A stretch of 64,000 bases of DNA from Methylobacterium oxalidis (GTDB lineage: Bacteria > Pseudomonadota > Alphaproteobacteria > Rhizobiales > Beijerinckiaceae): the NCBI RefSeq assembly GCF_007992195.1, contig NZ_BJZU01000049.1, positions 1 through 64,000 on the forward strand, written 5' to 3'. The translations under genes and the position numbers were made by a program. Below the pieces are notes generated by a model. The model ran no database searches. It was not told where the DNA came from and saw nothing but the letters and a program-made list of their open reading frames with translations. Positions 1-64,000 of the stretch are shown here, one piece after another. Position 1 is the first letter of the stretch, and each line of letters opens with the position of its first letter.

Positions 1-26
1 GGCACGTTCAGGACACCGAAGCCGCC

Positions 27-278
27 TCAGCGATTGCGCATGATGATCCAGATCGCGTGGATCATGCCCGGTACGCCGCCGAGCAGCGTCAGCAGGATGT
101 TCAGGAGGAATTGCAGCCCGATCCCCTCCGTGATCAGCACGGCGATCGGCGGTAGGAAGATGGCGAGCAGGATGCGGACGAGGTTCGACACGGGATCTCC
201 GGGGGAGGGGGCTTTGTCCATGGCGGAAACGAAGCTCTGCCGTTCGCGTTCCCGCGGTTCGGGTTTCGACACCGGCAT
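27..278 (-). CDS. Pmp3/YqaE-family small membrane protein
   Basis: 83-residue protein whose C-terminal 60 residues form two hydrophobic helices typical of the Pmp3/YqaE (UPF0057) family: a LPPIAV segment and a LLGGVPGMIHAIW segment ending just before the C-terminus. Family members are inner-membrane proteolipids linked to stress and membrane potential; the exact role here is unknown. I chose the ATG at 278 because GGAGG lies seven bases upstream of it. A start at 221 (64 residues) would match the usual family length but has no clear ribosome binding site. The gene is divergent from the next one, with only 27 bases between the two starts. Confidence 0.85.
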   Translation of the reverse strand: MPVSKPEPRERERQSFVSAMDKAPSPGDPVSNLVRILLAIFLPPIAVLITEGIGLQFLLNILLTLLGGVPGMIHAIWIIMRNR

Positions 279-305
279 GAGCGCGCCTCCGAACCTGAGA
301 ATGGC

Positions 306-1088
306 ATGCTGAGGGCCTGGGCGCTCTATCTTACGAACCCGGCTCATCCGGCCTTGCGCCGGTTGGGCTACCTTCGTGAGAGCGTCTCCCTGTATTACCG
401 ATCTCGCCGTTGCCGCGCGGCGTGGCATTCGCATCTCGAGGCGAGCCGCGGCGTCATCCTGAATGCCGTGGAGCAGTTGCCGAAGCGGCGGACGGTGATC
501 GTCCTCGGTTCAGGGCTTCTGGACGATATCCCGCTCTCGGCGCTGGCGAGCGGCTTCTCAAGGGTGGTCCTGGTCGACGCGATCCATCTCTGGCCCGTGC
601 GGATCGCGGTACGCCGATATCCGAACGTCGAGCGCGTGACGCTAGATATCAGCGGTACCGCCGGGATGTTGCTCGGCAGCGCCTCCGCACCCGACGACAC
701 GATCGGCTCGCTCTGCGCGGAAGAGAATGTCGACCTCGTGGTCTCGGCGAACCTACTCTCGCAACTCCCGATCCTTCCCCTCGACTGGTTCGAGGAGCGT
801 GGCCTGCCGGTGCCGTCCCATCTCGCGCGCAACCTGATCAGGTCACATCTCGACGTGCTCACACGGATGGAAGCACGGGTCTGCCTGATCACAGATACCG
901 TGGAGATCGAGTTGGATCGGAACGGCAGCGAGACGGACCGTCTGGACCTCATGCACGGGGTCGCCCTGCCAAAGCCGGACAAGACCTGGGATTGGGACTT
1001 GGCGCCCTTCGGCGAGGCGGCACCCGATCACCGCCTCCTGCATCGCGTGGAGGCCTATTCGGACTGGCACGAGGCAGTGCGCGGCTGA
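306..1088 (+). CDS. Unrecognised protein, Rossmann/methyltransferase-like
   Basis: 260-residue protein that I cannot assign to a named family. Residues about 62-120 look like the core of a Rossmann fold: a hydrophobic strand followed by LGSGLLDD, then VVLVDA about 25 residues later, which resembles motifs I and II of SAM-dependent methyltransferases although motif I is poor in glycines. The N-terminus is basic and aromatic (YLRESVSLYYRSRRCR). No signal peptide or membrane segment is evident. Codon choice looks somewhat less GC-biased than in neighbouring genes, judged by eye. It ends just before a strong hairpin shared with the convergent DUF4167 gene. A catalytic role is inference only. Confidence 0.6.
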   Translation: MLRAWALYLTNPAHPALRRLGYLRESVSLYYRSRRCRAAWHSHLEASRGVILNAVEQLPKRRTVIVLGSGLLDDIPLSALASGFSRVVLVDAIHLWPVRIAVRRYPNVERVTLDISGTAGMLLGSASAPDDTIGSLCAEENVDLVVSANLLSQLPILPLDWFEERGLPVPSHLARNLIRSHLDVLTRMEARVCLITDTVEIELDRNGSETDRLDLMHGVALPKPDKTWDWDLAPFGEAAPDHRLLHRVEAYSDWHEAVRG

Positions 1089-1106
1089 GGGTGCGGTATC
1101 GAAGCG

Positions 1107-1142
1107 CGAGAGCCGCCTCCGTGGTTACGGAAGCGGCTCTCG
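1107..1142. terminator. Bidirectional hairpin terminator
   Basis: A 16-base stem (one mismatch) with the four-base loop ggtt lies between the convergent stop codons at 1088 and 1179. On the plus strand the following bases include a short run, aatttt. It can serve both the gene ending at 1088 and the DUF4167 gene. Confidence 0.75.
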
Positions 1143-1178
1143 ACAGCTACAATTTTGTGTGAAGGGTGCGGCAGCCTC

Positions 1179-2216
1179 TTACTCTGCCGAACTCTCGGCC
1201 GGTGCCGTTATCTCAACGGCGCCTTCGGCACCCTCCGTGCCTTCGAAACGCGCGCGACGGCGGCGGCGGGGCTTGGCAGGAGCGCGCGCCGTCTCATCGG
1301 CGGCGTCGGGCGCCGCATCGACGGGATGCGGAGCTGCGCCATTCACAGGCTGCTCCGCGGGCGTCTCGACCGGAGTGGACGTCGGCCGGGCCGGGTTGAC
1401 CAGAAAGGCCGGCAGCCCGCTCTGCTCCTCGGGAGCGTTGCGCGCGGCCTCGTCCCGACGGCGCTCACGGCGCGACTGCCCCTCGCCGGAGCGCTGGAAG
1501 TCCTGGCGCGGCGAGTCCGGCCGCACCGGCTCCTGCCGCTGGTACTCGCCGCGCCCGTTCTCGAAGCGGCTCTCGCGGGACTGGTCCTGGCGTCCGAAAT
1601 CCTGGCGCGGCTGCTCGGACCGGGCGTAGTCCTGCCGATGTTCCTGCCGATGTTCCTGCCGGTTGTCCTGACGCTGATTGTCGAAGCGCGGGTTGTCGAA
1701 GCGCTGGCGGTCGCCGCGGTTCTGGTTCTGGAAGCGCTCGCGCCGCTCATTGCGGCTCTGCCGGCCCTCCTGCTGGCGCAGGTCCTGGCCGTTGTCCTGC
1801 CGCATCTCGTAGGGCTGCGGCTGCTGGCCGGGATCGGCGTAATCGTCGCCGTACTGGCCGTAGCCCTGGCCGTTCGGCCCGCCGTGACCCTGCTGCACAC
1901 CCTCCTCGTCACCCTCGTCGATCTCGTCCTCGAAGGACTGGCGGGCGTAACCGAGGCCGGCCTGCGGCCGGTTCTGCTCCTGAGCACCGGAGATGATGCG
2001 GAAATAGTGCTCGCCGTGCTGGAAATAGTTCTCGGCCGCCACCGGGTCGCCGGCCGCCAAGGCATCGCGCGCGAGTTGGGCGTACTTGTCCGCGATGTGC
2101 TGAGCGGTGCCGCGGATCTTCACATCGGGACCGTTGGACTCGTACGACCGCGTGAGAGGATTGGGACCCTTCGGGCGGTTGCGGCCACGCATCCGTCTAT
2201 TCTGGTTTGGTCTCAT
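1179..2216 (-). CDS. DUF4167 domain protein with long disordered tail
   Basis: 345-residue protein. Residues 1-80 are the conserved DUF4167 region: a basic start (RPNQNRRMRGRNRPKG), a SYESNGPDVKIRG stretch and a helical part with HIADKYAQLARDALAAGD and ENYFQHGEHYFRI. The remaining two thirds is low-complexity and rich in Arg, Gln, Asp, Asn and Pro, with short repeats such as QEHRQEHRQDY, and ends in an Ala/Pro/Glu-rich part with an RRRRR cluster. DUF4167 proteins are found in alphaproteobacteria, commonly next to prfA and prmC as here; their function is not established as far as I know. The basic N-terminus and tail suggest RNA binding, which is inference. Confidence 0.85.
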   Translation of the reverse strand: MRPNQNRRMRGRNRPKGPNPLTRSYESNGPDVKIRGTAQHIADKYAQLARDALAAGDPVAAENYFQHGEHYFRIISGAQEQNRPQAGLGYARQSFEDEIDEGDEEGVQQGHGGPNGQGYGQYGDDYADPGQQPQPYEMRQDNGQDLRQQEGRQSRNERRERFQNQNRGDRQRFDNPRFDNQRQDNRQEHRQEHRQDYARSEQPRQDFGRQDQSRESRFENGRGEYQRQEPVRPDSPRQDFQRSGEGQSRRERRRDEAARNAPEEQSGLPAFLVNPARPTSTPVETPAEQPVNGAAPHPVDAAPDAADETARAPAKPRRRRRARFEGTEGAEGAVEITAPAESSAE

Positions 2217-2610
2217 CGGTCTCGATTGACCCTCGTTCGTGCGAAAAGCGCGTCTGTTGATCCGGCCGTGCCGGCGAAGCCTCGATCCGCATCGCTTCGT
2301 CGACAGGCATTGCCCATCGTGAGCGATCCGTGATCCGCTTGCCGTGCTGGCCGTCCGTCCCGTCCAATCGGGGCCTACGCTTGCGTCCGAGACGCCGTTC
2401 GATTGTCAGGTTCGAATGTCACCGAGCCGCGTCGCGACATCTGAAACGCGCCTGCTCGGTGGTGAGGAGATCTGGAACAGCTCGGCGGGAGGGATCGTCG
2501 CCAACCTTACCGCTGCCCGACTTAACGGACCGTTCGCGATCTACACCCCGGACAGTAACGGCTCGACCCGGGCACAACAAGCTTTTTTTCATGCGAAAGC
2601 GATGATCGGC
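2217..2610. other. Intergenic region upstream of the DUF4167 gene
   Basis: This 394-base gap holds no credible gene on either strand. It is less GC-rich than the genes around it, contains a run of seven T (around 2583-2589), and presumably carries the promoter of the DUF4167 gene. No promoter boxes stand out clearly. Confidence 0.5.
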
Positions 2611-2637
2611 CTAGGATTTTCCCTGCGAATCGCTTTC
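2595..2637. repeat. Inverted repeat at the 3' end of prmC
   Basis: Perfect nine-base arms gaaagcgat and atcgctttc at 2595-2603 and 2629-2637 flank the prmC stop codon. The 25-base spacer is long for a terminator. It could be part of a prmC terminator or simply chance. Confidence 0.3.
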
Positions 2638-3516
2638 CCGGACGCGGCGGAGCATCACGACGCGTCCATGTCCTGCGAGATCGTATCGGATTGCGGCGTC
2701 TTCAAGACCTGCCCTCGCGCCGATGGCGCGGACCGCCTCCGCCTGGTCGTACCCGACCTCGACGCAGAGCGCCCCGCCCGGCATCAGGAGGTCGCCGCCT
2801 GCCACGTCCGCGAGGATGCGGCGGTACGCGTCGAGACCGTCCGTTCCCCCGTCGAGCGCACCTGACGGGTCGTGCAGGCGCACCTCCCGCGCGAGCCCCG
2901 GGATGACGACGCTCGCGATGTAGGGCGGATTGGAGACGATCAGATCGAACGGTCCGCGCAGGCTCGCGCACCAGTCGCCGGCCAGGAAGGCGGCGCGGCT
3001 GAGAATGCCGTTCCGGTCTGCATTCTCGCGCGCCGTGCGCAGCGCGCCGATCGACCGATCCAGCCCGAACCCGAAGGCGCTCGGCAACTCGCTCAGGAGC
3101 GCGATCAGGATGCAACCGGAGCCCGTGCCGAGATCGAGAATGCGCGCGGGAGCCCTGCGGTCGGAAAGAGTGGACAGGGCCGCCTCGACGAGCGTCTCCG
3201 TGTCGGGCCGCGGGACAAGTGTCTCGGGGGAGAGCCGGATGGGCAGGCCCCAGAACTCCCAGGCGCCGAGAATGCGGGCGACGGGCTCTCCGGAGAGGCG
3301 GCGCGCCAGTGCCGCGCCGAGGGCGGCCGCCCCGTCAGGGCCGATCGGCACCTCGCCCTCGATGGTCAGCTCAAAGGCGGAGAGGCCCAGGATGCCGAGG
3401 AGGAGGAAGCGCGCGTCGCTGGATGCCGCCTCCATTCCCTCGCGCGCGAGAGCCTGCTCGGCAAGTCGCTGGGCGGCTCGTCGCGACAGCGTCGGCGCGA
3501 AGTGCGGCGCGACCAT
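2611..3516 (-). CDS. prmC: Release factor glutamine methyltransferase PrmC (HemK)
   Basis: 301-residue SAM-dependent methyltransferase that N5-methylates the glutamine of the GGQ motif in peptide-chain release factors. The N-terminal helical domain (about 1-100) carries the PRPDTE motif near residues 102-107. The SAM-binding DLGTGSG motif is at 128-134 and the catalytic NPPY motif, which holds the glutamine side chain, at 196-199. It starts seven bases after the stop of prfA, its substrate gene, so the two are almost certainly co-transcribed. Length and order of motifs are normal for the family. Confidence 0.96.
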   Translation of the reverse strand: MVAPHFAPTLSRRAAQRLAEQALAREGMEAASSDARFLLLGILGLSAFELTIEGEVPIGPDGAAALGAALARRLSGEPVARILGAWEFWGLPIRLSPETLVPRPDTETLVEAALSTLSDRRAPARILDLGTGSGCILIALLSELPSAFGFGLDRSIGALRTARENADRNGILSRAAFLAGDWCASLRGPFDLIVSNPPYIASVVIPGLAREVRLHDPSGALDGGTDGLDAYRRILADVAGGDLLMPGGALCVEVGYDQAEAVRAIGARAGLEDAAIRYDLAGHGRVVMLRRVRESDSQGKS

Positions 3517-3523
3517 GCCAGGC

Positions 3524-4609
3524 TCAGGCCATGCCTTCGGCGGCCAGAAGTTCGGCTTGGTGCTCTGTCACGAGAGCATCCACAAGTTCGTCGAGGGCGG
3601 TGCCGTCGAGAATCTCGGCGAGCTTGTAGAGGGTGAGGTTGATGCGGTGGTCGGTCACCCGCGCCTGCGGGAAATTGTAGGTCCGGATGCGCTCGGAGCG
3701 GTCGCCGGAACCCACCTGCGCCCTGCGGTCGGCGGCCCGGGCCGCGTCCTTGGCGGTGCGCTCGGCGTCGTAGAGCCTCGCGCGCAGCAGCGCCATCGCC
3801 CGAGCCCGGTTCTTGTGCTGCGAGCGCTCCTCCTGGACGAAGACGACGATGCCGCTCGGGATATGGGTGATGCGAATCGCGGATTCCGTCTTGTTGACGT
3901 GCTGGCCGCCGGCGCCCTGGGCGCGCATCGTGTCGATCTTCAGATCGGATTCGTTGACGACGATGTCGACGTCCTCGGCCTCCGGCAGCACGGCGACGGT
4001 CGCCGCGGAGGTGTGGATGCGCCCCTGCGTCTCGGTCTCGGGCACACGCTGGACGCGGTGCGCTCCGCTCTCGAACTTCAGCCGGGCGAAGACGCCGCGG
4101 CCCTTCACCTCCGCCACGATCTCACGGTAGCCCCCGACGGTGCCCTCACTCTCCGAGATCACCTCGACCTTCCAGCCCTTCGCCTCGGCGTATTTCGCGT
4201 ACATGCGGAAGAGATCGCCGGCGAACAGCGCCGCCTCGTCGCCGCCGGTGCCGGCGCGCACCTCGAGGATGGCGCTCTTCTCGTCGGCCGCATCCTTCGG
4301 CAACAGCATGAGTTGGAGGGCGCGGTGGGCGGCGAGCAGCGCCGCCTCGGCTTCCGGCTTCTCGTCGGCAGCCAGCGCCCGCATCTCCGGATCGCTGCCG
4401 GGCTCCTCGATCAGGGCCTCGACTCCCCGCAGGTTCTCGTCGGCCGCCCGATAGGTCCGGATCGCCGCGACAACGGGGTCGAGCTCGGCGAGTTCGCGGG
4501 AGAGCTGAACGAAGGTCTCGGCATCGGCCGAGCCGGCGCTGAGCGTGGCGGTTGCGATGTCGTGGCGAGCCAGAATGGCGTCGAGCCGGTCGGGAGGAAG
4601 TGGGGTCAT
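3524..4609 (-). CDS. prfA: Peptide chain release factor 1
   Basis: 361-residue RF1, which reads UAA and UAG stop codons and triggers peptide release on the ribosome. The GGQ motif lies at residues 234-236 inside [12 protein letters not shown], and the PxT codon-recognition tripeptide at 190-192 reads PET, in the RVQRVP context typical of RF1. An in-frame upstream extension reaches 4732, but I chose the ATG at 4609 because it gives the family length (E. coli RF1 has 360 residues). It is followed immediately by prmC, whose product methylates this GGQ. Confidence 0.96.
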
Positions 4610-4798
4610 CGCCCGGATGTTACTCTTGCCTGAAGCTGTTTGATCTGGAGGCGCCGCCCGGCAGGCGGGGCGCCCAGGTCCGGCCGCCGACGGGAGCGGC
4701 GTGAAATCACGAACCGACGATGCGCGGGGCACGGCATCCCCGCGAAACTCCCCGCGCTGCCACCGGGGCGCCCGGGGCGGGAGTTCCGCGGGGAGCCT

Positions 4799-7063
4799 CT
4801 AGATAGGCACGCCCTGGGCCTTGGCGAAAGCCGTGAGGGCCGGGCGCAGGCTCTCGCCCTCGCTACCGCGGGCGAGTTCCGTCTCGATCAGGGCGCCGAC
4901 AGCGGCCGCGTCCATGCTGAGGACCGTCGCCTTCACGGGGCCGATCGCGGCGGGCGACATGGACAGGTCGCGGAAACCGAGGCCGATCAGCGCCATCGCC
5001 TCGAGCGGACGCCCGCCGATCTCGCCGCAGACCGTGACAGGGCAGCCCGCGGCCTGGGCCCTCTCCGCGATGATGCGGAAGGCGCGCAGGGCGGGGGCGC
5101 TGAGCGGGTCGAAGCGGTCGGCGACGCGCCGGTTCTCACGATCGACGGCGAACAGGAACTGCATGAGGTCGTTCGAGCCCACCGACAGGAAGTCGGCGTG
5201 GCTCGTCAGCTCGTCGAGCTGGAACAGGAGGGACGGCACCTCGATCATCGCGCCGAGGCGGCAGTCGCTCGGCAGAGGGTGTCCATGCCGGCGCAGATGC
5301 GCCTTCTCGCGGTCGACGATGGCCTTGGCGCGGACGAACTCGTCCACCGTCGCCACCATCGGGAACATGATCTTGAGCGGGCGCCCGCCCGACGCCTTCA
5401 GGAGCGCGCGCAACTGCACCCGCAGGAGAGCCGGGCGGTCGAGGCCGATGCGGATCGCGCGCCAGCCCAGGGCCGGGTTCTCCTCCTCGAGCTTCGGCAT
5501 GTAGGGGAGGATCTTGTCGCCGCCGATGTCGAGCGTCCGGATGGTGACCGGCTTGTCGCCGGTCGCGGCAAAGACCGCCTCGTAGAGATTCTGCTGCTCC
5601 ACCGCCGAGGGCATCCGCTCGGCCACCATGAACTGCAGCTCGGTCCGGAACAGACCGATGCCCTCCGCCCCCGTCTCCTGAAGGTGCGCGAGATCGACGA
5701 GCAGGCCCGCATTCAGGTGCAGGCCGATGCGCAGACCGTCGCGGGTGATCGCGGGCACGTCGCGCAACGCCCGGTATTGTTCCTGCCGCCGTGCGCGCAG
5801 CCGGACCATTTCCGCGTAGGACGCTTCGACCTCGGGACTCGGCCGGACATGGATCTCGCCGGCCACCCCGTCGACGATGATGGCGTCGGCCGAGTCGCAC
5901 AGGGCCGTGGCGTTGGCGACCTCGCCGACGGCCGGGATGCCGAGGGCGCGCGCCACGATGGCGATGTGGCTCGTCGGGCCGCCTTCCTCCAGCACGACGC
6001 CCCGCAGGCGGGTACGGTCGTAGTCGAGCAGCGCGGCCGGTCCCATCGAGCGCGCCACGAGGATCGCGTTCTCCGGCAGGGCACCCGCGCCCTCCGCGGA
6101 CTGCGCGCCGATGAGCTGGCGCAGGAGGCGGTTGGCGAGATCGTCGAGGTCGTGCAGGCGGTCGCGCAGGTAGGGATCGCTCTGTCGCAGCATCCGGGCA
6201 CGATTGTCGGACTGCACCCGCTCCACCGCGGCTTCCGCCGTGAGGCCGGAAACCACCGCCTCGCGCATGCGCCTCAGCCAGCCCTTGTCGTGCGCGAACA
6301 TGCGCACGGTCTCCAGCACCTCGCGGGACTCGCCGGTGCCGATCGAGTCGCCACGCTCCACGAGGTCGTCGATGGCCGAGCGCACCTCGCCGATCGCTGC
6401 CTCCAGCCGCTCGACCTCGCGCTCGACGTTCTCGGCGATGAGCGTCTTCACGACGATACGCGGCTCGTGCAGCACCACGTGGCCGAGCCCGATGCCCTCG
6501 GCAAGCGCGACGCCGCGCTGGCTCACGGGGCGTCGTGCAGCCGGGCCGGTGCCCGGAGCGAGGCTCTGCAGCTCGCCCGAGGCGATCATCTCCGCGAGCA
6601 CCATCGCGGTGGTCTGGAGCGCCTCGATCTCCTCCTCGGAATAGACCCGGTAGGTCTTGTTCTGGACCACCAGCACGCCGAGCGTGTTGCCGGCCCGCAG
6701 CAGCGGCACGCCGAGGAAGGCGTGATAGGCTTCCTCGCCCGTCTCCGGACGATATGAGAAGGCCGGGTGGGACTGGGCGTCGGAGAGCGAGAGGGGCTCG
6801 GCCGTGCGCGCGATCAGACCGACGAGGCCCTCGTCCGCGCGCAGCCGCGTCAGGTGCACCGCCTCGCGGTTCAGGCCTTCGGTGGCGAACAGTTCGAGGA
6901 TGTTGTCATCGCGCAGGACGTAGACCGAGCAGACCTCGGCCACGACGTTGGCGGCGATCAGGACGACGATGCGGTCGAGGCGTGCCTGTGCGCTGACCGG
7001 CTCCGCCATCGCTTCGCGGAGGCGGCGCAGCAGCAGGCGCGGGCCTCCAGGCGCAGCGGGCAT
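4799..7063 (-). CDS. ptsP: PEP-protein phosphotransferase PtsP (EI-Ntr)
   Basis: 754-residue enzyme I of the nitrogen-related phosphotransferase system, which passes phosphate from phosphoenolpyruvate to NPr. The N-terminal GAF domain (about 25-165) is followed by the PEP-utiliser N domain, then the phosphohistidine site GGPTSHIAIVAR with His366, and the TIM-barrel C domain with FRTELQFM and GSNDLMQF motifs. The ATG at 7063 is preferred over a TTG at 7096 that would add 11 residues. The gene sits between lysC and prfA, a common alphaproteobacterial order. Its partners NPr and EIIA-Ntr are not in the window. Confidence 0.95.
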   Translation of the reverse strand: MPAAPGGPRLLLRRLREAMAEPVSAQARLDRIVVLIAANVVAEVCSVYVLRDDNILELFATEGLNREAVHLTRLRADEGLVGLIARTAEPLSLSDAQSHPAFSYRPETGEEAYHAFLGVPLLRAGNTLGVLVVQNKTYRVYSEEEIEALQTTAMVLAEMIASGELQSLAPGTGPAARRPVSQRGVALAEGIGLGHVVLHEPRIVVKTLIAENVEREVERLEAAIGEVRSAIDDLVERGDSIGTGESREVLETVRMFAHDKGWLRRMREAVVSGLTAEAAVERVQSDNRARMLRQSDPYLRDRLHDLDDLANRLLRQLIGAQSAEGAGALPENAILVARSMGPAALLDYDRTRLRGVVLEEGGPTSHIAIVARALGIPAVGEVANATALCDSADAIIVDGVAGEIHVRPSPEVEASYAEMVRLRARRQEQYRALRDVPAITRDGLRIGLHLNAGLLVDLAHLQETGAEGIGLFRTELQFMVAERMPSAVEQQNLYEAVFAATGDKPVTIRTLDIGGDKILPYMPKLEEENPALGWRAIRIGLDRPALLRVQLRALLKASGGRPLKIMFPMVATVDEFVRAKAIVDREKAHLRRHGHPLPSDCRLGAMIEVPSLLFQLDELTSHADFLSVGSNDLMQFLFAVDRENRRVADRFDPLSAPALRAFRIIAERAQAAGCPVTVCGEIGGRPLEAMALIGLGFRDLSMSPAAIGPVKATVLSMDAAAVGALIETELARGSEGESLRPALTAFAKAQGVPI

Positions 7064-7137
7064 CGTTTCGTCAATCCAACCTGGCGGCCGGTGCAACCTT
7101 GACGCCGCTCGGGCGCCAGCCGCACCAGCGCGGAGGT

Positions 7138-8373
7138 TCAGGCCTGATCGAGGCCGTATAGCGAGTGGAGCGTGCGAACGGCAAGCTCCGTATAGGCCGC
7201 GTCGATGAGGACGGAGAACTTAATCTCAGATGTGGTGATCGCGCGGATGTTGATGCCCTTCTGCGCCAGCGCCCGGAACGCCTTGGCGGCCACGCCCGCA
7301 TGGCTGCGCATGCCGACGCCGATCGCCGAGACCTTCACAACGTCGGTGGCGCCCTCGATCTGGCCGTAGCCGATCGTCTCGCGCTGGCCGTCGAGGATCG
7401 TGCGGGTGCGCTCGTAATCGGCGGTCGGCACCGTGAAGGTCATGTCCGTCGTCGACTGGTCGCCCGACACGGTCTGGATGATCATGTCGACGTTGATGTT
7501 GGCGTCGGCCAGCGGACCGAAGATGGCGGCGGCGACGCCGGGGCTGTCCTTCACGGCCCGGAGCGTGATCTGCGCCTCGTCCTTCGAAAACGCGATGCCG
7601 GTGATGATCTGCTGTTCCACGATATCGTCCTCGTCGCAGATGAGGGTGCCGGGGCGGGCGGCGTCCGGCGGGTCGAAGCTCGACCGCACCGTGGTCGGCA
7701 CGCGATGCACCATGGCGAGTTCCACGGAGCGGACCTGCAGCACCTTGGCGCCGAGCGAGGCCATCTCCAGCATCTCCTCGAAGGTCACGCGCTCCATGCG
7801 CTTCGCCTTCGGCACGACGCGGGGGTCGGTGGTGTAGACGCCGTCCACGTCCGTGTAGATGTCGCAGCGCTCCGCGCCGATGGCCGCTGCCACCGCGACC
7901 GCGCTGGTGTCCGAGCCGCCGCGCCCGAGCGTCGTGATCCGGCCGGTCTCGGCGTGGATGCCCTGGAAGCCGGAGATCACCGCGACCTCGCCGCGCTTGA
8001 AGCCGGCATCGAGATTCGCGCCGTCGATACCGGCGATGCGCGCCGAGCCGTGCGCGTCGGAGGTCTCGATCGGGATCTGCCAACCCTGCCAGGAGCGGGC
8101 CTTGATGCCGTCCTTGCGCAGGGCGACGGCGAGGAGGCCGGAGGTGACCTGCTCGCCCGAGGCGACGACCGTATCGTACTCCGCCTCGTCGTAGAGGGTG
8201 TTGGCGTCCTTGACCCAGCCCACGAGCTCGTTCGTCTTGCCCGACATGGCCGAGACCACGACGGCGACATCGTAGCCGGCCGCGACCTCGCGGGCGACGT
8301 GGCGCGCCACGTTGCGGATTCGATCGACGTTGGCGACGGAGGTGCCGCCGAATTTCATCACCAAACGGGGCAT
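7138..8373 (-). CDS. lysC: Aspartate kinase
   Basis: 411-residue aspartokinase catalysing the first step of the lysine, threonine and methionine pathway. The nucleotide-binding KFGGTS motif starts at Lys7, and the C-terminal third has paired ACT domains (segments DMTFTVP and ISAIGVGMRSHAGV) that usually bind lysine or threonine for feedback control. The in-frame extension to 8496 is discarded because the ATG at 8373 places the KFGGTS motif at the usual distance from the N-terminus. The gene is divergent from ubiG with 171 bases between starts. Confidence 0.96.
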   Translation of the reverse strand: MPRLVMKFGGTSVANVDRIRNVARHVAREVAAGYDVAVVVSAMSGKTNELVGWVKDANTLYDEAEYDTVVASGEQVTSGLLAVALRKDGIKARSWQGWQIPIETSDAHGSARIAGIDGANLDAGFKRGEVAVISGFQGIHAETGRITTLGRGGSDTSAVAVAAAIGAERCDIYTDVDGVYTTDPRVVPKAKRMERVTFEEMLEMASLGAKVLQVRSVELAMVHRVPTTVRSSFDPPDAARPGTLICDEDDIVEQQIITGIAFSKDEAQITLRAVKDSPGVAAAIFGPLADANINVDMIIQTVSGDQSTTDMTFTVPTADYERTRTILDGQRETIGYGQIEGATDVVKVSAIGVGMRSHAGVAAKAFRALAQKGINIRAITTSEIKFSVLIDAAYTELAVRTLHSLYGLDQA

Positions 8374-8474
8374 GTCGCGTCCGCTTCGATTTGTATCGAG
8401 CCTGTCCGGGAGCGCCGCGAGGCGCACGTCCGAGTGCCGGGGCCGCATTGCGGCTGTACCGGGCCGGGCTTCGG

Positions 8475-8503
8475 CGGGTACAAGGGGTGCATCCACCTGT
8501 CAA
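8475..8503 (-). promoter_or_regulatory. Candidate sigma70-type promoter of lysC
   Basis: On the minus strand a perfect TTGACA lies at 8503-8498, followed after 17 bases by TACCCG at 8480-8475. The -10 box is a poor match. The implied leader to the lysC start is roughly 95 bases. No transcript evidence. Confidence 0.45.
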
Positions 8504-8544
8504 CAAAGAGCCCGGGTGCCGGGCGCCGATATCCCGCGGAGCCG

Positions 8545-9291
8545 ATGCGCGTCACTGAAGCCTCCTCCATCGATCGCGACGAGGTCGCGCGCTTCGATGC
8601 CCTCGCGGCGACGTGGTGGGACGAGCGCGGTCCGATGCGGGTGCTGCACCGGTTCAACCCGGTGCGCCTCGCCTATATCCGTGACGCCGCCTGCCGGCAC
8701 TTCGGGCGGGATCCGCACGCGCCCTTCGCCCTCGATGGCCTCAGCGTCGTCGATGTCGGGTGCGGCGGCGGCGTCCTGTCGGAGCCGCTGGCCCGACTGG
8801 GCGCGCGCGTCACGGGGCTCGATCCGGCCGCGGAGAACATCCGCGTCGCCGCGGCGCACGCGGAGGCCGAGGGCGTGCCGGTCGAGTACCGTTCTGAGAC
8901 GATCGAGGCCGTGATCGACGCGGGCGAGCGCTTCGACATCGTGCTCGCCATGGAGGTGGTGGAGCACGTCGTCGACATGCCGGCCTTCGTGCGCAAGGCC
9001 GCGCAGGGCGTGAAGCCCGGTGGCCTGATGTTCGCCGCCACCATCAACCGCACGATGCGCTCCTTCGCGCTGGCCATCGTCGGGGCCGAGTACGTGCTGC
9101 GCTGGCTGCCGAAGGGCACGCACGACTGGGAGAAGTTCGTCACCCCGGCCGAGCTCGCGCGTGCCGTCGAGGCCGGCGGCCTCGCCGTCACCGACACGAT
9201 GGGCGTCGTCTACAACCCCATCGGGGACACGTGGCGGGCGAGCCGAGACACCGGCGTCAACTACATGATCACGGCCGAGCGCCGGAGCTGA
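8545..9291 (+). CDS. ubiG: Ubiquinone biosynthesis O-methyltransferase UbiG
   Basis: 248-residue SAM-dependent methyltransferase that performs the two O-methylations of the ubiquinone ring (2-polyprenyl-6-hydroxyphenol and demethylubiquinol). The family hallmark ATWWDE...LHRFNPVRL is at residues 21-45, and SAM motif I DVGCGGG begins at Asp70. VLAMEVVEHV follows. The longer open frame upstream runs antisense through lysC and is rejected; the ATG at 8545 has GGAG six bases upstream. The family's usual length is about 240-250 residues. Confidence 0.95.
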   Translation: MRVTEASSIDRDEVARFDALAATWWDERGPMRVLHRFNPVRLAYIRDAACRHFGRDPHAPFALDGLSVVDVGCGGGVLSEPLARLGARVTGLDPAAENIRVAAAHAEAEGVPVEYRSETIEAVIDAGERFDIVLAMEVVEHVVDMPAFVRKAAQGVKPGGLMFAATINRTMRSFALAIVGAEYVLRWLPKGTHDWEKFVTPAELARAVEAGGLAVTDTMGVVYNPIGDTWRASRDTGVNYMITAERRS

Positions 9292-9354
9292 TCCGCTCCG
9301 GCCTGAACCGTGGGCACCGCGCTTCGTTGACGCCGAGAACGAGAGGAGGCGTCC

Positions 9355-9927
9355 ATGCTCGAGAAGATTCCGCACGCGGTCGGCGAGGCGCTGTCGGGCC
9401 TCAAGGCCGGCCTCGAGAAGACCGCCTATCACGCCACATTCGCCGGCGTGCCCGCCTCGATCACCGTGACGAGCAGGGATTTCTCGGACGGCGCGCCGAT
9501 GCCCGCACGCTTCACGGAGGACGGTGCCAAGGTCTCGCCGCCGCTCGCCTGGACCGGCGTGCCGCAAGGAGCGCACAGCGTCGCGATTCTCGCCGAGGAC
9601 GCCGACAGCCCGACGCCGAACCCTCTCGTCCACCTGATCGTCTGGAACCTCGCGGGCACCAACGACGCGCTGCCGGAGGGCGGGATCGCGGGTCCCGGCG
9701 GCCCGGGTGCCCACCTCAACCTCGGCCGAAACAGCTTCCTGAAGGACCGGTACCTGCCGCCCGACCCTCCGAATGGGCACGGTCCGCACCGCTACGTCTT
9801 CCAGGTCTACGCCCTCGACCGGACGCTCGATCTCGCGGCCTCGCCGGGCCGCACCGCGCTCCTCGACGCGATGCAGGGCCACGTCCTCGCCAAGGGCCAG
9901 CTCACGGGCACCTACGCGCGGGGCTGA
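9355..9927 (+). CDS. YbhB/YbcL-family PEBP (Raf kinase inhibitor-like) protein
   Basis: 190-residue cytosolic member of the phosphatidylethanolamine-binding protein superfamily. The signature DADSPTPNP starts near residue 82 and GPHRYVFQVYALD lies near 142-154. About 35 residues precede the core, and there is no signal peptide. GGAGG lies six bases before the ATG. The bacterial YbhB/YbcL proteins have no firmly established substrate. It is followed 60 bases later by a quinone oxidoreductase in the same direction. Confidence 0.9.
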   Translation: MLEKIPHAVGEALSGLKAGLEKTAYHATFAGVPASITVTSRDFSDGAPMPARFTEDGAKVSPPLAWTGVPQGAHSVAILAEDADSPTPNPLVHLIVWNLAGTNDALPEGGIAGPGGPGAHLNLGRNSFLKDRYLPPDPPNGHGPHRYVFQVYALDRTLDLAASPGRTALLDAMQGHVLAKGQLTGTYARG

Positions 9928-9987
9928 CGCCCGCTTGCTGCCCGGCGCCGATTCCGGCAAGCACGGCCGGACCGGCGGAGACGCGCG

Positions 9988-10962
9988 ATGAAGGCCTTGC
10001 TGTGCACACGCCTCGGTGACCCCGAGGACCTCGTCATCGAGACGCTGCCTGACCCCGAGCCGAGACCGGGCGAGGCGCTGGTGCGAATCACGGTCGCGGC
10101 CCTCAACTTCTTCGACACGCTGATCATCGCGGGCCGCTACCAAGTGAAGCCCGACCTTCCCTTCTCGCCGGGGGGCGAGGCTTGCGGGACCGTCGAGGCG
10201 TTGGGGTCCGGGACCGAGGGTTTCGCGGTCGGCGACCGCGTGATCGTCCACGTGAAGCACGGGACGGCGCGCGAGCGCGTCGCAGTCTCCGTGCGCCATC
10301 TCACCAAGGTCCCGGAGGGGGTCTCGGACGAGCAGGCGGCCGGGCTCACCATCACCTACGGCACATCGCTTCACGCCCTCAGGGACCGCGCCCGCCTGCG
10401 GCAAGGCGAGACGCTGGCCGTGCTGGGCGCCTCGGGCGGGGTGGGGCTCGCCGCGATCGAACTCGGCGCCTTGCTCGGCGCCCGGGTGATCGCCTGCGCC
10501 TCCTCCGAGGAGAAGCTTGCCGTCGCCCGCGCGCACGGGGCGCACGAGACGCTGGTCTACAGCCCCGAGACGCTGCGCGACGACCTCAAGGCGCTGACCG
10601 GGGGCGCGGGCGTCGACGTGGTCTACGATGCAGTCGGCGACGCCTATGCCGAGCCGGCCCTGCGGGCGCTCGCCTGGAAGGGCCGCTTCCTGGTCGTCGG
10701 GTTCGCCGCGGGCGAGATCCCGCGGCTGCCGCTCAACCTCGTCCTTCTGAAGGGCGTGGACGTGCTCGGCGTCCACTGGGGCGTCTTCGTCGAGCGCGAG
10801 CCGGAGGCGCATCAGGCGAACCAGCGACAGCTCCTCGACTGGGTCGCCGACGGCCGACTGACCGCGAAGGTCCACGGGGTCTACCCGCTCACCGACTACG
10901 TCGAGGCGCTGGGCATCCTCAAGCGGCGCGAGGCCGTGGGCAAGGTCCTGCTGAGGCCCTGA
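9988..10962 (+). CDS. NADPH:quinone oxidoreductase, MDR family
   Basis: 324-residue medium-chain dehydrogenase/reductase of the quinone oxidoreductase branch. The N-terminal GroES-like domain includes GEACGTVEALG, and the nucleotide-binding ASGGVGLAAIELG motif is at about 147-159. The zinc-ligand cysteine cluster of true alcohol dehydrogenases is absent, so a zinc-free quinone or enone reductase is expected. GGAG lies before the ATG. The substrate cannot be told from sequence. Confidence 0.88.
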   Translation: MKALLCTRLGDPEDLVIETLPDPEPRPGEALVRITVAALNFFDTLIIAGRYQVKPDLPFSPGGEACGTVEALGSGTEGFAVGDRVIVHVKHGTARERVAVSVRHLTKVPEGVSDEQAAGLTITYGTSLHALRDRARLRQGETLAVLGASGGVGLAAIELGALLGARVIACASSEEKLAVARAHGAHETLVYSPETLRDDLKALTGGAGVDVVYDAVGDAYAEPALRALAWKGRFLVVGFAAGEIPRLPLNLVLLKGVDVLGVHWGVFVEREPEAHQANQRQLLDWVADGRLTAKVHGVYPLTDYVEALGILKRREAVGKVLLRP

Positions 10963-10977
10963 TCCGGCGACCGGATC
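10961..10977. terminator. Hairpin between convergent genes
   Basis: GATCCGG and CCGGATC form a perfect seven-base stem with a three-base loop, filling the gap between the stop codons ending at 10962 and beginning at 10978. It lacks a T-run, so terminator function is plausible but unproven. Confidence 0.4.
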
Positions 10978-11991
10978 TCAGATCAGGCCCTGCTCGCGGG
11001 CGAGCGCCACGAGATCCGATTGCGGCCGCGCACCGATGTGCTGGATGACCTCCGCGGCCGCGAGCGCGCCGAGGCGAGCGCTCGTCACGTAGTCGAGGCC
11101 GCGGGCGTGGCCCGCGAGGAAGCCCGCTGCGAAGAGATCGCCCGCGCCGGTCGAGTCCACCACCTCGCGCACCGGCGAGATGCCGACACTGCGGATCTCG
11201 CCGCCCTTCACGACGACCGAGCCCTCCTCGGAGCGCGTGACAAGGCCGAGCAGGTGCCGGCCGTGATTGTCGCGCTCGTCGCGAAGCGCCCGGATCGCCG
11301 CTTCGGCATCCTCGGTCTCGTAGAGGCTCTTCAGCTCGCCGATGTTGGCGAACAGGATGTCGACGCTGCCGTCGCGGATAAGGCCCAGGAACTCCTCGCG
11401 GTATCGCCCGACGCAGAAGGCGTCCGACAGCGTGAGGGCCACGGCGTGTCCCGCATTGTGGGCGATCTTCACGGCCTTGCGGAACGCGTCCTTGGCGGCC
11501 GGCGGATCCCAAAGGTAGCCCTCGAGATAGGTGACGCGGGCCCTCGCCACGGTCGCCTCGTCGACATCGGCCGGGGACAGGCCCTGACAGGCGCCCAGAT
11601 AGGTGTTCATCGTGCGCTCGCCGTCCGGCGTCACGAGAACGAAACAGCGGGCCGTCGCGGGGCCGTCGGTCGCGGCGGCCACACCGAAGCGCACGCCGGT
11701 CGCCTTGAGGTCGTGCGCGAAGAGGGCGCCGAGCTCGTCGTCGCGGACCTTGCCGACGAACCCTGTGCGGGCGCCGAGGAGCGCTGCGCCGACCGCCGTG
11801 TTCGCCCCGGATCCGCCGGAGACGATCGTGGCCGGTCCCATGACAGAGAACAGCTCCTCGGCGCGCCCCTCGTCGATCAGCTGCATCGCCCCCTTGTGAA
11901 CGCGCTGGGCTTCGAGGAACCCGTCGTCCGTACGGGCGATCACGTCCACGATCGCGTTGCCGAGGACGAGGAGATCGAGAGGTTCGGTCAT
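10978..11991 (-). CDS. PfkB-family sugar/nucleoside kinase (adenosine kinase-like)
   Basis: 337-residue carbohydrate or nucleoside kinase of the PfkB family. The N-terminus reads LVLGNAIVDVIAR, the first family signature GGSGANTAVGAALLG is near residues 58-72, and the second signature with the catalytic aspartate, DSTGAGDLFAAGFL, near 275-288. The ATG at 11991 is chosen because AGGA precedes it; 16 extra upstream codons lack support. In alphaproteobacteria such proteins are usually annotated as adenosine kinase, but the substrate is not proven by the sequence. Confidence 0.9.
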   Translation of the reverse strand: MTEPLDLLVLGNAIVDVIARTDDGFLEAQRVHKGAMQLIDEGRAEELFSVMGPATIVSGGSGANTAVGAALLGARTGFVGKVRDDELGALFAHDLKATGVRFGVAAATDGPATARCFVLVTPDGERTMNTYLGACQGLSPADVDEATVARARVTYLEGYLWDPPAAKDAFRKAVKIAHNAGHAVALTLSDAFCVGRYREEFLGLIRDGSVDILFANIGELKSLYETEDAEAAIRALRDERDNHGRHLLGLVTRSEEGSVVVKGGEIRSVGISPVREVVDSTGAGDLFAAGFLAGHARGLDYVTSARLGALAAAEVIQHIGARPQSDLVALAREQGLI

Positions 11992-12121
11992 GCGGGCATC
12001 CTGCTCAGACGGTCGAGAAGCGTGGGCGCGCTGTCGCACCCGGGCAGGCGAGGGTCAAGCCGCGGACCTTTCGTCGGGAGGCGGACGACCGGGGAGACGG
12101 CGGTCTCCGGAAGGCTAAGCT

Positions 12122-12223
12122 CGACGAGCCGGACGCGGGGGCGCGGGCCGGATACCGCCGGGGATCTACGACGACGTGCCGCCGCGGCTGCGCGATGAGG
12201 TGAAGAAGGGAGTTCGGCCCTGA
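12122..12223 (+). pseudogene. Possible gene fragment (C-terminal tail only)
   Basis: A short open stretch with no ATG start, closed upstream by a TAA near 12116, ends in GIYDDVPPRLRDEVKKGVRP and a TGA. The charged, protein-like tail looks more like coding sequence than random GC-rich DNA and could be a decayed gene end. The evidence is composition only. Confidence 0.2.
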
Positions 12224-12257
12224 TCGAGACGGCCATCCTTCCGAACGATGGTACCCT

Positions 12258-12575
12258 CTACTGCAGAGTCTTCACCTCACACTGCGCGTAATCCGAGCTT
12301 GCTTTAACGTAGGCGTTGAGCTTCTGGACGTAGGCCTCCGCGAGGGGCCGGAAGGCTTGCGCCTGCGCGTTGTAGGCCCTCACCGCGTCGTTGTAGCTGT
12401 AGGCCTCCCAGCCCGGGCAGCCCTCCTTCGCGTCGAGGCAGGCGGGCTTCTGCGGCAGGGGCGGCTTCGCGGGTTTGGATTCCGGCGGTGGAGGCTCGGG
12501 CCGCGTGCAGGCGGCCTCGGCACCGGCCGACAGGGCAGCCAGGATCAGAAGACCCCACAGAAGCGTGCGCGCCAT
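12258..12575 (-). CDS. Small secreted protein, unknown
   Basis: 105-residue protein with a Sec signal peptide (basic start, then LLWGLLILAALSAGAEA, predicted cleavage after AEA). The mature part has a proline-rich linker (PEPPPPESKPAKPP) and a helical segment rich in Ala, Tyr and Gln, plus four cysteines that could form two disulfides in the periplasm. The ATG at 12575 has GGAGGGAG directly upstream and is much better than one five codons earlier. I do not recognise the family. Confidence 0.7.
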   Translation of the reverse strand: MARTLLWGLLILAALSAGAEAACTRPEPPPPESKPAKPPLPQKPACLDAKEGCPGWEAYSYNDAVRAYNAQAQAFRPLAEAYVQKLNAYVKASSDYAQCEVKTLQ

Positions 12576-12647
12576 GCTCTCCCTCCGCACCGCGATCGGA
12601 CCGCCGGGTTTTCGGGTATCGCCGCCTGCCGGGCAAGTCCGCCCGCA

Positions 12648-13538
12648 CTACTCGGCGGGCGCCATCCGGGAGGGCGCGGCCGGGCGAGACCGTCCGGTAG
12701 CCGGAGAGCCGCGCACGAGGTTCACGAGCGGCAACAGCAGGCCGGCCGCCAGGACCCACCACGCCGGGCGCACGACGTAGGAGAAATCGAGGTTGGCGCC
12801 GAGGACCACGCTCGCCGGCACGCCGCTCTTCAGGCCGTACCAGGCCGCCTCCAGCAGCGCGGTGGCGAGCGCCGCGGCGACGGCGAGCCCGACGAGCGCG
12901 AACGGACGCGTCGTCACCCCGACTCGCTGCATCAGCCGCCAGCCCATCAGGAGGAGGAACAGGCCGGTCCAGAATACCGGGTCGGACACGTCGATCTTCG
13001 ACTGAAGGAAGTAGTGGAAGAGGCCGAGCGCCGAGATCGCGTAGACGATGCGGTGGAGACGGTTCCAGGCCGGCCCCAAGCGCCGGATCATCGTGTCTGT
13101 CGACGTGACACCGAGCGCGACCAGTCCGAGGAGGGCGACGAAGCCGATCGTCAGGTAGAAGCGGAGCGCGATCTCGGACACGACCTTCGTCAGGATGAAG
13201 TTCTGGTCGACCACGTAGAGCGCGAGGTGGATCACCGCGTAGCTGAGCGCCGTGAGCCCGAGCATGCGCCGCAGGTTGATGAGCTTCGGCCAGTTGGCGA
13301 TCCGCCGCAGCGGCGTGACGGCGAGCGAGAGCAGCAGGAAGCGGATGCACCACTCGCCGGTCCCGTGCAGGAGCGCCGTGATCGGCTTCGCACCGAGGGC
13401 ATCGAGCGCGTAGGCGGCGGCGAGGTAGAGGCCGGGCGCCAGCGCGAGCAGAAAGGTGGCGAGCTTCAAGCCGGAGAACCGGCCGCCCCGGTCACGCCAG
13501 GGCCGGGGGAGGGTATGAGGGTGCGCGGTCGTGGGCAT
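12648..13538 (-). CDS. msrQ: Heme-binding membrane subunit MsrQ (YedZ)
   Basis: 296-residue polytopic membrane protein of the ferric-reductase-like YedZ family. MsrQ passes electrons from the respiratory chain to periplasmic MsrP, which repairs oxidised methionines. Family markers include CIRFLLLSLAVTPLR, RRMLGLTALSYAVIHLALY with conserved histidine, and WNRLHRIVYAISALGLFHYF with a second and third heme-ligand histidine. The ATG at 13538 starts a typical N-terminus; the in-frame extension to 13877 has no support. Its usual partner msrP is not adjacent but lies at 51918-52862. Confidence 0.92.
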   Translation of the reverse strand: MPTTAHPHTLPRPWRDRGGRFSGLKLATFLLALAPGLYLAAAYALDALGAKPITALLHGTGEWCIRFLLLSLAVTPLRRIANWPKLINLRRMLGLTALSYAVIHLALYVVDQNFILTKVVSEIALRFYLTIGFVALLGLVALGVTSTDTMIRRLGPAWNRLHRIVYAISALGLFHYFLQSKIDVSDPVFWTGLFLLLMGWRLMQRVGVTTRPFALVGLAVAAALATALLEAAWYGLKSGVPASVVLGANLDFSYVVRPAWWVLAAGLLLPLVNLVRGSPATGRSRPAAPSRMAPAE

Positions 13539-13750
13539 CGTGGGTTTGATTGATCCGGCTTGCGTGGGCGGCGTCCGTCCGGGCGTTGGGGCTGGGCTCA
13601 GCACTTGCGTATGAACCGGGACGCACGATGGCGTCGGCCCGTTCCCGCTGAGGGCCATTCGCCGCGGCGCCGCGTCGGTTACCTCGGGCGGATGTCCCAT
13701 CCCCGAATTTCTCGGCGCGACGCGTCGCCTCCGCACCGGCGTTGGGCTAG

Positions 13751-16234
<2,484 letters not shown>

Positions 16235-16315
16235 TCGGGGCGCCGCTACGTCAGTCTGACGCGTCCGGCGCTTCACGGTTGCGCGGCGAGTCCGCCTGCT
16301 CCTATCGTCCGCCGC

Positions 16316-17230
16316 ATGACCTGCCTCGCCATCGACTTCGAGACGGCCAACGAACGACGCGACAGCGCGTGCGCGGTCGGGCTCGCCTGGATCGAGGACG
16401 GGCGCGTGGTTCGGCGCGCGTCGCGCCTGATCCGGCCGCCGGAGATGCGCTTCTCACCCGGCAACATCCGGGTCCACGGCATCCTTCCGGCCGACGTGCG
16501 GGACGCGCCTCCGTTTCCCGTTGCGATGGCGGAGTTCCTCCCCGATCTGGAGCACGGCCTGATCCTCGCCCACAACGCGCCCTTCGACATGGGCGTGCTG
16601 CGGGCCTCCCTCGCAGCGCATGGGCTGCCGGTGCCGTCGTTCTCCTACCTTTGCACCCTGCAGGTGGCGCGACAGGTCTTTCCGGACCCGGCGGGATGCG
16701 GTCTCGGGAAGGTCGCGAGCCGCCTCGGCATCCGCTTCGAGCATCACGACGCCGGCGAGGACGCCTTCGCCTGCGCCGAGATCGCGCTGGCGGCCGTTCG
16801 GGTGACGGGCGCGGAGAGCGTCGCGGGGCTGACGCGGGTACTACCGCTGCGGGTGACCACGCTGCCGCCCGGTCCCGAAATGCCGAGGTACCGGGCACCG
16901 GGCCGGGAGGGGATCGCGGGGCGCGCCGCCCTGTCGGCCCGGCGGCAGTTTGCGGATGCCGAGGTGCGCTTCATGATCCGCGGCAGCACCGGCAACCGCT
17001 ACGAGGTCGCGCTCGAAGAGCGGCCGTCCGGCCTCTACCTGCGCTGCACCTGCATGGCCGGACGCAACCGCCGCCGCTGCCGCCACGTGGACGCGATGGT
17101 GGACGGCGACGTCACCGATCTGATCTCGGAGAACCTCGCCGACGTGGAGCGCCTGCGCCGGTTGATCGAGGACGCCCCGGCCGGGCACCGCGTCGAGCCG
17201 GAGCGGCTGCGCCGCGTACAGGCGGCGTGA
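16316..17230 (+). CDS. DEDDh 3'-5' exonuclease with C-terminal SWIM-type zinc motif
   Basis: 304-residue protein. Residues 1-165 form an exonuclease domain of the DNA polymerase III epsilon type: motif I with Asp7 and Glu9 (AIDFET), motif II HNAPFDMGVL, and motif III HHDAGEDA with the catalytic histidine and aspartate. The C-terminal part carries Cys244-x-Cys246-x8-Cys255-x-His257 (LRCTCMAG...CRH), which fits the SWIM zinc-finger pattern CxCx(n)CxH, preceded by a strand-rich GSTGNRYEVALE segment. SWIM motifs are known in DNA- and protein-binding proteins. Role in repair or RNA/DNA trimming is inferred. No clear ribosome binding site; it follows ligA by 81 bases. Confidence 0.82.
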   Translation: MTCLAIDFETANERRDSACAVGLAWIEDGRVVRRASRLIRPPEMRFSPGNIRVHGILPADVRDAPPFPVAMAEFLPDLEHGLILAHNAPFDMGVLRASLAAHGLPVPSFSYLCTLQVARQVFPDPAGCGLGKVASRLGIRFEHHDAGEDAFACAEIALAAVRVTGAESVAGLTRVLPLRVTTLPPGPEMPRYRAPGREGIAGRAALSARRQFADAEVRFMIRGSTGNRYEVALEERPSGLYLRCTCMAGRNRRRCRHVDAMVDGDVTDLISENLADVERLRRLIEDAPAGHRVEPERLRRVQAA

Positions 17231-17233
17231 CCG

Positions 17234-17259
17234 CTCCCCCTCCCGGCCGGGAGAGGGAG
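17234..17259. terminator. Bidirectional hairpin between convergent genes
   Basis: Complementary CTCCC and GGGAG blocks around a central CCGGCCGG make a stem between the stop codons at 17230 and 17288. No T-run follows. Confidence 0.5.
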
Positions 17260-17287
17260 GCTCGTGTCCGATCCGAAATCGGGTTTC

Positions 17288-19489
17288 CTACGCCGCCTGC
17301 TGAGCGGCGTCTCCGTAGAAGGTGCCGCCGGCCTCGGCCATCCGCAGGAGGTTGTCGGGCACGCTGAAGCGGGCGCCGTGCTTGGCCTCCAGGCCGCGGG
17401 CGAGGCCGACGAAGGCTTCCGCACCCATGAAGTCGATGTAGGAGAGCGCGCCGCCGGTGAACGGCGCGAAGCCGAAGCCCAGGATCGAGCCGACATCGGC
17501 CTCTCTCGGATCGGTGACCACGCCCTCGCCGACCGTGCGGGCCGCCTCCAGCGCCTGCACCACGAGGAGGCGGTGCTTCAGTTCCTCGACGTCGACGGAA
17601 TCCGGGTCGAGCCGCGTCGGCTGGAGACCCTTGAGCCCGGGCCAGAGGCGCTTCGGCGCGCCCTCCGGATAGTCGTAGAAGCCCTTCTTGTTCTTGCGGC
17701 CGAGCCGCCCCTGGTTCTCGACGAGCTCAACGAGGAGCTGCTTCTGGCCCGGGTCGACCGCCTCGGGTCCGAGCTGCGCCTCGGTGGCCTTGGCGATCTT
17801 GAGGCCGAGGTCGAGAGCCACCTCATCGTTGAGCGAGAGCGGGCCGACCGGCATGCCAGCCATCCGACCGGCCGCCTCGATCATCGCCGGCGGCACGCCC
17901 TCGAGGAGCATCTTGTGGCCTTCCAGCAGGTAGGCCGTGACGCAGCGATTGGCGAAGAAGCCGCGGGAATCGTTGACCACGATGGGCGTCTTCTTGATCG
18001 CACGCACGTAGTCGAGCGCGGTCGCGATGGCGCGCTCGCCGGTGCCCTCGCCCCTGATGATCTCGACGAGCATCATCTTCTCGACGGGCGAGAAGAAATG
18101 GATGCCGACGAACTGCTCCGGCCGGCCCGACGCCTTGGCGAGGCCGGTGATCGGCAGGGTGGAGGTGTTGGAGGCGAAGATCACGTCCGCGCCGATCACC
18201 GCCTCGACCTTCCCGATCACCTCGGCCTTCACCTTCGGATCCTCGAACACGGCCTCGATCACGAGGTCGCAATCCTTCAGGTCCGCGTAGTCCGCGGATG
18301 CCTGTATGCGCGCGAGGAGCGCGTCGCGGTCGGCGGTCTTGGCGCGGCCCTTGTTGATCTGGTTGGTGACGAGCTTGTGGGCGTAGGCCTTGCCCTTCTC
18401 GGCGGCCTCCACCGACTGGTCGAGCAGCACGACCTCCATGCCGGCATTGGCGCTGACGTAGGCGACGCCCGCGCCCATGAAGCCGGCGCCCACGACGCCG
18501 ACCTTCCGCACGGAGGTCGGCGCCACGTCCTTCGGCCGCCGCGCGCCCTTGTTCAGCTCGCCCATCGAGATGAACAGCGTGCGGATCATCGCCGCCGCCT
18601 CGTTCGAGCGCAGGATCTTGGCGAAGTACCGGCTCTCGACCTTGAGGGCGAGATCCATCGGGAGCTGCAGGCCCTCGTAGACCGACGTCAGGATCGCCTT
18701 GGCGGCGGGATAGTTGTCGTGCGTCTCGCGGCGGTAGATGGCGTTGGCCGGCGGCCAGATCATCATGCCGGCGGGCGAGTAGACCTTGCCGGAGGGCGCC
18801 TTGAACTTCGGGACGTCCCAGGACGCGACGGCGGAGCCGCCGCCCTTGATCCACGCCTTCGCGCTGGCGACGACCTCGTCCTTCGGCGCCACCGCGTGGG
18901 CGAGGCCCATGTTCTTCGCCATCAGTGGGCGGATCTGCTCGCCCTTGAACAGCATCTGGAGCGCGTCGCCGGTCTGCATGAGGCGGGCCACGCGCTGGGT
19001 GCCGCCGGCGCCCGGGAACAGGCCGACCTTGATCTCGGGCAGGCCGACCCGGGTCTTGTCGTCGTCCGAGAGGACGCGGTGGTGGCAGGCGAGCGCCAGC
19101 TCGAACGCGCCGCCGAGGCAGACGCCGCTCACCGCCGCCGCGAACGGCTTCCCGCAGGTCTCGAGCTTCCGGTAGAGCAGGCTCAGGCGGCGCGACTCCT
19201 CGAAGAAGTGGCGCATCGCCGCCTCCTCGCCCTGCTCGGCCCTCATGCGTTCGTACTCGCGGCCGAGTCCCTGCAGCATGGTGAGGTCGGCACCGCCCGA
19301 GAAGTTGTCCTTGCCCGAGGTGACGACGCAGCCCTTGATCGCCTCGTCGCCCGCGACGGCGTCCACGATCTGCGCCAGTTCGTCCATCACCTCGGGGGTG
19401 ATGACGTTCATCGACCGTCCCGGCATGTCCCAGGTGGCCAGCGCGATGCCGTCGGCGTCGGTCTCGAAGCGGAAATTCGTGAGATTCAT
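17288..19489 (-). CDS. Bifunctional enoyl-CoA hydratase / 3-hydroxyacyl-CoA dehydrogenase
   Basis: 733-residue FadB/FadJ-type enzyme catalysing the hydration and NAD-dependent oxidation steps of beta-oxidation. The N-terminal crotonase domain has SGGADLTMLQG near residues 64-74 and an oxyanion-hole region with ALACHHRV. The NAD-binding GVVGAGFMGAGVA motif is near 331-343, and the C-terminal dehydrogenase domains carry SNTSTLPI, GIHFFSPV and the DSRGFFANR motif. It lies downstream of the thiolase and acyl-CoA dehydrogenase genes, consistent with one pathway. FadB versus FadJ cannot be settled here, so no symbol is given. Confidence 0.94.
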   Translation of the reverse strand: MNLTNFRFETDADGIALATWDMPGRSMNVITPEVMDELAQIVDAVAGDEAIKGCVVTSGKDNFSGGADLTMLQGLGREYERMRAEQGEEAAMRHFFEESRRLSLLYRKLETCGKPFAAAVSGVCLGGAFELALACHHRVLSDDDKTRVGLPEIKVGLFPGAGGTQRVARLMQTGDALQMLFKGEQIRPLMAKNMGLAHAVAPKDEVVASAKAWIKGGGSAVASWDVPKFKAPSGKVYSPAGMMIWPPANAIYRRETHDNYPAAKAILTSVYEGLQLPMDLALKVESRYFAKILRSNEAAAMIRTLFISMGELNKGARRPKDVAPTSVRKVGVVGAGFMGAGVAYVSANAGMEVVLLDQSVEAAEKGKAYAHKLVTNQINKGRAKTADRDALLARIQASADYADLKDCDLVIEAVFEDPKVKAEVIGKVEAVIGADVIFASNTSTLPITGLAKASGRPEQFVGIHFFSPVEKMMLVEIIRGEGTGERAIATALDYVRAIKKTPIVVNDSRGFFANRCVTAYLLEGHKMLLEGVPPAMIEAAGRMAGMPVGPLSLNDEVALDLGLKIAKATEAQLGPEAVDPGQKQLLVELVENQGRLGRKNKKGFYDYPEGAPKRLWPGLKGLQPTRLDPDSVDVEELKHRLLVVQALEAARTVGEGVVTDPREADVGSILGFGFAPFTGGALSYIDFMGAEAFVGLARGLEAKHGARFSVPDNLLRMAEAGGTFYGDAAQQAA

Positions 19490-19603
19490 CGCTGATCCTC
19501 GGGTTCGCGTCGGCGGCCCGATCGTTCGGGCCCCAGGTCGTTCGGGCTGTCCCTCGCCGCGCGGGACGGAGTTTCAGGGTCGCGGCGCCAGTTCTTGGGG
19601 CGG

Positions 19604-19627
19604 GGCCGGGACCCGAAGGTCCCGGCC
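19604..19627 (-). terminator. Hairpin with UUCG tetraloop after the DUF2059 gene
   Basis: Perfect ten-base stem GGCCGGGACC / GGTCCCGGCC closed by a TTCG loop on the minus strand, 57 bases after the DUF2059 stop. No T-run follows, so it may be a terminator or a 3' stabilising hairpin. Confidence 0.55.
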
Positions 19628-19683
19628 GCCTCGCGTCGGGGCGGCACCGGCCGGAGCGGCCGTCCGTCCCGAGGCGCGCCGCC

Positions 19684-20166
19684 TCATTTCGCCGGCATCG
19701 GCATGCCGGCGGGCGCGCCCTGGTTGTCGCCGGCGGCGGCGACCGTCAGCATGTTGATGAGCTTGGTGACCGCGTTCTGGGAGATCGTGGTCACGGTGGA
19801 GGACGGGTCGGCGTTCAGCGCCTGGAACTTCTGGTAGGTCTTGTCGTCGTAGATGCCGTTGATGTGCTTGAGTTCGTCGAGCGAGAACTTGCTCGCGTAC
19901 TCCTTGGCGAGGCCCTCGACCATGATCTCGCGCTGCTTCTCGAACTCGGCACGGATCTCCTTGCGGATGGCGTCGGCCTTCTCGTCCTTCATCGGCGCGA
20001 CGGTCTTCTCGAGGGCGACGTTGAAGCCGGTCTCGAGGTTCTTGATCACGGTCTTCTGAACGAGGGCCTTGGCCTGCGTGAGCTTGTCCGCGGCCTCGTC
20101 GGCGTGGGCGGCGAGCGGCAGACCGAGCGAGGCGGTCAGCAAGAGGGTGGCGAGCAATCGCGTCAT
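19684..20166 (-). CDS. DUF2059-type secreted protein
   Basis: 160-residue protein with a clear Sec signal peptide (LLATLLLTASLGLPLAAHA, cleavage likely after AHA). The mature part is helical and charged, with FSLDELKHINGIYDDKTYQKF typical of DUF2059 proteins, where a small C-terminal motif contacts an unknown periplasmic partner. It ends in a Gly/Pro/Ala tail. The family's function is not established to my knowledge. It sits between the thiolase and the FadB/FadJ-type gene on the same strand but has its own gaps (128 and 194 bases), so it may be an independent unit. Confidence 0.72.
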   Translation of the reverse strand: MTRLLATLLLTASLGLPLAAHADEAADKLTQAKALVQKTVIKNLETGFNVALEKTVAPMKDEKADAIRKEIRAEFEKQREIMVEGLAKEYASKFSLDELKHINGIYDDKTYQKFQALNADPSSTVTTISQNAVTKLINMLTVAAAGDNQGAPAGMPMPAK

Positions 20167-20241
20167 CGTGGCGTTTCTCCCGTGGATGGTATCGAGGCCG
20201 TGCCGCCGAACGGCGGGGCCGGCCGCCCTCTACCAGCCCAG

Positions 20242-20289
20242 GCAAGGGTTTGGGAGGCGCGGCATCCGCGCCGCACCCCCGGCCCTTGC
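20242..20289 (-). terminator. Nested hairpins after the thiolase gene
   Basis: GGCGCGG/CCGCGCC with a three-base loop at 20256-20272 is flanked by GCAAGGG (20242-20248) and CCCTTGC (20283-20289). The nested arrangement directly after the thiolase stop suggests a terminator or transcript-end structure. Confidence 0.5.
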
Positions 20290-20294
20290 GGTGT

Positions 20295-21503
20295 TCACAC
20301 CCGCTCGATGATGGTCGCCGTACCCATGCCGGCGCCGATGCAGAGGGTGACGAGAGCCCGCTCCTTGCCGGTGCGCTCCAGCTCGTCGAGCACCGTGCCG
20401 AGGATCATCGCGCCGGTGGCGCCGAGGGGATGGCCCATCGCGATGGCGCCGCCGTTCACGTTGACCTTGGCCGGGTCGAGGTCGAACGCCTGCTGGAAGC
20501 GAAGCACCACCGAGGCGAAGGCCTCGTTGATCTCGAACAGGTCGATGTCCGACAGCTCCATGCCGGCCCGTTTCAGGACCTTGCGCGTCACGTCGACGGG
20601 GCCGGTCAGCATCAGGGCCGGGTCGGAGCCGATATTGGCGAAGGCGCGGATACGGGCGCGGGGCTTCAGTCCGGCACCGTTTCCAGCCTCCTTCGAGCCG
20701 ATCAGCACGGCTGCGGCGCCGTCGACGATGCCCGAGGAATTGCCGGCGTGGTGGACGTGATCGACCGCCTCGACGTCCGGGTGCGCGTCGGTCGCCACCG
20801 CGTCGAAGCCGCCCATCTGGCCCATCTGAACGAAGGAGGGCTTGAGGCTCGCTAGCGACTGCATGTCAGTGCCCGGCCGCATGTGCTCGTCGCGGTCGAG
20901 CAGCGTGATGCCGTTCACGTCCTTCACGGGCACGACGGAGTTCCGGAACAGGCCCTCGTCCCAGGACTTCGCCGAGCGCTTCTGCGACTCCACCGCGTAG
21001 GCGTCGCAATCGTCGCGGCTGAAGCCGTACTTGGTGGCGATCAGGTCCGCCGAGACGCCCTGCGGCATGAAGTAGGACTTGATGGCGATGTGCGGATCGA
21101 CCGGCCAGGCGCCGCCGGAGGCCCCGAGCCCGACGCGGCTCATCGACTCGACGCCGCCGCCGACGGTCATGTCGTGCTGGCCGGCCATCACCTGCGCGGC
21201 CGCGAAGTTGATCGCGTCGAGGCCCGAGGCGCAGAAGCGGTTGATCTGCACGCCCGGGACATGGGTGCCGTAATCGGCGACGAGGGCGGCCGCGCGGGCG
21301 ATGTCGCCGCCCGCCTCACCGACAGGATCGACGCAGCCGAGCACCACGTCGTCGACGAGGCCCGTGTCGAGGCCGTTGCGCACCTGGATCGCCCGCAGGG
21401 CGGCTTCCGCGAGTCGGAGCGCGGTCACCTCGTGCAGCGAACCGTCCGGCTTGCCGCGCCCGCGGGGCGTGCGGACGTGATCGTAGATGTAGGCCTCGGG
21501 CAT
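20295..21503 (-). CDS. Acetyl-CoA C-acetyltransferase (thiolase)
   Basis: 402-residue thiolase that cleaves 3-ketoacyl-CoA at the end of each beta-oxidation cycle. The nucleophilic cysteine is Cys91 in NRFCASGL; GGAIAMGHPLGATGA carries the catalytic histidine and the second cysteine lies in CIGAGMGT near the C-terminus. It follows the acyl-CoA dehydrogenase gene by 73 bases on the same strand. Its position and length are like FadA-type thiolases, but a biosynthetic role cannot be excluded. Confidence 0.94.
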   Translation of the reverse strand: MPEAYIYDHVRTPRGRGKPDGSLHEVTALRLAEAALRAIQVRNGLDTGLVDDVVLGCVDPVGEAGGDIARAAALVADYGTHVPGVQINRFCASGLDAINFAAAQVMAGQHDMTVGGGVESMSRVGLGASGGAWPVDPHIAIKSYFMPQGVSADLIATKYGFSRDDCDAYAVESQKRSAKSWDEGLFRNSVVPVKDVNGITLLDRDEHMRPGTDMQSLASLKPSFVQMGQMGGFDAVATDAHPDVEAVDHVHHAGNSSGIVDGAAAVLIGSKEAGNGAGLKPRARIRAFANIGSDPALMLTGPVDVTRKVLKRAGMELSDIDLFEINEAFASVVLRFQQAFDLDPAKVNVNGGAIAMGHPLGATGAMILGTVLDELERTGKERALVTLCIGAGMGTATIIERV

Positions 21504-21576
21504 GTGCGTTTCCCTGATCTGTTCGTCGCCGCGCGGGGTGCCTCCGCCGCGTCGGCGGGGAGACAGCGTCGCGTCC

Positions 21577-23370
21577 TCAGAACGCCTCGACCGGCAGCGC
21601 CATCGTCGAGTCGGCGCCGGCCTTGATGCGGGTCAGGCGGAGTGCCGTCTCCGGCAGGACCCGCTCCATGAAGAAGCGGCCGGTGACGAGCTTGCCGTCC
21701 ATCCGCTCGGCCGAGCCGGCATCCTCCTGCTTCCTCGCGGCCGCCGCCTTGGCGATGCGCGCCCACATGTAGCCCATCGCGACGAGGCCGAGGAGGTGCA
21801 TGTAGTCGGTGGCGCCGGCGCCCGCATTGTCGGGCTTGGCGAAGGCGTTCTGCATGAACCACATCGTGGCGCCCTGGAGGTCGTTGAGCGCCGCCTGGAG
21901 CGGGCCCGTGAAGGCCTTCAGCACCTCGTCCTCGTTGTGGTCCTTGATGAAGGTCTGCACCTCGCCGAGGAACGCCATCATGGCCCGGCCGCCGTCGCGG
22001 GGCAGCTTGCGCCCGATCAGGTCCATGGCCTGGATGCCGTTGGCGCCCTCGTAGATCATGGCGATGCGGGCATCGCGCACGAACTGCGACATGCCCCATT
22101 CCTCGATGTAGCCGTGGCCGCCGAACATCTGCTGGGCCATGACCGCGTTCTCGAAGCCCTTGTCGGTCAGCACGCCCTTCACCACCGGCGTCATCAGGCC
22201 GAGCTGATCGTCCGCCGCCTGCCGCTCCTTCGCGTCCTGCGACCGGTGCAGGATGTCCGATTGCAGGGCCGTCCAGAGCGCCAGGGCGCGGGCCGCCTCG
22301 TTGAAGGCGCGGATCTGCATCAGGGTGCGGCGCACGTCCGGATGCACGATGATGGGGTCGGCCGCCTTGTCCGGCGCCTTGGCGCCCGTCAGCGCGCGGC
22401 CCTGAAGGCGGTCCTTCGCGTAGGCGACGGCGTTCTGATACGCGACCTCGGACTGGCCGAGCCCCTGCACGCCGACCGCGAGCCGCGCCTCGTTCATCAT
22501 CACGAACATGGCGTTGAGGCCACGGTTCTCCTCGCCGACGAGCCAGCCGCGGGCGCCATCGTAGTTCATGACGCAGGTGGAGTTCCCGTGGATGCCCATC
22601 TTGTGCTCGATCGAGCCGCAGGACACGCCGTTGCGCTCGCCGACCGAGCCGTCCGGGTTCACGAGGAACTTCGGCACCACGAACAGGGAGATGCCCTTGG
22701 TGCCGGCCGGCGCGCCCTCGATGCGGGCGATGACGAGGTGGACGATGTTCTCGGAGAGGTCGTGCTCGCCGGCGGAGATGAAGATCTTGGTTCCGGTGAG
22801 GCTGTAGGAGCCGTCGCCGTTGGGCACGGCCTTGGTCTTGAGAAGGCCGAGATCCGTGCCGCAATGCGGCTCGGTCAGGTTCATGGTGCCGGTCCAGGCG
22901 CCCTCGACCATCTTCGGTACGTAGGTCTTCTTCTGCTCCTCGGAGCCGTGGACGAGGAGCGCGGCGATGGCGCCCTGGGTCAGCCCCGGATACATGCCGA
23001 GCGCGAGGTTGGCGCCGGAGGCGAATTCCTGCATCGCGGTATTCAGCGTATGGGGCAGGCCCTGGCCGCCGAACGCCTCCGGCACCGAGAGGCCCATCCA
23101 GCCGCCCTGAGCGTAGGCGTCGTAGGCCGCCTTGAAGCCCTTCGGCGTCGTCACGCAGCCGTCGGCGTTGCGGGTGCAGCCCTCTTGGTCACCGACGCGA
23201 TTCAGGGGCGCCATCACCTCCTCGGCGAGTTTGCCGCCCTCGGCGAGCACGGCCTCGACCACGTCGGGTGAGGCGTCCGCGAAGCCCGGAAGGTTGTCGT
23301 GGCGGTGGAAGCCGAGCACGTCGTTCAGGAGGAACAGCACGTCCTCGACCGGGGCGCGGTAGCTCGGCAT
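21577..23370 (-). CDS. Acyl-CoA dehydrogenase (DmdC/FadE-like)
   Basis: 597-residue flavin-dependent acyl-CoA dehydrogenase catalysing the first oxidation of beta-oxidation. It is the long form with extra N- and C-terminal domains. Markers are GQGLPHTLNTAMQEF, MNLTEPHCGTDLG in the FAD-binding middle domain, GTKIFISAGEHDL, and MFGGHGYIEEWGMSQFVRDARI in the C-terminal domain with the catalytic-base region. GGAGG lies seven bases before the ATG. It is first in the beta-oxidation block and its upstream region carries an AT-rich palindrome. Confidence 0.94.
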   Translation of the reverse strand: MPSYRAPVEDVLFLLNDVLGFHRHDNLPGFADASPDVVEAVLAEGGKLAEEVMAPLNRVGDQEGCTRNADGCVTTPKGFKAAYDAYAQGGWMGLSVPEAFGGQGLPHTLNTAMQEFASGANLALGMYPGLTQGAIAALLVHGSEEQKKTYVPKMVEGAWTGTMNLTEPHCGTDLGLLKTKAVPNGDGSYSLTGTKIFISAGEHDLSENIVHLVIARIEGAPAGTKGISLFVVPKFLVNPDGSVGERNGVSCGSIEHKMGIHGNSTCVMNYDGARGWLVGEENRGLNAMFVMMNEARLAVGVQGLGQSEVAYQNAVAYAKDRLQGRALTGAKAPDKAADPIIVHPDVRRTLMQIRAFNEAARALALWTALQSDILHRSQDAKERQAADDQLGLMTPVVKGVLTDKGFENAVMAQQMFGGHGYIEEWGMSQFVRDARIAMIYEGANGIQAMDLIGRKLPRDGGRAMMAFLGEVQTFIKDHNEDEVLKAFTGPLQAALNDLQGATMWFMQNAFAKPDNAGAGATDYMHLLGLVAMGYMWARIAKAAAARKQEDAGSAERMDGKLVTGRFFMERVLPETALRLTRIKAGADSTMALPVEAF

Positions 23371-23443
23371 CTCGTATCCTCCGTCGCGGGGCTCTTGCTC
23401 GCCCTCGATACCACGGCCTCGCTCGGCGGACCGCGATTCTCTC

Positions 23444-23465
23444 GATAGTTCATATGTAAACTATC
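23444..23465. promoter_or_regulatory. AT-rich palindromic operator candidate before the acyl-CoA dehydrogenase gene
   Basis: GATAGTT and AACTATC form perfect seven-base arms around CATATGTA, a striking AT-rich island in GC-rich DNA. It starts 74 bases upstream of the acyl-CoA dehydrogenase ATG, where the promoter is expected, so a repressor of the MarR, TetR or GntR kind could bind. The regulator is not in the window. Confidence 0.5.
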
Positions 23466-23534
23466 TGGCGGGTGGAGGGCAAGAGGGTGCCGGTGCCGGG
23501 TGCCGCAGCCGAACTGTCCGGAACGAGACCGTGC

Positions 23535-23550
23535 TTAACGGGGTGTTTAC
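23535..23550 (+). promoter_or_regulatory. CtrA-like box upstream of the PodJ-like gene
   Basis: TTAA, seven bases, then TTTAC matches the alphaproteobacterial cell-cycle regulator CtrA consensus TTAA-N7-TTAAC with one mismatch. It is 105 bases before the ATG at 23655 and lies in the most AT-rich part of the intergenic region. Confidence 0.35.
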
Positions 23551-23654
23551 CAAGAAAGTTAATTGTTCGGGGAACCGGCTCGGTCTGCGCAACCAGCATT
23601 ATGGGCGCGCGGACGGGTGGCCGGCACCGGAAGCTGCCGAGCCCAGGCCCGACG

Positions 23655-26600
23655 ATGACACGCAACGCCAACCCGAGCTTCGACGGCTTCGACCCGGACG
23701 TGCTGGACGCCGCCCGGGAGGTGGCCCGGCGCGCCGGCGTGCCGCTCGAGACCTGGATGGCCTCGGTGCTCCCCGCCGAGAAGAAGCCCGGGCGCCGCCG
23801 CCGGTCAGCCCAGGAACCCGCAGGCCGGGAGGAGGGCGCGTCCGAGGCGCCCGCACCGCAAGGAGCGCCCGAGGCCGAGATCGCGCCGACGACGATGCCC
23901 GACCCGCGGGCGACGGCCGCCGATCCGGGCGAACGCTTCTCGCGGACGCTCGACGCGCTGATGAGCCGCCTCGACGCGATCGACCGCACCATCGCAGAGG
24001 ATCGCCGCACGAGCCGCGACGCGGCCGGTCGGCGGATCGACGAGATCGAGGCCCGCATCGCCCAGGCGGTCGGCTCCGGCACGGCGCCCGTGCAGCAGGT
24101 GGCCGAGCGACTCGGCGACATCGAGCGCCGCATGACCGAGCTCGGCGAGCAGCTCGCCGCCCCGCGGCCGCTCGGGCGCCGGGGCCGGCCCGCCGACGCC
24201 GAGAAGCGCGATGCCGTCAGCGAGATCCGCCAGCGCCAGCGCGAGCTCGGTGCGGCGCAGGGTGCTTCGCCGCCCACCGAGGCCGGCACCGTCGGCGCAC
24301 TCCAGCGCGACCTGGAGAGCCGCCTCGAAGCCTCCCGCAGCCCGTCTCCCGCCATCACCGAGCTGCAGCGCGAGACGAGCCGCCTGCGCGAGTCGATCGG
24401 CGGCCTGGCGACGGGCCGCGACGTCGGCGCGCTGGAGCAGGCCATGCTGTCCCTCGCCAACGGCGTGGAGCGGACGCAGAAGCCCGCCGACCTCGCCGCC
24501 ATCGCCGCGCCGATCGAGCTGATCCGCGTGCAGGTGGAGCGCCTCGCCGATGACGTGGCCGACAACGTCCACGCCCGCGTCGCGAGCGACGTCGAGCGCC
24601 TCGCCGCCCGGGTGGACAAAGCGCTGAGCGGTGGCGCGGCCGGCTTCGCGGATCGCGACGCCCTCGCGAATCTGTTCGGCGAGCTCGACGAGATCCGCCG
24701 CCTGATCGCGTCGCTCGCCGGGCCGGAGCGCATCCAGAGCCTCGCTCAGGGCGTGCAGGCGATCAGCGCCCAGATCGCGCAGCTGCCGCGCGGCTACGGT
24801 GCGGACCAGTCCGAGATGGCGGAGCTGCGCCCGCTGCTGGAGGAAATCCGAAGCGGCCTCAAGGTGCCGAACGCGGGCGATCTCGCGGGCCAGATCCAGG
24901 CCATGGCGGCCAAGCTCGACGCCCTTCAGGACAGCGCCGACCGCTCGGCACCCGCCGAGTCGCGGGCCATCCTCGGCCGCATCGATGCCCTCGCCGACCG
25001 GATGGAGCGCGTGAGCGCGAGCCCCGTGGGCGATCTCATCGACCGCCTGGAGGATATCGGCGAGAGCCTGCGCAAGCCCGCGCCGCAGGGCGCCGAGCTG
25101 GCTTCCATCCAGGCGCAGCTGCGCACCCTCGCCGAGAAGGTCGACCGCGTCGGCGCGAGGGACGGCAGCGAGGGGCTCGACGCCCTCGAGCGGCAGGTGC
25201 TCGCCCTGACGAACCGGATCGACGCCCGCGGTGCCGATCCGACGCTCGCGAGCCTCGAGCGGACGATGAGCGAGCTCCTGAGCCAAGTCTCAGCTCTGCG
25301 CGACGAGGTGCCGATCGAGGCTGCGGCGGAACTCGCCGCCCGCACCGCCGTGGCCGAGGTCGTAGGGCGCTCGCACGATGCGGGTGCGATCGGCGACCTG
25401 CGCACCGCCTTCGCGGACCTCGTCAGCCGGCACGAGGCGTCGGACCAGCGCCTGCAATCGACCCTCGTGGGCGTGCAGACGGCCCTCGACCGCCTCGTAA
25501 ACCGCCTCGGCACCCTCGACGGCGCCGCCCCGCGGCAGCCGCAGGCCCTCGAGGAATCGGTCGAGGAGCGGCTCCTCGCCTCGACCAGCATGCCGACCGC
25601 GCGGACCCGTGCGGCCAAGCGGCCGGAGTTGCCTCGCGTCGCGGTCGGCGCGACCGCGCCCGCCGCCGGTCCTGGCCGGGTCGCGGACGAGCTCCTGGAG
25701 CCCGGCGCCGGGCGGCCCCCGCGCGAGCGCGCCGTCGAGCCTTCGGAACCCGCCGAGGCTGCCGACATCAAGACGAGCTTCATCGCCGCCGCCCGCCGCG
25801 CCGCTCAGGCGGCCCAGGCCGAGGTCGCCTCGGAGGCGAGCCTCGCCGCGGACCTGCGTGGCGAGCGCACCGGCATCCGTGCCTCCGTTGCCGCGCCGCG
25901 CGCGGCCGGCCGGGCGTCGCGGCTCAAAGCCGAGATCGACCGCCGTCGCCGCCCCTTGCTGCTGGGCCTCGCGGCGATCGTGCTCGTGCTCGGCGCGCTA
26001 CAGGTGATCGGGCTGCGCGAGGATTCGGCCCCGCCCGCTCCGCAGGTCGTCGAGGCCGCCCCGCCACGCGAGACGCCTGCTGCTGAAACGCCCGCGCCCG
26101 CCCCCGCTCAGCCGAGCGCCGCGCCGTCTTCGTCCCCCGCCGAGCCCGCCCGCAGCGCGGCGCCCGCCGACCCGCAGACCACGCAGGCGATCGACCGCTC
26201 CGGATCATCCGAGCCGGCGCGTCCGGCGCTTGCCAAGTCGGCGGCCCCGCAGGTCGCCGGGATGGGCAGCCTCGCGGGCGACCTCGCCGGCGTGCCGGCC
26301 GGCCTGTCCAAGCTGCGGCAGGCGGCGCTGGAGGGAGACGGCGCCGCGATCTACGAACTCGCCGCCCGCGAGGCAGACGGGCGCGGCATGACCCGCGATC
26401 TCGCGCTCGCGGCGAAGCTCTACGAGAAGCTCGCGGCGACCGGCTACGCGCCCGCGCAGTACAAGCTCGCCGGCCATTACGAGAAGGGCTCCGGCGTGGT
26501 GCGCGACCTCGGGCAGGCGAAGCTCTGGTACGGCCGCGCCGCCGAGCAGGGACATGCTCGCTCGATGCACAACCTCGCGGTTCTCTACGCGGAAAATCCG

Positions 26601-26999
26601 GGGCCGTCCGGGCGTCCCGACTACGCCACCGCGTCCTCGTGGTTCCGCCGCGCGGCCGAGTTCGGCGTGCGCGACAGCCAGTACAATCTCGCGGTGCTCT
26701 ATGCCCGCGGCATGGGCGTGACGCAGGATCTCGCGCAATCCTACGCGTGGTTCTCCGCAGCGGCCGCCCAGGGCGACGAGGACGCCGGCAGGAAGCGGGA
26801 TGACGTCGGCGCCAAGCTCCCCGCAAGCGATCTCACCGTCGCCCGCAGCATCGCCGCCGGTTTCAAGCCCCGCAAGCCCGAGCCCGCCGTCAACGAGCCG
26901 CCGGCTCCGAAGGACGCGCCCGCGGCGATGACGCTTCTCGGCGCGCCGCCGCCGAACGCGATCCCCGGCACCTTCACGCCGCCGAAGAACCGGATCTGA
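23655..26999 (+). CDS. PodJ-like polar scaffold with coiled coil and Sel1 repeats
   Basis: 1114-residue protein. The N-terminus (FDPDVLDAAREVARRAGVP, residues 10-28) resembles that of PodJ, the polarity factor of alphaproteobacteria. A long charged region with heptad-like helices spans about 80-650, followed by an Ala/Pro-rich linker, a single membrane span at about 766-788 (LLGLAAIVLVLGALQVIGL), a periplasmic Pro/Ala linker, and Sel1-type repeats at about 890-1050. No C-terminal peptidoglycan-binding domain is seen, unlike Caulobacter PodJ. The ATG at 23655 is preferred over an upstream one that adds 61 poorly conserved-looking residues. Localisation to a pole is inferred. Confidence 0.78.
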   Translation: MTRNANPSFDGFDPDVLDAAREVARRAGVPLETWMASVLPAEKKPGRRRRSAQEPAGREEGASEAPAPQGAPEAEIAPTTMPDPRATAADPGERFSRTLDALMSRLDAIDRTIAEDRRTSRDAAGRRIDEIEARIAQAVGSGTAPVQQVAERLGDIERRMTELGEQLAAPRPLGRRGRPADAEKRDAVSEIRQRQRELGAAQGASPPTEAGTVGALQRDLESRLEASRSPSPAITELQRETSRLRESIGGLATGRDVGALEQAMLSLANGVERTQKPADLAAIAAPIELIRVQVERLADDVADNVHARVASDVERLAARVDKALSGGAAGFADRDALANLFGELDEIRRLIASLAGPERIQSLAQGVQAISAQIAQLPRGYGADQSEMAELRPLLEEIRSGLKVPNAGDLAGQIQAMAAKLDALQDSADRSAPAESRAILGRIDALADRMERVSASPVGDLIDRLEDIGESLRKPAPQGAELASIQAQLRTLAEKVDRVGARDGSEGLDALERQVLALTNRIDARGADPTLASLERTMSELLSQVSALRDEVPIEAAAELAARTAVAEVVGRSHDAGAIGDLRTAFADLVSRHEASDQRLQSTLVGVQTALDRLVNRLGTLDGAAPRQPQALEESVEERLLASTSMPTARTRAAKRPELPRVAVGATAPAAGPGRVADELLEPGAGRPPRERAVEPSEPAEAADIKTSFIAAARRAAQAAQAEVASEASLAADLRGERTGIRASVAAPRAAGRASRLKAEIDRRRRPLLLGLAAIVLVLGALQVIGLREDSAPPAPQVVEAAPPRETPAAETPAPAPAQPSAAPSSSPAEPARSAAPADPQTTQAIDRSGSSEPARPALAKSAAPQVAGMGSLAGDLAGVPAGLSKLRQAALEGDGAAIYELAAREADGRGMTRDLALAAKLYEKLAATGYAPAQYKLAGHYEKGSGVVRDLGQAKLWYGRAAEQGHARSMHNLAVLYAENPGPSGRPDYATASSWFRRAAEFGVRDSQYNLAVLYARGMGVTQDLAQSYAWFSAAAAQGDEDAGRKRDDVGAKLPASDLTVARSIAAGFKPRKPEPAVNEPPAPKDAPAAMTLLGAPPPNAIPGTFTPPKNRI

Positions 27000-27120
27000 G
27001 GCGAGGGCTCGGGCAAAGCTTGGCCATATTGCCGCAGCGCGGGAACCGCCCGCAGCGCCGGCCGTATACCCGTTCGGACGCGTCGGCCTTCAGGCCGGCG
27101 CCTTGCAGCCGGGAGTGCGG

Positions 27121-27558
27121 ATGCCGCGCGTGACTCCGGTTCCGGTTGGAGCCGTCATCCTCGGTGTTGCCGGGCTCATTCCCTTCCTCGGTTTCGCGGC
27201 GCTCGCCGTGAGCGGGAGCGACGGGGGACTCGGCACCATCGGCCTGTCGCCGCGCACGATCCTGTCCGCCTACGGGGCGGTGATCGCCTCGTTCCTCGGC
27301 GGGATCCGCTGGGGCGCTGCGGCCGCGCGAAACGCCGGCAACGCCGACTACCTCATCGCGATCGTGCCCTCGCTCCTCGCCTGGGCGGCTCTCGCCGCAC
27401 CGGCCCCCTGGGACCTGCGCATCCTGGGCGGCCTCGTCCTCGCCTGGGGCCTCATCGACCAGGACCTGCCGCGGCGCGGCCTCGTGCCGGTCTGGCTCGG
27501 GCGGCTGCGCCTCGTCCTGTCCGGCGTGGCGGGCGCCGCACTGCTGATCGCCGCCTGA
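27121..27558 (+). CDS. DUF3429 membrane protein
   Basis: 145-residue protein with four or five hydrophobic segments and the family-like pattern IASFLGGIRWGAA near residues 53-65. The DUF3429 assignment is from pattern recognition; no function is known to me. GGGAG precedes the ATG at 27121, so the TTG six codons earlier is disfavoured. It converges on pdeM with only seven bases between the stop codons. Confidence 0.75.
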   Translation: MPRVTPVPVGAVILGVAGLIPFLGFAALAVSGSDGGLGTIGLSPRTILSAYGAVIASFLGGIRWGAAAARNAGNADYLIAIVPSLLAWAALAAPAPWDLRILGGLVLAWGLIDQDLPRRGLVPVWLGRLRLVLSGVAGAALLIAA

Positions 27559-27565
27559 GCCGCGC

Positions 27566-28318
27566 TCAGTCCCGCGCCAGCATGGTGCGGCCGATCGCGA
27601 AGACGCGCCCGTCGCCGAGCAGATGCGCCGTGAAGCCGTTCGGGAAGAGCGGCTCGAAGGCGCGGTCGCGCACGTTGAGACCGCCCGCGTAGGCGCCGAA
27701 GGCCGGCATGACGAGGCGGTGCCCGTCCGTGACGAAGCAACGTCGGCGGACGGCGCGTCCCCGCATCGCGACCTTGCCGCAGGGGTGGAGATGGCCGGCG
27801 ATCTCACCGTCCGCGACACCCGGCGTCGGTTCGTGCCTCAGCGTCAGACCACCGAGCGTCAGGGTCTCGGCATAGCGCCCGCCGACCCCCTCGTTGACCG
27901 CCGCATCGTGGTTCCCGGCGATCCAGACCCAGTCGCGGCCCTCCTGCAGGGCCGCGATCATGGCCCTGTCGCCGGGCTCCATCCGATCGGGACCCCGCGC
28001 ATCGTGGAAGGAATCGCCGAGCGCGACCACGCGGGCCGGGTCGAAGCGGGCGACCGCCTCGTGCAGGCAGGCCAGCGTCTCTCGGGTGTCGTAGGGCGGC
28101 AGGAACTGGCCGGAGCGCGCGGCGTAGGCCGAGCCCTTCTCCAGGTGCAGGTCGGAGACGACGAGCGTCCGGTGCGCCTCGAGCCACAGGCCGCCGCACA
28201 GGTCGAAGGTCAGGCTCTCGCCCGCGAGCGTCAGGCCGGAGGGCCGAACAATCTTCTCAAGTCTCTGGCCGAGCGCCAAGATCGCATCCTCTCGCGTGGG
28301 AGGGGCGTCATCGCTCAC
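27566..28318 (-). CDS. pdeM: Ligase-associated DNA-damage-response phosphoesterase PdeM
   Basis: 250-residue calcineurin-type metallophosphoesterase. Metal-binding motifs occur in order: SDLHLEKG, GDSFHD, GNHDAAV and a GHLHP motif. In bacteria such as Pseudomonas this enzyme (MPE) is part of a four-gene DNA repair cluster with an Lhr-type helicase, an exonuclease and an ATP-dependent ligase. The GTG start at 28318 overlaps the helicase TGA by four bases (GTGA), which ties the two together. The ligase and exonuclease genes are not next to it. Confidence 0.88.
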   Translation of the reverse strand: MSDDAPPTREDAILALGQRLEKIVRPSGLTLAGESLTFDLCGGLWLEAHRTLVVSDLHLEKGSAYAARSGQFLPPYDTRETLACLHEAVARFDPARVVALGDSFHDARGPDRMEPGDRAMIAALQEGRDWVWIAGNHDAAVNEGVGGRYAETLTLGGLTLRHEPTPGVADGEIAGHLHPCGKVAMRGRAVRRRCFVTDGHRLVMPAFGAYAGGLNVRDRAFEPLFPNGFTAHLLGDGRVFAIGRTMLARD

Positions 28319-30816
28319 GCCAGCGCCTCTTCGAGAAGCTGCGCCTCGGCCTCGGCCAGAATCTCGTCGGCCCCTTCGCCGTAGACCCGCTCGCGCCCGA
28401 TCTCGAGCATCACGGAGACGGAGAGGGGAGAGACGCGGTCGAGCGCCTTGTGGATGATTCGCCCCTGGATGCGCCTTAGCATCATGCCGAGCCGCCTCAC
28501 GTCGAGGAGTCCGGTTGCCGCATCCTGGCGGGCTGCACGCAGGAGGAGGTGGTCGGGCTGGTGCTTGCGCAGCACGTCGTAGACCAGGTCCGTCGAGATG
28601 GTGACCTGCCGCCCGGTCTTCTTCTGTCCGGGGAAGCGCCGCTCGATCAGCCCCGCGATCACGGCGCATTGCCGGAACGTGCGCTTCATCATCGCGGATT
28701 CATCGAGCCACGCCTCGAGGTCGTCGCCGAGCATGTCCTCGGCGAAGAGATCCTCCAGGAAACGGGGCTCGAAGCCGATGCGCTCGCTGAGGTCGCGGTT
28801 CGTCCAGATGGCGATGCCGTAATCGTTGGCCGCGAATCCGAGCGGGCGAAGCCGCGCCCGCTCCAGGCGCCGGGTCAGCAGCATGCCGAGGGTCTGGTGG
28901 GCGAGGCGCCCCTCGAACGGGAAGGCGGTGAGGTAGTGGCGCCCGCCCCGGGGAAAGGTCTCCACGAGGAGGTCCCGCGGGCCCGGCAGCAGCGAGCGTC
29001 GGCGCTGCTGGAGGAGGTAGTCGGAGACCTGCTTCGGCAACCGGTCCCACTCGAACGGGTCGGCGATGAGGGCGCGCACGCGCGCGGCGAGGAAGGTCGA
29101 GAGCGGGAACTTGGCGCCCGCGTAGGAGGGGATGGCCGGGTCCGTCCCCGGGCCGGCCTTGGTCACCAGCGCCTCGTCCTCGGCGAGCCCCTCGAAGCGC
29201 AGCACCTCGCCGGCGAACAGGAACGTGTCGCCGACGGTGAGCGTCTCGGCGAAATCCTCCTCGATCTCGCCCAGCACGCGCCCGGTCTTCGGCAGGACGG
29301 TGCCGGGCTTGCCGCGCAGCGAGCGGGCGAGGCGCACCTTCACCGTCGTCGCCTCGATGATGGTGCCGACATTCATGCGGTACTGCTGAGCGGTGCGGGC
29401 GTCACGCACCCGCCAGAGCCCGTCCGGCCCGCGCAGGATCTTGGCGAAGCGCTCGTAGGCGCGCAGGGCGTAGCCGCCGGTCGCTACGTAGTCGACGACC
29501 TGCTCGAATTCCTCCCAGGTCAGGCCCACGTAGGGCGCCGCGGCCGTCACCTCGTCGTAGAGGGCGACCGGATCGAAGGCGTCGGCGCAGGCCATGCCGA
29601 GGACGTGCTGGGCGAGCACGTCCGGCGCGCCGATCCGCGCGTCGGGCGTGTCCTGCGCGGCCTCCTCGACGGCGTCGAGGGCCGCCCGGCACTCCAGGAT
29701 CTCGAATCGGTTGGCCGGCACGAGATACGCCTTCGAGGGCTCGTCCATCCGGTGGTTGGCGCGCCCGATCCGCTGCATGATGCGGCTCGCGCCCTTCGGC
29801 GCGCCGATGTTCACCACGAGATCGACGTCGCCCCAGTCGATGCCGAGATCGAGGGTGGCGGTGCAGACGATCGCGCGAAGCTGGCCGGCCGCCATCGCGG
29901 CCTCGACGCGGCGGCGCTGCTGCGCATCGAGGGAGCCGTGGTGGAGGGCGATCGGCAGCACGTCGTCGTTGAGCCGCCAGAGCTCCTGGAACGTGTATTC
30001 CGCCTGGAGGCGCGTATTGACGAAGACCAGCACGGTCCGGTGCGCGCGGATCAGGTCGTAGATCGCGGGCATCGACTGGTAGGCGGTGTGCCCAGCGAGC
30101 GGCAGACGCCGGTCGATCTCCAGCATGCGCAGATCGGGCTTGGCTCCGCCCTGGACGACGACGAGGTCGGCCAGGGAAGGCGCGTCGGGGGCCTTCTGCG
30201 GCACCAGGTACTTCCGCAGCTCGTCCGGCTCCCGCACCGTCGCGGAGAGACCGATGGCGGTGAGCCCCGGGCTCAGGCGGTGCAGCCGGGCGAGCGCCAG
30301 CGACAGCAGGTCGCCGCGCTTCGAGGTGACGAGGGCGTGGAGCTCGTCGAGCACGACGCAGCGCAGCTCCGCGAACAGGGCCGCGGCCTCCCGGTGCGCG
30401 ATGAGCAGCGAGAGCTGCTCAGGGGTCGTCAGCAGGATGTCGGGCGGCCGGTCGATCTGGCGGGTGCGCTTGTGTGCGGGCGTGTCGCCGGTCCGGGTCT
30501 CGACGCGCACGGGAAGGCCGATCTCCGCGATCGGCGCGTCGAGGTTGCGGGCGATGTCGACGGCGAGCGCCTTGAGAGGCGAGACGTAGAGCGTGTGCAG
30601 GCCGCCGGCCTTCGCCCCCTTCGGCCTGCCGGCCAGCGCGACGAGGCTCGGCAGGAAACCAGCCAGCGTCTTGCCGGCCCCGGTCGGTGCCACGAGGAGG
30701 GCGGAGCGGCCGCTCCCGGCGATCCGCAGCAGGTCGAGCTGGTGCGCCCGCGGCCGCCAGCCCCGCCGGTCGAACCAGTCCGAGAAGATGGGCGGAAGGA
30801 GCGGATCCCCGGACAA
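28315..30816 (-). CDS. Ligase-associated DEXH-box helicase (Lhr-Core type)
   Basis: 833-residue superfamily 2 helicase. Walker A is APTGAGKT (Lys49), the Walker B/DEXH box is LDELHAL, the SAT motif is GLSATVRE and motif VI is MQRIGRANHR. The C-terminal half has the winged-helix and Lhr-specific domains. Lhr-Core helicases translocate 3'-5' on single-stranded DNA and unwind RNA:DNA hybrids. The start is a TTG at 30816 with GAGG upstream, six bases after the stop of the alpha/beta hydrolase gene; pdeM overlaps its 3' end. The three genes look like one operon. Confidence 0.92.
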   Translation of the reverse strand: MSGDPLLPPIFSDWFDRRGWRPRAHQLDLLRIAGSGRSALLVAPTGAGKTLAGFLPSLVALAGRPKGAKAGGLHTLYVSPLKALAVDIARNLDAPIAEIGLPVRVETRTGDTPAHKRTRQIDRPPDILLTTPEQLSLLIAHREAAALFAELRCVVLDELHALVTSKRGDLLSLALARLHRLSPGLTAIGLSATVREPDELRKYLVPQKAPDAPSLADLVVVQGGAKPDLRMLEIDRRLPLAGHTAYQSMPAIYDLIRAHRTVLVFVNTRLQAEYTFQELWRLNDDVLPIALHHGSLDAQQRRRVEAAMAAGQLRAIVCTATLDLGIDWGDVDLVVNIGAPKGASRIMQRIGRANHRMDEPSKAYLVPANRFEILECRAALDAVEEAAQDTPDARIGAPDVLAQHVLGMACADAFDPVALYDEVTAAAPYVGLTWEEFEQVVDYVATGGYALRAYERFAKILRGPDGLWRVRDARTAQQYRMNVGTIIEATTVKVRLARSLRGKPGTVLPKTGRVLGEIEEDFAETLTVGDTFLFAGEVLRFEGLAEDEALVTKAGPGTDPAIPSYAGAKFPLSTFLAARVRALIADPFEWDRLPKQVSDYLLQQRRRSLLPGPRDLLVETFPRGGRHYLTAFPFEGRLAHQTLGMLLTRRLERARLRPLGFAANDYGIAIWTNRDLSERIGFEPRFLEDLFAEDMLGDDLEAWLDESAMMKRTFRQCAVIAGLIERRFPGQKKTGRQVTISTDLVYDVLRKHQPDHLLLRAARQDAATGLLDVRRLGMMLRRIQGRIIHKALDRVSPLSVSVMLEIGRERVYGEGADEILAEAEAQLLEEALA

Positions 30817-30822
30817 GGTCCC

Positions 30823-31785
30823 TCAGACGAGGGCCGTGAGGAAGCGGTCGATCAGCTCAAGGGCGCGCTCGGTCATCTCGCCCGGGTAGCGCACGAAGAC
30901 GTGGCAGCCTCCGGGATAGACCGCCGTGTGGCCGCCGTTCCCGGCCACCGCCCAGCGGGCCGACATGTAGAGGGTGTCGTCGATGAGCGGGTCGGCGGTG
31001 CCGATGGTGAAGAGGGCCGGCGGTAGGCCCTTGAGGTCGGCGTAGAGCGGCGACACGTCCGGCCGCCGCCGGTCGACGCCGGGACGCACGTAGTCGTCGG
31101 CGAAGCGCGTCAGGTCGCGGGTGTTCACGACGAGGCGTTCCTCGCCCCAGTTGCGCACGCTCGGCGTGAGGCCGAGATCGTAGAAGCCCGCGTTGAGATT
31201 CGCGCCGCGGAAGGCGCGCGGCATCTTGTGCCGGTCGCGCAGGCGCAGGAGCACCATTACGGCGAGGTGGGCGCCGACCGACTCGCCGCCGATCGTCAGC
31301 GCCTGCACGCCGAGCTGGGCCTTGCCGGGGCCCGCGAGCCAAAGCGCCGCAGCCTCGCAATCCTCCAGCGCGGCGGGGTAGGGGTGCTCCGGCGCGAGGC
31401 GGTACTCGACCGAGAGGCAGACGAAGCCGCAATTGTCGGCGATGCGCTCCAGCCACGGGTCCTGCTCGTCGGCCGAGCCCCAGACCCAGCCGCCCCGGTG
31501 GATGTGCAGGTAGGCGCCGCGCGGCGACTGGCCGGGCTTCAGGCGCGGGCGGATCACCCGCAGCGGCAGGGCGCCGCCGGGTCCAGCGATCGTCATCGTC
31601 TCGGCGCGCGCGCTGCGCGGCATGGCCGGCGAGGCCTGCGTGCCGCGGCGGCGGCGGGCGCGGACCTCCTCGATCGGCAGGTCCCAGGGGTCCTCCTGCG
31701 CGGCGTGCGCAGCGACGATCTCGGCGTTCAGCCGCTTCGTCTCGGGATCGATCGTCGCCGGGTCGAAGAGGGCGTGGTCGATCAT
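30823..31785 (-). CDS. Alpha/beta hydrolase (HSL-like esterase)
   Basis: 320-residue hydrolase of the hormone-sensitive-lipase branch. The oxyanion motif is HIHRGGW (HRGG instead of the usual HGGG), the nucleophile elbow GGESVGAH has Ser in GxSxG form, and the acid and histidine lie near TADPLIDD and PGGCHVFVRY. The catalytic triad appears intact. The substrate is unknown. The ATG at 31785 is used; an in-frame extension to 31881 is not supported. The stop overlaps the Shine-Dalgarno sequence of the helicase gene, so translation may be coupled. Confidence 0.88.
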   Translation of the reverse strand: MIDHALFDPATIDPETKRLNAEIVAAHAAQEDPWDLPIEEVRARRRRGTQASPAMPRSARAETMTIAGPGGALPLRVIRPRLKPGQSPRGAYLHIHRGGWVWGSADEQDPWLERIADNCGFVCLSVEYRLAPEHPYPAALEDCEAAALWLAGPGKAQLGVQALTIGGESVGAHLAVMVLLRLRDRHKMPRAFRGANLNAGFYDLGLTPSVRNWGEERLVVNTRDLTRFADDYVRPGVDRRRPDVSPLYADLKGLPPALFTIGTADPLIDDTLYMSARWAVAGNGGHTAVYPGGCHVFVRYPGEMTERALELIDRFLTALV

Positions 31786-31990
31786 CGGTCGTTCGTCTCG
31801 TCGGTGGGTTTCGAGCGTAACACAGTTGTGCGCAAGCTTGGACGGCGCGTCCGGCTTTCGCACAGGTCGTTGACCAGGCAAGGATCATCGGCGGCGGCCG
31901 TGATCTTGGCGGGTCCGGGCCGCATTGCCATTTCGAGGTGACCCGCGAAACCGCCTAACGCCTCAGTCGCCGGCGGGTTTCGCGGAAGGT

Positions 31991-32013
31991 GTGACGCTTC
32001 CGTCACGCTTCCG
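31991..32013. repeat. Short palindrome with direct repeat before a membrane-protein gene
   Basis: GTGACG-CTTC-CGTCAC forms a perfect six-base hairpin at 31991-32006, and ACGCTTCCG occurs twice (31994 and 32005). It lies 47 bases before the DUF6460-like gene and may be a regulatory site; function is unknown. Confidence 0.3.
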
Positions 32014-32059
32014 CCGGGTTCGGGCGGTTGAGAAGGGGCGATTTCGCCGAGGGACACGC

Positions 32060-32398
32060 ATGATCGTCGAGCACGACCCGCGCCGCCAGGGCTCGCACTA
32101 CCAGGCGCCGCCGCACGGCTACCGCGAGCCGCACGCCTCGGCGCTGCGCCGCTTCCTCGGCGGCTCGCCGACGGGGGTGTTCCTGCGTCTGCTGTTCCTG
32201 TCGATCCTCGTCGGCGCCTTCATGGCGATGCTCGGGCTCACCCCGGCGCGCCTGTTCTGGCACGCCTACGACACGCTGCGCGCGCTGGTCGATCTCGGCC
32301 TCGACGCGTTCCACGATTTCGGCGGCTGGATCCTCGCGGGCGCCGTGGTGGTGGTGCCGCTCTGGCTGATCTCGCGGCTGTTCGCGGTTTCGAAGTAG
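32060..32398 (+). CDS. Small membrane protein, DUF6460-like
   Basis: 112-residue protein with a hydrophilic N-terminal 35 residues and two hydrophobic segments, VFLRLLFLSILVGAFMAMLGL and ILAGAVVVVPLWLISRLF. The FLGGSPTGVFLRL pattern resembles the DUF6460 family common in Hyphomicrobiales; that assignment is from memory. GAGGG precedes the ATG at 32060, and the longer frame from 31925 is rejected. Function unknown. A ten-base-stem hairpin follows its stop. Confidence 0.68.
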   Translation: MIVEHDPRRQGSHYQAPPHGYREPHASALRRFLGGSPTGVFLRLLFLSILVGAFMAMLGLTPARLFWHAYDTLRALVDLGLDAFHDFGGWILAGAVVVVPLWLISRLFAVSK

Positions 32399-32404
32399 TC
32401 CCGT

Positions 32405-32427
32405 CTCCGCTCCGCGTCGGAGCGGAG
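32405..32427 (+). terminator. Hairpin terminator after the small membrane protein
   Basis: CTCCGCTCCG and CGGAGCGGAG form a perfect ten-base stem with a cgt loop, seven bases after the stop codon. No T-run follows. Confidence 0.6.
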
Positions 32428-32456
32428 GAACCGAGCCTCAGGCGGATCCCGCGCCC

Positions 32457-33812
32457 ATGCACTCCCCCGGCCCCGTGACAGGCCGGCGCGTCCTCGCGCT
32501 CGCCCTGCCGATGACGCTCGCGAACGTCACGACCCCGCTTCTCGGCTTCGTCGGAGCGGCGGTGATCGGGCGGCTCGGCGACGCGGCCCTCCTCGGCGCC
32601 ATGGCGCTCGGGGCGGTGATCTTCGACGCGATCTTCTGGTCCTTCGGCTCTCTGCGGATGGCGACCGCAGGGCTCACCGCGCAGGCGGTGGGCGCGCGCG
32701 ACGGCGCGGAGGTCGACCGCACCCTCGCGCGAGCGCTGGCCGCCGGCGGTCTCGCCGGCCTCGCCATCGTGATCCTGCAGGTGCCCCTCGGCGCTGGCGC
32801 CATCGCGGTGAGCGGGGCGAGCCCGGCGGTGGCGGAGGGGCTCGCGAGCTACTTCCACGTCCGCATCTTCGCCGCACCCTTCACCCTCGCGAACTACGCG
32901 GTGCTGGGCTCCGTGCTCGGGCGCGGCCGGACCGATCTGGGGCTGCTGCTGCAGGTCGTGATCAACTGCGTCAACATCGCGCTGACCCTGCTCTTCGTCC
33001 TCGGCTTCGACTGGAGCCTCGCCGGCGCGGCGGGGGCGACCCTGCTCGCCGAGGCCGCCGGGCTCGTCCTCGGCCTCGCAATCCTCGCCCGGCTCGGCAC
33101 CCGTCCGTTCCGGGTGCCGCTCGCGGCGGTGCGCGATCCGAAGACCCTGAGGCGCATGCTGAGCGTCAACCTCGACGTGCTGATCCGGACCCTCGCCCTG
33201 GTCGCGGGCATCGCCCTGTTCTCGGCGCTGGGCGCCCGGATGGGCGACACGGTGCTCGCCGCCAACGCGGTCCTGTGGAATCTCTTCCTGATCGGCGGAT
33301 TCTTCCTCGACGGTTTCGCCACCGCCGCCGAGACCCTGTGCGGGCAGGCGGTCGGCGCGCGCTCGGCCGAAGCGTTCGGCCGGGCCGCCCGGCTCAGCCT
33401 CGTGTGGTGCCTCGCCTTCGGCCTGGGGGTGAGCCTGATCGCCTATCTCGGCGGCGGCCTGTTCATCGCCTCGGTGACGACGAACGCGGAGGTGCGGGAG
33501 GTGGCTCGGCAGTACCTGCCGCTCGCGGCGCTCGGACCCGTCGCGGCGGCGACGCCCTTCGCCTTCGACGGCATCTATATCGGGGCGACCTGGACCCGCG
33601 CGATGCGCGACCTGATGCTGGCGGCCGTGCTCGCCTACACGCTGGTGCTGGCCGGGCTTGTCTGGGCCGGCCTCGGCAACACGGGCCTGTGGATCGCCTT
33701 CCTGACCTTCCTGGCGGCCCGCGGCGCGGGACAGGCGCTCGCCTACCCGCGGCTCCTGCGAAAGACCTTCGCCCTGGAAGCCGGTCCCGCGCCCGAGCCG
33801 GCGCGGGGATGA
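32457..33812 (+). CDS. MATE-family multidrug efflux transporter
   Basis: 451-residue inner-membrane protein with about twelve hydrophobic segments of the NorM/DinF type, exporting cationic drugs or dyes in exchange for sodium or protons. Features include LPMTLANVTTPLLGFV at the N-terminus, GSLRMATAGLTAQAVGARD and, in the second half, DGFATAAETLCGQAVGAR, the duplicated MATE signature. Substrate cannot be read from the sequence. It is separated from the preceding gene by a hairpin and so probably has its own promoter. Confidence 0.92.
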   Translation: MHSPGPVTGRRVLALALPMTLANVTTPLLGFVGAAVIGRLGDAALLGAMALGAVIFDAIFWSFGSLRMATAGLTAQAVGARDGAEVDRTLARALAAGGLAGLAIVILQVPLGAGAIAVSGASPAVAEGLASYFHVRIFAAPFTLANYAVLGSVLGRGRTDLGLLLQVVINCVNIALTLLFVLGFDWSLAGAAGATLLAEAAGLVLGLAILARLGTRPFRVPLAAVRDPKTLRRMLSVNLDVLIRTLALVAGIALFSALGARMGDTVLAANAVLWNLFLIGGFFLDGFATAAETLCGQAVGARSAEAFGRAARLSLVWCLAFGLGVSLIAYLGGGLFIASVTTNAEVREVARQYLPLAALGPVAAATPFAFDGIYIGATWTRAMRDLMLAAVLAYTLVLAGLVWAGLGNTGLWIAFLTFLAARGAGQALAYPRLLRKTFALEAGPAPEPARG

Positions 33813-33828
33813 CGTCGTGGAATCCGCC

Positions 33829-34215
33829 TCAGCGGGGGTCCTTCCAGGCCGTGCCGGAGACGGAGCCGGTCTGGCTCGGCGCCCGTGGCGTGAGGCTGGG
33901 CTGGGCTGCCGAGGACGCGGCCGGCTCGGCCCCGCGCTGGACGTAGCGGCGCACCGGGGCGGCCTCGGCCCGGGACCGGCGATAGGCGCGGACCCTGCGG
34001 TAGCGGCGTCCGCTGGCCCGCTCCCTCGACGAGCCGACCACGCCGCCGATGACCGCGCCCGCCACCGCCCCGATCGGGCCGCCGACGATGGCCCCGGCCA
34101 CGGCGCCCGAGCCGACGCCGATCGTCGTGCTGCTGCCCGCGAGCGCCGCCCGCGGCGCCGCACCTGCGGCGGCGAGCATCAGGCCGAAACAGACCGCCTT
34201 CATGGCAAGCTTCAT
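33829..34215 (-). CDS. Secreted glycine-zipper protein
   Basis: 128-residue protein with a Sec signal peptide (VCFGLMLAAAGAAPRAALA) followed by a glycine-zipper membrane segment (GAVAGAIVGGPIGAVAGAVIGGVVG) and a basic, serine/proline-rich tail (RRYRRVRAYRRSR). Glycine zippers pack tightly in membranes or oligomers. The family is not identified; similar proteins are usually labelled hypothetical or glycine-zipper domain proteins. Envelope location is inferred. It is convergent with the MATE gene with only 16 bases between stops. Confidence 0.75.
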   Translation of the reverse strand: MKLAMKAVCFGLMLAAAGAAPRAALAGSSTTIGVGSGAVAGAIVGGPIGAVAGAVIGGVVGSSRERASGRRYRRVRAYRRSRAEAAPVRRYVQRGAEPAASSAAQPSLTPRAPSQTGSVSGTAWKDPR

Positions 34216-34278
34216 GGCGTGTCATCCCCCATCTGTGCGCCGGCTCTGGCAGCCGAACGTGACCAAACGGGGGCGTAT

Positions 34279-34301
34279 GGGAGCCCGGCCGGGGCGCTCC
34301 C
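34279..34301 (-). terminator. Candidate terminator hairpin after the tautomerase gene
   Basis: GGGAGC and GCTCCC arms enclose a GC-rich 11-base loop, seven bases beyond the tautomerase stop on the minus strand. It is short and has no T-run. Confidence 0.4.
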
Positions 34302-34307
34302 GGCCGC

Positions 34308-34697
34308 TCACAATTCTCCGGTGAGGAACTGTGCGCGGCCGTGGCCGAAGCTCCAGTCCTCGTCCGAATTGACCACGCAGGAGACCATCACGTCGGCCGG
34401 CGCGATCCCGCAGCGCGCCTCCAGCTTCTCGGTCAGCAGGCGGTAGAAGGTCTGCTTCATCTCCTGCGAGCGCGGCCGCGTGATCATCTGCACGACCACG
34501 ACGTCGCGCGTGCGCGGGATGTCGAGGCCCGTATCCTCGATGATCATCCGCGAAGGCTTGTGCTCGGTCACGATCTGGTAGCGGTCGCCCGGCGGCACGC
34601 GGAACGCCTCCAGCATCGCCTCGTGCGCGGCATCGAGCAATGTCTTCAGCTCGGCCTCGGAGCGGCCCTCGATCAGATCGAAGCGAAGAAGCGGCAT
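34308..34697 (-). CDS. Tautomerase-family protein
   Basis: 129-residue protein of the tautomerase superfamily. Proline directly follows the start methionine (MPLLRFDLIEGRS), so after methionine removal it would be the catalytic N-terminal base, as in 4-oxalocrotonate tautomerase and malonate semialdehyde decarboxylase. The length matches the long-form (tandem beta-alpha-beta) group. Substrate is unknown. It is divergent from the CoA-ester lyase gene by 175 bases. Confidence 0.85.
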   Translation of the reverse strand: MPLLRFDLIEGRSEAELKTLLDAAHEAMLEAFRVPPGDRYQIVTEHKPSRMIIEDTGLDIPRTRDVVVVQMITRPRSQEMKQTFYRLLTEKLEARCGIAPADVMVSCVVNSDEDWSFGHGRAQFLTGEL

Positions 34698-34872
34698 GGG
34701 ATCTCTCGTTGAAGCATCGGGGGGCCTACCTAGCAGGTGCGGCCTGTGTTCGCCGCGGTGTCGCGGGAATCCGGTATCAAATGCCCGCGTTTATCGCGGA
34801 TTCCGTGTCGCGTGTTCTGGCGTGGCCGGAGGCTTGCTCTAAAGGGTTGCGCAAACCACGAGGAAGCAACCG

Positions 34873-35757
34873 ATGTCCGATCTCCGCCTGCGCCGTAGCG
34901 TGCTCTACATGCCTGGGTCGAACCCGCGGGCGCTGGAGAAAGCCAAGACGCTGCCGGCCGACTCGCTGATCCTCGACCTCGAGGACGCGGTCGGGCCCGA
35001 GGAGAAGGAGCTCGCCCGCGAGCAGGTCTGCGCGGCGGCGCGCAGCCGCGAGTACGGCGACCGCGAGATCATCATCCGGGTGAACGCCCCGCAGACGCCC
35101 TGGGGCGAGGCGGACCTGCGCTGCGCCATCGAGGCGCGCCCCGACGCGATTCTGATGCCGAAAGTGTCCTCCCCGGCGGTTCTGGAGAGCATCGCCGACC
35201 ATCTGGAGGCCCTCGACGCGCCGCCCGAGATCAAGATCTGGGCGATGATCGAGACGCCGGCCGCGATCCTCAACATCCAGAAGATCGCCGCGGCCCGGCG
35301 CGACCCGCGTACGCGGCTGACCTGCTTCGTGCTCGGCACGAACGATCTCGCCAAGGACACCTGGGCGCAGCTGGTGCCCGGCCGCGTGCCGATGCTGCCC
35401 TGGATCATGTTCACCCTGGCGGCCGCCCGCGCCGAGGGCCTGACCATCCTCGACGGCGTCTGGAACGACATCGGCGACGTCGAGGGCTGCCGCGCCGAGT
35501 GCCGGCAGTCGCGCGACCTCGGCTTCGACGGCAAGACCCTGATCCATCCGAACCAGCTCGAGCCCGCCAATACCTCCTTCGCGCCGACCGAGGAGGAGGT
35601 GCGCCGCGCCCGCCTCGTGATCGACGCGTTCGACCAGCCCGAGAACGCCAAGCGCGGTGCCATCAAGGTCGAGGGCCGCATGTACGAGCGCCAGCACATC
35701 AGCATGGCCAAGCGCGCGGTGGTGTGGTCCGAGGCGATCGCCGCCAGGGGGCACTGA
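34873..35757 (+). CDS. HpcH/HpaI-family CoA-ester lyase (CitE-like)
   Basis: 294-residue TIM-barrel enzyme of the citrate-lyase beta-subunit/malyl-CoA lyase family. Metal-binding and catalytic motifs are RSVLYMPGSN at residues 8-17, LILDLEDAV, WAMIETPAAILN with the metal-binding glutamate, and GTNDLAKD. Relatives act on malyl-CoA, citramalyl-CoA or act as malyl-CoA thioesterases. It is shorter than the serine-cycle malyl-CoA lyase (about 324 residues), so the exact substrate is uncertain. GAGGAAGCAACCG precedes the ATG. Confidence 0.88.
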   Translation: MSDLRLRRSVLYMPGSNPRALEKAKTLPADSLILDLEDAVGPEEKELAREQVCAAARSREYGDREIIIRVNAPQTPWGEADLRCAIEARPDAILMPKVSSPAVLESIADHLEALDAPPEIKIWAMIETPAAILNIQKIAAARRDPRTRLTCFVLGTNDLAKDTWAQLVPGRVPMLPWIMFTLAAARAEGLTILDGVWNDIGDVEGCRAECRQSRDLGFDGKTLIHPNQLEPANTSFAPTEEEVRRARLVIDAFDQPENAKRGAIKVEGRMYERQHISMAKRAVVWSEAIAARGH

Positions 35758-35764
35758 CCGCCAT

Positions 35765-35802
35765 CGTCATCCCAGGCGCGCCGGCGGCGGTCCGGGATGA
35801 CG
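35765..35802. terminator. Inverted repeat between convergent genes
   Basis: CGTCATCCC (35765-35773) and GGGATGACG (35794-35802) are perfect nine-base arms with a 20-base GC-rich spacer. It sits between the CoA-ester lyase and pyrD stop codons. It may be a bidirectional terminator or a dispersed repeat; copies elsewhere in the genome cannot be checked here. Confidence 0.5.
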
Positions 35803-35812
35803 GTCGAGAGGC

Positions 35813-36889
35813 TCAGGCCGACCGCGCCAGGTCGGCCGCGTCCCGGCCGACGACGGAGGAGAGGCCGGTGAGGCCCTCCGCCTTCATCCGCTCGACGAGG
35901 CCCGCCTTGATCTCGCCCACCAGCGCGGGCCCGGCGTAGACGAGCGCGGAGTAGAGCTGCAGCAGGCTCGCGCCGGCCCGGATCTTGGTCCAGGCCGCCT
36001 CCGCGGAATCGATCCCGCCGACCCCGATGAGGGGCACGCGGCGCTCGACGCGCCGGTAGGTCTCGGCGAGCAGCCGCGTCGCCGGGCCGAAGAGCGGGCG
36101 TCCGGAGAGGCCGCCGGTCTCCTGCGCGAGGCGCGCCTCGACCAGGCTCTCGGGCCGCGCCACCGTGGTGTTCGAGACGACGAGCGCCTGCACGCCGCGC
36201 CGCAATGCCGTCGCGCAGATCGCGTCGAGGCTCGCGAGATCGATGTCGGGGGCGATCTTGAGCAGGATCGCGGTCGCCGGGCACGCCCCATCGCGCGCCT
36301 CCACGGCGCGCGCGAGCAATTCGTCGAGGAAGGCCTCGCCCTGGAGGTCGCGCAGGCCCGGCGTGTTGGGCGAGGACACGTTGACGGTGATGAAGGCGAC
36401 GAGCGGCGCGAGCGCCCGCGTGCAGGCGACGTAGTCGGCGAGCCGATCCGCCGAGTCCTTGTTCGCCCCGATGTTGACCCCGACGATCCCCGTCCGGCCG
36501 CGCCGCGCCTCGAGCCGGCGCGCGACGACCGAGAGCCCCTCGCTGTTCAGGCCGAACCGGTTGATGACGGCGCGGTCGGCGGCGAGCCGGAAGACGCGCG
36601 GGGCCGGGTTGCCGGGCTGGGCTTTCGGCACCACGCCGCCGACCTCCACGAAGCCGAAGCCGAGTCCGAGCATCGCGTCGGGAACCTCGGCGCCCTTGTC
36701 GAAGCCCGCCGCGAGGCCGACCGGATTCGGGAAACGCCGGCCGAGGCAATCGACCGTCAGGCGAGGGTCGTCCGGCGCCGGGCGCCGGGGCGGCATCACG
36801 CTCAGCGCCCGCAGGGTGAGATTGTGCGCCGTCTCGGCGTCGAGCCCGTGGAGGACCGGGCGGACCAGGGGAAAGAGCGCGCCGATCAC
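35813..36889 (-). CDS. pyrD: Quinone-dependent dihydroorotate dehydrogenase (class 2)
   Basis: 358-residue flavin enzyme oxidising dihydroorotate to orotate in pyrimidine synthesis, passing electrons to membrane quinone. The N-terminal extension ([20 protein letters not shown]) is the membrane-association helix of class 2 enzymes, [11 protein letters not shown] contains the catalytic serine near residue 170, and [17 protein letters not shown] and GVGGIDSAE complete the FMN site. The GTG start at 36889 overlaps the TGA of the upstream DUF952 gene (GTGA), so the in-frame extension to 37399 is rejected and translational coupling is likely. Confidence 0.95.
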
Positions 36890-37245
36890 GGGCGGTCCTC
36901 CGCCGGGAACGCCTCGGGGAAGACGTGGCGCCCGTCTTCGCCGAGGGGCAGGTCGTGGACGCCACGCACCGCGTCGAGGGACAGGTCGCCGTAGAGATGC
37001 GGGAAGAGGTCGCCGCCGCGCGAGGGCTCGTAGCGCAGGGCGGGGCCGAGGGCATCCGCCTCGACCGACACGAGCAGCAGGTCGTCCTGCCCCGCGAAAT
37101 GGCGCGCGGCCGTCTCGCGCGCCTGCACGGCGGTGGAGAGGTGGATGTACCCGTCCGCGCGGTCGACGGGCGCCCCCGTGAAGCGGCCCGCCGCCTCGGC
37201 CGCGCGCCACAGCGTCTTCGGACAGATCTTGTAGATGAGCGTCAT
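36886..37245 (-). CDS. DUF952 domain protein
   Basis: 119-residue protein with the DUF952 pattern: [18 protein letters not shown] at the start, DGYIHLST, and a C-terminal [13 protein letters not shown]. The family is structurally like the ADP-ribosyltransferase/ glutathione S-transferase-adjacent small folds in some annotations, but no function is established that I can vouch for. It overlaps pyrD by four bases, an arrangement I recall from related alphaproteobacteria. The ATG at 37245 begins the conserved sequence; the frame upstream to 37401 does not look coding. Confidence 0.82.
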
Positions 37246-37401
37246 CCGGGCCCCGAGACCTCCAGTTCGACCGGCCGTCGATAGTGCCGAGCCCGTACCC
37301 GACGCAACCGCCGCATCGGTGGAATCCACGTGTCCCGTGTGCGGTTGATGACATTGCCCGCGACCGATCGCGCGGCCGGCTGGAAACATTCGGAAGCACA
37401 A

Positions 37402-37430
37402 TTGCCTTTTCGTTCAGGTAGTTCTACTTT
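37402..37430 (+). promoter_or_regulatory. Candidate promoter of the S24 repressor gene
   Basis: TTGCCT at 37402-37407 and TACTTT at 37425-37430 are separated by exactly 17 bases. The downstream box lies inside the inverted repeat at 37419-37440. Confidence 0.4.
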
Positions 37431-37440
37431 CCTACAACTA
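37419..37440. promoter_or_regulatory. Inverted-repeat operator candidate
   Basis: TAGTTCTAC and CTACAACTA are nine-base arms with two mismatches around TTTC. The repeat covers the putative -10 box 40 bases before the S24 gene start, the classic position for self-repression. Confidence 0.4.
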
Positions 37441-37480
37441 GGCCGTGCGTCTTAGCGGTCGACCCAGCCTTGAGCCCGAG

Positions 37481-38113
37481 ATGCTGTCCCACGAGCAGAT
37501 CTGGACTGCGATCGATCGCTTGGCCGAGCGTCACGGATTCTCGGCCTCCGGCCTCGCGCGGCGGGCTGGTCTCGACGCGACGAGCTTCAACCGCTCGAAG
37601 CGGATCGGGCCGGACGGGCGCAAGCGCTGGCCCTCGACCGAATCGATCTCGAAGGTCCTCGTCGCCACGGGCGCGAGCCTCGACGAGTTCCTGCGCCTGA
37701 TCGAGCCCCGGGAGGGCCCGCCGCGGGCGATGATACCGCTCATCGGCATGACGCAGGCGGGCGCCGGGCGCCTCTTCACCGAGGAAGGCATGCCGACCGG
37801 CGGCCCGGGCTGGGAGGAGATCGAGTTTCCCGATCTCGGCGAGGAGCGCGCCTTCGCCCTCGAGGTGCAGGGCGACTCGATGACGCCGCTATACCGGGAC
37901 GGCGACGTGCTGATCGTCTCGCCCACCGCGGGCCTGCGCAAGGGCGACCGCGTGGTGGTCCGCCTCGGCTCGGGCGAGGTGCTGGCCAAGGAGTTGCGCC
38001 GCCGCACCGCCCGCACGATCGAACTCGCCTCGCTGAACCCCGACCACGAGGACCGCACGGTGAATGTCGGCGACATCGCCTGGATGGCCCGCGTGATGTG
38101 GGTGCGTCAGTAG
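37481..38113 (+). CDS. S24-family helix-turn-helix repressor (LexA/CI-like)
   Basis: 210-residue protein. The N-terminal helix-turn-helix (FSASGLARRAGLDATSFNRSKR, about 20-41) is followed by an S24 peptidase domain with catalytic Ser133 in GDSMTPLYRDGD and Lys170 in LAKELRR, spaced 37 residues apart as in LexA. A possible self-cleavage Ala-Gly lies in MTQAGAGR. Such proteins repress genes until RecA-driven or other cleavage; here the target is unknown. I chose the ATG at 37481 because the GTG at 37445 would overlap the presumed operator zone, but this is a judgement. Confidence 0.85.
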   Translation: MLSHEQIWTAIDRLAERHGFSASGLARRAGLDATSFNRSKRIGPDGRKRWPSTESISKVLVATGASLDEFLRLIEPREGPPRAMIPLIGMTQAGAGRLFTEEGMPTGGPGWEEIEFPDLGEERAFALEVQGDSMTPLYRDGDVLIVSPTAGLRKGDRVVVRLGSGEVLAKELRRRTARTIELASLNPDHEDRTVNVGDIAWMARVMWVRQ

Positions 38114-38207
38114 GATCCGGGGCGCCGCTCCGCCCTCGACCCGTCGCGCCGTTGCCGCTATCCGTGGGCGAACCGTGGCCTCATGGCCCGTCGAGGCCGA
38201 CAGCGCG

Positions 38208-39287
38208 ATGCCAGAGCCCGGAACGGACGGAACGAGCGGCGTGGCCGGGATCGAGCCGGGCTGGAAGTCCCTGCTCGACGCGGCCGCCCTTCCGGCCTTC
38301 CTGACCGACGCGCGCCGAGACGGCGAGCCGGTGGTCTACGCCAATTCCGCCTTCCTGGCCCTCAGCCGGCGCGCCGAGGACGAGGTCTGCGGCCGTCCCA
38401 TCGCGAGCCTGTGGCCCGGCGCCGTCCCGGGGGAGGGCGGGAGCGCCGCGGAGTTTTTGGCGCAGGCGGGCGACGGCTCCACCTTCTGGGCGAGCCTGAC
38501 GCTGGCACCCGTGGCGGGAACCCCTTTCCGGTTGGGGCAGATCGTCGATGTCACCCGGCGCCGCGACTTCGAGGGCGCGCTCGCGCTCTCGCGCCAGCGC
38601 GAGGCGCTGGGTCTCCTCACGAACAGCGTCGCGCACGAGTTCAACAACTTCCTGCAGATCCTGATCGGCTACATCGATGGCTTGAAGCGGCGGCTCGGCG
38701 ACAGGCCCGAGCCGTTCATCCAGCGCGCCGTGACGCGCTCGACGGACGCGGCCGAGCGGGCGGCCGTGCTGACGCGCCAGCTCCTCGCCTTTTCCCGCCG
38801 GATCGCGCCGGAGGTGCGCCCGGTCGATCTCGACGCGGTGGTGGCCGAGATCGCCGGCCGCCTGCGCATCTCCCTGCCGGCGAGCATCGCGCTCACGGTC
38901 GAGACGACGCCCGACCTGCCGCGGGCGCTCAGCAACCCGACCCAGCTGGAACTCGCTCTCGCTCACATCGTCGCCAACGCCTGCGAGGCGATGCCGCGGG
39001 GCGGCACGATCACGATCGCGACCTTCCTCGTGCCTGTGGGCGACCGCACGATCCAGCGCCCTGCCGACGGCGCGGTCGGGGTGTCCGTCAGCGACACCGG
39101 CACCGGCATGTCGCAGGAGATGCTGGCCCGCGCCCTCGCGCCCTTCGCCACGAGCCGCGAGGCGGGGCGTGGGGCGGGGCTCGCCATCGTGCACGGGCTG
39201 ATGAAGCGCCAGAACGGCACCGTCGCCCTCGACAGCCGCCAGGGGGAGGGGACGAGCGTCCGGCTGATCTTCCCGGCCGCCGCGTGA
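38208..39287 (+). CDS. PAS-domain sensor histidine kinase
   Basis: 359-residue soluble kinase. An N-terminal PAS domain (about 20-120, with VVYANSAFLALS) is followed by a phospho-acceptor histidine, His143, in VAHEFNNFLQI, and by the ATP-binding domain with N box HIVANACEAMP, G1 box DTGTGM and a G2-like GRGAGLAIVHG. The PAS lacks the cysteine of a LOV photoreceptor. There is no membrane span and no receiver domain. It is not next to a response regulator. A GTG at 38175 would add 11 residues; I favour the ATG at 38208. Confidence 0.88.
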   Translation: MPEPGTDGTSGVAGIEPGWKSLLDAAALPAFLTDARRDGEPVVYANSAFLALSRRAEDEVCGRPIASLWPGAVPGEGGSAAEFLAQAGDGSTFWASLTLAPVAGTPFRLGQIVDVTRRRDFEGALALSRQREALGLLTNSVAHEFNNFLQILIGYIDGLKRRLGDRPEPFIQRAVTRSTDAAERAAVLTRQLLAFSRRIAPEVRPVDLDAVVAEIAGRLRISLPASIALTVETTPDLPRALSNPTQLELALAHIVANACEAMPRGGTITIATFLVPVGDRTIQRPADGAVGVSVSDTGTGMSQEMLARALAPFATSREAGRGAGLAIVHGLMKRQNGTVALDSRQGEGTSVRLIFPAAA

Positions 39288-39427
39288 GAAAGTCTTAACC
39301 GCCGCGCGATCGGGCGCCGCCCGTCAGATCAATTCGTGCGCGGAACCGGACTAAAACATCGGCTCACGCGTCACCATATCGTCGGTGGCGCTCAAGCCAC
39401 CACGTTTTCTCTCGCAGAGGCGTATCG

Positions 39428-40402
39428 ATGCTCACCTCCACCACGCGCCGCAAGCGCACCGCGATCCTTCTGGCGCTCGCCGCAGCGCTGACGGTCGCCG
39501 CGCCCGTCGTCGAGGCCCGTCCGGGCGGCGGCGGCTCTGTCGGCTCGCGCGGAAGCCGCACCTTCAACGCACCGTCCGCGACCACCACGGCGCCCGGCAC
39601 GGCCGCGCCGATTCAGCGCTCGCAGACCTCGCCGAGCCCGGGCATGAACAATCCCGGCATGCAGGCCCCGAACCAGGGGCGCCGTTTCGGTGGTGGCTTC
39701 TTCGCGGGCCTCCTCGGCGCGGGTCTTCTCGGCGCGCTGATCGGCGGCGGCTTCTTCGGCGGTCTCGGCGGCATCGCCTCGTTCCTCGGCCTGCTCCTGC
39801 AGGTCGGCCTCATCGTCGGCCTGATCGTGCTGGCCGTGCGCTTCTTCCGCCGTCGCCAGCAGCCGGCCGGCGCCGGCGCGCCCTACGCCCGTCAGAGCCT
39901 CGACAACGGGCCGGACCCGCGTGCTCAGCCCGGCCCGGGCGGCCTCGGCGGCATGATGGGGGGCGGCACGATGGGCGGCGCGCAGCGGCCGGCCCAGCAG
40001 CGACCCGTGCAGATCGGCCCGCAGGACTATCAGGTCTTCGAGCGGATCCTCGGTGACGTGCAGGACGCCTATTCCCGCGAGGACATGGTCACCCTGCGCA
40101 ACATCGCGACGCCGGAGATGGCGGGCTACTTCGAGGAGGAGCTTCGGGCGAACGCGGCGCGCGGCATCGTCAACCGGATCTCGGACGTCAAGCTCCTGCA
40201 GGGTGACCTTGCGGAAGCCTGGGGCGAGGGTCAGGCCGAGTACGCCACGGTCGCGATGCGCTACGCGCTGAAGGATGTGAAGCTCGACCGCAACACCAAC
40301 CGGGTCGTCGGGACCGAGCCGGCAGAGGCGACCGAGATCTGGACCTTCGTGCGCGGCCCCGGCCGCCCCTGGATGCTCTCGGCGATCCAGCAGACCGCCT
40401 GA
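39428..40402 (+). CDS. Tim44-like domain membrane protein
   Basis: 324-residue protein. Basic residues and a hydrophobic segment (ILLALAAALTVAAPVVEA) form a signal peptide or anchor; a Gly/Ser-rich region follows, then a very glycine-rich membrane segment (FFAGLLGAGLLGALIGGGFFGGLGG with LLQVGLIVGLIVLAVRFF). The C-terminal about 130 residues match the Tim44-like domain (VFERILGDVQDAYSREDMVTLRN, EEELRANAARG). In mitochondria Tim44 anchors import motors; the bacterial form is thought to act in the envelope, but its job is unclear. A T-run terminator follows. Confidence 0.86.
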   Translation: MLTSTTRRKRTAILLALAAALTVAAPVVEARPGGGGSVGSRGSRTFNAPSATTTAPGTAAPIQRSQTSPSPGMNNPGMQAPNQGRRFGGGFFAGLLGAGLLGALIGGGFFGGLGGIASFLGLLLQVGLIVGLIVLAVRFFRRRQQPAGAGAPYARQSLDNGPDPRAQPGPGGLGGMMGGGTMGGAQRPAQQRPVQIGPQDYQVFERILGDVQDAYSREDMVTLRNIATPEMAGYFEEELRANAARGIVNRISDVKLLQGDLAEAWGEGQAEYATVAMRYALKDVKLDRNTNRVVGTEPAEATEIWTFVRGPGRPWMLSAIQQTA

Positions 40403-40427
40403 TCCTCGGAACGACCGATTCTCAAGG

Positions 40428-40457
40428 GCCGGCGCCGCTCACGCGGCGCCGGCTTTT
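40428..40457 (+). terminator. Strong intrinsic terminator after the Tim44-like gene
   Basis: GCCGGCGCCGC and GCGGCGCCGGC form an 11-base perfect stem with a TCAC loop, followed on the plus strand by TTTTCTGT. It overlaps the last codons of rsmA, which ends at 40439 on the other strand, so both genes share the structure. Confidence 0.85.
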
Positions 40458-41302
40458 CTGTGCGCGTCCCAGGCGTTGGCGAGCGCCACGAAGCCCGCGA
40501 CCGGCACTTCCTCGGCGCGCGCCGTCTCCGGAATGCCGGCCGCGGCCAGGATCCGGCCCGGCTCGGGCAGGAGCGCCTTGAGGCTCTGGCGCAGCATCTT
40601 GCGGCGCTGTCCGAAGGCCGCCCGCGTCACCGCCTCAAGCGCTCCGGCGCGGCAGGGCAGGGGGGCGGTCCGCGGCACGAGGCGGACCACGCTGGACGTC
40701 ACCTTCGGCGGCGGCACGAAGGCCGAGGGTGCCACGTCGAACAGGATGTCGGCCCGCGTCCGCCAGCCACAGAGCACGCCGAGGCGCCCGTAATCCGCGC
40801 GCGCACCCTCGTCGGCCACGATCCGTTCCGCGACCTCGCGCTGGAACATCAGCGTCAGCGAATCCCACCACGGCGGCCACGCCTCGCCCTCGAGCCACCC
40901 GGTGAGGAGCGCGGTGCCGACATTGTAGGGAAGGTTCGCCACGATCCGGGCGGGGCCCGGCCCGAGAAGCGGGCGCGGGTCGAATTCGAGCGCGTCGGCG
41001 TCCACCACCTCCAGGCGTCCGGGATAGTGCGCCGCGATCTCGGCGAGCGCCGGCAGGGCGCGCGGATCCCGCTCGATCGCGATCACCCGCCCGGCTCCGG
41101 CAGCCAGCAGTGCCCGCGTCAGCCCGCCCGGTCCCGGGCCCACCTCCACCACCGTCACGCCGTCGAGGGGCCCGGCCGCCCGCGCGATACGGCCGGTCAG
41201 GTTGAGGTCGTAGAGGAAATTCTGGCCGAGCGCCTTCTTCGGCTCCAGGCTGTGCCGGCGCACGACCTCCCGCAGCGGCGGCAGCCCGTCGGAGCTGGTC
41301 AT
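40439..41302 (-). CDS. rsmA: 16S rRNA dimethyladenosine transferase RsmA (KsgA)
   Basis: 287-residue methyltransferase that dimethylates two adjacent adenosines near the 3' end of 16S rRNA during small-subunit maturation. SAM-binding motif [14 protein letters not shown] is near residues 52-65 and the catalytic NLPYNVG motif begins at Asn123. The ATG overlaps the pdxA stop (ATGA), so rsmA is translationally coupled to pdxA, an order seen widely in proteobacteria. Confidence 0.96.
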
Positions 41303-42426
41303 AGCTCGTCGGTCGGATCGAAGTGGGTCGGGCGGGGCGGGCGCGGTCGGTCGGCGTAGGCGCTGATCGGGATGATGTCGGCGCTGGCCGGCACCGCGCG
41401 CCCGGAAGCGGCGTGCCGGGCCAGGCGCTCGGCGAGCCGCAGGGCGGCGATCAGGCTGTCCGGCCGCGCGATGTTGCGGCCGGCGATGTCGAAAGCCGTG
41501 CCGTGATCGGGCGATGTCCGGATGAAAGGCAGGCCGAGCGTCACGTTCACGCCCTCGTCGAAGGCGATCGTCTTGATGGGAATCAGGGCCTGGTCGTGAG
41601 TGGGCGCGAGCGCGACGTCGTAGGTCTGCCGGGCACGCGCGTGGAACAGGGTGTCGGCGGGCAGCGGCCCGCGGATGTCGATTCCCTCGGCCCGCAGCCG
41701 CTCAACCGCGGGCGCCAGCACGTCCCGATCCTCCGTCCCCATCGTGCCGGCCTCCCCGGCGTGCGGGTTGAGGCCGGCGAGCACGAGGCGGGGCCGCTCC
41801 ATGCCGAAGCGTCCCCGCAGGTCCGCCGCGACGATCCGGGCCGTGCGTTCCACGAGCTCGGCCGTGAGCAATTCCGGCACCCGTCGCAGCGCGACGTGGA
41901 TCGTCACCGGCACCACCGCGAGTCCGTCGCTCCAGATCATCATGACGGGAAGCGGCGGCTCGGCGCCGGGCGCGACCGAGAGGGAAGCGAGGAACTCCGT
42001 GTGGCCCGGATAGGCGAAGCCGACCTGCGTGAGGACGTACTTGGCGATCGGGTTCGTCACCACGGCGGAGGCGCGGCCGGCCTGCACGAAGGCGACCGCG
42101 GCGGTGATCGATTCGAGCGTCGCGCCGGCAAGGGCCGGGTCCGGCTTGCCCGGCTCCGCCGCGATCTCTGCGCCGCTCGGCAGGGGCACCACGGGCAGCG
42201 CCCTCGGGAAGACCTCGGCGGCGGTCTCGGGATCGATCTCGGCGACGGGAACGCTCTCGCCGAGACGGTTCGCTGTGCGCTCCAGGAAGGCGGGATCGGC
42301 CACGACGAAGAAGGGCGGGACGCCCGGATTGATCGTCCGCAGGCGCCAAGCGGCCAGGGCGAGCTCCGGGCCGATGCCGGCGGGATCGCCGAGCGTGAGC
42401 GCGAGGGGAGGTCGGTCCTGATTCAT
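41299..42426 (-). CDS. pdxA: 4-hydroxythreonine-4-phosphate dehydrogenase PdxA
   Basis: 375-residue NAD-dependent enzyme of pyridoxal 5'-phosphate synthesis. Markers are [14 protein letters not shown] near the start, YPGHTEFLA with a metal-ligand histidine, LNPHAGEAG, and [12 protein letters not shown] near the C-terminus with the catalytic Asp/His pair. It is about 45 residues longer than the E. coli enzyme, mostly a Pro/Arg-rich C-terminal tail. The ATG lacks its own Shine-Dalgarno sequence but overlaps the stop of a 27-codon ORF (see 42423-42506). Confidence 0.95.
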
Positions 42427-42506
42427 GCGGTCACCGGTGGGGTGCTGGCGTTCGGCGCGAGGGGACAACGCGCCGTCGCGCCGACGAGCCTCCGCGCGGC
42501 CGACAT
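42423..42506 (-). CDS. 27-codon ORF overlapping the pdxA start
   Basis: An ATG at 42506 opens a 27-codon frame whose TGA overlaps the pdxA ATG (ATGA). It starts SAARRLVGA and has no recognisable domain. It could couple pdxA translation to upstream ribosomes or be a remnant of the surA gene that normally lies here; both are speculation. The SD (GGGCGAG) is weak. Confidence 0.3.
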   Translation of the reverse strand: MSAARRLVGATARCPLAPNASTPPVTA

Positions 42507-42544
42507 CTCGCCCGCAGCGCGGGGACGATCCGTGGCCAGGATGC

Positions 42545-45148
42545 TCAGCGCGCGGCCGCGATGCCGTCGGCCGTGATCGGCGTGCCGACGGACTGGCGCA
42601 GGTCGGCCTCGCCGAGCGTCTTCAGCTCGACGCGCAGCAGCACGGTCTGGTTGCGCTCGCGGACGCCGAGGGCGGTGGCGATCGGCGAGACGATGTAGTT
42701 CAGCGAGACCGTGGTGCACTCGTCCTGGTAGCCGCCGCCGAGGCTCATCCCCGACAGGTAGAAGCGGTTGCCGCTCGGCGGAAGCGGCATCGCGCCGATC
42801 GGGTTGGCGAGATAGGTGCGCAGGGCGTCGTTGTAGGAGTCGCGCGCGTCGAGATAGTGCGTCAGGTCGAGGAGCGCCGAGCCCGTGAGGAACCAGTTCG
42901 GCGTGATGTGATAGGTGGCCGAGGCGGTGATGCCCTCGCGACGGTTGTTGAAGCCGAGCAGCGGCTGCGCCTGATAGTACGAGTAGAAGGCCGAGACCGA
43001 CAGCGGCAGGAAGGGCGAGAACCGCGCGGTGACGCCGCTCTCGAACCGGTTCACGCCGAAATCGGCCTGGTCGAACCGGGCCCGCGTGATCAGGCTGATG
43101 TGCTGGTTCGGCGAGAGCTGGAAACGGCCGACGAAGTCGGAGCGGCGGTTCTCCAGGCCCGATTCGAGGCCGACATTGGCGATGTCGCCGCGGCGGAACG
43201 AGTTCACGCCCGCGATCTGCACGGACTCTCCGAACAGGACGTTCGCGTACCAGCCGGCCGGCGTTACCACGGAGTACTGGCCGCCGAGATTGGCGCGCAG
43301 GCCCCCCTCCACGCGGTCGTAGCCCGAGAACTTGTCCCACTCGAATAGCGAGGTGTCGTCGAAGACGAGGCTCTGCGCGTCCTCGTTCGGCAGCCGGCCG
43401 ATGCGGGTCTCGCTCGGCCGCGCGATGACCTGGGCGATCGGCTCCAGGGTATGGACGCCGAGGCGGCCGAAATCCCCGACGAAGGGATAGCGGTAGTCGA
43501 TGCCGACCGCCGGCATCACGCGGCCCGAGGAGCCCTCGCCGATGTTGGCGATCGTCGGCACGAGCGCGTTCTGGTAGCCGGACAGGCTCGGGTTCACGAA
43601 GAAGGCGTCGGTGCGCAGGTACGCGAAGGGGGTGATCACCTGACCCAGCGGATCGATGAAGCTGCGCCGCCAGGAGACCTGCGCCGAGGCGCGGGTGTTC
43701 GTGCCGGCGAGGCCCCGGATCAGGCAGGTCGAGCGCGTGAAGGTGCTGCACGTGTCGTAGAGCGGGTAGTTGATGCCGTTGACGCTCGGGCTGAACAGGT
43801 AGGCGTTCGAGCGCGGCAGGCCCTGGAAGTCCGTGGCCTCGCGGGTCAGGCTCGTGATGTTGCCCTCGAAGCGCAACTCGCCGCCGACCGGGTCCGGCCC
43901 GTTGATGCGCTTCTCGTAGTCGATCACCGGGGCGACGACGGGCTGCTCCTTCTGCCAGTCGAAGCTCGACAGGACCTTGAAGTAGTAGCCCCGCGCCTCG
44001 AACCAGGAGCGGTCGCCCTGGCCGTTGAGGTAGGCCGTCGAGACCGCCTCGCGGAAGTAGTCGGTGACGAGCGCTTGGTTGCGGATGCGGTAATTGTCGA
44101 GGAACCACTTGTCGGTGACGCCGACGACGTCCCAGCCCGTGGTCCAGCGGTCGTTGATGTAGAAGCGGCCCTTGCTCTCGATCGAGCCGCGGAAGTCGCG
44201 GTCGCCCGCGCCGAGGGGGCCGGGCAGGAAGGCGCTCGGCGTCGTCTGGAAGATGCCGCTGACCCGCGCGCTGTAGGCGCCGGTCTCCAGCCGGTGGCGG
44301 AACTCCGCCTGGCCGAGCACGCCCTGCCGGCTGAGGAAGGCCGGCGTGACGGTGAGGTCGTAGTTCGGCGCGAGGTTCAGGAAGAACGGCGTCGCGACGC
44401 CGGTTCCGATCGCCGTCGAGGTCAGGAAGCGCGGCGTCAGGAAGCCGGTCTTGCGCTTCACGCTCGGGTCGGGCGCCTCGAAATAGGGCAGGTAGGCGAC
44501 CGGGATGCCCGCCAGCTCCAGGCGCGAATCCTCGAAGTAGACCGTGTGGGTCTCGTTGTTGTGGATGATCTTCGCCGCGCGCACCTGCCAGAGCGGCGGC
44601 TTCTCCGGGTTGTCCTTGCACGGCTCGCAGGCCGTGTAGGTGCCGTACTCGAAGCTCGTCTGCTCGCCGGCGATGCGCTCGGCGCGGGGCGCCGAGAAAC
44701 GCGTGCGCACCACCTCGCCGCGCTGCTCCACGGTCTGCTGCACGCGCAGCGAGTCGATGAAGCCGTTCTTGAAGTCGTCCGTCAGCTCCATCCGGTCGCC
44801 GGTGACGACGGCGCCGTCCCGGTCTGTCAGGCGGACGTTGCCCTCGGCGATGACCCGGCTGGCGCCGCGATCGTAGCGGACGCTGTCGGCCTGGAGCGTG
44901 CGGGGGCCGTAGTGCAGCTCGGCGTTGCCCCGGGCTGTGACCGTGTTGCGGTCGTTGTCGTAGATGAGCTCGTCCGCCTCGACGAGGAGCTTGTCGGCGG
45001 GCTGGCCGGCCCTGGCTTTCGGGGCAGACGCGCCGGCCTTCTGGGCAGCCGCCTGCGTCGCGGTCGCCAGCGGTGCGGCGGCCGTCAGCAGCGCCAGCAA
45101 GCCGGCGGCCTTCGCGATGTCGGCGACCCTACGCAACGCGCGTCCCAA
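42545..45148 (-). CDS. lptD: LPS-assembly outer-membrane protein LptD
   Basis: 867-residue protein that inserts lipopolysaccharide into the outer leaflet together with LptE. After a signal peptide (AAGLLALLTAAAPLATATQAAAQ), an OstA-like jellyroll domain (KLLVEADELIYDNDRNTVTARG) leads into a large beta-barrel with many aromatic strand ends. It contains five cysteines, including a CEPC pair near the N-domain, so the disulfide pattern may differ from E. coli. The start is uncertain: TTG at 45148 sits directly on a GGAG, and another TTG lies four codons later. The gene follows lptG. Confidence 0.93.
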   Translation of the reverse strand: MGRALRRVADIAKAAGLLALLTAAAPLATATQAAAQKAGASAPKARAGQPADKLLVEADELIYDNDRNTVTARGNAELHYGPRTLQADSVRYDRGASRVIAEGNVRLTDRDGAVVTGDRMELTDDFKNGFIDSLRVQQTVEQRGEVVRTRFSAPRAERIAGEQTSFEYGTYTACEPCKDNPEKPPLWQVRAAKIIHNNETHTVYFEDSRLELAGIPVAYLPYFEAPDPSVKRKTGFLTPRFLTSTAIGTGVATPFFLNLAPNYDLTVTPAFLSRQGVLGQAEFRHRLETGAYSARVSGIFQTTPSAFLPGPLGAGDRDFRGSIESKGRFYINDRWTTGWDVVGVTDKWFLDNYRIRNQALVTDYFREAVSTAYLNGQGDRSWFEARGYYFKVLSSFDWQKEQPVVAPVIDYEKRINGPDPVGGELRFEGNITSLTREATDFQGLPRSNAYLFSPSVNGINYPLYDTCSTFTRSTCLIRGLAGTNTRASAQVSWRRSFIDPLGQVITPFAYLRTDAFFVNPSLSGYQNALVPTIANIGEGSSGRVMPAVGIDYRYPFVGDFGRLGVHTLEPIAQVIARPSETRIGRLPNEDAQSLVFDDTSLFEWDKFSGYDRVEGGLRANLGGQYSVVTPAGWYANVLFGESVQIAGVNSFRRGDIANVGLESGLENRRSDFVGRFQLSPNQHISLITRARFDQADFGVNRFESGVTARFSPFLPLSVSAFYSYYQAQPLLGFNNRREGITASATYHITPNWFLTGSALLDLTHYLDARDSYNDALRTYLANPIGAMPLPPSGNRFYLSGMSLGGGYQDECTTVSLNYIVSPIATALGVRERNQTVLLRVELKTLGEADLRQSVGTPITADGIAAAR

Positions 45149-45191
45149 CTCCTGCCACGGTCGACCTCGCCACCCGTCCGAGGCCGGAGCC

Positions 45192-46280
45192 TCAGCCGTC
45201 CTCCTGGTACAGAAGCGTGAGCGTACCGAGAAGACTCCCTACCACGGCCGGGAACCACGCCGCCACTGGCGCCGCCACGATCCCCGAGGCGCCGAGCCCT
45301 TCCATGACCTGACGGGCGACGTAGAGGGCGAAGCCCGCCGCGACGCCCCAGAGCACGAGCTTGCCGACACCACCAAAGCGGAAGAACCGTAAGGAAACGG
45401 TTGCCGCCACGAGGACCATGGCGACGAAGAGCATCGGCCTGGCCAGGAGCACATCATACTGGAGTCGGTACCGGGTCGCATCCAACCCGGCCCGCTCCGT
45501 CCGTGCGATGGTCTCGGGTAGTTGCCAGAATGGCACGGAATCCGGGGGCGTGAAGCGCTGGCGCACCTGCCCCGGATCGAGCGGCGAGGCGATGAGGTAG
45601 CTGCCGAACGACTCGGGCGGCGCGCCCGGGGCGAGGAGGCGCGCCTCGCTCAACTCCCAGTAGCCGTCGTGCAGGGTCGCTCGGGCGGCCTCGATCTGCG
45701 AGACGAAGGAGCCGGCCTCGTCGAAGGTGAAGACCGAGACGCCGGCCAGCGTCGTCGTCCCCTCGATGGCGGTCTCGGCCCGCAGGATCGCCTGCCCGTC
45801 CAGGCTCCGCTGGCGGATCCACAGGTCCTTGCCCGAGCTCGCCTTGGTGGAGCGGGCGAAGATCTTCGCCTCGATCTCGGTGGAGCGCTGCTTCAGCATG
45901 GCCGAGACCGGGTTGTAGACGCCGACCGTGAGGGCGCCGATGGCGAGCGCCACGAACACCCCCGGCTGCAGGAACTGCCACGCGGAGATGCCCGCCGCCC
46001 GCGCGACCACGAGCTCGAGCTTGCGCGAGAGCTGCAGCAGGGTCGCGATGGAGCCGAACAGCACGGCGAAGGGCAGCACGCCCTCGGCCACGGCCGGCGT
46101 GCGGAAGAGGGAGAGCTGCGCCATCAGCCCCGGCGAGGCGCCCTCGGAATCGCCCGCCCGTCGCAGGAGCTCCACGAAATCCAGGGTGTAGACGAGCGCG
46201 AAGACGGTGATGAACACGCCGAGCACCGTGCGCACGAAGCGCATGGCGAAGTAGCGTCCGAGGGTCCCGCCGATCAGCAT
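45192..46280 (-). CDS. lptG: LPS export ABC transporter permease LptG
   Basis: 362-residue YjgP/YjgQ-type permease with six predicted membrane helices and a large periplasmic domain. With LptF it pairs with the LptB ATPase to extract LPS from the inner membrane. Start motif is [18 protein letters not shown]; the C-terminal half includes [20 protein letters not shown]. It begins nine bases after the lptF stop and is followed 43 bases later by lptD. Confidence 0.94.
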
Positions 46281-46289
46281 GGCGCGGCC

Positions 46290-47450
46290 TCAGCTCGCCG
46301 CGAGCCGCGGCGCGCGGGGGCGCAGGCGCCGGATCCGGTCGCCGAGGCGGGTGCCGAGCGCGCGCACGGCCGGGCCGTGGAAGATCACCAGCGCGGACAG
46401 GCCGATGGCGAGGAGCGGCACGGCGTAGATCGCCACCACGGCCCCGGCGCTGCGCGCGGCCGCGCTCGTCGCCGCGAAGCCCGCGATGCGCAGCACCGTC
46501 ACGGCGACGATCGCGCCCGCTATGGCGAGGCCCCGGCCCTGGCGCGTGGTGCGCGGGTCTCCGAGGGCCGCGAAGGCGATGAAGGTGAGGGCGATCGGGT
46601 AGAGCCAGGCGGAGAGGCGGTCGTGCAGCTCGGCCCGGAAGCGGCCCTTCTGCGCCAGGTAGTAGCGCTCCGTGCGGTCGGGGAAGAGGAGCTGCGTCGT
46701 CGAGCGCTCGCGCGGCTTGTAGACGATCTCGGCGTCCGGCGGCGCGAAGGCGGCGAGATCGATCGTATAGCGCTCGAAGGTCAGGATCGAGGAGGCGCGC
46801 GAGTCCTTGAGCTGCTGGTGCACGCTGCCCTTCTCCAGCGCGAGGTAGCTCTGGCCGTCGAGCTCGATCGCCTGCCCCCTTTCCGCGAGGTAGACCTTGG
46901 TCTTCCCGGCCTCGCGTTTGTCCTGGATGAACAGGCCGAGCAGGGCGCCGCCCTGGCCGCGCTCGCGGAAGTGGAAGGTGATGCCGTTGTCGAGGCTGGT
47001 GAACTGGCCCTCCTTGACGACGTTCGCGATGAGGTCGCCGCGCACCCGCGTCACCACGTCCCGCAATTCCTGGAAGCTCGAGGGCATCACCTGGATCGTC
47101 AGGAAGGCGGTCAGGAACGAGATCGCGAAGGCCAGCGTCAGGAAGGGGCGCAGGATGGCGCGCGGCTTCATGCCCGCCGCCGACATCACGATGAGCTCGG
47201 AATCGCCGTTGAGCTTGTTGAGCGCGTAGATCACCGCGATGAACAGGGCCATCGGCGAGATCACGGCGATCAGGGTCGGCAGCGAGAGGCCGGTGACGAG
47301 CAGGAAGATGAGGAGCGTCTGTCCCTTGGCCGTGATCAGGTCGAGCTCGCGCAGCGCCTGCGTGACCCAGATCGTGCCGGTGAGGCCGATCAGGCAGGCG
47401 AGGAAGGCGGAGAGCGCGATCCGGAAAATGTAGCGCTCGATCTGCGTCAT
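46290..47450 (-). CDS. lptF: LPS export ABC transporter permease LptF
   Basis: 386-residue LptF permease, starting [16 protein letters not shown], with the family-typical loop [18 protein letters not shown] near residues 75-92 and a C-terminal membrane cluster. The ATG at 47450 is chosen over an in-frame extension to 47519. The gene is divergent from pepA across about 300 bases, and this head-to-head arrangement with pepA is common in proteobacteria. The ATPase lptB is not in the window. Confidence 0.94.
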
Positions 47451-47747
47451 GGCGTCTTCATGGGGGTCTCGACGGGCCTTCCGCCCCTCGACGCTCGCGC
47501 GACCGTGATCGCTCTGCACGGCCGGCGAGCACGTCGCGTCCGCCTGCCGCTTCGCCCGGCTCGCCCCCGCGCCGACCGACCCCGCTCAAGGCTCCCGAAA
47601 AGGGGCCGTTTCAGGGCGCGCGACCCGCGAAACGCGCCCCGCCGTCGCGTTGCGTTCTGCGGCTCAGCGGCTACACAGGCAGTCGGACAGCGGGTCGGGC
47701 GCCCCGGTCGGCGCCAGAGACACCATCGGCTCACGGAAAGCAACGAC

Positions 47748-49244
47748 ATGGCGGACGCTATCACCATCACCTTCGGCCCGCTCGGTTCCGCCGGTCGCGG
47801 CGATCTGGTGGTGTTCGTCGGCGACGACCTGGCCCTGGGCGGCGCGGCGCGCGACGTTCTGGGCAGCGGCGGCGCCGACCTCGTGGCCCGCGCGGCCTCG
47901 GTCGAGAAGTTCAAGGGCCGCTCGCTCTCCGCTCTCGTGCTGCCGGCCCCGGCCGGCATCGAGGCGGACCGCCTCGTGGTGGTCGGCCTCGGCTCCGACA
48001 AGGATCGCGCGAAGATCGACTGGCCGGTGCTCGGCGGCTTCACGGCCGGCAAGGTCTCCGGCCGCACCGCGCGGGTGGTGCTCGGGGCCAACGGCGCGCC
48101 CGTCACTGCCGAGAACGCCGCGGAGTTCGCCCTCGGCGCGCGCCTGCGCAGCTACAGGTTCGACCGCTACAAGACCAAGAAGAAGCCGGATTCCGACGAG
48201 AACGGCGGCACCACGCTCCACCTGCTCCTGTCCGAGCACGAGGCCGCCGCGCAGGCCGCCAAGGCGGCGGAGGCGGTGGCCGAGGGCGTGGTCATCGCCC
48301 GCGACCTCATCAACGAGCCGCCGAACGTCCTCTATCCGGAGGAGTTCGCGCGCCGCGCCTCCGAGCTGACGAAGCTCGGCGTCGAGGTCGAGGTGCTGGA
48401 GCCCGCCCGCATGCGCGAGCTCGGCATGGGCGCCCTGCTCGCCGTCGCTCAAGGGTCGGTGCGCGAGCCCCGCGTCGTCGTCATGCGCTGGAACGGCGCC
48501 GACTCCGCCGAGACGCCGGTGGCGCTCATCGGCAAGGGCGTGGTCTTCGATTCGGGCGGCGTCTCGATCAAGTCCGCGGGCGGTATGGAGGACATGAAGG
48601 GCGACATGGGCGGCGCCGCCGCCGTCGTCGGCACCCTCCACGCGCTGGCGAGCCGCAAGGCGAAGGTGAACGTCGTCGGCGCCATCGGCATCGTCGAGAA
48701 CATGCCGGACGGCGGCTCCTACCGCCCCTCCGACATCGTCACTTCCATGTCGGGCCAGACCATCGAGGTCATCAACACGGACGCGGAGGGCCGCCTCGTG
48801 CTCGCCGACGTGATCTGGCACGTCCAGAGCGCCTACAAGCCGAGGTTCATCATCGACCTCGCCACGCTGACGGGCGCGATCATCGTGGCCCTCGGGCAGG
48901 ACATCGCCGGCCTGTTCTCGAACGACGACGACCTCGCCGCGCGCATCACCGCGGCCGGCGAAGCGACGGGCGAGAAGGTCTGGCGGATGCCGCTGGCCCC
49001 CTCCTTCGACAAGGCGATCGACTCGAAGTTCGCGGACATGAAGAACACCGGCGGTCGCCACGGCGGGGCGGCGACGGCGGCCTCCTTCATCAAGCGCTTC
49101 GTGAACGACGTGCCCTGGGCGCATCTCGACATCGCGGGCGTGGGCATGTCCTCGAACGCCACCGAGATCAACCGGAGCTGGGGCGCGGGCTGGGGCGTGC
49201 GCCTCCTCGACCGGCTGATGCGCGAGCACTACGAGACGAAGTAG
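47748..49244 (+). CDS. pepA: Leucyl aminopeptidase PepA
   Basis: 498-residue M17 metallopeptidase that removes N-terminal residues and in some bacteria binds DNA. Two metal-binding regions are visible: [12 protein letters not shown] (about 267-278) and the signature NTDAEGRL near 343-350. The frame extends far upstream antisense to lptF and lptG, but the ATG at 47748 starts the recognisable sequence. It lies divergent to lptF. Confidence 0.95.
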
Positions 49245-49279
49245 GGCGCGCGGCCCGGCCGGCCCCGACGGAGGCGGCG

Positions 49280-49321
49280 ATGCGAGACGGGCTCGGCGAG
49301 CGCGGGGACTGGCGGCCATGA
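49280..49321 (+). CDS. 13-codon leader ORF coupled to the next gene
   Basis: GGAGG lies six bases before an ATG at 49280 that opens MRDGLGERGDWRP and stops at a TGA overlapping the ATG of the membrane-protein gene at 49318 (ATGA). The main ATG has no Shine-Dalgarno sequence of its own, so the short ORF probably delivers ribosomes to it. It may serve only for coupling. Confidence 0.45.
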   Translation: MRDGLGERGDWRP

Positions 49322-50037
49322 GGCCCGAACTCATCGTGGCGGGTGCGCCGCTCGCCGCCGCGCTCCTCGCCGCGGCGCTCGCGGCGGCGACCGGATTCGA
49401 CCAGAACGCCGCCCTGCCGCCGGCGCTCCAGGCCCGCTTCTACGGCTTCTTCCTCGACAAATACCCGCTCTTCGCCTTCGCGATCGTCTACGCGCTGGCG
49501 CGCATCCTCGCAGTCGCCCTCGGGCCGGGCTCCGCCTCGGTTCCGCGCCGCATCCTCGGTGCGATCCTCGGCGCCGCCCTCGTTCTCGGTGTCAGCCTGC
49601 ACCCGACCTTCGGCGGATTCGTGCTGCGTGCCGGCTTCGCCACCGGCGGCATCGGCTTCCTGAACCAGCTTCCCTACTGGCTCGCCTACGCGCTGGGCAC
49701 CGCCGCCGCCGCCTTCCTGTTCGGGGGCGTGCTCGGCCTGTCGGTGATCGTCACGAATCGCGGCACCCGCCCGCGCGAGGGTTGGGGCCGCGTGATCCGC
49801 ACCGCTCTCGTGGGCGCCGGCCTTCGCTTCCTCGCCCTCTGGCTCGGCTTCGCCGTGCTGGGGCTCGCCCGCGAGGCCGGGATCGGGCTGTGGCCGCGGC
49901 GGCCACTGAGCATACCGCAGTTCGGAATTCTCGCGGGATTGCTGGTCGCCGGCCTTCTCCCGCACAGCGTGATCACCGCCCTGCGCGCACATACTTATTC
50001 CCGAAATGCCTTGATCAATCCGGTCCGGTCCCGCTAA
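49318..50037 (+). CDS. Polytopic membrane protein, unknown
   Basis: 239-residue protein with about six hydrophobic segments, including AAALLAAALAAATGF near the start, ILGAILGAALVLGVSLHPTFGG and a GFLNQLPYWLAYALGTAAAAFL stretch. No family recognised. Its start depends on a coupled 13-codon ORF. The gene lies between pepA and fadD, the place where holC (DNA polymerase III chi) is often found next to pepA in other proteobacteria; this is not holC. Confidence 0.68.
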   Translation: MRPELIVAGAPLAAALLAAALAAATGFDQNAALPPALQARFYGFFLDKYPLFAFAIVYALARILAVALGPGSASVPRRILGAILGAALVLGVSLHPTFGGFVLRAGFATGGIGFLNQLPYWLAYALGTAAAAFLFGGVLGLSVIVTNRGTRPREGWGRVIRTALVGAGLRFLALWLGFAVLGLAREAGIGLWPRRPLSIPQFGILAGLLVAGLLPHSVITALRAHTYSRNALINPVRSR

Positions 50038-50102
50038 TCGGTTCGGCAATGGGGAAAACCCACGGCGGCCGCGGGCAGCCGACAAGGAGAGGGAGGATCG
50101 CC

Positions 50103-51797
50103 GTGATCCAAGACATCCGTGCCGAGCGGCCCTGGCTGGCGGCCTACCCGCCGGGCGTGCCCGCCGAGATCGATCTGGACCGGCTCGGCACGCTCGCCGA
50201 CCTGTTCGAGACCAGCGTGCGCCGCTACGGCGACCGTCCGGCGATCATCAGCTTCGGCAAGGCGGTGACCTATTCCGAGCTCGGCGCCCGCGCCGAGGCG
50301 CTCGCCGCCTGGCTGCAGGCGCAGGGGCTCGGCAAGGGCGACCGCGTCGCGATCATGATGCCGAACGTGGCGGCCTATCCGGTCGCGCTGTTCGCGGTGC
50401 TCATCGCCGGCTGCACGGCCGTCAACGTGAACCCGCTCTACACGCCCCGCGAGCTGACCGCGCAGCTCAACGACTCGGGCGCCCGCGTCCTGCTGGTGCT
50501 GGAGAATTTCGGGCACACGGTCGCCGAGGCGCTGCCGGACCTCGACCTCGAGCGCATCGTGGTGGCGGGTCCGGGCGACGGGCTCGGCCTCAAGGGACGC
50601 CTCATCGACATGGCCTCGCGCCACCTGAAGAAGGCGGTCAAGCCGTTCCGGCTGCCGCCGGAGAAGACAACGCGCTTCGAGGCCGCGGTGAAGGCGGGGC
50701 GGGGGCTGCGGCGCAAGCCCGTCGCGCTCGCGCCGGAGGATCTCGCCTTCCTGCAGTACACGGGCGGCACCACCGGCATCGCCAAGGCCGCGATGCTGAC
50801 CCACCGCAACATCATGGCCAATGTCGAGCAGTGCCAGCTCTGGTTCGGCGCCACCGACACGGAGGAGCGGCGCACCATGGTCACGGCGCTGCCGCTCTAT
50901 CACATCTTCGCGCTGACCTGCTGCTTCTTCTTCTTCATGCGCCTCGGCGGCTGCTGCCTGCTGATCCCGAACCCGCGGGACGCAGACGGTTTCGTGAAGA
51001 CGCTCGCCAAGAGCAACTTCACGCATTTCTCGGGCGTGAACACGCTCTTCAACCTGCTCAACAACCACCCGAAGATCGGCACGGTGGACTTCTCGCACGT
51101 CGACTACGTGGTGGCGGGCGGCATGGCCGTTCAGAAGACGGTGGCGAGCCGCTGGAAGGAGGCGACGGGACAGGCCATCGTGGAGGGCTACGGCCTCTCC
51201 GAGACATCGCCGGTGGTCTGCGTGAACCCGCACCGCCTGTCGGAATGGTCCGGCACCATCGGCTTCCCGCTGCCCTCGACGGAGGTGTCGATCCGCGGCG
51301 AGGACGGGATGCCGACCCCGCTCGGCGAGCCCGGCGAGATCTGCGTCCGCGGCCCACAGGTGATGAAGGGCTACTGGATGCGGCCCGACGAGACGGCCCG
51401 GGCCACCACAGCCGACGGCTTCTTCCGGACGGGCGACGTCGGCGTGATGCTGGCGGACGGGCAGATCCGGATCGTCGACCGGATGAAGGACATGATCATC
51501 GTCTCGGGCTTCAACGTCTACCCGAACGAGGTCGAGGACGTGCTGGCGAGCCACCCGGCCGTGCTCGAATGCGCCGTGGTCGGCGCGCCCTCCGCCGAGT
51601 CCGGCGAGATGGTCGTCGCGCACGTGGTTCTGCGCGACAGGAGCGCCACGCAGGAGGTGATCCGCTCCCACGCGCGCACGCAGCTCACCCCCTACAAGGT
51701 GCCCCGCCGCGTCGTCTTCCACGAGACGCTGCCGAAGACCAACGTCGGCAAGGTGCTGCGGCGCGCCCTGCGCAACACGCCCCCCGACGGGGCCTGA
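50103..51797 (+). CDS. fadD: Long-chain fatty acid-CoA ligase
   Basis: 564-residue adenylate-forming enzyme activating fatty acids to acyl-CoA for beta-oxidation. The P-loop-like motif YTGGTTGIAKAAM begins near residue 219; EGYGLSETSP and the hinge/FACS motif DRMKDMIIVSGFNVYPNEVEDVL follow. The GTG at 50103 is used because GGAGG stands seven bases before it. It probably supplies substrates to the beta-oxidation genes at 17-23 kb, though they are far apart. Confidence 0.93.
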   Translation: MIQDIRAERPWLAAYPPGVPAEIDLDRLGTLADLFETSVRRYGDRPAIISFGKAVTYSELGARAEALAAWLQAQGLGKGDRVAIMMPNVAAYPVALFAVLIAGCTAVNVNPLYTPRELTAQLNDSGARVLLVLENFGHTVAEALPDLDLERIVVAGPGDGLGLKGRLIDMASRHLKKAVKPFRLPPEKTTRFEAAVKAGRGLRRKPVALAPEDLAFLQYTGGTTGIAKAAMLTHRNIMANVEQCQLWFGATDTEERRTMVTALPLYHIFALTCCFFFFMRLGGCCLLIPNPRDADGFVKTLAKSNFTHFSGVNTLFNLLNNHPKIGTVDFSHVDYVVAGGMAVQKTVASRWKEATGQAIVEGYGLSETSPVVCVNPHRLSEWSGTIGFPLPSTEVSIRGEDGMPTPLGEPGEICVRGPQVMKGYWMRPDETARATTADGFFRTGDVGVMLADGQIRIVDRMKDMIIVSGFNVYPNEVEDVLASHPAVLECAVVGAPSAESGEMVVAHVVLRDRSATQEVIRSHARTQLTPYKVPRRVVFHETLPKTNVGKVLRRALRNTPPDGA

Positions 51798-51822
51798 ATC
51801 ATCGCTCCCCGGCCAAACTGTC

Positions 51823-51846
51823 GCGGGCCTGAAACCTCCGGCCCGC
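51823..51846 (+). terminator. Hairpin after fadD
   Basis: GCGGGCC and GGCCCGC form a perfect seven-base stem with a ten-base loop, 25 bases after the fadD stop and about 70 before msrP. It probably separates the two genes' transcripts. Confidence 0.5.
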
Positions 51847-51917
51847 CGTTGACGAAGAAGAGGGTCGCAACAGTTTCGCGCGCCCGGCCGGGGCGCCGAG
51901 AGACCGAGGGACGAGCC

Positions 51918-52862
51918 ATGCACATCAAGCGCCGCCGCGGCTGGGAGATCCCGGAGAATCTGGCAACGCCGGAGGCCGTCTTTCTCAGCCGCCGCAGCCT
52001 GCTCGGCGGCGCAGCCGGCCTCGCCGCCGCCTCCGCCTTCGGCCGCAGCGCCGCGCAGGCTGAGGACGCGCTCTACCCGGCCAAGCGCAACGAGGCGTAC
52101 ACGCTCGACCGGGCGGTGACGGCCGAGCGCTACAGCGGCGACTACAACAACTTCTACGAGTTCGGCACCTCGAAGACCGTGCTGCCCGCAGCCAATGCCC
52201 TGAAGACGAATCCCTGGACCATCAGGATCGACGGCCTCGTCGAGAAGCCGTTCGAGATCGACGTCGAGGATCTCGTGCGGAAGACGGGCCTGGAGGAGCG
52301 CCTCTACCGGCACCGCTGCGTCGAGGCGTGGTCGATGGCCGTGGCGTGGACGGGCTTCCCGCTCGCGAAGCTCGTGGCGCTGGCCAAGCCCACCTCGGGC
52401 GCGAAGTACGTCCAGTTCCAGACCTTCATGGACAAAGCCGTGGCGCCCGGCCAGCGCCAGTTCTTCTATCCCTGGCCCTACGTCGAGGGGCTGACCATGG
52501 CCGAGGCGAACAACGACCTCGCCTTCATGGTCACCGGCATCTACGGCAAGCCGCTGCCGAACCAGTTCGGCGCGCCGATCCGCCTCGCGGTTCCGTGGAA
52601 GTACGGCTTCAAGTCCGCGAAGTCGCTCGTGAAGGTGTCCTTCGTGGCCGAGCGCCCGAAGACCTTCTGGGAGGGGCTGCAATCCTCCGAGTACGGATTC
52701 TGGGCGAACGTGAACCCGGCCGTTCCGCACCCGCGCTGGAGCCAGGCGAGCGAGCGGGTGCTCGGGACAGACCAGCGCGTGCCGACCCTGATCTACAACG
52801 GCTACGGCGAGCAGGTCGCCAGCCTCTACACGGGGCTGGAGAAGGAGCGCCTGTTCGTCTGA
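51918..52862 (+). CDS. msrP: Protein-methionine-sulfoxide reductase catalytic subunit MsrP (YedY)
   Basis: 314-residue periplasmic molybdoenzyme that reduces methionine sulfoxides in exported proteins, receiving electrons from MsrQ. A twin-arginine signal (SRRSLLGGAAGLAAASAF) directs folded export. The molybdenum-ligand cysteine is Cys134 in HRCVEAWSM, and the end of the protein has the WANVNPAVPHPRWSQASER pattern of the family. It stands alone here, behind fadD; msrQ is 38 kb away on the opposite strand. The ATG at 51918 is chosen over an in-frame start at 51849. Confidence 0.94.
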   Translation: MHIKRRRGWEIPENLATPEAVFLSRRSLLGGAAGLAAASAFGRSAAQAEDALYPAKRNEAYTLDRAVTAERYSGDYNNFYEFGTSKTVLPAANALKTNPWTIRIDGLVEKPFEIDVEDLVRKTGLEERLYRHRCVEAWSMAVAWTGFPLAKLVALAKPTSGAKYVQFQTFMDKAVAPGQRQFFYPWPYVEGLTMAEANNDLAFMVTGIYGKPLPNQFGAPIRLAVPWKYGFKSAKSLVKVSFVAERPKTFWEGLQSSEYGFWANVNPAVPHPRWSQASERVLGTDQRVPTLIYNGYGEQVASLYTGLEKERLFV

Positions 52863-52868
52863 CGGCGC

Positions 52869-53759
52869 TCAGTAGGTCCAGCGCTGGGCCTTCGTGACGA
52901 GGAAGTCGCGGAAGGCCTGGACGCGGGCGACGGAGCGCATCTCCTCGGCGTAGACGAGGTAGCTCTCCAGGCTCGGCATCTCGCTCTCGCCGAGCACCTG
53001 GACGAGGTTCGTGGTGCCGTCCACCGCGTAGTCCGGCAGGATGCCGATCCCGACGCCGGTCTCCATCGCCACCTGCAGGGCGGTGATGTTGTTGACGGTG
53101 AAATGGATCGCCCGGCGCTCGCGGCCCTCGCGGCCGATGCTGGCGAGCCAATGGGCCGCCAGCAGGTAGGACGGCTCGTTCCCGCCGAACGAGACGAGCC
53201 GGTGCTCGTCGAGATCGTCGAAGGTCTTCGGCTCGCCGAAGCGCTTGATGTAATCCTGGCTCGCGAAGGCGTGGTAGTGCACCGTGAACAGGCGGCGCTG
53301 AATCAGGTCCGGCTGGGCCGGGCGCCGCATCCGGATCGCCACGTCGGCTTCGCGCATGGCGAGGTCGAGCTCCTCGTTTGTGAGGATCAGCTCGATCCGG
53401 ACGTCCGGGTAGAGGTCGAGGAACTCGGACACGCGCTGCGCGAGCCACGCCGTGCCGAGCCCGACCGTGGTGGTGACCTTGAGGTCGCCCGTGGGGCGCT
53501 CGCTCGTCTCGACGAGGCGCGCCTTGGTGTTCTCCAGGCGCAGCTTCATGTCCCTGGCGGCGCGGAACAGGAGGTCGCCCTGCTCGGTCAGGATGAGGCC
53601 GCGGGCGTGGCGGTGGAACAGGGGCGCCTTCAACTCGCGCTCAAGGGCGCTGATCTGGCGGCTCACCGCCGACTGGCTGAGGCCGATGTCGTCGCCCGCT
53701 CGCGTGAAGCTGCCGGCTTCCGCCACGTTGAGGAAGATCCGGATCTTGTCCCAGTCCAC
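52869..53759 (-). CDS. LysR-type transcriptional regulator
   Basis: 296-residue regulator with an N-terminal winged helix-turn-helix (FLNVAEAGSFTRAGDDIGLSQ, residues 9-29, then SAVSRQISALERELKAPLFHR) and a substrate-binding domain. The GTG at 53759 (VDWDKIRIF) has GGGGAG eight bases upstream and is far better than the extended frame to 53978. It lies downstream of trxB on the same strand, an association I recall from related bacteria. The ligand and targets are unknown. It converges with msrP with only six bases between stops. Confidence 0.9.
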   Translation of the reverse strand: MDWDKIRIFLNVAEAGSFTRAGDDIGLSQSAVSRQISALERELKAPLFHRHARGLILTEQGDLLFRAARDMKLRLENTKARLVETSERPTGDLKVTTTVGLGTAWLAQRVSEFLDLYPDVRIELILTNEELDLAMREADVAIRMRRPAQPDLIQRRLFTVHYHAFASQDYIKRFGEPKTFDDLDEHRLVSFGGNEPSYLLAAHWLASIGREGRERRAIHFTVNNITALQVAMETGVGIGILPDYAVDGTTNLVQVLGESEMPSLESYLVYAEEMRSVARVQAFRDFLVTKAQRWTY

Positions 53760-54115
53760 CGTCGAACTCCCCGAAGGCGGTCCGACGCAGGAGGCGCTGC
53801 TCGCCCCGTGGCCGTCCGCTGGCGCGGGCTTGAGAAACCCGTCGCCGCCCATCCGTGTCCAAGCACTCGCGGCGGCGGATCGATGGTGCACCGGCCGTGG
53901 ATGCGGGACGGAACGGCATCGGCGCAGACCGACACCCTCAGGATAGGACTTCCCTCTTGCGGTTTGGTTGCACCACAAGGCAAGTCCATTTGCGAAGATT
54001 TTGTTGACGGCTCAAGGAAGCGGTGTCGCCTGACGCGAAATCGTTCCTTGGCGGGAGCGTGTGGCAAGGCCCTCCGCGCCCGCCGGGCGGGTTGGCCCGG
54101 TACGGGCGCCGCGAA
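53760..54115. other. Intergenic region between the LysR gene and trxB
   Basis: A 356-base gap without a credible gene. It has an AT-rich stretch (53975-54010) that may hold the LysR promoter, although no clear -35/-10 pair was found, and a GC-rich hairpin near the trxB end (54076-54109). Confidence 0.5.
54076..54109 (-). terminator. Possible trxB terminator
   Basis: GCGCCCG at 54076-54082 and CGGGCGC at 54103-54109 can pair around a 20-base GC-rich spacer, just beyond the trxB stop. No T-run; weak evidence. Confidence 0.35.
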
Positions 54116-55093
54116 TCACTCCGCGGCGGCCTGCTGCGGCGTCTCGCCGACCTCGAGGTTCGCCAGGAACTTCTCGGCCTCCAGCGCCGCCATGCAGCCC
54201 ATGCCGGCGGCCGTGATCGCCTGCCGGTAGACGTCGTCGGTCACGTCGCCCGCCGCGAAGACGCCGGGGATCTCGGTCTCGGCGGTGCCCGGCTTCACGC
54301 TCAGATAGCCGCCGTGGCGCATGGCGAGCTGGCCCTCGAAGATCCCGGTCGCCGGAGAGTGGCCGATGGCGACGAAGACGCCGTCCGTCGGCCGCTCGGT
54401 GACGGCTCCGGTGCGGGTATCCTTGAGGCGCACGTGGGTGACGTTCGGGGCCGGGTCGAGCGTGCCGCAGATCTCCTCGATCGCGCTGTTCCAGAGAACC
54501 TCGACGTTGGGGTGCTTGAACAGGCGCTCCTGCAGGATGCGCTCGGCGCGGAACGTGTCCCGGCGGTGGACGACCGTGACCTTCCTGGCGAGGTTGGCGA
54601 GGTAGAGCGCCTCCTCGACCGCGGTGTTGCCGCCGCCGACGACCACGACCTCCTTGCCGCGGAAGAAGAACCCGTCGCAGGTCGCGCAGGCCGAGACGCC
54701 GCCGCCCTGGAACTTCGCCTCGGAGGGGATGCCGAGCCACTTCGCCTGGGCGCCCGTGGCGATGATCAGCGCGTCGCAGGAGTAGGTCTCGCCGGAATCG
54801 GCCTCCAGCCGGAACGGCCGCGTCTGCAGGTCGACCTTGGTGATGTATTCCGAGACGATCTTGGTGCCGACATGCTCGGCCTGGAGGCGCATCTGCTCCA
54901 TCAGCCAGGGGCCCTGGATGGCCTCCGCGAAGCCCGGGTAATTCTCGACGTCGGTGGTGATCATCAGCTGCCCGCCGGGCTGGAAGCCGGAGATGAGCAG
55001 CGGCTCGACCATGGCGCGGGCGGCGTAGATCGCGGCCGTGTAGCCGGCGGGCCCCGAACCGATGATCACGAGCTTGGCGTGGGTGTGAGCCAT
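54116..55093 (-). CDS. trxB: Thioredoxin reductase
   Basis: 325-residue FAD- and NADPH-dependent enzyme that keeps thioredoxin reduced. FAD motif IGSGPAGYTAAIYAAR lies near residues 11-26, the redox-active CATC at 136-139, the NADPH motif VVGGGNTAVEEALYL after it, and FAAGDVTDDVYRQAITAAGMG near the C-terminus. GAGGAG stands upstream of the ATG. It is preceded by the ELM1-family gene in the same direction. Confidence 0.96.
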   Translation of the reverse strand: MAHTHAKLVIIGSGPAGYTAAIYAARAMVEPLLISGFQPGGQLMITTDVENYPGFAEAIQGPWLMEQMRLQAEHVGTKIVSEYITKVDLQTRPFRLEADSGETYSCDALIIATGAQAKWLGIPSEAKFQGGGVSACATCDGFFFRGKEVVVVGGGNTAVEEALYLANLARKVTVVHRRDTFRAERILQERLFKHPNVEVLWNSAIEEICGTLDPAPNVTHVRLKDTRTGAVTERPTDGVFVAIGHSPATGIFEGQLAMRHGGYLSVKPGTAETEIPGVFAAGDVTDDVYRQAITAAGMGCMAALEAEKFLANLEVGETPQQAAAE

Positions 55094-55116
55094 AACGTCT
55101 TCGTCTCCTCAGGCCG

Positions 55117-56181
55117 TCAGCGGCCGGCGAGCCCGTCCCGGCGCGCGGCATAGGCCGCGGCCAGCGCCTGCGCGATCACGGGCGTCGCGTCGATCGGCTT
55201 GTACGACAGCGGCTCCAAATGACCCATGAAGGGCTTGAGCGCCCCGGCCATGGCGAGCCCGGCGAACATCCGCCGATGCCGGATATAGGTGCGCGGAAGG
55301 TCGAACAGCAGGACCGGCACGCCGGTGCTCACGGCCTCGCTGACCATGTTCGCCGAATCGGAGGTCACCACGACGGCCTCGGCGAGCGCCAGCATCCCCA
55401 CGTAGGGGTTCCCACAGGTCCCGTCCCAGAAGAAGCCGCCGGTCTCGGCCGCGAGCGCCTGGAGCGCGTCGCGCAGCGCCGGCGGGGTGCGCCGGGACAC
55501 CGTGACCATCAGGCGGCGCTCGCCGCCCGCGAGCTTGCGCAGGTCCGTCACGAGCCGCTTCATGTCCGCCGCGCGGTAGCTCAGATGCCGGCTGTCCCCG
55601 CCGATCAGCACCGCGATCCGCGGGCCGTCGAGAGCGGCGAGGCGCGGGTCGGGCTTGCGGCGCGCGGCGGCGAGGCGCGCGGCGGTGACGAGATGGGGGG
55701 CGGTGAGCGTCGTGAAGACGTTGGGGCCCCGCAGGTCGTCGTAGTCCGGCACCCAGATGAAGTCGGCGCTGTCGTGCCCGGTCCGCGGATCCTTCAGGAA
55801 GGCCGTGAAGGTCCGCCCCAGCGTGGCGCGGCGCACCGCCCGGAGATAGGGAACCGAGCGGCGGCCCGAGGCGATCAGCAGGTCCGGGAAGGGTCCGGCG
55901 AGGGCGCCGCTCGCCCGGCCCGGGCCCTGGCGCGGGTCGATCGGCCCCCACGGCGCCGTCCAGCCGAAGGGGCCGCGGGCGGGCACGCGGCGGATCTCGT
56001 AGGCGAGGCCGAGCGTCTCGGCGATGCCGATGCACTGGTTCTCGTCGCCGGCCTTGCCGTCGGTGACGATCCAGGCGCTCAAGCCGGCGAGCGAGGCCGG
56101 GGCGGGCAGCGGGGACGGGTCGGGGCTGGCCTGGGCCGCCGCACCGCGCGCCCGTTGAATCCGGTCGATCACGTCGGCCAC
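55117..56181 (-). CDS. ELM1-family (mitochondrial-fission-factor-like) protein
   Basis: 354-residue protein of the ELM1/DUF1022 family, first named from plant mitochondrial fission but present in many bacteria. Family-like patterns are WIVTDGKAGDENQCIGIAE (residues 38-56), DLLIASGRRSVPYLRA, IAVLIGGDSRHL and VTSDSANMVSEA followed by STGVPVLLF, a glycosyltransferase-B-like layout with a probable nucleotide-sugar site. The start is a GTG at 56181, one base after the stop of the upstream gene. The bacterial function is unproven; a glycosyltransferase-type activity in the envelope is inference. Confidence 0.8.
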   Translation of the reverse strand: MADVIDRIQRARGAAAQASPDPSPLPAPASLAGLSAWIVTDGKAGDENQCIGIAETLGLAYEIRRVPARGPFGWTAPWGPIDPRQGPGRASGALAGPFPDLLIASGRRSVPYLRAVRRATLGRTFTAFLKDPRTGHDSADFIWVPDYDDLRGPNVFTTLTAPHLVTAARLAAARRKPDPRLAALDGPRIAVLIGGDSRHLSYRAADMKRLVTDLRKLAGGERRLMVTVSRRTPPALRDALQALAAETGGFFWDGTCGNPYVGMLALAEAVVVTSDSANMVSEAVSTGVPVLLFDLPRTYIRHRRMFAGLAMAGALKPFMGHLEPLSYKPIDATPVIAQALAAAYAARRDGLAGR

Positions 56182-56182
56182 G

Positions 56183-56734
56183 TCAGTCCGCGGGAAGCTG
56201 GCGACGCAGCCATTCGGAGTAGATGTTGGCCACCGCCGTCACGCGCCGCCGCTCGGAGACGGGGTCGTACCACGGCCCGCCGTAGCTCGACGGCGTCGCC
56301 GTGAGCTGCGGATGGCGGCCGAGCACCTCGCCGCCGCGCCCGACGAGAAGGGCCTCGCCGTCGAGATAGTCGGTCTGGTTGCCGCCCCCGAGGCCGCCGC
56401 GCCCGCCGCCCTGCGCGCCCGCGTAGGGCGGCAGCGACAGGCCGCGCACGAGCACGACGAGCACCGGCCCGCGTCCGCCCAGGCGTCCGGCGAAGGAGCG
56501 CCGCAGCGCCGCGGTCAGGTCGGACCGCAGGGCCTCGGCTTGGAGGCCGTTGCCCTGCGCGATGAGCGGGCGCACGTCGACGCGGACGTCGGCGAAGCGC
56601 TCGCCGTTGAGGCGGGGGAAATCGTCGGCCGCGGCGTGGCGGCCGGGCAGCGCGAGCCCGGCGGCGAGCGCGAGGGCGGCCAGGAGCACCGGCCGGGCAT
56701 GCCGGCCGAGCGCGGCGAGGCGGGGGAGGGGCAC
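56183..56734 (-). CDS. Secreted protein of unknown function
   Basis: 183-residue protein with a Sec signal (PVLLAALALAAGLALPGRHAAA). The mature part has FADVRVDVRPLIA, a basic helix region, a glycine-rich loop (GGGRGGLGGGNQ) and a C-terminal VANIYSEWLRRQL. No family recognised. No ATG exists in frame; I use the GTG at 56734, five bases after the greA stop, so coupling to greA is likely. An alternative GTG is at 56689, inside the signal. It precedes the ELM1 gene by one base, so greA, this gene and ELM1 look co-transcribed. Confidence 0.65.
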   Translation of the reverse strand: MPLPRLAALGRHARPVLLAALALAAGLALPGRHAAADDFPRLNGERFADVRVDVRPLIAQGNGLQAEALRSDLTAALRRSFAGRLGGRGPVLVVLVRGLSLPPYAGAQGGGRGGLGGGNQTDYLDGEALLVGRGGEVLGRHPQLTATPSSYGGPWYDPVSERRRVTAVANIYSEWLRRQLPAD

Positions 56735-56739
56735 GGCGC

Positions 56740-57222
56740 TCAGCCGCCGTACTGCACGCCGACGACCTCGTAGGACTTGCCGCCGCCCGGCGTCGTCACT
56801 TCGACGGTGTCGCCGACGCCCTTGCCGATGAGCGCCCGGGCGATCGGCGAGGTGATGGAGACCCGGCCCGAGCGGACATCCGCCTCCGGCTCGCCCACGA
56901 TCTGGTAGGTCTTCTCCTCCTCGGTGTCCTCGTCGACGAGCTTCACCGTGGCGCCGAACTTGATCTTGTTGCCGGACAGCTTTGAGACGTCGATGATCTC
57001 GGCGCGCGAGATCATGCTCTCGAGCTCCAGCACGCGGCCCTCGTTGTGGGACTGGGCTTCCTTGGCGGCGTGGTACTCGGCGTTCTCCGAGAGGTCGCCC
57101 AGCGCCCGCGCCTCCGCGATCGCCTGGATGATCCGCTGCCGCTCGACCTGCTGGCGATGCTTCAGCTCCTCCTCGAGAGCCGCGAAGCCACGCACCGTGA
57201 TCGGAACCTTGTCCATCGTCAT
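56740..57222 (-). CDS. greA: Transcription elongation factor GreA
   Basis: 160-residue factor that rescues backtracked RNA polymerase by stimulating transcript cleavage. The N-terminal coiled coil carries the acidic tip [14 protein letters not shown] (about 42-55) and the C-terminal FKBP-like domain includes [18 protein letters not shown]. The start could equally be the ATG at 57216, giving 158 residues, the E. coli length. A large hairpin sits about 21 bases upstream of the start. Confidence 0.95.
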
Positions 57223-57243
57223 CGTCTCGCGCCACAATGAAGA

Positions 57244-57278
57244 GGCCCGGCCGGGAGCCGATTTGCTCCCTCCGGGCC
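57244..57278 (-). terminator. Large hairpin between carB and greA
   Basis: GGCCCGG...GGGAGC pairs with GCTCC...CCGGGCC around AAATCG in a stem of about 13 pairs with one bulge, followed by TCTTCATTG on the minus strand. It can end the carB transcript, or act as an early terminator in the greA leader if greA is transcribed from a nearby promoter. Confidence 0.6.
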
Positions 57279-57342
57279 AGATGAAGTCAAATCCCGAACC
57301 GCTCGCGATCGCGGAAGTGGACTCTCCCGCGCCGCTTCGTGT

Positions 57343-60300
57343 TCAGGCCGCGAAGTATTCCTGCAAGGCGCGGACCTGGAGATCACCCTCGAGGTAGGCC
57401 CTGATCCCTTCGGCCGCCGCCATCGCGCCGGCTAGAGTGGTGTAGTACGGCACTTTATGCAAGAGGGCCGCCCGGCGCAGGGAGCGAGAGTCGGACAGGG
57501 CGCCCGCACCCTCGGTGGTGTTCAGCACGAGGTGGATGTCGCCGTTCTTGATGGCGTCGACCACGTGCGGGCGGCCTTCCAGCACCTTGTTGATGCGCTC
57601 GGTCGGCACCCCGTTCTCCACGAGGTACTTCTGGGTGCCGCCGGTGGCCAGGATCGCGAAGCCGAGATCCTTCAGGAGGCGCACGGCGGGCAGGATCCGG
57701 GCCTTGTCGGCGTCGCGCACCGAAACGAAGACGGTGCCGGTGGTGGGCATCAGCGCGCCGGCCCCGAGCTGGCTCTTGGCGAAGGCCACGCCGAAGCCGC
57801 CGTCGAGGCCGATCACCTCGCCCGTCGAGCGCATCTCCGGCCCGAGCAGCACGTCGACGCCGGGGAAGCGGGCGAACGGGAACACCGCTTCCTTCACCGC
57901 GATATGGTCGAGGGTCTTCGGCTTCAGGCCGAAGCTCGCCAGCCGCTCGCCGGCCATCACGCGGGCGGCGATTTTGGCGATGGGCTCGCCGATCACCTTC
58001 GCGACGAAGGGCACGGTGCGGGAGGCGCGGGGGTTCACCTCCAGCACGTAGATGACGCCGTCCTTGATGGCGTACTGCACGTTCATCAGGCCGCCGACCC
58101 GAAGGGCGAGGGCCATCGCCTTGGTCTGGCGCTCCAGCTCGGCGATGATCTCGGGCGAGAGCGAGCGCGGCGGCAGCGAGCAGGCCGAGTCGCCCGAGTG
58201 GATGCCCGCCTCCTCGATGTGCTCCATGATCCCGGCGATGAAGACGTCCTCACCGTCGCAGACCGCGTCGACGTCCACTTCGACCGCGTCGGACAGGTAG
58301 CGGTCGAACAGGAGCGGGTTCTTGCCCAGCACCGTGTTGATCTGGCCGGTCTTGTCGTTCGGGTAGCGGGCCTTGACCTCGGAGGGGATCAGACTCGGCA
58401 GGGTGTCGAGGAGGTAGTCGGCGAACTGGGTCTCGTCGCGGATGATCGCCATGGCGCGGCCGCCGAGCACGTAGCTCGGGCGCACCACGAAGGGCAGGCC
58501 GAGATCGGCCGCGACCAGGCGGCTCTGCTCCACCGAGTAGGCGATGCCGTTCTTCGGCTGCTTCAAGCCGAGCTTGTCGAGAAGCCGCTTGAACTGGTCG
58601 CGGTCCTCGGCGAGGTCAATCGCGTCGGGCGAGGTGCCGAGGATCGGCACGCCGGCAGCCTCCAGAGCGCGGGCGAGCTTCAGGGGCGTCTGCCCGCCGA
58701 ACTGCACGATGACGCCGTGGAGGGTTCCCGCCTGCCGCTCGGTCTCGATGATCTCCAGCACGTCCTCGGCCGTCAGCGGCTCGAAGTAGAGCCGGTCCGA
58801 GGTGTCGTAGTCGGTGGAGACCGTCTCCGGGTTGCAGTTGACCATGATGGTCTCGAAGCCCGCCTCGGAGAGCGCGAAGCAGGCGTGGCAGCAGCAATAG
58901 TCAAACTCGATGCCCTGCCCGATCCGGTTCGGCCCGCCGCCCAGGATGATCACCTTCCTGGCGGAGGTGGGCTGCGCCTCGTCGGCCACCGTGCCGGCGA
59001 AGGGCGCCACGTAGGTCGAGTACATGTAGGCGGTCGGCGCCTTGAACTCGGCGGCGCAGGTGTCGATGCGCTTGAAGACGGGGCGCACGTCGAGGGCCCG
59101 GCGGCGCTCGCGCACCGTGGCCTCGTCGAGACCCGCGAGCACGGCGAGCCGAGCGTCCGAGAAGCCCGCGGCCTTGAGCTGGCGGAAGGCGCCGGGCGTC
59201 GTCGGCAGGCCGTGGGCCTTCACCCGGTTCTCCAGGTCGACGATGGCCTGGAGCTGCTCCAGGAACCAGGGGTCGATCTTGCAGGAGGCGTAGACCTCCT
59301 CGTGGCTGACGCCGAGCCGCAGCGCCTGCGCGACCTTGAGGAGGCGGTCTGGCGTCGGCGTGCCGATCGCGGCCTTGATGGCGTTGTGGTCGTCGCCCTT
59401 GCCGAGGCCCTCGATCTCGATCTCGTCGAGGCCGGTGAGGCCCGTCTCCAGCGAGCGCAGCGCCTTCTGCAGCGATTCGGCGAAGCAGCGGCCGATCGAC
59501 ATGGCCTCGCCCACCGACTTCATGGCGGTGGTGAGCGTCGGCTCGGCGCCGGGAAACTTCTCGAAGGCGAAGCGGGGGATCTTCGTGACGACATAGTCGA
59601 TCGTCGGCTCGAACGAGGCCGGCGTCGCGCCGCCGGTGATGTCGTTGGCGATCTCGTCCAGCGTGTAGCCCACCGCCAGCTTGGCCGCGACCTTGGCGAT
59701 GGGGAAGCCCGTCGCCTTCGAGGCGAGCGCCGAGGAGCGCGACACGCGCGGATTCATCTCGATCACGATCATGCGCCCGTTCTCGGGGTCGATCGCGAAC
59801 TGCACGTTCGAGCCGCCGGTCTCGACGCCGATCTCGCGAAGCACCGCGAGGGAGGCGTCGCGCATCACCTGATACTCCTTGTCGGTGAGCGTCAGCGCGG
59901 GGGCGACGGTGATCGAATCGCCCGTGTGCACACCCATCGGGTCGATGTTCTCGATGGAGCAGACGATGATGCAGTTGTCGTTGCGGTCGCGGACGACCTC
60001 CATCTCGTACTCTTTCCAGCCGAGCACGCTCTCCTCGATCAGGACCTCGTTCGTCGGCGAGGCGTCGATGCCGCGCTCCACGATGTCGAGGAACTCCTCG
60101 CGGTTGTAGGCGATGCCGCCGCCGGTGCCGCCCATGGTGAAGGACGGGCGGATGATCGCCGGTAGGCCGACCTCGGCGAGCGCCACGAGCGCCTGGCCGA
60201 GCGCGTGCTCGGCGTAGCGCTTGCGCCGGTCGCCCTCGCCACCCTGCCACTTCTTCTCGAACTCGGTGAGCGCCGCCCGGCGCGCGGCCGGGTCGGCATT

Positions 60301-60816
60301 CGCGGCCTCGATGCGGGCGACCTCGGCGAGGTACTTCTCGCGGTCGGCCTTCTTGGCGGCCGACGCGTTGGCGAGCGCCGATTTCGGCGTCTCGAGCCCG
60401 ATCTTGGTCATCGCGTCGCGGAACAGGTGCCGGTCCTCGGCCTTGTCGATCGCCTCGGCGGTGGCGCCGATCATCTGCACGCCGAACTTCTCGAGAACGC
60501 CCATGCGCTGGAGCGAGAGGGCGCAGTTCAGCGCCGTCTGGCCGCCCATGGTCGGCAGGATCGCGTCGGGGCGCTCCTTCTCGATGATCTTGGCGACGAT
60601 CTCGGGCGTGATCGGCTCGACGTAGGTCGCGTCCGCCATGTCCGGGTCGGTCATGATGGTCGCGGGGTTCGAGTTCACCAGCACGATGCGGTAGCCCTCC
60701 TCGCGGAGGGCCTTGCAGGCCTGGGTGCCGGAATAGTCGAACTCGCAAGCCTGTCCGATGATGATCGGACCCGCACCGACGATCAGGATCGAGGAGATAT
60801 CGGTGCGTTTGGGCAT
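57343..60816 (-). CDS. carB: Carbamoyl-phosphate synthase large subunit
   Basis: 1157-residue enzyme making carbamoyl phosphate for arginine and pyrimidine synthesis. It has two ATP-grasp halves (first [23 protein letters not shown] at 8-30; second [15 protein letters not shown]), each with [10 protein letters not shown]- and SYVLGGRAM-type nucleotide motifs, and a C-terminal MGS regulatory domain ([21 protein letters not shown]). An insertion of about 55 charged residues near 150-205 in the first ATP-grasp domain makes it longer than E. coli CarB (1073). The upstream extension to 60996 is rejected. Confidence 0.96.
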
Positions 60817-60955
60817 CGTACGCCTTCTTACAGGCACGCGCGCCCGTCCGCGCGCGGCGCCGTGGAAGCGGAGCGGCAACGAGGCGAGCGCAGGCGGCGT
60901 GGATTGTCGTTCGGCCCCGCGTTTACACGCAGCCGTCCGCGTTTGAAAGAGCGGG

Positions 60956-61030
60956 ATCGGGATGCGGACGCGCGCCCGGCGCGTCCCTCCGCGCACCCCT
61001 CTCGGGTGCGCCCTCCGTCCGCGTCCCGAT
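60956..61030 (-). repeat. Long stem-loop element upstream of carB
   Basis: ATCGGGATGCGGACG (60956-60970) pairs with CGTCCGCGTCCCGAT (61016-61030) with one mismatch over 15 bases. The enclosed DNA has another perfect hairpin (GCGCACCC 60991-60998 / GGGTGCGC 61004-61011), and GGACGCGC / GCGCGTCC (60966-60973, 60979-60986) offers an alternative fold. On the minus strand it is followed by CTCTTTC. It may terminate the upstream transcript or be a structured RNA leader of carB. Confidence 0.5.
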
Positions 61031-61047
61031 CGGCCTCAGAGGCCGAT
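61029..61047 (-). terminator. Hairpin at the 3' end of the membrane-protein gene
   Basis: ATCGGCCT and AGGCCGAT form an eight-base perfect stem with a CAG loop spanning the stop codon of the gene at 61036. It abuts the larger element at 60956-61030. Confidence 0.45.
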
Positions 61048-61410
61048 GTAGAGGGCGGCGACCGCCCGGTCGATCGAGAGGTAGAACACGCCGAAGGCGA
61101 CCATGGCGGCGGCGGCGAATTCGAGCGTCAGGTTCGGCAGGGTCTGCGTCCGGCGCATCACCTCGCGGCCGAAATAGACCGTCACCCAGGCGAGCGTGAG
61201 CACCGCCGGCATCACGAACAGGAACGACAGGGTGCTCTCGACGCGATCGAGACCGGTCGGGTCGATGAGCGCGCGGATGTTGCGGACCCACGGTGCGTAG
61301 AAGGCGGCGTAGAGCGTGGTGAGCCAGGACAGGCCGACCGCGACGCCGAGATGGAAGGTGAAGATGCGATGCAGCCGCGAGAAGTCGTCGCGCGCTTCGT
61401 CCAAGGTCAT
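61036..61410 (-). CDS. Small membrane protein between carA and carB
   Basis: 124-residue protein with three hydrophobic segments (HLGVAVGLSWLTTLYAAFY; LSFLFVMPAVLTLAWVTVYF; FAAAAMVAFGVFYLSI). The start MTLDEARDDFSRLH at 61410 is chosen over an ATG nine codons upstream. No family recognised and no clear SD. It lies between carA (113 bases upstream) and carB (219 bases downstream) on the same strand, so the carA-carB order is interrupted by it. Function unknown. Confidence 0.65.
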   Translation of the reverse strand: MTLDEARDDFSRLHRIFTFHLGVAVGLSWLTTLYAAFYAPWVRNIRALIDPTGLDRVESTLSFLFVMPAVLTLAWVTVYFGREVMRRTQTLPNLTLEFAAAAMVAFGVFYLSIDRAVAALYIGL

Positions 61411-61523
61411 CCGACAGCCCCGATCTGTTGTCCGCACCGCCGACGCTGCCTTGATGCAGCGCCGTTGACGGGCGCGGACGTCGGATGCGGGGCAAACCGG
61501 GGTTTTTTATGACGCGCGGGCGA

Positions 61524-62759
61524 TCAGCCGTGCTTCATCTCGGGCTCCGGCTTGTTCTCGCGCATCAGCGTGACGAACCGCTCGAACAGGTAGTGGCTGT
61601 CCTTCGGGCCGGGCGAGGCCTCCGGGTGGTGCTGCACCGAGAAGGCGGGTCGGTCGGAGAGCGTCAGGCCGCAATTCGAGCCGTCGAAGAGCGAGACGTG
61701 GGTCTCGACCGCGTTGCCGGGCAGGCTTCCCGGATCGACGGCGAAGCCGTGGTTCATGGAGACGATCTCGACCTTGCCGGTGGTCTTGTCCTTCACCGGG
61801 TGGTTCGCGCCGTGGTGACCCTGCGCCATCTTCACCGTGCGCCCGCCGAGGGCGAGGCCCATGAGCTGGTGGCCGAGGCAGATGCCGAAGGTCGGCACCC
61901 GCTCGTCGAGGAGCTTGCGGATCACGGGGACGGCGTAGGCGCCGGTGGCGGCGGGGTCGCCGGGACCGTTCGACAGGAAGACGCCGTCGGGCTTCAGCGC
62001 CAGGATCTCCTCGGCGCTCGTCGTCGCCGGCACCACGGTCACGTCGCAGCCGGCCTCGGTGAGCAGGCGCAGGATGTTGCGCTTCACGCCGTAATCGACC
62101 GCCACGACCCGGTAGCCCCGGCCGGGCTCGCGCCGCCCGTAGCCGCCCTTCACCGCCCAGACCGTCTCGGTCCAGGCGGAGGTCTCGCGGCTCGTCACCG
62201 GCGGCACGAGGTCGAGCCCCTCCATCGGTGCGAGGGCAGCCGCCTGGGCCTTCAGTGCATCGCGGTCGAACCGGCCCTCGGGGTCGTTGGCGATCACCGC
62301 GTTCGGCATCCCGTTGTCCCGGATCCGCGCCGTGAGCGCGCGGGTGTCGACGCCGGTGATGCCCACGATCCCGCGGGCCCGCAGCCACGCGTCGAGATGG
62401 CTCGACGAGCGCCAGTTCGAGGGCTGGGTCACCGCCGAGGCGATGACGACGCCGCGCACGCCCGAGGCCGGCGCCGCCTCGAGGCTCTCCAGATCCTCGT
62501 CGTTGGTGCCGACATTGCCGATGTGGGGGAAGGTGAAGGTGACGATCTGCCCGGCGTAGGAGGGATCCGTCAGGATCTCCTGGTAGCCCGTCATCGCGGT
62601 GTTGAAGCAGACCTCGCCCTCGGCGACGCCGGTCTGGCCGATGCCGAAGCCTTCGAGGACGGTGCCGTCCGCGAGCACGAGGAGAGCGGTCGCCAGGGGC
62701 TCCGACCAGGGCTCGGGCGCGGGGCTCGAATGCGCGGGCGCGCCATCGTCTTGCAGCAT
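61524..62759 (-). CDS. carA: Carbamoyl-phosphate synthase small subunit
   Basis: 411-residue glutamine amidotransferase subunit that feeds ammonia to CarB. The nucleophile Cys294 sits in FGICLGHQLMGLALGG, the catalytic His/Glu pair in SVQHHPEASPGP. The N-terminal domain has FNTAMTGYQEILTDPSY and FPHIGNVGTN. The first about 20 residues are a poorly conserved-looking leader. A promoter with TTGACC and 17-base spacing lies about 90 bases upstream. The yqeY gene is divergent. Confidence 0.96.
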   Translation of the reverse strand: MLQDDGAPAHSSPAPEPWSEPLATALLVLADGTVLEGFGIGQTGVAEGEVCFNTAMTGYQEILTDPSYAGQIVTFTFPHIGNVGTNDEDLESLEAAPASGVRGVVIASAVTQPSNWRSSSHLDAWLRARGIVGITGVDTRALTARIRDNGMPNAVIANDPEGRFDRDALKAQAAALAPMEGLDLVPPVTSRETSAWTETVWAVKGGYGRREPGRGYRVVAVDYGVKRNILRLLTEAGCDVTVVPATTSAEEILALKPDGVFLSNGPGDPAATGAYAVPVIRKLLDERVPTFGICLGHQLMGLALGGRTVKMAQGHHGANHPVKDKTTGKVEIVSMNHGFAVDPGSLPGNAVETHVSLFDGSNCGLTLSDRPAFSVQHHPEASPGPKDSHYLFERFVTLMRENKPEPEMKHG

Positions 62760-62848
62760 CGGCGTGATCTCGCTTATGTCCGGCCGACCCGGCGCGGGAC
62801 CGAGAGGCGGCCCTTCGCGCGTGCGGGTGGTCTTGAAATCCTGGGCGC

Positions 62849-62877
62849 TCTTAGCGAGCGGCCCGCGTCAGGGTCAA
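62849..62877 (-). promoter_or_regulatory. Candidate promoter of carA
   Basis: On the minus strand TTGACC (62877-62872) and CTAAGA (62854-62849) are separated by exactly 17 bases, a fair match to housekeeping promoters. The leader would be about 83 bases. Confidence 0.45.
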
Positions 62878-62953
62878 TGTGGCCCCGGCGGGCGGCCGGC
62901 TCAACCGCCGGAAATCGCAGGCCACCCAACAGATTTTCGAATTGGAGAGACCG

Positions 62954-63418
62954 ATGTCCCTGCGCGAGCGCCTGACCGCGGAGATGAAGGAGGCCATGAA
63001 GGCCGGCGAGAAGGCCAAGCTCGCCACGGTGCGGATGATCCAGGCCGCCATCAAGGACCGCGACATCGAGGCCCGCGGCGCCGGCAAGGGCCAGGCGACC
63101 GAGGACGAGGTGCTGGCGCTCCTCCAGAAGATGATCAAGCAGCGCAACGAATCGGCCGGCGTCTATGACCAGGGGGGACGCCCCGAGCTCGCCGAGAACG
63201 AGCGCAACGAGGCCGCGATCATCGCGGGCTTCCTGCCCCAGCAGATGGACGAGGCCGAGACCAGGGCCGCGATCGAGGCCGCCATCGCCGAGACGGGTGC
63301 GGCCGGCCCGAAGGACATGGGCAAGGTGATCGGCGCCCTGAAGGGCAAGTATGCCGGCCGCATGGACTTCTCGAAGGCGAGCGGCTTGGTGAAGGACGCG
63401 CTCAACGCCAAGGCGTGA
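62954..63418 (+). CDS. GatB/YqeY domain protein
   Basis: 154-residue protein of the YqeY family, which resembles the tRNA-binding tail domain of the GatB amidotransferase subunit. Patterns include SLRERLTAEMKEAMKAGEK at the start, ATEDEVLALLQKMIKQRNES and GPKDMGKVIGALKGKYAGRMDFSKAS near the end. Role is uncertain, possibly tRNA-linked. GGAGAG lies before the ATG. It precedes dnaG by 81 bases, and yqeY-dnaG is a common pairing in bacteria. Confidence 0.93.
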   Translation: MSLRERLTAEMKEAMKAGEKAKLATVRMIQAAIKDRDIEARGAGKGQATEDEVLALLQKMIKQRNESAGVYDQGGRPELAENERNEAAIIAGFLPQQMDEAETRAAIEAAIAETGAAGPKDMGKVIGALKGKYAGRMDFSKASGLVKDALNAKA

Positions 63419-63499
63419 ATCACGGGCATGGCGGGCGCCGGCCCGGGACTCGCCCGGCCCGTTCCGGTATGATCGCGGGCCCGTCACCCGGACCTCAGC

Positions 63500-64000
63500 G
63501 TGCGCTACCCGCCCCACCTCCTCGATGAGATTCGCGCCCGGCTGCCGGCCTCCGACGTGATCGGCCGGCGCGTCCGGCTGAAGAAGGCGGGGCGCGAGTG
63601 GCGCGGGCTGTCGCCCTTCAACGCGGAGAAGACGCCGTCCTTCTACGTCAACGATCAGAAGCAGTTCTACCACTGCTTCTCGTCGGGCAAGCACGGCGAC
63701 GTCTTCACCTTCCTGATGGAGACGGAAGGTTTGAGCTTCCCCGAAGCCGTGGAGCGGCTGGCGGGGGAAGCCGGCGTCGCGCTGCCGGCGCCGAGCGAGG
63801 ATGCCCGCGCGATGGAATCGCGCCGCCGCGGCGCGATCGAGGTGATGGAACTCGCGGCCTCCTACTACGAGGAGCAGCTGCGCGCACCGGCGGGCACCGA
63901 GGCCCGGCGCTACCTCGACCGCCGCGGCCTCGGCCCCGAGATCCGCGCCCGCTTCCGCATCGGTTATGCCGGACCCGAGCGGTACGGCCTGCGCGATTTC
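63500..64000 (+). CDS. dnaG: DNA primase DnaG, N-terminal part
   Basis: First 167 residues of primase, which makes RNA primers at the replication fork; the frame is open to the window edge. The GTG start at 63500 gives VRYPPHLLDEIRARLP. The zinc-binding region reads SPFNAEKTPSF ... YHCFSSGKHGD, so of the canonical Cys, His, Cys, Cys ligands only Cys59 remains (Ser38, Asn41 and Ser62 replace the others). The next domain begins with AASYYEEQL and RYLDRRGLGPEIRARFRIG, the start of the RNA polymerase domain. Truncation is only due to the window end. Confidence 0.93.
   Translation, partial: MRYPPHLLDEIRARLPASDVIGRRVRLKKAGREWRGLSPFNAEKTPSFYVNDQKQFYHCFSSGKHGDVFTFLMETEGLSFPEAVERLAGEAGVALPAPSEDARAMESRRRGAIEVMELAASYYEEQLRAPAGTEARRYLDRRGLGPEIRARFRIGYAGPERYGLRDF

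Follow-up and report, generated by a model that had tools for sequence, protein, structure and literature searches.

The exonuclease and SWIM domains described here belong to known families, the SWIM zinc finger reportedly going back to Makarova, Aravind and Koonin in 2002, while their fusion, the linkage of the exonuclease to ligA and the exchange of the SWIM for a BRCT domain are apparently new; none of the three was found among the matches listed in the open-licence PubMed Central literature. The DnaQ-like exonuclease NF004844 (PRK06195) resembles residues 1-180 of the protein studied here (E 3.2e-56), but the score of 191 bits lies below the cut-off of 373 and the C-terminal part is unmatched. 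PRK06195 proteins presumably end in a BRCT domain. The exonuclease domain of S. aureus DinG (8zef/9ii8) has the same DEDDh fold (Z 21.0-21.7, 20% identity), although DinG is a helicase fusion and the present protein has no helicase. Exonuclease-BRCT proteins of Caulobacter and other alphaproteobacteria are members of the same exonuclease family and are also found behind ligA; they bear a LigA-like BRCT where our protein bears a SWIM, and two relatives (L031, L130) have both. With the Pfam SWIM family PF04434, our protein shares CxC-x8-CxH, a preceding β-hairpin with G..G..Y and a following helix, but it is not detected by Pfam, and its subfamily has a C-terminal G-x(6)-S-x-N stretch and helix, which is common to stand-alone proteins of 110-125 aa. 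The same SWIM subfamily, without an exonuclease domain, is present in phrog_13130-like stand-alone proteins of about 110-140 aa and in WP_347469898.1 of Burkholderia stagnalis (359 aa). To our knowledge, no dedicated 3'-end editor for nick sealing by LigA has been known in bacteria.

The window, that is, the whole stretch of 64,000 nt from Methylobacterium oxalidis that was analysed, carries the following features.

13796..16234, + strand: ligA, NAD-dependent DNA ligase (PF01653, E 5.7e-93; also OB, ZBD, HHH and BRCT)
16316..17230, + strand: DEDDh exonuclease-SWIM gene, 304 aa, ATG start
16316..16810, + strand: DEDDh exonuclease domain, residues 1-165 (PF00929, invariant catalytic residues, fold match)
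16889..16954, + strand: linker, probably flexible, residues 192-213 (pLDDT <50)
16967..17152, + strand: SWIM-type domain and the start of its C-terminal helix, about residues 218-279 (hhalign, strand and helix order, PF04434 matches in relatives)
17045..17086, + strand: predicted zinc ligands C244 (17045-17047), C246 (17051-17053), C255 (17078-17080) and H257 (17084-17086), invariant in 43/43

The initial annotation had placed the open reading frame exactly, and the DEDDh exonuclease core that it named is well founded. The PF00929 match covers residues 5-156 (E 1.4e-15, 58.7 bits against a cut-off of 24), and D7, E9, D91, H144 and D149, which we take to be the DEDDh residues from known family motifs, are invariant in all 43 aligned family members. 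Judged by sequence, the window gene is a member of this exonuclease family with its catalytic residues intact, and its product is predicted to have 3'-5' exonuclease activity. The AlphaFold model, built with the 43 aligned members (mean pLDDT 88.3), has an exonuclease fold resembling the structures of DinG, Pol III epsilon and exonuclease X (Z about 19-22). The best NCBIfam models were Pol III epsilon-like, DEDD exonuclease, DinG and PolC, and the window protein scored below the curated cut-offs of all 24 NCBIfam models among the matches listed. Elsewhere in the same genome, there is a second match (C12, E 2.9e-7, 34%), as well as a PF01612 3'-5' exonuclease domain within a 1116-aa frame which, judged by its length, is probably Pol I. 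The idea that Methylobacterium lacks Pol I proofreading and needs the enzyme in its place is unsupported, given this PF01612 domain.

The C-terminal motif C244-x-C246-x8-C255-x-H257 is found at the residues that had been claimed for it, and its four ligand positions, with x8 between the pairs, are invariant in 43/43 aligned members, an alignment that was chosen by presence of the motif. In a set that was not motif-chosen, made up of 44 distinct proteins whose exonuclease identity is 55% or more, the motif is present in 43, and the lone protein without it (L055) ends at 186 aa. A CxCx(6-25)CxH pattern arises in 351 of 200,000 shuffles of the window protein, which makes a chance origin unlikely yet is not decisive; the conservation is decisive. 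Across 13 ortholog pairs, pN/pS is 0.03-0.32 in the SWIM stretch and 0.04-0.25 in the exonuclease part; selection on the SWIM stretch is purifying.

A comparison with the SWIM family PF04434, which had been proposed as a check, gave a divided answer: the window's own protein has no match at E<=10, while 24 of the 43 aligned members, scanned singly and with the window protein entered among the 43 as a non-match, match at this loose limit. The best of these was L031 (E 8.8e-4, 19.2 bits against a cut-off of 19.6). In a PF04434 search of 59 genomes of the genus, five exonuclease loci (G083, G677, G008, G252, G108) scored 18.4-18.8 bits, just below the cut-off, which a Burkholderia member of this SWIM subfamily exceeds with 26.2 bits. 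In addition, hhalign of the profile of residues 210-286 with Pfam-positive Methylobacterium SWIM segments scored 36.8 (P 6.9e-7, reported probability 85%). The controls stayed lower: 20 column shuffles that kept the ligand columns reached at most 11.25, 20 full shuffles, of which 18 were aligned, reached a maximum of 2.94, and the exonuclease half gave 4.2. The structure prediction that had also been suggested favours the assignment, since the model places strands at 218-222, 228-236 and 239-244 and a helix at 256-262, with pLDDT about 90, in the order expected of a SWIM around its ligands (residues 218-262). Absence of a SWIM match together with ligands lying apart had been held to speak against the domain; at most half of this was found, in that the window protein lacks a PF04434 match, yet its relatives match. 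On the strength of the relatives, the profile comparison with its controls and the Pfam-positive subfamily member, the C-terminal domain is a genuine and conserved SWIM domain, as the initial annotation had proposed, and C244, C246, C255 and H257 are its predicted zinc ligands.

The exonuclease-SWIM gene is conserved in the genus. At a threshold of E<=1e-30 and with stop codons read through, a search with the A1 profile found the exonuclease gene in 110 of 111 genomes of the genus; 104 of these matches extend through the SWIM (14 of them holding one stop), two are split in two and four comprise the exonuclease part only, one of the four at a contig end. The two split matches (G689:C1:3783154-3784025 and G1420:C1:4340088-4340949) lie in different frames, which might reflect a natural split or a frameshift. 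At the same threshold, the family sample of 298 genomes gave 36 with a match; 25 of them, counting that of the window, belong to the genus and 11 lie outside it, and in six of these 11 the match runs through the SWIM. The order and class samples gave 25 of 397 and 27 of 385 genomes, respectively, and outside the genus, only G580 and G569 (both in the order sample) match through the SWIM; the G476 sequence has a divergent SWIM followed by a BRCT (L130). A tree built from 137 exonuclease domains places all SWIM rows (44, with two more of the SWIM+BRCT form) in one clade with support 99/97, which also contains the short row L055; the tree was midpoint-rooted and has some long branches, which makes its finer placements unsure. 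Since all SWIM rows and L055 share one clade, one gain and one loss of the SWIM is the simplest history for the rows of the tree. L055 itself, from Methylobacterium sp. WSM2598, is a 186-aa exonuclease without a SWIM behind ligA, apparently a loss. An origin of the fusion in phages or plasmids was also considered and rejected: tblastn against 72,556 plasmid and 50,697 phage records matched 96 and 68 records, respectively, none covering 80% of the query, and the best 40 of the 96 and the best 40 of the 68 all end by residue 169, in the exonuclease part.

In the window, ligA lies directly upstream of the exonuclease gene on the same strand with a gap of 81 nt. The initial annotation had read this position after ligA as a possible hint of a repair role, and the hint is stronger than was claimed because the adjacency recurs across alphaproteobacteria: it was seen in Methylobacterium, Camelimonas, Caulobacter and one Rhodobacterales-labelled record. 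No consensus promoter or terminator was found near the gene in the window, which is neutral as to an operon. In locus counts that include near-identical loci, ligA is upstream on the same strand at 31 of 52 SWIM loci (30 of the 31 within 91 nt), 1/1 SWIM+BRCT loci, 4/4 BRCT loci and 38 of 53 short loci, with at least 813 nt between the genes in 28 of these 38. At the other 21 SWIM loci, among them all five labelled Methylorubrum, ligA was not found within the flank (1.5 or 4 kb). The stop codon of ligA and the nearest exonuclease start codon overlap by 4 nt in six of the 28 distinct SWIM proteins with ligA found, five of the six being close relatives. Two Rhizobium-type short loci examined have a GNAT gene on the opposite strand between ligA and the exonuclease gene, and a RecF/RecN/SMC-type gene (PF02463) is upstream of ligA in all four loci scanned (L096, L072, L056, L054), with matches below the Pfam cut-off in L072 and L054. 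As read from gene order, linkage to ligA is a recurrent property of the exonuclease family, and the adjacency suggests that the exonuclease and LigA work together on DNA ends.

The C-terminus of the exonuclease family is a SWIM, a BRCT, a SWIM followed by a BRCT, or a short tail. The BRCT domains of six ligA-linked exonucleases (L031, L068, L072, L079, L082, L130) have a median identity of 55-75% to 57 LigA BRCTs, in contrast to 30-41% for eight other exonuclease BRCTs with no ligA in the flank; by this difference the six are LigA-like in sequence. Five of the six resemble LigA BRCTs from other species more closely than the BRCT of their own LigA, and L068 is the sole one closest to its own (61%). 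The extreme case is L082 (Caulobacter sp. BK020), whose exonuclease BRCT shares 94% identity with the BRCT in the LigA of a different Caulobacter (L067) but 59% with the BRCT in its own LigA, which looks like replacement or transfer. A strict move of the LigA BRCT onto the exonuclease is not established, given that five of the six are not closest to their own LigA and that a 70-residue domain is too short.

The SWIM subfamily also occurs apart from the exonuclease. When 398 genomes from the phylum were searched with a C-terminal domain profile, they yielded stand-alone proteins of about 110-140 aa (E down to 4.7e-16), which carry CxC...CxH with x7 or x8 and, in most cases, a following G-x6-S-x-N-like stretch; among nine scanned, two were above the PF04434 cut-off and eight matched phrog_13130 at E<=0.01. 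The flank (up to about 1.5 kb) contained ligA at three of 25 stand-alone places (G1114, G1240, G1167), two further places having been left out, and no ligA at the other 22. All three come from a single family, where the stand-alone protein occurs in 3 of 74 genomes. In G1167, the SWIM gene directly follows ligA, while in G1114 and G1240 an ORF of 243-251 aa lies between the two (L224:6237-6965(-), L225:6216-6968(-)), for which Pfam gave no match at E<=0.001. The window's own genome also has a second subfamily member, which stands alone and is about 110 aa long (G000:C27:23471-23761; loci L219, L231); its gene lies between transport genes and kdpD/kdpC. Five neighbouring ORFs were scanned, and four of them matched Pfam, as NMT1, BPD_transp_1 (both transport), KdpD and KdpC. 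A repair neighbourhood for this copy was accordingly rejected. The copy in G1135 lies beside recO. In Burkholderia stagnalis, WP_347469898.1 is encoded on a plasmid (L222:5992-7071) and continues beyond the SWIM for about 250 aa, a part with no Pfam match at E<=0.01; a likeness between this tail and a neighbouring ORF in L227 was dropped (BLASTP E 0.011 over 12 residues). Moreover, in one proteobacterial family (f240), the subfamily is fused to SulP-STAS sulfate permeases: among the matches listed, 14 places lie in frames of at least 389 aa, six sequences were inspected (L259, L260, L262, L265, L266, L268; also L208), and Pfam confirmed the permease fusion (PF00916, PF01740) in L259 and L260. 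Because of these fusions, the SWIM alone is no argument for nucleic-acid binding, and together with the 22 of 25 stand-alone places without ligA, they indicate a domain without a fixed link to DNA.

Our preferred reading, held tentatively at a probability of about 0.45, is that the window gene encodes a 3'-5' DEDDh exonuclease that trims DNA ends and is coupled to LigA, with the SWIM, or the BRCT in relatives, as its docking part. At nicks and small gaps, its exonuclease domain would remove 3' ends that carry a mismatch or damage or that cannot be ligated for some other reason, before or in the service of sealing by the NAD-dependent ligase LigA. The C-terminal module, which is a SWIM here and a LigA-like BRCT, SWIM+BRCT or short tail in relatives, may keep the enzyme at the nick by docking on DNA or on a protein partner via the flexible linker. 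DNA as the substrate, the coupling to LigA and docking by the SWIM are each putative. What counts for the coupling is the set of catalytic residues, the true SWIM, the purifying selection, the recurrent ligA linkage, the LigA-like BRCTs and the three ligA-linked stand-alone SWIMs. What counts against it is the lack of a flanking ligA at 21 of 52 SWIM loci and likewise at 22 of 25 stand-alone places, and the SulP fusions; moreover, with a PF01612 domain in the 1116-aa frame, end proofreading is not obviously missing.

Other readings have to be weighed against LigA coupling. A rather unlikely one is that the protein trims RNA or scavenges nucleotides in the manner of RNase T or oligoribonuclease, with the proximity to ligA being a matter of genome economy. 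The model is almost as similar to the DEDDh folds of RNase T, 3'hExo/ERI and TREX1 (Z about 17-19) as it is to the DNA enzymes, the exoribonuclease family PF16473 gives a weak match under its cut-off (E 7.7e-4), and the SWIM loci without ligA agree with it. It fits poorly with the top NCBIfam models, which are Pol III epsilon-like, DEDD, DinG and PolC although all below cut-off, with the LigA-like BRCTs on six ligA-linked relatives, and with a ligA linkage that extends from Methylobacterium to Camelimonas, Caulobacter and a Rhodobacterales-labelled record. An auxiliary, epsilon-like proofreading subunit of a DNA polymerase, unrelated to ligation, is improbable: the name DNA polymerase III subunit epsilon is given to PRK06195 and to several more of the NCBIfam models that match, but the window protein is below the cut-offs of all 24 models listed, the genome holds another match on C12, and the recurrent neighbour that was found is ligA.

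As for the C-terminal domain, the SWIM might be a zinc- or redox-responsive module that switches the nuclease on and off and is no tether, which seems quite unlikely and would be partly compatible with the LigA-coupled reading. The stand-alone members of the subfamily and those fused to SulP-STAS permeases, where a nucleic-acid ligand is unlikely, would suit such a role, but the ligands are invariant, as for a structural zinc site, in relatives the C-terminal position is held by BRCT, a known docking module, and no sensing partner was noticed in passing. That CxC...CxH is a chance or degenerate motif without any SWIM domain is hardly credible and is refuted for the sequence pattern. Beyond the missing PF04434 match of the window protein, none of the 43 aligned members reaches the Pfam cut-off, and a fold search with the C-terminal domain alone (model mean pLDDT 75) returned nothing reliable among PDB structures (best Z 4.0; best Foldseek E 0.81), with no SWIM of known structure retrieved, although the fold is still possible; the A1 profile, compared with the sequences of solved structures, matched exonucleases and polymerases only. 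Against these stand the invariance in 43/43 members and in 43/44 of the set that was not motif-chosen, the shuffle-controlled profile match, the PF04434 matches in 24 of 43 members and the Pfam-positive members of the subfamily, and the chance motif is ruled out by this conservation and by the shuffle controls.

If the LigA-coupled reading is extended to the whole family, the genes may represent a previously undescribed ligation-editing system of alphaproteobacteria, which we consider doubtful at present. An exonuclease encoded behind ligA would check and trim 3' ends prior to sealing, with an interchangeable docking module that is a LigA-like BRCT, a SWIM, both or neither; the adaptor in Methylobacterium would be the SWIM, a module that stands alone behind ligA in a few other proteobacteria. 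The recurrent pair of ligA and exonuclease with swappable docking modules would provide a concrete and testable candidate for a 3'-end editor, and would tie a bacterial SWIM domain to one definite enzyme, in a gene neighbourhood that recurs.
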